A stretch of 20,603 bases of DNA, taken from the IMG/VR virus record IMGVR_UViG_3300023548_000007, positions 1 to 20,603 of that record; one strand, 5' to 3'. A program made the position numbers and the translations under genes. Below the pieces are notes generated by a model, which made no database searches, was not told where the DNA came from, and saw nothing but the letters and a program-made list of their open reading frames with translations. This DNA is from a virus. This document shows positions 1 to 20,603 of the stretch, one piece after another; positions within the stretch are counted from its first letter, which is position 1; each line of letters begins with the position of its first letter.

Positions 1-84
1 TATTTCAAGATTGCACAAGAGCGGATCAACGATCTGCTCGGGGGGTTGGAAAATGGGCATGGATTCAACGATGGGAAGACGTGA
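1..84 (+). CDS. 3' end of an unidentified gene (partial, 5' end outside window)
   Basis: Frame 1 is open from the first base to a TGA at 82-84. It encodes a 27-residue tail beginning YFKIAQERINDLLGG and ending NDGKT. The residue mix (amphipathic helix, then Gly/Asn-rich end) is compatible with a real C-terminus, and the same-strand neighbours are tightly packed. The length is too short for any family assignment. It could also be a chance open frame. Confidence 0.4.
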   Translation, partial: YFKIAQERINDLLGGLENGHGFNDGKT

Positions 85-87
85 CAG

Positions 88-171
88 ATGGTGGAGAATG
101 TCGCGTTGGAAAATCTGGAGGGCTCGATAGCAGCCGTCGTTCAGGCGGTTGATGTTCGATCCCACGGATGA
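88..171 (+). CDS. possible 27-aa small protein
   Basis: ATG at 88 starts 4 nt after the preceding stop, with a GGAAG at 73-77 about 10 nt upstream as a possible ribosome binding site. The product starts MVENVALENLEGSIAAVVQA and has an amphipathic helical character. Placement in a packed + strand array is the main support. There is no recognisable domain, and it overlaps the next small ORF by 20 nt, so one of the two may be spurious. Confidence 0.28.
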   Translation: MVENVALENLEGSIAAVVQAVDVRSHG

Positions 172-244
172 GTTGACTGTGGTCAATGGCGTTCCGGTAA
201 GAATCTACAGGCAACGATGGGAGGTCGATAATAATGAGCGGTGA
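152..244 (+). CDS. possible 30-aa small protein overlapping the resolvase start
   Basis: ATG at 152 opens a 30-residue frame (MFDPTDELTVVNGVPVRIYR, then a charged end) that overruns the resolvase start by 11 nt, an overlap usual in this operon. The alternating hydrophobic/charged pattern looks like a small beta-strand protein. The Shine-Dalgarno (GGCGG about 3 nt before the ATG) is poor. Function unknown; it may be a chance ORF. Confidence 0.33.
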   Translation: MFDPTDELTVVNGVPVRIYRQRWEVDNNER

Positions 245-734
245 AAAGATTCTGGGGTGCGACCCTTCGTTGACGATGACCGGATTATCGGTGATTAAGT
301 TCCACGTGGAACAGCCGCCGGAATTGGTACATGCGCGGGCGATTGATGCTCTGGTGGCGTTCGGCGATTTTAGATTGAGGATGATCGCCGAGATATTCGA
401 GGCTACAGTTCTCAAGTACGGTATTGAAATAGTTGGGATTGAAGAAAACTACCTGCACAAAGGCAGGTCAGTTCATACCGCCTTGAGGCATCGAGAAGTG
501 ATCGGGGTTCTTGTCGAGCGCGGGATCGCCTTGAAGTGCGATATCAGGCGGGTATCACCGTCTGAAGCAAAAAAGGCCATGACCGGAAATGGGCAGGCAA
601 AAAAGACCGAAGTTCTGCGGTGCTTTAATGGGATGTTCGGCGAGCGGCACGGAACGGTGGCATGGAAAAAGGCTGTTGCAGATGCAGCGGCGGTCGCTTT
701 CGCAACTACGACGGGGCGACCGGCGGCAGATTGA
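234..734 (+). CDS. RuvC-like Holliday junction resolvase (crossover junction endonuclease)
   Basis: The 166-aa product has the RuvC/RNase H-fold pattern. The first strand is ILGCDPSLTMTG (Asp10). The second acidic motif is IVGIEENYLHKG (Glu70, with Glu71 adjacent). The RuvC-type linker is VSPSEAKKAMTGNGQAKKTEV (residues 107-127). The final helix is AVADAAAVAFA (Asp150). In the family, the acids bind two Mg ions that cut four-way junctions symmetrically. In phages this enzyme resolves recombination intermediates or debranches DNA before packaging, which fits its place just ahead of the terminase genes. Escherichia coli RuvC has two Asp residues three apart in the last helix; here only one is seen, the partner position being Ala. 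Length matches RuvC (about 170 aa). The start is supported by GGGAGG at 219-224, 9 nt before the ATG. Confidence 0.85.
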   Translation: MSGEKILGCDPSLTMTGLSVIKFHVEQPPELVHARAIDALVAFGDFRLRMIAEIFEATVLKYGIEIVGIEENYLHKGRSVHTALRHREVIGVLVERGIALKCDIRRVSPSEAKKAMTGNGQAKKTEVLRCFNGMFGERHGTVAWKKAVADAAAVAFATTTGRPAAD

Positions 735-741
735 CACGAGT

Positions 742-750
742 GGAGGTGAT
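742..750 (+). promoter_or_regulatory. near-perfect Shine-Dalgarno of the zinc/HTH gene
   Basis: GGAGGTGAT, a full anti-16S match, sits just before the ATG at 753. With the two bases in front it gives GTGGAGGT (740-747), which is exactly complementary to loop bases 1439-1446 of the candidate small RNA downstream. Confidence 0.75.
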
Positions 751-752
751 AA

Positions 753-1355
753 ATGGAGGCGTTGAAGAAAAGAGTTTGCTATCGTTGCTGGAAAAAAAAG
801 TTCATCGGCGAGTTTCATGTCCTCGCTAATGGGCAGTACAGCTTAGCGTGCGAAGTTTGCTGGGCGGCAACGGCAAAGAAAATAGACGATGATGCCGAGT
901 CAGAGTTTATCATGCAGTGGTATCATCAGTTGATGGAAGCAGGACGCGAGGGCAGATTGCACCCGGCCTATTGCAGAGTCTTTGGCGTTGAGGCCGGACG
1001 GCACATCTGCGAGAAATGCGGCATGAGGCATTACACGGAACACGATGCGCGGATCTGTTGCTCGGAGCTGGGATGGGCGAGCGACAAGAAGAAATCGAAG
1101 CCTGAGTCAGTAGTAGGGGCCAGAGTGATCAATGGGCAGGCGTTGGCCGGGGCGATTCATGGGTTGAAAATCGAACGTGGCCACGACAACATCACGGACC
1201 TTGCGCGGGATATCGGGATAAACAAGGAGACTTTCAGAAAGATAGCGAAAGGGAAACCTGCCTATCTTTACCGCGCTACATATGCGAGCCTGATCCGGTT
1301 CTTTCCTCGCGGGATTCCTGGGGTGCAGGGGCCGCCGGTCGATTCATTACTCTGA
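753..1355 (+). CDS. zinc-ribbon plus helix-turn-helix protein, candidate phage regulator
   Basis: The 200-aa product starts with a classic CxxC-x20-CxxC zinc ribbon (Cys9/Cys12 and Cys33/Cys36). A second metal-site candidate follows at residues 84-103 (Cys86, Cys89, His93, His97, Cys102, Cys103). After a basic linker (112-117), residues 146-184 resemble a helix-turn-helix: NITDLARDIGINKETFRKIA, with the TDLARDIGI helix, a turn at Gly/Asn and a recognition-like NKETFRKIAKG. The domains suggest nucleic-acid binding, and it is the last gene before a strong promoter with an operator-like repeat. Control of late expression is therefore a reasonable inference but not shown. The start is fixed by GGAGGTGAT at 742-750. 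Alternatives are a homing-type or replication-associated zinc protein. No named family is recognised. Confidence 0.7.
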   Translation: MEALKKRVCYRCWKKKFIGEFHVLANGQYSLACEVCWAATAKKIDDDAESEFIMQWYHQLMEAGREGRLHPAYCRVFGVEAGRHICEKCGMRHYTEHDARICCSELGWASDKKKSKPESVVGARVINGQALAGAIHGLKIERGHDNITDLARDIGINKETFRKIAKGKPAYLYRATYASLIRFFPRGIPGVQGPPVDSLL

Positions 1356-1365
1356 CCAAGGGTGG

Positions 1366-1393
1366 TTGACAGGATTAGCGATCCTGCTATAAT
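1366..1393 (+). promoter_or_regulatory. consensus sigma70-type promoter with extended -10
   Basis: TTGACA (1366-1371) and TATAAT (1388-1393) both match the sigma70 consensus at all six positions, separated by 16 bp. A TGC directly before the -10 makes an extended -10 element. Transcription would start near 1399-1401, exactly where the first RNA hairpin begins. It lies just 3' of the zinc/HTH gene, upstream of the packaging operon. No other promoter of this quality was seen in the window. Confidence 0.85.
1370..1386. promoter_or_regulatory. operator-like inverted repeat inside the promoter spacer
   Basis: CAGGAT (1370-1375) and ATCCTG (1381-1386) are perfect inverted copies around a 5-bp centre, TAGCG. 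The repeat fills the gap between -35 and -10, so a bound dimeric repressor would block RNA polymerase. The upstream HTH protein is a candidate binder by position only. Confidence 0.45.
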
Positions 1394-1399
1394 CCCCGG

Positions 1400-1497
1400 T
1401 GCCGGGTTTGTGTGCCTCCTGTCCCCCGGCGTGGCCCAACCTCCACCTATTCCTAAGGGCCAGTGGCGGGCCGCTTCACCAAGTGGCCCGCTGTTTT
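1400..1497 (+). ncRNA. candidate small RNA or late-operon leader (about 98 nt, three hairpins)
   Basis: The transcript from the 1366-1393 promoter would fold into three consecutive hairpins with only 2-4 nt between them. Hairpin 1 pairs GCCGGG (1401-1406) with CCCGGC (1425-1430) around an 18-nt loop containing GCCTCCTG. Hairpin 2 pairs GGCCC (1433-1437) with GGGCC (1457-1461) around a 19-nt loop containing ACCTCCACC. Hairpin 3 is the terminator at 1466-1491. Both large loops display CCTCC, the anti-Shine-Dalgarno sequence, so binding to ribosome binding sites of phage or host mRNAs is plausible. Loop 2 is perfectly complementary over 8 nt to the site at 740-747. An alternative reading is a lambda pR'-tR'-like leader whose terminator must be overridden for late expression. 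No known RNA family is recognised. Confidence 0.6.
1466..1497 (+). terminator. strong intrinsic terminator
   Basis: Bases 1466-1476 pair with 1481-1491 (ten Watson-Crick pairs and one G-U) around a 4-nt CACC loop. The sequence TGTTTT follows at once, and further wobble pairs can extend the base. It lies about 100 nt after the promoter and ahead of the terminase genes, so late genes would need read-through, antitermination or another promoter. Confidence 0.8.
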
Positions 1498-1575
1498 ATA
1501 AGGTTAAGATATCGAAGAAACTCTCAGTGGTTTGAGGAAGATCGGTTCAAGTTTGCCGGGCTACTTGATGAGGTG

Positions 1576-1857
1576 ATGCAGGCCATCCCGGATGCCGACC
1601 TGTCGGACTTCATGCCGGAGGATCAAGACGATCTCGAGTCCCCTGTATCCCTCGCTTCCGGCGACTGGGGGGGTCCGGAAATCAACGAGAATCCGAAACT
1701 CGAAGGCCACAAGATTGTCGCCACCCTCGCCGATGATGATTTCGAGGCGTGGGAGAACTGGAAGGAGGCGGTCAAGGACGCGACCGGCGATGATTCCAAC
1801 GAAGAAGCCTTGCGGCCGCTGCTATACTACTGCCGGGATATTCAGCCAGGAGAGTGA
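1576..1857 (+). CDS. small acidic protein of unknown function, start uncertain
   Basis: The open frame ending at 1857 carries a very acidic product. Residues after the ATG at 1576 read MQAIPDADLSDFMPEDQDDL, followed by a helical half (EAWENWKEAVKDA) and a C-terminus LLYYCRDIQPGE, 93 aa in total. Neither GTG 1573 nor ATG 1576 has a properly spaced Shine-Dalgarno. The frame also looks coding upstream, with FEEDRFKFAGLLDEV encoded at 1531-1575. That suggests the real start lies near 1509, in another frame. The farthest upstream GTG (1399) would sit on the predicted transcription start and run through the terminator, so it is unlikely. It lies directly before the small terminase with a 6-nt gap. 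No domain is recognised. Confidence 0.5.
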   Translation: MQAIPDADLSDFMPEDQDDLESPVSLASGDWGGPEINENPKLEGHKIVATLADDDFEAWENWKEAVKDATGDDSNEEALRPLLYYCRDIQPGE

Positions 1858-1863
1858 CAGACG

Positions 1864-2412
1864 ATGACAAAGAAGATATACGAAGATGATCCCTTGGCGC
1901 GGGTATCGAAGGCCAGACTTGAACGGCTGCGGGCCGTTGAAGAACTGTACCTCAACGGATACAAGGCACGGGAAATCTATAACTTGCTGTCCTCGCGGGA
2001 GCGCGGAACCTACGATGTGACATATGGGACCATCCGCAACGATATTGTCATGGTCCGGAAACTGTGGGGGCATGACATACAGAATGGCGGCCTGGAGGGC
2101 CGGGAACGATACCTCGCGTCGCTCAAGGCGATGCGGCGCAAGGTGATGACCGGATGGCTGGAGGAAGGTCCGGACGGCCGGAAGCGGCGCGCTGGCCGGG
2201 ACTACAGGCTGGCCCACCAGATCGACAAAGAGATCGCACGGATCGAAGGCGTCGAGATTGCCAGCGATACGCACAAGATCCACTTGGATATCACGGCAGC
2301 GCGGTCGTTCATGGACAAGGTGATGGAGGCGATCTTCGAGGAGATCGACGATCCAGAACTCCAAGCCCGGATCGTTGCCAAACTGGAAGCGTCGGGGGCG
2401 GGCGGTGAATGA
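1864..2412 (+). CDS. terS: terminase small subunit-like DNA-binding protein
   Basis: This 182-aa charged protein has an N-terminal helix-turn-helix candidate (residues 20-66: AVEELYLNGYKAREIYNLL, then a recognition-type segment YDVTYGTIRNDI). The rest is a basic, mainly helical body. It ends in an amphipathic helix region (FMDKVMEAIFEEIDDPELQA). Small terminases recognise the packaging site and form a ring that loads the large subunit. The call rests on this HTH-plus-helices layout, on size, and on the ATGA overlap with the large terminase at 2409. Sequence similarity to a named family is not obvious, so the role is inferred mainly from synteny. AGGAGAG at 1848-1854 serves as the ribosome binding site. 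Confidence 0.7.
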   Translation: MTKKIYEDDPLARVSKARLERLRAVEELYLNGYKAREIYNLLSSRERGTYDVTYGTIRNDIVMVRKLWGHDIQNGGLEGRERYLASLKAMRRKVMTGWLEEGPDGRKRRAGRDYRLAHQIDKEIARIEGVEIASDTHKIHLDITAARSFMDKVMEAIFEEIDDPELQARIVAKLEASGAGGE

Positions 2413-3950
2413 CGAACCTTTTTGCGGAGTATGCACGGGCCGCGCGGAAGGCCGCACAAGAGGTCCAGGCGAGGAAGTATCAAGATGAGATCGAGCGGTG
2501 CCGGAGGGACCGCAATTTTTTCTGTGAATGGTGCTTTCAGGATCACGCGACGGGGCGGCAGATAACGCAGGCCAGACACCACCGGGATTGGCAGTCCCTC
2601 ACCAGCAAGAACCGCCGGCTGGTCGTGTGGTACCCGATTGAACACGGCAAGACCACCCAGGCAAAGATGGCCCTGTGTTGGTTGTTGGGGACCCATCCTG
2701 ATAGGCAGTACGCGTACATCTCCAGCAAACAGAATCAGGCCAACAAGATGATCGCCGCAGTCAAGCGAGAGATCGAGACGAATCATCGACTGCGGCTGGT
2801 ATTCCCCGACCTGAAGCCCCAGATGAGCGCGTTATCGAAGTCGCTGGAAGAATGGGGCAATACGAGAATCAGGGTTCACGGATGCCCGCCGGGCTCCCGT
2901 GATCCTTCACTCGCTGCCTACGGGCTCGACGGACAGATCCTAGGCTCCCGTCTGCACGGCGCGATCCTCGACAACATCCTCGACAAGAAGAACACACGGA
3001 GCCGGGCGTTGCGGGAGTGGGTTCTCGAAGTGATCGAGGATGAGATCATCGGGCGAATCATGGAGGGCGGGTTTATCTGGGTTCTCGACACGGCCTGGTT
3101 TGAGGATGACGCCCTGCATCAACTGGCCAACAAGCCGGGGTGGACCGCAGTTAAGCACGACGCAGAAACGCCGTTGGTTGAAGGCGCGGAAACATTGTGG
3201 CCCGAACAATGGCCGAAGGAGCGGTTGATGCGTCGGAAGAAGGAACTCGGCGCAACGGCTTTCGATCGGCAGTTCAGAAACCGACCGCTGGGGGAATCCA
3301 TGAACTTTTTCAGGAAGGAATACTGGGGCCGCTCATATGGGCGGTGTCCGTGGTTGGAGGCATGGCCAGATGGCTTCGATCCGCAAGTAGAGGTTCGTAC
3401 CGGCGTTGATCTTGCGACCAGAAAGGGTGAGACGAACGATTTGACGGTCATGACGACTGTGATTGCTCGCGGTGTCAGGCGACAGGTGGTGAATATCCGT
3501 GCTGAACGGATGGTCGCGACGGAGATCCTGCGTGCGATGATTGAGATATACCGGGCCTTGCATCGACCTGTTAATTTGGGAGGCGGGAATGCCCGGTTCG
3601 TGGTCGAGGACAATGCCGCTCAGGTTTATATCGTCCAGCTTCTGCAAGATGCCGGGACGCTCCAAAGTTTGGGGATGACGCTCGATGAGGCGACAGATAT
3701 CAGGGTGGTCGGTAGGACCACGACAGCAAAGCGGCGGGATCTTGAACTCGGTATCCCTGCGATCGCGTCCGGTATGGAAATGGACAGGTGGGACTTCCCG
3801 GCGCATCCTGAGGTGCGGGCCTTGTGGGATGAGATGAAAGTCTGGTCTCCAGATATAGATCACTACGGCGATAGGCTCATGTCCCTTTGGTTCGCGGCGG
3901 CAGACTTGCAAGAGACCGGCGGCGGTTGGTCGGTAATGATCGCCGAATAG
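2409..3950 (+). CDS. terL: terminase large subunit (packaging ATPase and nuclease)
   Basis: The 513-aa product has the two TerL domains. In the ATPase, the Walker A-like motif is YPIEHGKTTQ (residues 75-84, Lys81 and Thr82) and the Walker B-like strand is AILDNILD (185-192). A coupling-type motif WVLDTAW sits at 224-230. In the RNase H-fold nuclease, the metal-binding acids are in VDLATRKGETND (Asp334), FVVEDN (Glu400/Asp401) and DHYGDRLMS (Asp484/Asp488). The protein powers DNA entry through the portal and cuts the concatemer. Length is typical (450-600 aa). The Walker A is unusual in having Glu-His before Gly-Lys-Thr, and the Walker B ends in Asp with Asn at the preceding DD position. The start is coupled to the small terminase by an ATGA overlap; the portal follows 9 nt after the stop. 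Confidence 0.93.
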   Translation: MTNLFAEYARAARKAAQEVQARKYQDEIERCRRDRNFFCEWCFQDHATGRQITQARHHRDWQSLTSKNRRLVVWYPIEHGKTTQAKMALCWLLGTHPDRQYAYISSKQNQANKMIAAVKREIETNHRLRLVFPDLKPQMSALSKSLEEWGNTRIRVHGCPPGSRDPSLAAYGLDGQILGSRLHGAILDNILDKKNTRSRALREWVLEVIEDEIIGRIMEGGFIWVLDTAWFEDDALHQLANKPGWTAVKHDAETPLVEGAETLWPEQWPKERLMRRKKELGATAFDRQFRNRPLGESMNFFRKEYWGRSYGRCPWLEAWPDGFDPQVEVRTGVDLATRKGETNDLTVMTTVIARGVRRQVVNIRAERMVATEILRAMIEIYRALHRPVNLGGGNARFVVEDNAAQVYIVQLLQDAGTLQSLGMTLDEATDIRVVGRTTTAKRRDLELGIPAIASGMEMDRWDFPAHPEVRALWDEMKVWSPDIDHYGDRLMSLWFAAADLQETGGGWSVMIAE

Positions 3951-3959
3951 GGAGGAAGG

Positions 3960-6053
3960 ATGCTTGATCGTTTGAGGTATCGAATCGGGTCTGCGATCAT
4001 CGGGAAGGCGGCGACCACCTTTGGGCTCGCAAGTATCGGGCTTAGCAAGAACACGGGCGCGGCATTCGGGACAGGAATTGAATCGGCCTACTCTAACTCC
4101 TGGGTGGCCTATTCTTGTATTCGCAGGATCGCGCAGGACATCGCCGGACTGCCTACTGTGGTCAGGTCCGATCCTGTTGACCCTGAATCCGTCGTGTCGG
4201 ATTCTCATCCCTTGGTTCAGCTCATCAACAACCCTAACGACCTATTCAGCAAAAACGAGTTCATCCAGTGGATTGTGACCATGCTGAACTTGCGCGGCTC
4301 GTTCTTCATTGTTCTGAACGACCCATTACAACCAACCGAGCTTGTTCAGTACACGGACCCGCTGTATTGGCGGCCGGTGAAAGAAGGAAAGGATCTGGTC
4401 GGTTGGGAGTATCGGTATGCCTCCGATCATATCGTGGCGACCACCTTCGATGTGGTCAATCATCGGCTTATTAATCCTTCCGATCCCCTGACCGGACAAT
4501 CGCCGCTACAGGCGGCAGCGACGGCATATCAGATCGACATGGGGGCAAGTACCCTGCAGGCGGACATTGTTGCCCGTGGTGGCGAGCGGACGATCATGTA
4601 TGAAAGTTCCCAGCATCTTACAGACCCGCAACAGGCGCAGGCGTTGGCCGTTCTCCGTGGACGCCGGGCACAGAACAAGGTCGGCAAGGATGTAATCCTG
4701 CCGCCTGGGTTGAAACCTGTATCGCCCGATTTCCTGGAGGAGGACAAGAAGATCCTCGAAAGTCAGAAGATGCAGCCCGACAAGATTTGCGCCGTGTATG
4801 GCCTCGCCAAGTCCCTGCTCGGGCTGGAGGACATCGACAAGTACGCGACGTTCCTTGGCCGTGAACGGGTCTATTGGAGGAATACGATCCTTCCGATGAT
4901 CCGAGGAATCGAGTCATCCTTCGACAAGATTTTCGCCAACACGGTATCCGGTTCTTTTGCCGGGTTCATCCGGTTCGACCTGTCTAACGTCGAGGCGTTG
5001 CGGGAGGACACGGAGACACGGTTCAAGATCGCCGGGCAGGCCCACAAGGACGGTGTGCCCTGGACGGAATTGAATCGCCGCTTTGCTCTGGGTTTGGACA
5101 TGGATGCAATTCCCGGCGGTGATGCGGTGCTGGTCAACAGCACACTCGCGCCCATCGAGGAAGTTATCAGAGAATGGAAGAACCCTGCCGTTGAGCGGGC
5201 GGCAGGTGAGGCCGAACGCAAGGATGCGATGGCGAGCCCCGCCGATCAACTGACGAAGGCCGAATTAACCAACGAGTTAATCATTAGGCGAGCCACCGAC
5301 CCGCGCAATCTCATCCGGCGGCAGTTGAGGATACTGCGGCTTGAGAAACAGATGCGGACCGAGTGGAAGAAGTTGATCGGCGGGGCGATGAAGAAGGCCG
5401 AACGGCGGGCGGGGGATCTTGACTACCTGCGGAAACTGAAGAAAGAGACGGTCCCGAAGATGGCCGACCTCGCGGGTGAGTTCCATGTCAAGGCGGCAGA
5501 GATCGGGGCCTTGTCGATCGTGGAATTGATCGAGGGCAAGATCGCCGACCAGGATGAGGCGATGTTCCAGAAGGCGAAGTCCCTCCGGCCGGAGATTCGG
5601 GACTGGCTGAAAGATCGGCGCGGGCTAGTAACCGAGATGGGCGAAGCCCTTTTCAATGACGTTCTGGACAATGTGCAACGGGTGATCGACGCAGACGGAG
5701 GGCAGACTGATCTCCTGGAGACGATCCGGGGCCGGTTCCATTCTGGCAACGGCGGGATTAACAAAGCGGTGACGGTGGCTCGGACGGAGATCGGGAGCGC
5801 GGTCAATAATGCTCGGTTCGTGGAGATGAAGGCGCAAGGCTTTGAGCAGCATCAATGGCTGACGGCGGCTGATGAGCTTGTCAGGGGCGGCGGTGATGAT
5901 GAGTTCGACCATGCCTCTTGCGACGGGCAGGTCAGGAAGATCGGTCAGAAGTTTTCTTGCGGGTTGGAGTTCCCGATGGAGCCGGGCGGTGCACCGGGTA
6001 ACGTCATCAACTGCCGGTGCGAGACGATTCCGTTTGTGAAAGGTGGTCGATAA
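3960..6053 (+). CDS. portal protein fused to a C-terminal MuF-like domain
   Basis: The 697-aa product starts with an HK97-type portal (about 1-405). Supporting segments are SNSWVAYSCIRRIAQDIAGL (46-65), NLRGSFFIVLN (110-120), PLTGQSPLQAA (176-186) and PDKICAVYGLAKSLLG (273-288). A charged helical linker follows (about 410-585). The C-terminus (about 590-692) has the Mu gpF/SPP1 gp7 pattern: ARTEIGSAVNNARF (607-620), a DEFDHASCDGQV segment (647-658), EPGGAPGNVINCRC (674-687) and a terminal strand. The portal is the dodecameric DNA channel at one capsid vertex. MuF proteins are minor head proteins made as separate genes in many phages; the fusion would place one copy on every portal subunit. 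Cys654, Cys667, Cys685 and Cys687 may bind metal. GGAGG at 3951-3955 precedes the ATG. Confidence 0.92.
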   Translation: MLDRLRYRIGSAIIGKAATTFGLASIGLSKNTGAAFGTGIESAYSNSWVAYSCIRRIAQDIAGLPTVVRSDPVDPESVVSDSHPLVQLINNPNDLFSKNEFIQWIVTMLNLRGSFFIVLNDPLQPTELVQYTDPLYWRPVKEGKDLVGWEYRYASDHIVATTFDVVNHRLINPSDPLTGQSPLQAAATAYQIDMGASTLQADIVARGGERTIMYESSQHLTDPQQAQALAVLRGRRAQNKVGKDVILPPGLKPVSPDFLEEDKKILESQKMQPDKICAVYGLAKSLLGLEDIDKYATFLGRERVYWRNTILPMIRGIESSFDKIFANTVSGSFAGFIRFDLSNVEALREDTETRFKIAGQAHKDGVPWTELNRRFALGLDMDAIPGGDAVLVNSTLAPIEEVIREWKNPAVERAAGEAERKDAMASPADQLTKAELTNELIIRRATDPRNLIRRQLRILRLEKQMRTEWKKLIGGAMKKAERRAGDLDYLRKLKKETVPKMADLAGEFHVKAAEIGALSIVELIEGKIADQDEAMFQKAKSLRPEIRDWLKDRRGLVTEMGEALFNDVLDNVQRVIDADGGQTDLLETIRGRFHSGNGGINKAVTVARTEIGSAVNNARFVEMKAQGFEQHQWLTAADELVRGGGDDEFDHASCDGQVRKIGQKFSCGLEFPMEPGGAPGNVINCRCETIPFVKGGR

Positions 6054-6826
6054 TGAGGGTTCTCGAACTGATCGGTGGGGACATCTTCTGCGTGAAGAAC
6101 TACGACGGTCTTGAAATGCAGAAGGACAGCGAAGGTCAACGGATTGCCGTTGTCAGTACGGAGACGCCGGACGGTGTTGGCGATATCATCCGGCAGGGGA
6201 AGAACAAGAAAGGGCAAGGTTGGCTCCTGGATCGGTTCAACAGAGCCCCGGTCCTTTTGTGGAGTCACGATATTCAGATGCCGAATATCTCCGGACCCGA
6301 GACACGCGCGAAGGTTCGTAGGATGGACGGGTTCGGACGGTCGCTCGTTCTTCAGCCGCTGTCATTCGACGCGGAAGACCCGGCGGCAGCGATGATCGAA
6401 GGGAAGGTTGACCGTGGAGTGATCCGCGAGTCGAGCGTCGGCTTCATCGGTAAGGAGTGGCGCGAACTGGAGAACGGCGGTAGGGAGTTCTTCGAGCAGG
6501 AACTGTTCGAGGTTTCCTTTGTCAATCGCGGGATGAACCCTGACACCGATACGTTAACCAAAACACTCCTTAGCTTGTTCCCTGCTGCTAGGCTGGTGGA
6601 AAAGGTTGAGGACGGCGGGGGTTCTGAGATCGTTGAGATGAAGCAAGAACTCATGGACATGCGGGACGAGATCGCCGTTCTCCATAACGTGATCAAGGCC
6701 CTTGGAGATCGTTTCGACGAGGCAGCGATGGCAGAAGAAAAGAAGCGATCCGCAATCGACGAACAGCGAAAGATGGCCCGGTACCTTCTGGATCGTCTGG
6801 AAAAGGCCGGGATGATTCACCCCTGA
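6053..6826 (+). CDS. prohead maturation protease (HK97/U35 type) with C-terminal coiled coil
   Basis: The start at 6053 overlaps the portal stop (TAATG), with AGGTGG at 6041-6046 upstream; an in-frame ATG at 6017 lies inside the portal gene and is less likely. The 257-aa product matches the caudoviral prohead protease layout. There is an early strand IAVVSTETPDGVGD (31-44), the His motif APVLLWSHD (65-73, His72) and the Ser motif IRESSVGF (124-131, Ser127/128). The strand LFEVSFVNRGMNPDT (151-165) completes the fold. The enzyme cleaves the capsid protein's N-terminal delta domain during shell maturation. Residues about 190-250 form a charged heptad-like coiled coil, as expected for a scaffold-like tail. 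No separate scaffold gene is seen, so protease tail and capsid delta domain probably share that job. Confidence 0.9.
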   Translation: MRVLELIGGDIFCVKNYDGLEMQKDSEGQRIAVVSTETPDGVGDIIRQGKNKKGQGWLLDRFNRAPVLLWSHDIQMPNISGPETRAKVRRMDGFGRSLVLQPLSFDAEDPAAAMIEGKVDRGVIRESSVGFIGKEWRELENGGREFFEQELFEVSFVNRGMNPDTDTLTKTLLSLFPAARLVEKVEDGGGSEIVEMKQELMDMRDEIAVLHNVIKALGDRFDEAAMAEEKKRSAIDEQRKMARYLLDRLEKAGMIHP

Positions 6827-6891
6827 CAGGGAGCGGCCAAGGTCGTATCGCCAGCGGGGGAAATTGGACACCAAACGAAGGAGTTTTCACG

Positions 6892-8172
6892 ATGAGGAAG
6901 TTTGTCAATCCGAGGCTCGCTCCCGAGAGTGACGGCAGCGGTGGGGCCAATCTCGACGAGTTCAAGGCCCTGAGCGAACAGCTCGTCAAGACCATCGAGA
7001 ATCAGAAGTCCGTCGAGGAGAAGGCGAACGAGGCCCTGGAGGTCGCGCAAAAGTCGGCTGCTGATCTTTCCGAGGAAGTGAAGTCCATCGGCATCGACGT
7101 CGCCAAGACCAAGGTGAAGATGGCCGCCAAGCTCGGACGGTCCGGCGCAGAGGACTGGTTCAACGAGATGGCGAAGTTCATTTCCGGGATCTACTACCAC
7201 AAAACCACCGGCGCGGCTCCCGAGTGGTGCAAGCTGTCTGGCGGCCAGACCTTCGATGAACTGGTCCAGGAGACCAAGGCCGCCGCAACCTTCACCACGA
7301 CCACCGACGCCACCGCCGGATATCTCGTGCCGACGATCCTCCGTCCGGGGATCATCGAGCTGCGGGACATCTACGGCAACCTGTATCCCCTGCTGACCAA
7401 GACGACCCTCCCGGCGGGTCAGTCCATGCGGGTTCCCCGTGATGCGGCCTCCCCTGTCGCTAGGTGGTTCCAGCAGGCGGGGACCATTACCGAGGAAGCA
7501 ACACCGATGTCCTTCGGCATTGATACCCTCGTGACCCGTGGGTGTGGTACCCGGATCAAGATCGCCAACGAGCTGTTGACCATCCCTGGCGTGAACTTCG
7601 GCGCGACCGCGACGGCTCGGATTCTGAAGGCGATCAACAAGGCCGTCGAAACCGGCGCGGTGGCCTCCGATGCCACCGGCGATGAGCCCTCCAAGGGGTT
7701 CATGGTGGAGACCGGGACCAACGCCCAGACGGATCTCCCCTCCGCGACGTTTGCGAACGTCGTATCCTTCTTGAGGGAGTGCGTGGCCGACAGCAATATC
7801 GCGTTCGATTCCGGCGTCATGTCCCTGTTCATGACCCCGGCTGATATCCTGTCCCTCGCAACCGAGGCCGTCGGGGCGTCCGAACTGACGGGGATGCTGG
7901 TCTGGGGCAATCCGCGCGACGGTATCCCGCCCACCTTGCTTGGGTATCCTGTGATCGCTCATCCGGCGATGACGATCGCCGCTACCAAGTACATCGCGCT
8001 TGGTGATCCGTCCGCGATCCTGCTGGCCGAAGATCCGGCGTTCAGCATCGACTTGAACCCCTACGCCGATACGGCCCATTCCACCAACACCAGCTGGCTT
8101 CGCGTGTTCAGTCACTACGACTGGACCATCGGCCAGCCCGGCGAGTGGCACAAGGCCGCCGTCCTGGCGTAG
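6892..8172 (+). CDS. major capsid protein, HK97 fold with N-terminal delta domain
   Basis: The 426-aa product begins with a charged heptad-rich coiled coil (residues 21-80, for example LDEFKALSEQLVKTIENQKS), the usual delta or scaffold domain. The HK97-fold core starts around 135-145 at TTDATAGYLVPTILRP. It continues with the E-loop and spine-type segments SMRVPRDAASPVARWFQQAG and TPMSFGIDTLVTRG. The end has the family-typical NTSWLRVFSHYDWTIGQPGEW. Protease cleavage between about 115 and 135 is expected by analogy with HK97; the exact site is not determined. It would be the most abundant virion protein. AAGGAG at 6878-6883, 8 nt before the ATG, sets the start. Confidence 0.93.
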   Translation: MRKFVNPRLAPESDGSGGANLDEFKALSEQLVKTIENQKSVEEKANEALEVAQKSAADLSEEVKSIGIDVAKTKVKMAAKLGRSGAEDWFNEMAKFISGIYYHKTTGAAPEWCKLSGGQTFDELVQETKAAATFTTTTDATAGYLVPTILRPGIIELRDIYGNLYPLLTKTTLPAGQSMRVPRDAASPVARWFQQAGTITEEATPMSFGIDTLVTRGCGTRIKIANELLTIPGVNFGATATARILKAINKAVETGAVASDATGDEPSKGFMVETGTNAQTDLPSATFANVVSFLRECVADSNIAFDSGVMSLFMTPADILSLATEAVGASELTGMLVWGNPRDGIPPTLLGYPVIAHPAMTIAATKYIALGDPSAILLAEDPAFSIDLNPYADTAHSTNTSWLRVFSHYDWTIGQPGEWHKAAVLA

Positions 8173-8187
8173 ACGGCGAACGATGAA

Positions 8188-8214
8188 GGCCCGGCCTCTT
8201 GACGGGGCCGGGCC
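8188..8214 (+). promoter_or_regulatory. GC-rich hairpin after the capsid gene
   Basis: GGCCCGGCC (8188-8196) and GGCCGGGCC (8206-8214) are perfect inverted copies; two more pairs (one wobble) leave a 5-nt loop. AAAAGA follows rather than a T-run, and the reverse strand also lacks one. It is therefore not a standard intrinsic terminator. It may protect the capsid mRNA 3' end or slow polymerase to lower downstream output. Confidence 0.6.
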
Positions 8215-8232
8215 AAAAGAAGGGAGCGTGAG

Positions 8233-8430
8233 TTGGCGAAGAATAAACAGTACACGGTGACCTCGGGCTTCATCCTGCCCGACGGCAAGATCGCGGAAGC
8301 AGGGAGCACCATCGAGCCCGCGAAGGTCAATCTGAGCAGCCACCGTCTCGAGTGGTTGCTGGCAAACGATTACATCGTTGCAGGGCAGAAGGTTGAGACC
8401 AAGGACATCAACAAGGTCGAAACGAAGTGA
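8233..8430 (+). CDS. small head-module protein, TTG start, unknown function
   Basis: This 65-aa product (MAKNKQYTVTSGFILPDGKI and onward) has several short beta strands, then a lysine/glutamate-rich end. The TTG at 8233 is favoured because GGGAG (8222-8226) sits 6 nt ahead and no ATG occurs in frame nearby. Its place between capsid and connector genes suggests a structural or assembly role. Similar short 'FILPDGKIAEAGSTIE' type proteins follow capsid genes in other siphophages, but no function is assigned here. Translation from a weak TTG behind a GC hairpin suggests deliberately low output. Confidence 0.65.
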   Translation: MAKNKQYTVTSGFILPDGKIAEAGSTIEPAKVNLSSHRLEWLLANDYIVAGQKVETKDINKVETK

Positions 8431-8436
8431 TCGGCG

Positions 8437-8958
8437 ATGGACCTGCGGTTGCTCGGCGATTCAGAAGCAAGACTCCGAACCGGGACAGCGAAGGTTTCGC
8501 CGGTCATGCCGCAGGCTCCATCATGCAGGACGATCTTACCCGGTGGGGTTGAACTTGCAATTGGATCTAGCGTATTGCATCTAAGGTCTGTGCCCAAGAT
8601 GGACACATGGACCGAGCCCGCTGTTGAAGCCTGGAGTATTCTCACGACTCCCGGCCCTGCTTTTTCAGCCTACACCGACATTGAGTTCTACAACAACACA
8701 ACGTCCGGATCACCGTGTCAGGTCCAGTGGAAGTTGGTGTCGGGGCGCAATATTATCACCCCGGACGGGTACACGACGCCGGAGCAAAACTCCCCTCATT
8801 ATCAGTACGTTCGTGTGACTGATCCTGCCTACTGGAACTTGTGGTATGATCTCGAATGGTCGTGGATTTCATCTGGGCAGACCGGGAGTGGGTTTGTAGC
8901 GAGTGCCGCGATCTTCGTACCTGCTCCCGGCGGTAACCCGACGAATGGAAGTGGTTAA
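8437..8958 (+). CDS. beta-rich head-module protein, unrecognised (possible decoration protein)
   Basis: This 173-aa product is rich in Tyr, Trp, Ser, Thr and Pro and predicted by eye to be mostly beta strands (for example CQVQWKLVSGRNIITPDGYT, then YVRVTDPAYWNLWYDLEWSW). It ends in a flexible PAPGGNPTNGSG. No signal peptide or enzyme motif is seen. Its location just after the capsid gene is where decoration or head-fibre proteins often lie, so that role is an inference from position and composition. The ATG is 6 nt after the previous stop with only a weak upstream Shine-Dalgarno, so translational coupling is likely. Confidence 0.6.
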   Translation: MDLRLLGDSEARLRTGTAKVSPVMPQAPSCRTILPGGVELAIGSSVLHLRSVPKMDTWTEPAVEAWSILTTPGPAFSAYTDIEFYNNTTSGSPCQVQWKLVSGRNIITPDGYTTPEQNSPHYQYVRVTDPAYWNLWYDLEWSWISSGQTGSGFVASAAIFVPAPGGNPTNGSG

Positions 8959-8959
8959 G

Positions 8960-9292
8960 ATGGGATACGGTACGCCAGTGATAGAAACTTTCGTGGGGGC
9001 AACCGGACGGGTCTTGACGTTCTACATTACAGACCCGGACGGTAACGCCGTTGATCTTACCGGATACATCGCGGCGAAACTGTCTGCTGATCTTGGTGGA
9101 ACGGTAAAGATCAGCGGAGCAACAATGACAATTGCTGATGCCGCCAACGGTAAGGTGACGTATCAACCACAAGCCGCTGAGATTGATACAGCTGGAGACA
9201 TGAACGCGAACGTGAGACTTGAGGCGACCGGAGGGATTGACTACTCGGAGTCCTTCATCATCCGAGTAAATCCGGTTGTCGATCACGCATAG
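8960..9292 (+). CDS. BppU-N-like beta-domain protein in the head-tail joining region
   Basis: The start at 8960 is chosen over in-frame ATGs at 8903 and 8945: it follows GGAAGTGG (8947-8954) and abuts the upstream stop. The 110-aa product has the pattern TFYITDPDGNAVDLTGYIAA, then ISGATMTIADAANGKVTYQP and MNANVRLEATGG. This is reminiscent of the N-terminal Ig-like domain of phage baseplate upper proteins (BppU). Such domains bind tail or baseplate partners in lactococcal phages. Here the gene is in the connector cluster, so a head or neck decoration role is also possible. The family call is from pattern memory only. Confidence 0.6.
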   Translation: MGYGTPVIETFVGATGRVLTFYITDPDGNAVDLTGYIAAKLSADLGGTVKISGATMTIADAANGKVTYQPQAAEIDTAGDMNANVRLEATGGIDYSESFIIRVNPVVDHA

Positions 9293-9301
9293 GAGGCTGA
9301 T

Positions 9302-9886
9302 ATGGCGATTTCCCTTTTGCCCGATCGGATCATGGAACCGGAGGACGCTCTGGAATTGTTCGGCGTGTCGGACCAGAAAAAGCTGTACATGCTACTCAAT
9401 TCCCTTTCCAAGCAATTCCTCCGTTTCACGGGCCGCAGGAGGATTCTCTCCGGCTCCGCGACCGAATACTTGAAAGGAAACGGATCGGACCAACTATGGC
9501 TGCACGCCTCGCCGGTCGATACCGGGAGCGAAGTCACCTTGATGATCACGAGGGCGGAGGATGTGATCGGCACCTATACCCTGACCGGCGGTGATCTTTC
9601 GGTTATCACCGACGACTACTCATCCTCCGTTGAACTGACGGCAGCATCCTTGCCCGGCCCTACCGATCCGGGGGCCATCAAGATCGAGTACACGGGTGGA
9701 TTTACTACCGTTCCGGGTGACGTTTTGCAAGGGGCGATGTTGCAGGGACGGGTTGAGTTGCGCCGGATGGACGGCGAAGTCGGCGTCACCTCGAAAAGCT
9801 ACGAGGGGGAATCTGTACGGTTCGAGTCCAATGGGATCGTCTCGGCTGTATCTGAATTGTGGGCTCCCTACATGGTGCTGGCATGA
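9302..9886 (+). CDS. gp6-like head-tail connector (adaptor) protein
   Basis: This 194-aa product has an N-terminal helical segment PEDALELFGVSDQKKLYMLLN (about 12-33) and a following helix leading to RFTGRRRIL. A beta-rich middle then carries a YTGGFTTVPGDVLQGAMLQG motif (residues about 129-148). That arrangement (N-terminal helices, 'I.Y.GGF...P.dl..A' and a final helix) is characteristic of HK97 gp6/SPP1 gp15-type adaptors. These form a ring under the portal. AGGAGG, just before the ATG, overlaps the upstream stop. Its position between head and tail genes supports the call. The middle strand region is longer than in the smallest gp6 homologues. Confidence 0.75.
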   Translation: MAISLLPDRIMEPEDALELFGVSDQKKLYMLLNSLSKQFLRFTGRRRILSGSATEYLKGNGSDQLWLHASPVDTGSEVTLMITRAEDVIGTYTLTGGDLSVITDDYSSSVELTAASLPGPTDPGAIKIEYTGGFTTVPGDVLQGAMLQGRVELRRMDGEVGVTSKSYEGESVRFESNGIVSAVSELWAPYMVLA

Positions 9887-10446
9887 TTGAACTGCTCTTG
9901 ATGCGGAACGATGCGGCTGCCCTGTTAACATTCTCTGGCGGGAAACTCCGGCAGGCGTTATCGCTCGGTGTCGGTGATTCTCTAGCACGGATACAAGAGA
10001 TTCACAAGAAGCAGGTAATCAAACGCGGTGGCGGCAAGACTGTTCCGGATACTTTCATCCGGAGGACCGGAGAACTTGCACGGAGCTACACGATAGACTG
10101 GCGACAGGGAAAGTTGTCTGGCTCATACGGGAGCTATCTGCGTCGGGCGGTAATAATGGAAAAGGGCGGGACGATCAAGGCGAAGAACGCGAAGTACCTG
10201 ACCATCCCCACGAAGGCGGTCAAGAAGATGCGGCGGGCCCGCGACTACCCTGACCTATTCGTTGTTCACAGTGGTAGGCTGATGTTCCTTGCGCGCGAGA
10301 AAGGCTCCGGCATTGAGCCTATGTTCTGGCTCAAACGAAAGGTCACGCTCCCGGCCCGCCCGACGCTCAAGACCGCAGTTGAGATGGCCGGGGGAGACGT
10401 TGACCGGATCTTTGATCGGTCCAGCGAGGAAGGTATCGGATTATGA
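9883..10446 (+). CDS. gp10-like neck/head completion protein
   Basis: The ATG at 9883 overlaps the adaptor stop (ATGA), preferred over an in-frame ATG at 9859 within that gene. The 187-aa basic product contains VIMEKGGTIKAKNAKYLTIP (about 95-114). This 'E.GG.I..K..KYL.IP' signature occurs in HK97 gp10-like neck and minor capsid completion proteins. These bridge the adaptor ring and the tail. An N-terminal helical part and a C-terminal helix flank the motif. No enzyme motif is seen. Synteny (adaptor, this, terminator, tube) matches siphovirus necks; a separate head-closure (stopper) gene was not recognised. Confidence 0.72.
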   Translation: MIELLLMRNDAAALLTFSGGKLRQALSLGVGDSLARIQEIHKKQVIKRGGGKTVPDTFIRRTGELARSYTIDWRQGKLSGSYGSYLRRAVIMEKGGTIKAKNAKYLTIPTKAVKKMRRARDYPDLFVVHSGRLMFLAREKGSGIEPMFWLKRKVTLPARPTLKTAVEMAGGDVDRIFDRSSEEGIGL

Positions 10447-10922
10447 GCAAGGTCGATTCGCTGGTCGTGTGGAGGGTCTTTCAGGCCGTCCACGGAGCGG
10501 TTAAGGGGATCTCCGAGGCCGATGGGTTCAACACCACGCCGGCGGTCGTGACGGGATACAACGAGTTCTCCAGTTCGTCAGCGGAAGCGGTGCTATATCT
10601 GGAACTCGAATCGAACACGGCAGACGACCATGATGTCGGTGGCGGCGGCACGGGGCCACGGGTCTCGATGCGGGCCACTTTCAGATTGATCGGAGTGGTA
10701 AAGTATGGGTATGAGTTCCCGCGCAAGGCGGCCCTTGCGTTGGAACAGGACGCACGGAACGCGATCCATGACGGGCTGCAAGGGATTCGTGATCTGGTTG
10801 GTCGCGGCTTCTATTTCCGCTGGGGTGAGTGCGACCACGACGCCGGATACCTTGCGCCGGATCGGGAGGCAGGGTTCTCGCTTCGCTTTTCGTTCACGTA
10901 TCGTGTGAGCAGTTCTTGGTAA
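10443..10922 (+). CDS. tail terminator-like protein
   Basis: This 159-aa product begins with a helical region (LVVWRVFQAVHGAVKG). It continues with strands carrying VSMRATFRLIGVVKYGYEFP, a helix LALEQDARNAIHDGLQG, and a C-terminal strand pair ending FSLRFSFTYRVSSSW. This matches the size and order of tail-terminator proteins (lambda gpU-like), which cap the tube at its head-proximal end. The ATGA overlap with the neck gene and the position just before the tail tube gene are the strongest support. A glycine-rich DVGGGGTG stretch (residues 61-68) may be a loop. Fold assignment is inferred. Confidence 0.65.
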   Translation: MSKVDSLVVWRVFQAVHGAVKGISEADGFNTTPAVVTGYNEFSSSSAEAVLYLELESNTADDHDVGGGGTGPRVSMRATFRLIGVVKYGYEFPRKAALALEQDARNAIHDGLQGIRDLVGRGFYFRWGECDHDAGYLAPDREAGFSLRFSFTYRVSSSW

Positions 10923-10936
10923 GGGAGGATTAAAGC

Positions 10937-11815
10937 ATGAGTGTCAAGATCGGAGATACTGGCGGGATTGGAGTCGCACCGGAGACAACCTATGGCGCCG
11001 CCGATGCCCCGAGCCGTGTCTGGCAGCACGCAATCAGCGCATCCATCGGACTCCGCAAGAGTCTCATCACGCCGCGAACCCTGGGGACTTCGCCGTTCAG
11101 CACGCGCAGATACACCGTGCCCTATGTGGATGGCGAGATCGTCGTTGGTTACAATGCAAGCCGGGCGGTGATCGGTAACCTGCTGAACGGATGCGGGAAT
11201 CTGTCCACCGATACCTACACGATCGGCGATGGTTCCGCGCCTGACAGCAACAGCCAAACCATCTGGGTCGATTACGGCGGGATTATGATGCAGTACGCCG
11301 GTGCGAAGATCCAAAGCCTCAAGCTGGACATTCAGCCCGATCAGGAAGTGGCTGCAACCTTCGGGTTCCTTGCCCAGGCCGCCACCCAGCAGTCAAGCAC
11401 CGCGATTTCTGCACCTTCCGAGTCCGGGCTGGTCATGGAGTCGGACCTGACGGGTTCGGTCACAATGGGCGGCGCGACCGTCGGCCTGATAAGTGCCACT
11501 ATTGAAGCGAACCCGCCGCTGGACGGGAGCGGGCGTCATTTCATCGGCGGCACCACCATCAGGGAACCGCAGAGGATTGGCCGGTCTGAGATCAAGGCCA
11601 CCTTGAACATGGAGCTGAGCGATGAGGCGAGCAACAACACGATCTCCCAGTTCGCCGATTACGTTTCCGGTACCGCGATCGGCGATGTCGTGATCGACAA
11701 CTTCATCCTGACCGGGTGCTACGCCACGGGCGAGCCGCCGTCCCTGGAACCTGGCGTCAGCAAGCTGACCATGAACGTTATCGGAGAGACCTTGACCATC
11801 CTGACCACGGCCTAA
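10937..11815 (+). CDS. major tail tube protein
   Basis: This 292-aa product opens with GDTGGIGVAPETTYGAADAP (residues 6-25), an 'I.v..E.tyG' start common in siphovirus tube subunits. A long beta-rich sequence follows, including SEIKATLNMELSDEASNN and a terminal strand MNVIGETLTILTT. Tube proteins polymerise into stacked hexameric rings around the tape measure. The location directly before the chaperone pair and tape measure gene is the standard order. GGAGG just after the upstream stop serves the ATG at 10937. Length is in the normal range for larger tube proteins. Confidence 0.82.
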   Translation: MSVKIGDTGGIGVAPETTYGAADAPSRVWQHAISASIGLRKSLITPRTLGTSPFSTRRYTVPYVDGEIVVGYNASRAVIGNLLNGCGNLSTDTYTIGDGSAPDSNSQTIWVDYGGIMMQYAGAKIQSLKLDIQPDQEVAATFGFLAQAATQQSSTAISAPSESGLVMESDLTGSVTMGGATVGLISATIEANPPLDGSGRHFIGGTTIREPQRIGRSEIKATLNMELSDEASNNTISQFADYVSGTAIGDVVIDNFILTGCYATGEPPSLEPGVSKLTMNVIGETLTILTTA

Positions 11816-11829
11816 AGAAAGGGGAAGCC

Positions 11830-12207
11830 ATGAAAGGCGATCAGATTCATGAGGCGGGAACGTTCGTCGTGAGTATTAACGGCGTGTCATTCAGATTGTG
11901 GCGACGTTCCACCTTCTTGATGGCAAGGGCGCGGGGGATCGGAAAGACCCTCGGCATCATTCATGGCGCGAATGAGGCGAAGCGGAAGGGCGAAGATGGA
12001 AAGGTCAGTTTCGATCTCGACGAATACAGCGGACTTGTTGAGTCGGTTGTAAGAGTCGCCCTCGTCGATCCGTATGTCGTGAGTGACGGCGAGGAGCCTG
12101 CGCCGCCTCGGTCCTACACTTTTGACCAGATCGCGCCGTTCGCTGACGCGCTGTTTGAATCGTTCATGAAAAGCGGCGTAGAAGTGGACCCTATGCCGCC
12201 CTCCTGA
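11830..12207 (+). CDS. tail assembly chaperone, G-like
   Basis: The ATG at 11830 has GGGGAAG a few bases upstream and follows the tube stop by 14 nt; an in-frame ATG at 11716 lies inside the tube gene and is rejected. The 125-aa product has an early beta hairpin (TFVVSINGVSFRLWRR), a helical core (SGLVESVVRVALVDPYVVSD) and an acidic/proline end. Its place between tube and tape measure genes defines it as the gpG-type chaperone, which coats the tape measure before tube assembly. The last codons overlap a slip site and hairpin, so a minority product probably continues in the -1 frame into the next ORF as a 177-residue G-T fusion. Confidence 0.75.
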   Translation: MKGDQIHEAGTFVVSINGVSFRLWRRSTFLMARARGIGKTLGIIHGANEAKRKGEDGKVSFDLDEYSGLVESVVRVALVDPYVVSDGEEPAPPRSYTFDQIAPFADALFESFMKSGVEVDPMPPS

Positions 12208-12222
12208 AAGGAGCAGGAGGGC
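12186..12222 (+). promoter_or_regulatory. candidate programmed -1 frameshift signal
   Basis: GGACCCT (12186-12192) lets the Pro codon CCT re-pair as CCC. After a 5-nt spacer comes a perfect 9-bp stem: GCCCTCCTG (12198-12206), a 7-nt loop, and CAGGAGGGC (12214-12222). The -1 frame is open from 12159 to the TGA at 12360. The heptamer is not a classic X-XXY-YYZ, since the upstream Asp codon re-pairs poorly. Geometry and gene context are as expected for lambda-like G/GT frameshifting. Confidence 0.55.
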
Positions 12223-12227
12223 TAGAG

Positions 12228-12362
12228 ATGGCGCAGATATTACACGCTCTTTCTATACATTACGGGCAGCCGCCGCACTACTGGCTGGAACTTGACGACG
12301 TTTTGACGGCCTTCGATTACGAGGTGTTGACCAAGGCGAAAGCGATGGAGCAGACGGCATGA
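12228..12362 (+). CDS. tail assembly chaperone T-like ORF (44 aa, or T part of a G-T fusion)
   Basis: ATG at 12228 encodes 44 residues including ILHALSIHYGQPPHYWLELD and LTAFDYEVLTKAKAMEQ. The 'YG.PP' helix pattern resembles the second chaperone ORF of siphoviruses. Two ways of making it are visible. One is internal initiation from AGGAGG (12215-12220, 7 nt ahead). The other is -1 frameshifting from the G-like gene at about 12192, which would add YAALLKGAGGLE before this Met. The ribosome binding site is the 3' arm of the frameshift hairpin, so free initiation should be poor unless upstream translation opens it. The stop overlaps the tape measure start (ATGA). Function is assigned from context. 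Confidence 0.65.
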   Translation: MAQILHALSIHYGQPPHYWLELDDVLTAFDYEVLTKAKAMEQTA

Positions 12363-14665
12363 GCCTTAAGAAGAAGGTTATTGAATATGTGGTCCGGGCG
12401 AAGGATGAGTCGTCCGGGCCGATCGGTAATATCGCCAAGCTATTCGACGGCCTATCTACCAAGGCGAAGCTCCTGACAACTGCTGCGGCTGCGGCTGTTA
12501 TCGCTTTGGTACGGATGGCGGTTGACGCAAGCAAAGCCTTGATGGAGACGACCCGGCAAGCTGCGGCGTTCAATGCCAAGGTGGCTGAAGTCAATACGCT
12601 GTTGCAGGCTCCGCGCGAAAAGGTCAGACAGCTATCGAATAGCCTCAAGGATTTATCGGTAAAGTTCGGTCAGTCGATGGAGACAATGGCGACTGCCGAA
12701 TACAATGTCGTGTCGGCTGGGTTCAGTGACATATCTGAATCGCTCTTCTTGCTGGACGTTGCCAGCCGTGCGGCTATCGCCGGCGTGTCCGATGTGAACA
12801 CGGCGGCGCGGGCATTGACCCAGGTTATCAACGCATATGGGATGGAATCTGCCGACGCTGAAAAGATCGCCGGCACACTGTTCGCCACGGTGAAAGGCGG
12901 CGTGACCACATTCAATGAGCTGGCGTCCTATCTCGGACAGGTGACAAGCACGGCTGCTGCTGCTGGGATCTCATTCGAGGAAGTAAGCGCGGCGATTGCT
13001 GCGATGACGAAGAAAGGCATTGAGACGCCGCTAGCGGTGACGGCGTTGAACTCCCTATTGCTCGGTCTGGCTGCTGCGTCTGGTGAAAGTAAACAGATGC
13101 TTGATGAGTTGGGGATCACCCTCAAGGATGGGCTCGGTCCTGCTCTTGAAGCCATGTATGAGGCAGGGGGAGACAACCTCGAAGTTCTCAAGCAGATGGT
13201 TCCGAATATGCGGGCACTGCGGGCTGCGACCTCGCTCGGTGCAGAAGGCGCGAAGGAGTTCAAGTCGCAGCTGGATAATATGTCCGGCGGTGTCCAGGAT
13301 TTCAATAATGCCTACAAGATCATGAGCCAGACCTTGCAGGCCGCTATTGATCGTCTCAAGACCGCCGAGGAACGCTATAAGCAGACAGTTGGCGAGATCG
13401 GCGGCGAGGCTGCGATCTCCGGGATCAATCAACGGCGGGAATCCCTGGAACAATTGACCGAAACGGTCCGCAAGCACGGCGACGGCATCAAGTACTGGAG
13501 CGAACAGATCGAGACCCTTTCGGCCAACTGGGAGACGTTCAAGAATAGCGTGAAGTGGGCTGGGGTTATCCTCGGTGATTTCCTGGCGAAGCTCGATTAC
13601 ACCGACGAGATCAGGGAGTTCGGCGAGGAATTGACGCGGGCCTCGGAGAAGGTGGACCAATCCACGACTCACTTGGTGCTTTTCAATTTAGAGGCCGATG
13701 TCGCCGACGAAAAATTGCGCCGGATCTATGAAGGTCTGAAGAAAATAAGGGGGGGAGATAAGGGCGGCAAAGATGAAGGAGACAAGGCAAAGGAAGATTT
13801 CGCGGCTCTTGTTCAGATGGCGCAGGAGTTCGGCATCGCTATCGAGACCCCTGTTGCTCAAGCCGATGGCAGTATTAAGATGGTCGCCAAGAGCGCACAA
13901 CAGTTGCGCGATGAACTGACAGCGATCTACGAAGAACTGGAAACCAAGCAACCGACGGAAAGGCAGGTTATCCCTGTTGACCCTATCAGCAAAGAAGCCG
14001 TCGAAAGTGCGGAGGATATCGCGGATATATTGATGGACATCAAGACCGATCCGTGGCCTGACGAGGAAACCCTGGGGGCGATGCAGGAATACATTGAGAA
14101 GCAGAAGATCATGAAAGACTTGGCTAACGATATCCGGTCCAATATGCAGCAGGTATTGTCGCAGTCGATCACTACTTTCCTGACTGCCAAAAATGAGGCC
14201 ATCATGTTCGGCCGCGCCATCAAAGAGGCCGTTATCAAGGCCTTGTCTGTGGCGATCGCTAAATTGGTCATGTTGCGAGCTTTGTCGATTTTCAACGCCA
14301 TCATCCCAGGGGGTGGCGGCGGCATTGATGGATCGCTGCTCTATGCAGCAGCAGGTGGAACAATCCCGAAGGCGGCGTCAGGGTACTCTGTCCCGGACGG
14401 TCCGCGAGGTGTGGATTCCCGACTCATAATGGCGATGCCAGGGGAGGAAGTCATTAACCGCTCGCTGTCGATGCGCTTGGAGCGATTCATTACCGCGCAG
14501 GAAATGGGAGCAGCGGTTTCGCCTTCAGCCTTTGCCGGCGGTGGCGGCGGTGGTAATAATATCGTCCTGAACATCGGCCGTCCGGTCGGTCGCCTCGATC
14601 TGGACCAGTTGGCAGATGATCTCAATGAGGCCGCTGTTCGCTACGAAAGGAGCCGGTTGCTGTGA
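12359..14665 (+). CDS. tail tape measure protein (TP901 family core)
   Basis: This 768-aa protein has a hydrophobic helix LLTTAAAAAVIALVRMAV (38-55). A TP901-type core spans about 70-290: SLKDLSVKFGQSMETMATAE, then DVNTAARALTQVINAYG and SYLGQVTSTAAAAGISFEEV. Long charged coiled coils follow (about 320-630). The C-terminus is glycine-rich, with AAGGTIPKAASGYSVPDGPR, GEEVINR and a hexaglycine near residues 726-731. The protein sets tail length and is carried inside the tube; at about 1.5 angstrom per residue it predicts a tail up to roughly 115 nm. No peptidase or lysozyme domain is visible. The ATGA overlap with the T-like chaperone ORF suggests coupled translation. Confidence 0.93.
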   Translation: MSLKKKVIEYVVRAKDESSGPIGNIAKLFDGLSTKAKLLTTAAAAAVIALVRMAVDASKALMETTRQAAAFNAKVAEVNTLLQAPREKVRQLSNSLKDLSVKFGQSMETMATAEYNVVSAGFSDISESLFLLDVASRAAIAGVSDVNTAARALTQVINAYGMESADAEKIAGTLFATVKGGVTTFNELASYLGQVTSTAAAAGISFEEVSAAIAAMTKKGIETPLAVTALNSLLLGLAAASGESKQMLDELGITLKDGLGPALEAMYEAGGDNLEVLKQMVPNMRALRAATSLGAEGAKEFKSQLDNMSGGVQDFNNAYKIMSQTLQAAIDRLKTAEERYKQTVGEIGGEAAISGINQRRESLEQLTETVRKHGDGIKYWSEQIETLSANWETFKNSVKWAGVILGDFLAKLDYTDEIREFGEELTRASEKVDQSTTHLVLFNLEADVADEKLRRIYEGLKKIRGGDKGGKDEGDKAKEDFAALVQMAQEFGIAIETPVAQADGSIKMVAKSAQQLRDELTAIYEELETKQPTERQVIPVDPISKEAVESAEDIADILMDIKTDPWPDEETLGAMQEYIEKQKIMKDLANDIRSNMQQVLSQSITTFLTAKNEAIMFGRAIKEAVIKALSVAIAKLVMLRALSIFNAIIPGGGGGIDGSLLYAAAGGTIPKAASGYSVPDGPRGVDSRLIMAMPGEEVINRSLSMRLERFITAQEMGAAVSPSAFAGGGGGGNNIVLNIGRPVGRLDLDQLADDLNEAAVRYERSRLL

Positions 14666-16446
14666 GCGTCGGGGCTCTATTCAATATCGTGCGTGTCACG
14701 CCGTTTGCGGTTGAGGATGATGCTCGGCTGTCAAACGTGGTCAGGATCGCTTACGATGGGGTCGAGCTTGTCTCGCCGGATGGTGAGCCCTGCGCGATTC
14801 CGGCGCAGATCACCAGTAACGATTTTGACAAGAAATATACATACATTGACGGCAACATGGGGAGTGTGACCCAGCAGATCAGGCATGATCTTTCTTTTAA
14901 CATCGACTGGATTGATTCGGAGAAATGGAACAAGCTGGCTCGCTGGAAGCACGCAAGGGCAAGAGTGAGGATTGTTCCCGGCTTCGGTCAGCTGTCATCC
15001 GTTGGCTGGCGGCCCTTGCTGATCTCCGGCGGTACGAGCCTGGCTTCTGGCAGGACGGCCTACGATCTGACCAACCGCTACTCGTTGACCCATCAAGATT
15101 CCGGTGCGGTGTTGCTGTGGGACAGCAGCCGTAAGATTCTTGTCGGGCCAGTCCCAACGTCCGGCGACAGCTTGCCGATTGACACTCCGGGTGGCTCCGG
15201 GATGGTAACGGCGCGGACCACGCAGAACAGGTGGAACCCGTCCTATCCGAAATCTGCAACTGCTGGCGTTGGTGGCACCGATGCCGGATGGGAGAAATGG
15301 GGCGCGGATGCCGCTGACATTACCTTTGAACACGTCGCCAACGGATTCGGGAATAATGCTTGCCCTCATGTCCTGCGTGTAAGGACTAGTACGCTTATCG
15401 CGTCGAGTCGGGCGATCGGCAGCCAGAACGCCTTCGATTCAACTCACGCCGATTTTCAAGGCTACGAGTTCTTAGGGTACGGACGGGCACGGCTAACCGT
15501 GTGGCTCAAGGGCCGCTTTGGCGGCGGTGCGAAACTGATGCTCGGGGCGATGGCAGGCGGGTCCGACGAATACGATCTTTCAAACGTCCACCTCCAAGAC
15601 TGGACGCCGATCACGGTCACCCATTACGAAAGTGCGTGGTCTACGGCTGGCCCTGCATATGTAAAGATCGAGATGCCGGGGAGCTCACCCGGCGATAAGT
15701 ACGATTTTCTTGTTGGCCCGACCATGCTAGAGCAGGCGTCGGCAACTTATTATTTTCATGCCGATCATTGGTGCGACTATTCCTCTGGCAGCACGGGCGA
15801 TATCCATGAGACGATAAATAATTATCGGTTCCCGCCCGCCGGAACTGTGACTATTGCCTTCTTCGTCCCGGAAGGGCTCGAGCAGGTCAATGGTGCCAGG
15901 TATGGACTGATGGGCCAGTCCTACCGCTCTATGGCGGTCTACTATTCGAGCGGTTGGATGTTCTATATGCAGACCGGAACGGCGTGGCTCTCTGGCGACT
16001 GGACTCCGCGCCCTGGCAAGATCAATGTGGTGAGTTTCAGTTGGGACGGTCACTCGATGAGGCTTATAGCGAACGGTTCCAACATCTACGAATCGAGCTC
16101 AATCGGGGTCGGAATAAGCATCGGCGATAATACCGCGCCGCTATACATCGGCAGCGACTACGCCGGATATCATTCTTCGCCGATCTCGATCTTGTCCTTG
16201 AGGGTGGATGATTCCTGGCTTGATGAAGATACGGTCAAGAGTCTGCACGCTCAATTGATGGACCCGGCATCCGTAGCAGTCGCGGTCCTTTGTCGTGGGC
16301 GGGAGTTTATTATTGATGCGCTTCCCGCCGTACCGCGCCCAGCGGTAGATGGAACCCAGTGGCTCGGAACATTGTCGCTGAAACAAGTGAAGTATGACAG
16401 CGATTTTGCCGATGCCATGAGCAAGGAGGTTTCGGACAGTGTGTAA
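14662..16446 (+). CDS. distal-tail-like protein with carbohydrate-binding and LamG/ConA-like modules
   Basis: GTG at 14662 overlaps the tape measure stop. The 594-aa product has an N-terminal beta region (about 1-115: VVRIAYDGVELVSPDGEPCA, then TQQIRHDLSFNIDWID) reminiscent of distal tail proteins. The middle (about 210-365) is like jelly-roll carbohydrate-binding modules (RLTVWLKGRFGGGAKLM, LQDWTPITVTHYESAW, VGPTMLEQAS). A concanavalin A/LamG-like domain follows at about 392-530 (GTVTIAFFVPEG, NVVSFSWDGHSMRLIANGS, TAPLYIGSDYAG). The last 55 residues resemble the tail core again (GTQWLGTLSLKQV). Position after the tape measure fits the Dit slot. Lectin modules suggest binding of host surface glycans. 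Domain calls are from pattern, not alignment. Confidence 0.72.
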   Translation: MSVGALFNIVRVTPFAVEDDARLSNVVRIAYDGVELVSPDGEPCAIPAQITSNDFDKKYTYIDGNMGSVTQQIRHDLSFNIDWIDSEKWNKLARWKHARARVRIVPGFGQLSSVGWRPLLISGGTSLASGRTAYDLTNRYSLTHQDSGAVLLWDSSRKILVGPVPTSGDSLPIDTPGGSGMVTARTTQNRWNPSYPKSATAGVGGTDAGWEKWGADAADITFEHVANGFGNNACPHVLRVRTSTLIASSRAIGSQNAFDSTHADFQGYEFLGYGRARLTVWLKGRFGGGAKLMLGAMAGGSDEYDLSNVHLQDWTPITVTHYESAWSTAGPAYVKIEMPGSSPGDKYDFLVGPTMLEQASATYYFHADHWCDYSSGSTGDIHETINNYRFPPAGTVTIAFFVPEGLEQVNGARYGLMGQSYRSMAVYYSSGWMFYMQTGTAWLSGDWTPRPGKINVVSFSWDGHSMRLIANGSNIYESSSIGVGISIGDNTAPLYIGSDYAGYHSSPISILSLRVDDSWLDEDTVKSLHAQLMDPASVAVAVLCRGREFIIDALPAVPRPAVDGTQWLGTLSLKQVKYDSDFADAMSKEVSDSV

Positions 16447-16849
16447 GATTCAGGCAAAGAACTTGTTCAAGGCTGCGCTTCTCGGTGTGCTTCTTGGGAT
16501 GGTCACGGTGCTGATGGTCGGTGAGGCCGATGGCGGCGTTCCTCGGTTCGTCGCTAACGCTCCCACGGCTCCCGTGTTCATCTCCTGTCATGCCGACAGC
16601 CTCACGGATAACAATCAGGGGCTGTTCATGCTGGACATCACAACAGACAGCCAGCCCATGACGATCTCTTTCTGGGCATTGACCGCCGCGCGGGATACGC
16701 TTGATAAAATCTCCCCCCTGTTCGGGGCGACGGCTGGCGATACAGCGATCACGATCCCGGCCTATAATCGCAAGGGTTATGTGTTCTCGTTGGACCGGCT
16801 TGACGCGATCTACATCTCCAGCGGGACGGCCTACCTAGAAGGGGAGTAG
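16439..16849 (+). CDS. tail-module protein with N-terminal signal peptide or anchor, unknown function
   Basis: AAGGAGGT at 16423-16430, 8 nt upstream, fixes the GTG at 16439, which overlaps the lectin gene by 8 nt. The 136-aa product starts MCKIQAKNLFKAALLGVLLG and continues MVTVLMVGEADGG. That is a basic n-region, a hydrophobic core (9-28) and a possible signal peptidase site after Gly-Glu-Ala (about 30). The mature part is beta-rich with Ser/Thr (DITTDSQPMTISFWALTAAR) and ends TAYLEGE. It looks exported or membrane-anchored, which is odd for a tail gene. It may be a tail-tip accessory factor or a host-envelope effector. No family is recognised. Confidence 0.65.
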   Translation: MCKIQAKNLFKAALLGVLLGMVTVLMVGEADGGVPRFVANAPTAPVFISCHADSLTDNNQGLFMLDITTDSQPMTISFWALTAARDTLDKISPLFGATAGDTAITIPAYNRKGYVFSLDRLDAIYISSGTAYLEGE

Positions 16850-16853
16850 AGTC

Positions 16854-17597
16854 ATGGAAAGGTTGGAATACCTCGCGGGATGGGTGATCGTTCTCGCCCT
16901 GGTCGGCGCGGCGGCGTTCGCCTTCTTCCATGCGGCAAAGACTGAAGCCCAGGTCTATCAAGCGGGATACGTTAACCCGTTTGACACACACCTAGGAATC
17001 GACCCGGACACCATCGGCAAGGTGAACAGCCTTGGCAGTAGCGAGGACTTCACGGCGGCAGACTGGGGAGGCGCGAAGGCGCCCTATGATTACATCACCG
17101 GGCAGCCTGATCCGTTCGGTGGGTCTAATGCTACGCTTGTCGTTAACAGTGCTACGCCTGTCGCGTATGGACAGCTGCTAAATCAGTTTCAGACCGTTGA
17201 CAGCGATCTCCTTGTCGGGTCGGTCTGGGTTAAGTGGTACAATGTGCCCGCAGGCTACGCGACCGAGCTGCGGTTGTACTGTGCCGATACGGACTCGGTA
17301 GAGGTCGGCAATCAGTCCTTGATGATTGAGAGCAAGCTGCTCTGGATTGATACCTCCGGCGGGTTTATTTATCTGGACGGGACGAATGACGGCGGCGGCT
17401 ATTTTGAATGGCAGAACGGGTGGGTTAGATTGTGGGTCGCGGTGGACCTGAAATCAAGAGGGATCGTCGGTACTGACTGGCGGTTCCAGATCAATGTTCA
17501 GCAAGGCAACGACCCGACAGGTGATGGGAATTACTTCTTCGGTGCCCAGATGGAACCGGGCAGGGCTCGTCCCGGGCCGTATCTGAAAACTCCGTGA
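16854..17597 (+). CDS. signal-bearing carbohydrate-binding-like protein
   Basis: This 247-aa product begins MERLEYLAGWVIVLALVGAA, then AFAFFHAAKTEAQ. The hydrophobic segment (7-28) is followed by a plausible cleavage site at Thr-Glu-Ala/Gln (about 32). The rest is a single beta-sandwich-like module: LLVGSVWVKWYNVPAGYATE, then FEWQNGWVRLWVAVDLKS and a final GNYFFGAQMEPGRARPGPYL. This 'W.......G....F.GAQ.E.G' plan is common in carbohydrate-binding jelly rolls of phage fibres. It parallels the middle module of the lectin protein at 14662-16446. An N-terminal export segment on a tail-module lectin is unusual. The start is the ATG at 16854, 4 nt after the upstream stop. Confidence 0.65.
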   Translation: MERLEYLAGWVIVLALVGAAAFAFFHAAKTEAQVYQAGYVNPFDTHLGIDPDTIGKVNSLGSSEDFTAADWGGAKAPYDYITGQPDPFGGSNATLVVNSATPVAYGQLLNQFQTVDSDLLVGSVWVKWYNVPAGYATELRLYCADTDSVEVGNQSLMIESKLLWIDTSGGFIYLDGTNDGGGYFEWQNGWVRLWVAVDLKSRGIVGTDWRFQINVQQGNDPTGDGNYFFGAQMEPGRARPGPYLKTP

Positions 17598-17606
17598 GGT
17601 GATACA

Positions 17607-18194
17607 GTGGGCCGATTGACGACGGATCAGCGCAACGCCATCGAGGCAGGCGGCACAATTGCCCAAGTGTTCATTGTGTCGAAGCCTACAGACAGCACAC
17701 ACGCAACTTATGTTGATTCAACCTTTGAAGATCCGTATGCGGTCGTCAGTTCCGCACACTGGCACAATGTTGTCAGGGCCGGACGCAGAAAGATCAATGT
17801 GTTTAATCCGTCGTTGAAGGCGCGAACGTCCGGTAAGGCGGCACGTTGGCGATTTGTAGTCCGAAACGACGGCGGCCAGTTCTACCCGAGCAAGGGCTAC
17901 TTCCATGTTTCCGGGTATCCGGAGCTCCAGCCGCAGGAGTGCAGGATTAAACATCGGGTCTATGTGTGGTCCGGTCCGACCGGATCATGGCTGAAACTGG
18001 GTCCTCTTGATTACGAGGGCGGCATCATTGATATCGACTATGACGATATCGAGGGTCCGGACGGGCAGACGGCCCCATACCTCGCAACCATTACTTGTGA
18101 ACAGCTTGGTGCCTGGGAGATCCTTCGCCATCGGTGGACGAAAGAGGATGCGTCCGAGTTCCATTTCATATCAATTGACTGGGTGGAACCATGA
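17607..18194 (+). CDS. tail hub-like protein, N-terminal part of a two-gene pair
   Basis: GTG at 17607 follows AGGTGAT (17597-17603). The 195-aa product carries RFVVRNDGGQFYPSKGYFHV (about 90-109). This 'v.N..G.f.p' pattern occurs in the first domain of large hub or Tal-type tail proteins. A strand-rich stretch YVWSGPTGSWLKLGPLDYEG and a C-terminal acidic loop plus CEQLGAWEILRHRW follow. Such domains make the ring that closes the tail tip. Hub proteins are usually one longer polypeptide; here the next gene (ATGA overlap at 18191) appears to supply the remaining domains. The call depends on this pairing and on position. Confidence 0.6.
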   Translation: MGRLTTDQRNAIEAGGTIAQVFIVSKPTDSTHATYVDSTFEDPYAVVSSAHWHNVVRAGRRKINVFNPSLKARTSGKAARWRFVVRNDGGQFYPSKGYFHVSGYPELQPQECRIKHRVYVWSGPTGSWLKLGPLDYEGGIIDIDYDDIEGPDGQTAPYLATITCEQLGAWEILRHRWTKEDASEFHFISIDWVEP

Positions 18195-19609
18195 ATAGTG
18201 CGTGGTGGCTCAATAGCGGTACGCCTTCGCATTGGTACGATTCTGAGGTTGGCATCAGTAGTTTCAACTGGATCTTTGACACCAACTGGAACTACATCCA
18301 AATCGACTGGAACGCCTTTGTTGATGGCTTGCCGAAACTATTCCAGGCTCCCAGAACAGTCGGGTCGGGCCGGAGCGGTCGATTGACTACAGATCCTGGA
18401 TTCAATACTGGGTATTTCTACCTCAAGGACGGAACGACCGGCGACCTGTTGGCCTACGCTGAGAACATCGCGCTATGGGGTGATCCTGCTCGGCCGGCGA
18501 CGGACAATCCACAATGGGTTCAGCTCTACCCGGAAATCGAGATCGGAGATATCCTGCCGGAAATAGTTCTAGACTACACTTCCAGCCAACATTATTCGGC
18601 TTATTACAAGACGCCGTTTGTCGCCGGTCGCGGTAACGCCTCATCATTCTTCCATGCGGTATCATTCTTCTACCAAACGAATAACATCACTAGCGGAACG
18701 AGCGTCGAGGTGTGGCACTATATGCCGTGGGCTTGGTTTGGTGCGCCGCCGGCGGTGTTCGCGGCAATCGTAATGCAGGCGGGCCTGGATAAGTCGCTGC
18801 TCGACCAGACGGCCTTTGACAATGCCTATGATGCCTATATGCTATCGACAGGCGACGAACCCTGGCAATCCCTCGACGCACAACACATGGTTTATTGTGC
18901 CCGCCGTGTTGGCGACTCGGTATTCTCCTTGTTGATGATGGTAGCCCCGCACGGGCGGGACTTCTATTACACGAACGAGGCTGGGCAGCTTTCGGTGAGT
19001 TCGTTCACAAGGCCCAACAACACGATCTCATGGGCAGACGTGGCAGACCACGTGTTAGACAAGATCGAATGGAAAACGACCATTGAACACACGTTCAACA
19101 AGTCGGTAGCCAGATGGGGTTCTGCATACCGGGCTAGCGGATCGGCGATCGGTCGCAGTCCGGAGGACTCGGACTACTCAGTGGCTGAAGAACCCGGACT
19201 CGAAAGCTATGCAGGTGATAAGTGGTCCTCCGTAATTGAGAACACGGGCAGCCAGGATAAATATGGAGTGATAGACCTCGGCACGGTGGAAAGACAGGTC
19301 AATCTCACCGGCCAACCGGAAACGGTGATGGAAGCCCGATTCCCGTTCATCCTGGACCCGGGGGATCACACCACCGACACATTCCCGTTGTTGGAATACT
19401 GGAAAAACAGTGACGGAAAAATCCGGCGTGAGGTAACAGTCACGCACGATTTTATTGGTACGGACTTCGGGCTAGGTGATAAGCTGTCGGACGTGGACTT
19501 CTTCGGTGACGGCGTGACCGTTGCTGATATGCGGTGTGTGGAAAAGGAGTACGACTTCGACAATCTGACCATCAAATCTGTGTTGCTGGAGATCCCGGAC
19601 AACACCTAG
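18191..19609 (+). CDS. tail hub/baseplate-like protein, C-terminal part of the pair
   Basis: The 472-aa product has an aromatic-rich N-terminus (MNSAWWLNSGTPSHWYDSEV). A middle region follows with PPAVFAAIVMQAGLDKSLLD, a helix characteristic of hub proteins, and FYYTNEAGQLSVSSFTRP. A C-terminal strand-rich region (GSQDKYGVIDLGTVERQVNL, then FGLGDKLSDVDFFGDGVTVA) resembles the barrel region where hub proteins bind the tape measure or fibres. Starting at an ATGA overlap with the 195-aa gene implies coupled synthesis in equal amounts. No peptidase, lysozyme or hydrolase motif is visible. It follows the lectin and signal-bearing genes and precedes the lysis genes, in the tail-tip slot. Confidence 0.65.
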   Translation: MNSAWWLNSGTPSHWYDSEVGISSFNWIFDTNWNYIQIDWNAFVDGLPKLFQAPRTVGSGRSGRLTTDPGFNTGYFYLKDGTTGDLLAYAENIALWGDPARPATDNPQWVQLYPEIEIGDILPEIVLDYTSSQHYSAYYKTPFVAGRGNASSFFHAVSFFYQTNNITSGTSVEVWHYMPWAWFGAPPAVFAAIVMQAGLDKSLLDQTAFDNAYDAYMLSTGDEPWQSLDAQHMVYCARRVGDSVFSLLMMVAPHGRDFYYTNEAGQLSVSSFTRPNNTISWADVADHVLDKIEWKTTIEHTFNKSVARWGSAYRASGSAIGRSPEDSDYSVAEEPGLESYAGDKWSSVIENTGSQDKYGVIDLGTVERQVNLTGQPETVMEARFPFILDPGDHTTDTFPLLEYWKNSDGKIRREVTVTHDFIGTDFGLGDKLSDVDFFGDGVTVADMRCVEKEYDFDNLTIKSVLLEIPDNT

Positions 19610-19615
19610 GGGACC

Positions 19616-19936
19616 ATGTGTAGCAACGCCGAACTGCATCGAGCCCTGGAGGAGACCAAACAAACCCTTGCCGAAGCGGTAAGAGAGTTTCGGGAAACCA
19701 AGATTGCTGTCGCGCGGCTGGAAACAGCGATCACGACCTGGCAGGATACCGTCTGCATGGCGAACGCGAAGGCGATCGCCTCACTCCAGAAGGACCAGCA
19801 GCAGATACACAAGAACGTTTCGGATGCGATTCTCGCCTCAAAAGAGGCCGGGATCAAAGCGGCGATGACAGTCGCGGTTGTGTTGATTCTCGCGGAAAGC
19901 TTGATAGCGGGAGCCTTCGTATTATGGAGAGGATGA
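19616..19936 (+). CDS. holin-like or XhlA-like membrane protein
   Basis: This 106-aa product has a long charged heptad-type coiled coil (about 5-75: ELHRALEETKQTLAEAVREF and onward). One C-terminal hydrophobic span, TVAVVLILAESLIAGAFVLW (85-104), precedes Arg-Gly. This N-out-of-membrane coiled coil plus C-terminal anchor resembles XhlA-family lysis proteins. It sits directly before, and overlaps by 13 nt, the M15 peptidase gene, the usual holin-endolysin order. A holin with only one span is possible. It could instead be a spanin-like or anti-holin component. AGGGGA at 19608-19613 is closely placed before the ATG at 19616. Confidence 0.65.
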   Translation: MCSNAELHRALEETKQTLAEAVREFRETKIAVARLETAITTWQDTVCMANAKAIASLQKDQQQIHKNVSDAILASKEAGIKAAMTVAVVLILAESLIAGAFVLWRG

Positions 19937-20382
19937 CCCGGAACTTCACACGGAGCGAGTTCGCCTGCAAGTGCGGGTGTGGACTGGCCGAACCCCATCC
20001 GATGCTGGTCGCTGGGCTTCAGTTCATGATGGACCTGTTGCCGAAGGGCGCGAAGTGTATCATTCACTCGGGGAGCAGATGCCAGGAATACAATCTGAAG
20101 ATCGGCGGCACGTCGCGGTCCCAACACACGATTCAGGAGGACTCGTATTCTCGAGCCGCAGACATTCACGTACCCGGCGTTCCTCCCTTGATCATGCTTG
20201 ATGCGATCTTACAGGTTCGCCAATTCCGTGATGGGGGCATTGGGATCTATCCAAGCCCAACGTCGGTCGCTTGGTTCCACGTTGATGTTAGGCCCTACAG
20301 GGCGAGATGGGCTCGCGGTCGTGGCAGCGAGCCCTGGACGTACGGGCGCGCAGTCCGTGAATTGGAAGGGGTTGGGGAATGA
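19924..20382 (+). CDS. M15-type zinc peptidase endolysin (D-Ala-D-Ala carboxypeptidase-like)
   Basis: This 152-aa product carries the M15 zinc site: His68 and Asp80 in SQHTIQEDSYSRAADIHVPG, and His119 in AWFHVDVRPYRARW. The loop GGIGIYPSPTSVAWF before it is also typical. The start NFTRSEFACKCGCG (7-20) is the 'F...EF.C.CGCG' opening common to phage Peptidase_M15 enzymes. The family cleaves cross-link or stem peptides of peptidoglycan; with the preceding membrane protein it would lyse the host at release. No cell-wall-binding domain is attached, so it is a single-domain enzyme. ATG at 19924 is preferred over 19933 because GGAG about 10 nt upstream is usable. Confidence 0.87.
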   Translation: MERMTRNFTRSEFACKCGCGLAEPHPMLVAGLQFMMDLLPKGAKCIIHSGSRCQEYNLKIGGTSRSQHTIQEDSYSRAADIHVPGVPPLIMLDAILQVRQFRDGGIGIYPSPTSVAWFHVDVRPYRARWARGRGSEPWTYGRAVRELEGVGE

Positions 20383-20603
20383 GTATCTTCAGTTCGATCG
20401 CTACCGTCGTCGGCAAGGTGGCGGTCACCGCCTATGGAATCCTCAAGTCGGCTTTGCCTGTGCTGCAGGCCCTTCGTCCGGCTGTCGAGGAAGTAGATCA
20501 GGTCTTTGATTTCATCGAAGATAAGATCGCGGAGGGTGGAGAGATCGCCGATGATTTTCTCGACCGCAACATCGAGGCAATCGTCGGTCTTGAGCAGGCT
20601 GCT
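20379..20603 (+). CDS. unidentified ORF, 3' end beyond the window
   Basis: ATG at 20379 overlaps the peptidase stop (ATGA) and the frame is open to the last base, giving at least 75 residues. It begins MSIFSSIATVVGKVAVTAYG and continues with an amphipathic helical and acidic sequence (EEVDQVFDFIEDKIAEGGEI). It may be a small membrane-associated or structural accessory protein of the lysis end. No signature is recognised. Confidence 0.65.
   Translation, partial: MSIFSSIATVVGKVAVTAYGILKSALPVLQALRPAVEEVDQVFDFIEDKIAEGGEIADDFLDRNIEAIVGLEQAA

Follow-up and report, generated by a model that had tools for sequence, protein, structure and literature searches.

The sX13 RNA of Xanthomonas features three stable stems and three apical C-rich loops, acts independently of Hfq, and represses mRNAs with G-rich motifs in the ribosome-binding site (RBS) (PMC3771888). 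In the alpha-r14 RNAs, each of the three hairpins presents an unpaired CCUCCUCCC; translation starts are the sites at which these RNAs pair (PMC10746234).

A second group of described systems works at late promoters. Phage 21 Q, AlpA, and GafZ are proteins with binding sites between the −35 and −10 elements; with them, RNA polymerase passes terminators and reaches lysis or structural genes (PMC6606751, PMC7969949, PMC11150451). The element of GafZ, likewise located between −35 and −10, is a near-perfect palindrome ahead of a phage-like structural operon (PMC11150451). The Q proteins, without exception, and AlpA depend on a −10-like pause element within the initially transcribed region (PMC9371919, PMC6606751).

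Two phage RNAs are also of relevance. The put RNAs have a length of ~70 nt and fold into two stem-loops; putL is located just downstream of its own promoter (PMC9378689). Their described features are a bulged stem I, an RNA triple helix, and, in putL, a −10-like sequence (PMC9378689). StxS is a trans-acting phage RNA of 74 nt (PMC12197685).

The locus described here belongs to a 20.6-kb window—the whole stretch of viral DNA that was analyzed, 20,603 nucleotides in length—and sits at the early/late border, between the gene of a Cys-rich HTH protein and terS–terL. Positions 1366–1497 hold a real, well-formed promoter–RNA–terminator unit, of which a single occurrence was seen. Its promoter, hairpin, and terminator sequences are evident and suggest that it is transcribed. 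The region is laid out as follows:

234–734: RuvC-type resolvase, upstream of the unit
753–1355, plus strand: protein of 200 aa that has Cys-x2-Cys pairs and carries an HTH of Cro/C1 type at its C terminus, possible regulator of the promoter
1366–1393, plus strand: sigma-70 type promoter, TTGACA-16-TGCTATAAT, with a TG extended −10 and 12/12 consensus matches
1370–1386, no strand: perfect 6-bp dyad CAGGAT-TAGCG-ATCCTG, candidate operator or antiterminator-binding site
1400–1497, plus strand: predicted non-coding RNA of ~98 nt, with ends deduced from the promoter spacing and the terminator T-run
1401–1430, plus strand: stem-loop 1, 6-bp stem GCCGGG/CCCGGC (1401–1406/1425–1430) and 18-nt loop
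1432–1462, plus strand: stem-loop 2, 6-bp stem UGGCCC/GGGCCA (1432–1437/1457–1462) and 19-nt loop
1465–1497, plus strand: intrinsic terminator, stem of 11–12 bp (1465–1476/1481–1492), CACC loop, and UGUUUUA tail
1511–1857, plus strand: 5′-truncated ParB-like ORF without N-terminal domain, first in-frame start codon GTG at 1573
1864–2412, plus strand: putative terminase small subunit (by position), start of the late operon
2409–3950, plus strand: terminase large subunit (TerL), start of the late operon

TerL is followed by portal, protease, capsid, and more genes up to the endolysin, all on the plus strand. The protein encoded by 753–1355 carries two Cys-x2-Cys pairs near the N terminus, more Cys residues in the middle, and the HTH at the C terminus; the latter matches HTH_26 with an E-value of 4.9e-4 and 20.7 bits versus a cut-off of 22. 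An AlphaFold model from the one sequence has a pLDDT of 43 and was set aside. Relatives of the protein were searched for in phages, in viral and genome contigs, and in the 11 related contigs, and none was found. The nearest relative, L002 (TerL 63% identical), encodes a ParB_N-type protein of 204 aa whose C-terminal part is matched by the ParB-like ORF 1511–1857. In L002, the ParB-like gene adjoining terS is intact (16–630); the copy in the window lacks the first ~88 codons, the start codon, and the RBS.

The −35 element TTGACA of the promoter occupies 1366–1371 and the −10 element TATAAT 1388–1393, separated by a 16-bp spacer (GGATTAGCGATCCTGC). In the promoter scan, this is the sole site of the window scoring 12/12, the runner-up reaching 10/12, so that the full-consensus TTGACA-16 bp-TATAAT promoter with extended −10 described in the earlier note is borne out as the best one in the window. 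For weak promoter sites, shuffled sequence yields as many in the same scan as the window itself. The spacer between −35 and −10 is filled by the dyad CAGGAT-TAGCG-ATCCTG, a feature absent from the earlier note and newly found here. By chance, 0.013 dyads are expected per 22-bp zone. The dyad is exact at 1370–1386, and the two other matches in the window bear two mismatches each.

The fold of 1395–1500 contains three stem-loops, the last of which is a terminator with T-run, just as had been claimed, and the transcript of ~98 nt holds as a prediction from promoter spacing and T-run. The minimum free energy is −44 kcal/mol compared with −38.1 ± 3.4 for shuffles (z −1.73), with 8 of 200 shuffles equally good. 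The whole fold is, hence, just modestly unusual, and the last hairpin supplies most of its strength. This hairpin (GCGGGCCGCTT-CACC-AAGTGGCCCGC followed by TGTTTTAT) has a ΔG of −20.5 versus −17.5 for the runner-up, making it the strongest hairpin-plus-T site on both strands of the window. It is missing from the terminator list of the promoter/terminator scan and is ranked strongest by the separate hairpin-plus-T scan; in our reading, the former overlooked it because extension of the stem via G–U pairs consumes the T-run. In the 128 kb of window plus relatives, there is one case of a 12/12 promoter with a −20 kcal terminator no more than 260 nt behind it. The near absence of unpaired bases between the hairpins, reported previously, stands, as a single base links stems 1 and 2 and two bases link stems 2 and 3; the large 18- and 19-nt loops had gone unmentioned. 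As for the sole sizeable gene-free stretch that the unit was said to occupy, 1356–1512 (157 nt) is the largest one without an accepted gene; the gaps 85–233 and 12208–12358 carry small ORFs. The predicted RNA opens with 38 nt (1400–1437) devoid of A, which is unusual for a genome of 57% GC. A protein-coding role for ORF 1399–1857 was rejected: its first 37 codons cross the hairpins, and homology is found solely from 1511 on. An integron attC site was rejected as well, no matching partner box being found by eye, and a tRNA/tmRNA search returned none.

Both large apical loops expose CCUCC, the anti-Shine–Dalgarno core. In stem-loop 1, the loop includes CCUCCUGUCCC, with CCUCC at 1415–1419 and an unpaired probability of 0.60 to 1.00; in stem-loop 2, the loop includes ACCUCCACC, with CCUCC at 1440–1444 and an unpaired probability of 1.00. 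The unit, hence, has what marks C-rich-loop sRNAs: an unpaired anti-Shine–Dalgarno motif in more than one apical loop. Out of 2000 dinucleotide shuffles, one (0.05%) places CCUCC in two separate apical loops (background 17 CCUCC in 20.6 kb), a figure that overstates the true significance since the motif was picked after the loops were viewed. Between loop 2 and the RBS of gene 753–1355, complementarity extends over 8 nt (GUGGAGGU)—the sole occurrence of GUGGAGGU in the window, GTGGAGGT likewise being single in it. This pairing is unspecific, as 2.8% of random 40-mers pair equally well; any strong Shine–Dalgarno site may score similarly, and we do not claim this RBS as a target.

The Rfam comparison proposed in the earlier note gave no family matching the unit at the gathering threshold. 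At relaxed threshold, the best match is CcsR1 (RF02791), covering the full length at 18.7 bits, far below the curated gathering cut-off of 65.3 that membership takes. Its E-value of 0.017 refers to the 201-nt stretch; for the whole window against all families, an E-value near 1.7 is estimated from a single-family value. Subthreshold matches also occur in 12 of 14 control genomes. We therefore take the match to hint at a kind of RNA and not to establish membership. The CcsR1/alpha-r14 "cuckoo" RNAs of alphaproteobacteria resemble the unit in being short, with closely spaced hairpins, CCUCC-type loops, and a terminal intrinsic terminator. They differ from it by their CCUCCUCCC loops, compared with CCUCCUGUCCC and ACCUCCACC in the phage-encoded unit: CCUCCUCCC is absent from its apical loops, which are both C-rich and contain just CCUCC or CCUCCU. 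The relaxed-threshold list also includes a C-rich-loop sRNA, sX13 (RF02232), at an E-value of 5.2, a value indicating no sequence relationship. sX13 shares with the unit three stable stems, C-rich apical loops, and compactness; unlike the unit, it has an unstructured 5′ region and CCCC motifs and is a cellular gene.

The reading that we tentatively prefer, as the most likely one, is a stand-alone phage sRNA of the C-rich-loop kind. The 12/12 promoter and the strongest terminator of the window enclose just 98 non-coding nucleotides. Host RNA polymerase would start at ~1400 at the consensus promoter, stop at ~1497, and release a stiff RNA of ~98 nt. The CCUCC of its two apical loops would pair with Shine–Dalgarno sequences of mRNAs and block ribosome binding, in the manner of the C-rich-loop sRNAs sX13, alpha-r14/NfeR1, and RNAIII; possible targets include phage mRNAs. 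The promoter dyad would act as an operator, at which a dimeric HTH regulator, perhaps encoded by the upstream gene, turns the RNA off or times it at the early/late border. Most simply, the unit adds a phage-carried case to the already known compact, structured sRNAs that have C-rich loops. Should the RNA be real, the phage would be using, at the switch to the late genes, an anti-Shine–Dalgarno multi-loop design known from cellular sRNAs. The stand-alone regulatory RNA put forward in the earlier note is upheld in part: the anatomy fits a discrete short RNA, and the CCUCC loops add support; a leader reading fits the position equally well.

Conservation lends the sRNA reading no support, no homologue of the unit being found in anything searched. 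By the searches used, phages, plasmids, viral contigs, and related contigs contain no relatives. The unit DNA gave one 24-nt match against phages and plasmids (E-value 0.5), located at the query end and covering just the last 6 nt of the RNA, and the promoter patterns were not found in viral contigs. A covariance model built from the single unit sequence—a weak kind of model—found nothing in the 11 related contigs; in the window, it found the unit alone plus the reverse of its own terminator hairpin. The TerL search yielded about a dozen related viral contigs and none among genome contigs. L002 aside, the regions upstream of terS in these relatives differ from the window and from one another. 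L002 is the sole contig with a homologous flank; it starts at the ParB gene, inside this flank, and the place of the unit lies beyond its edge.

The position of the unit, directly ahead of the late operon, agrees with a leader no less than with an sRNA, and the terminated late-operon leader is an alternative missing from the earlier note. It is a close second to the sRNA reading and, taken by itself, possible rather than probable. The short RNA would be the terminated leader of a late operon under processive antitermination, like the short pR′ transcript of lambda. The promoter would be constitutive with a default stop at 1497, until a phage protein (candidate 753–1355) binds the dyad and loads onto RNA polymerase, which would then pass the terminator into terS–terL and the structural genes. 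The gene order is in favor: candidate regulator, promoter, terminator, and late operon. Ahead of the late genes there is just one strong promoter, and the strongest terminator, an intrinsic one (1465–1497, ΔG −20.5), lies between it and the first late gene. The dyad is found between −35 and −10, as are all the elements of phage 21 Q, AlpA, and GafZ, and the terminator begins ~65 nt after the start compared with 54 nt for AlpA (PMC7969949). The unit resembles the known late leaders in having a promoter with a candidate −35/−10 element, a downstream terminator, and a lysis or structural operon behind it: pR′–tR′ of lambda and 21, alpB of P. aeruginosa, and gtaT of Caulobacter with its GafZ site.

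However, the unit differs from these leaders by two extra GC stem-loops before the terminator, by the lack of a recognizable antiterminator, and by the lack of a −10-like pause element. With its first A at about +39, the predicted transcript has no A among nucleotides 1 to 38, and xAxxxT is absent from its first 31 nt. Loading in a GafZ-like or yet another way may apply. The HTH of 753–1355 scores as Cro/C1 type, and neither a link of this protein to any antiterminator nor a family match was detectable. Moreover, no such unit precedes terS in those TerL relatives that include the upstream region; one of them, L003, has a bare promoter directly ahead of terS. If the unit is a late leader instead of an sRNA, 753–1355 would point to a candidate family of antiterminators dissimilar to those already known.

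A different view of the locus comes from its downstream edge. Homology to L002 begins abruptly at 1511, 14 nt past the terminator, and the ParB-like ORF is missing both its N-terminal domain and its start codon; therefore, the place of the unit is either a joint made by recombination or a misassembly of the contig. Since the ParB-like frame still runs open to its normal end, the loss may have happened recently or may reflect an assembly joint. Accordingly, the unit could be recombination debris or an assembly junction, pasted beside a broken parB-like gene and now without function, and its absence from all relatives agrees with this. Decaying DNA would not be expected to combine a 12/12 promoter with a perfect dyad, three clean stems, and a strong terminator, and we regard this origin as unlikely.

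Somewhat less likely still is a combination of both roles, in which the terminated late leader has gained a role in trans. StxS, which arises by early termination of a late transcript, is the phage precedent. The position and the anti-Shine–Dalgarno loops agree with a dual role, which, however, carries the burdens of both readings, including the missing sigma-pause element. Another reading, a gate, appears slightly more doubtful yet: the default product of the late promoter would be a multi-loop anti-Shine–Dalgarno RNA damping the translation of early or host genes, and the Cys-rich HTH protein, of a new kind, would read the promoter palindrome and convert this state to late read-through without a sigma-dependent pause. 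A cis-acting antiterminator RNA of the HK022 put type, whose two adjacent 5′ stem-loops let polymerase ignore terminators, was dropped as very improbable: the unit does resemble put in its two stem-loops at the very 5′ end of a phage transcript, one base apart, but these are simple 6-bp stems with 18- to 19-nt loops that, compared by description, lack the put features (PMC9378689), and a put element ending at once in a terminator would be self-defeating unless leaky.

Two further observations concern the late operon. The portal (3960–6053) is apparently fused to a Mu gpF-like head-morphogenesis domain (Phage_portal 50–365, Phage_Mu_F 580–690). Farther downstream, the gene 11827–12207 is followed by a short overlapping frame (ALLKGAGGLEMAQILHALSIHYGQPPHYW...) ahead of a 768-aa tape-measure-like gene at 12359, and a hairpin CCCTCCT...AGGAGGG is located at the junction within 11827–12358. 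This pair may represent the G/GT-type frameshift of tail chaperones.
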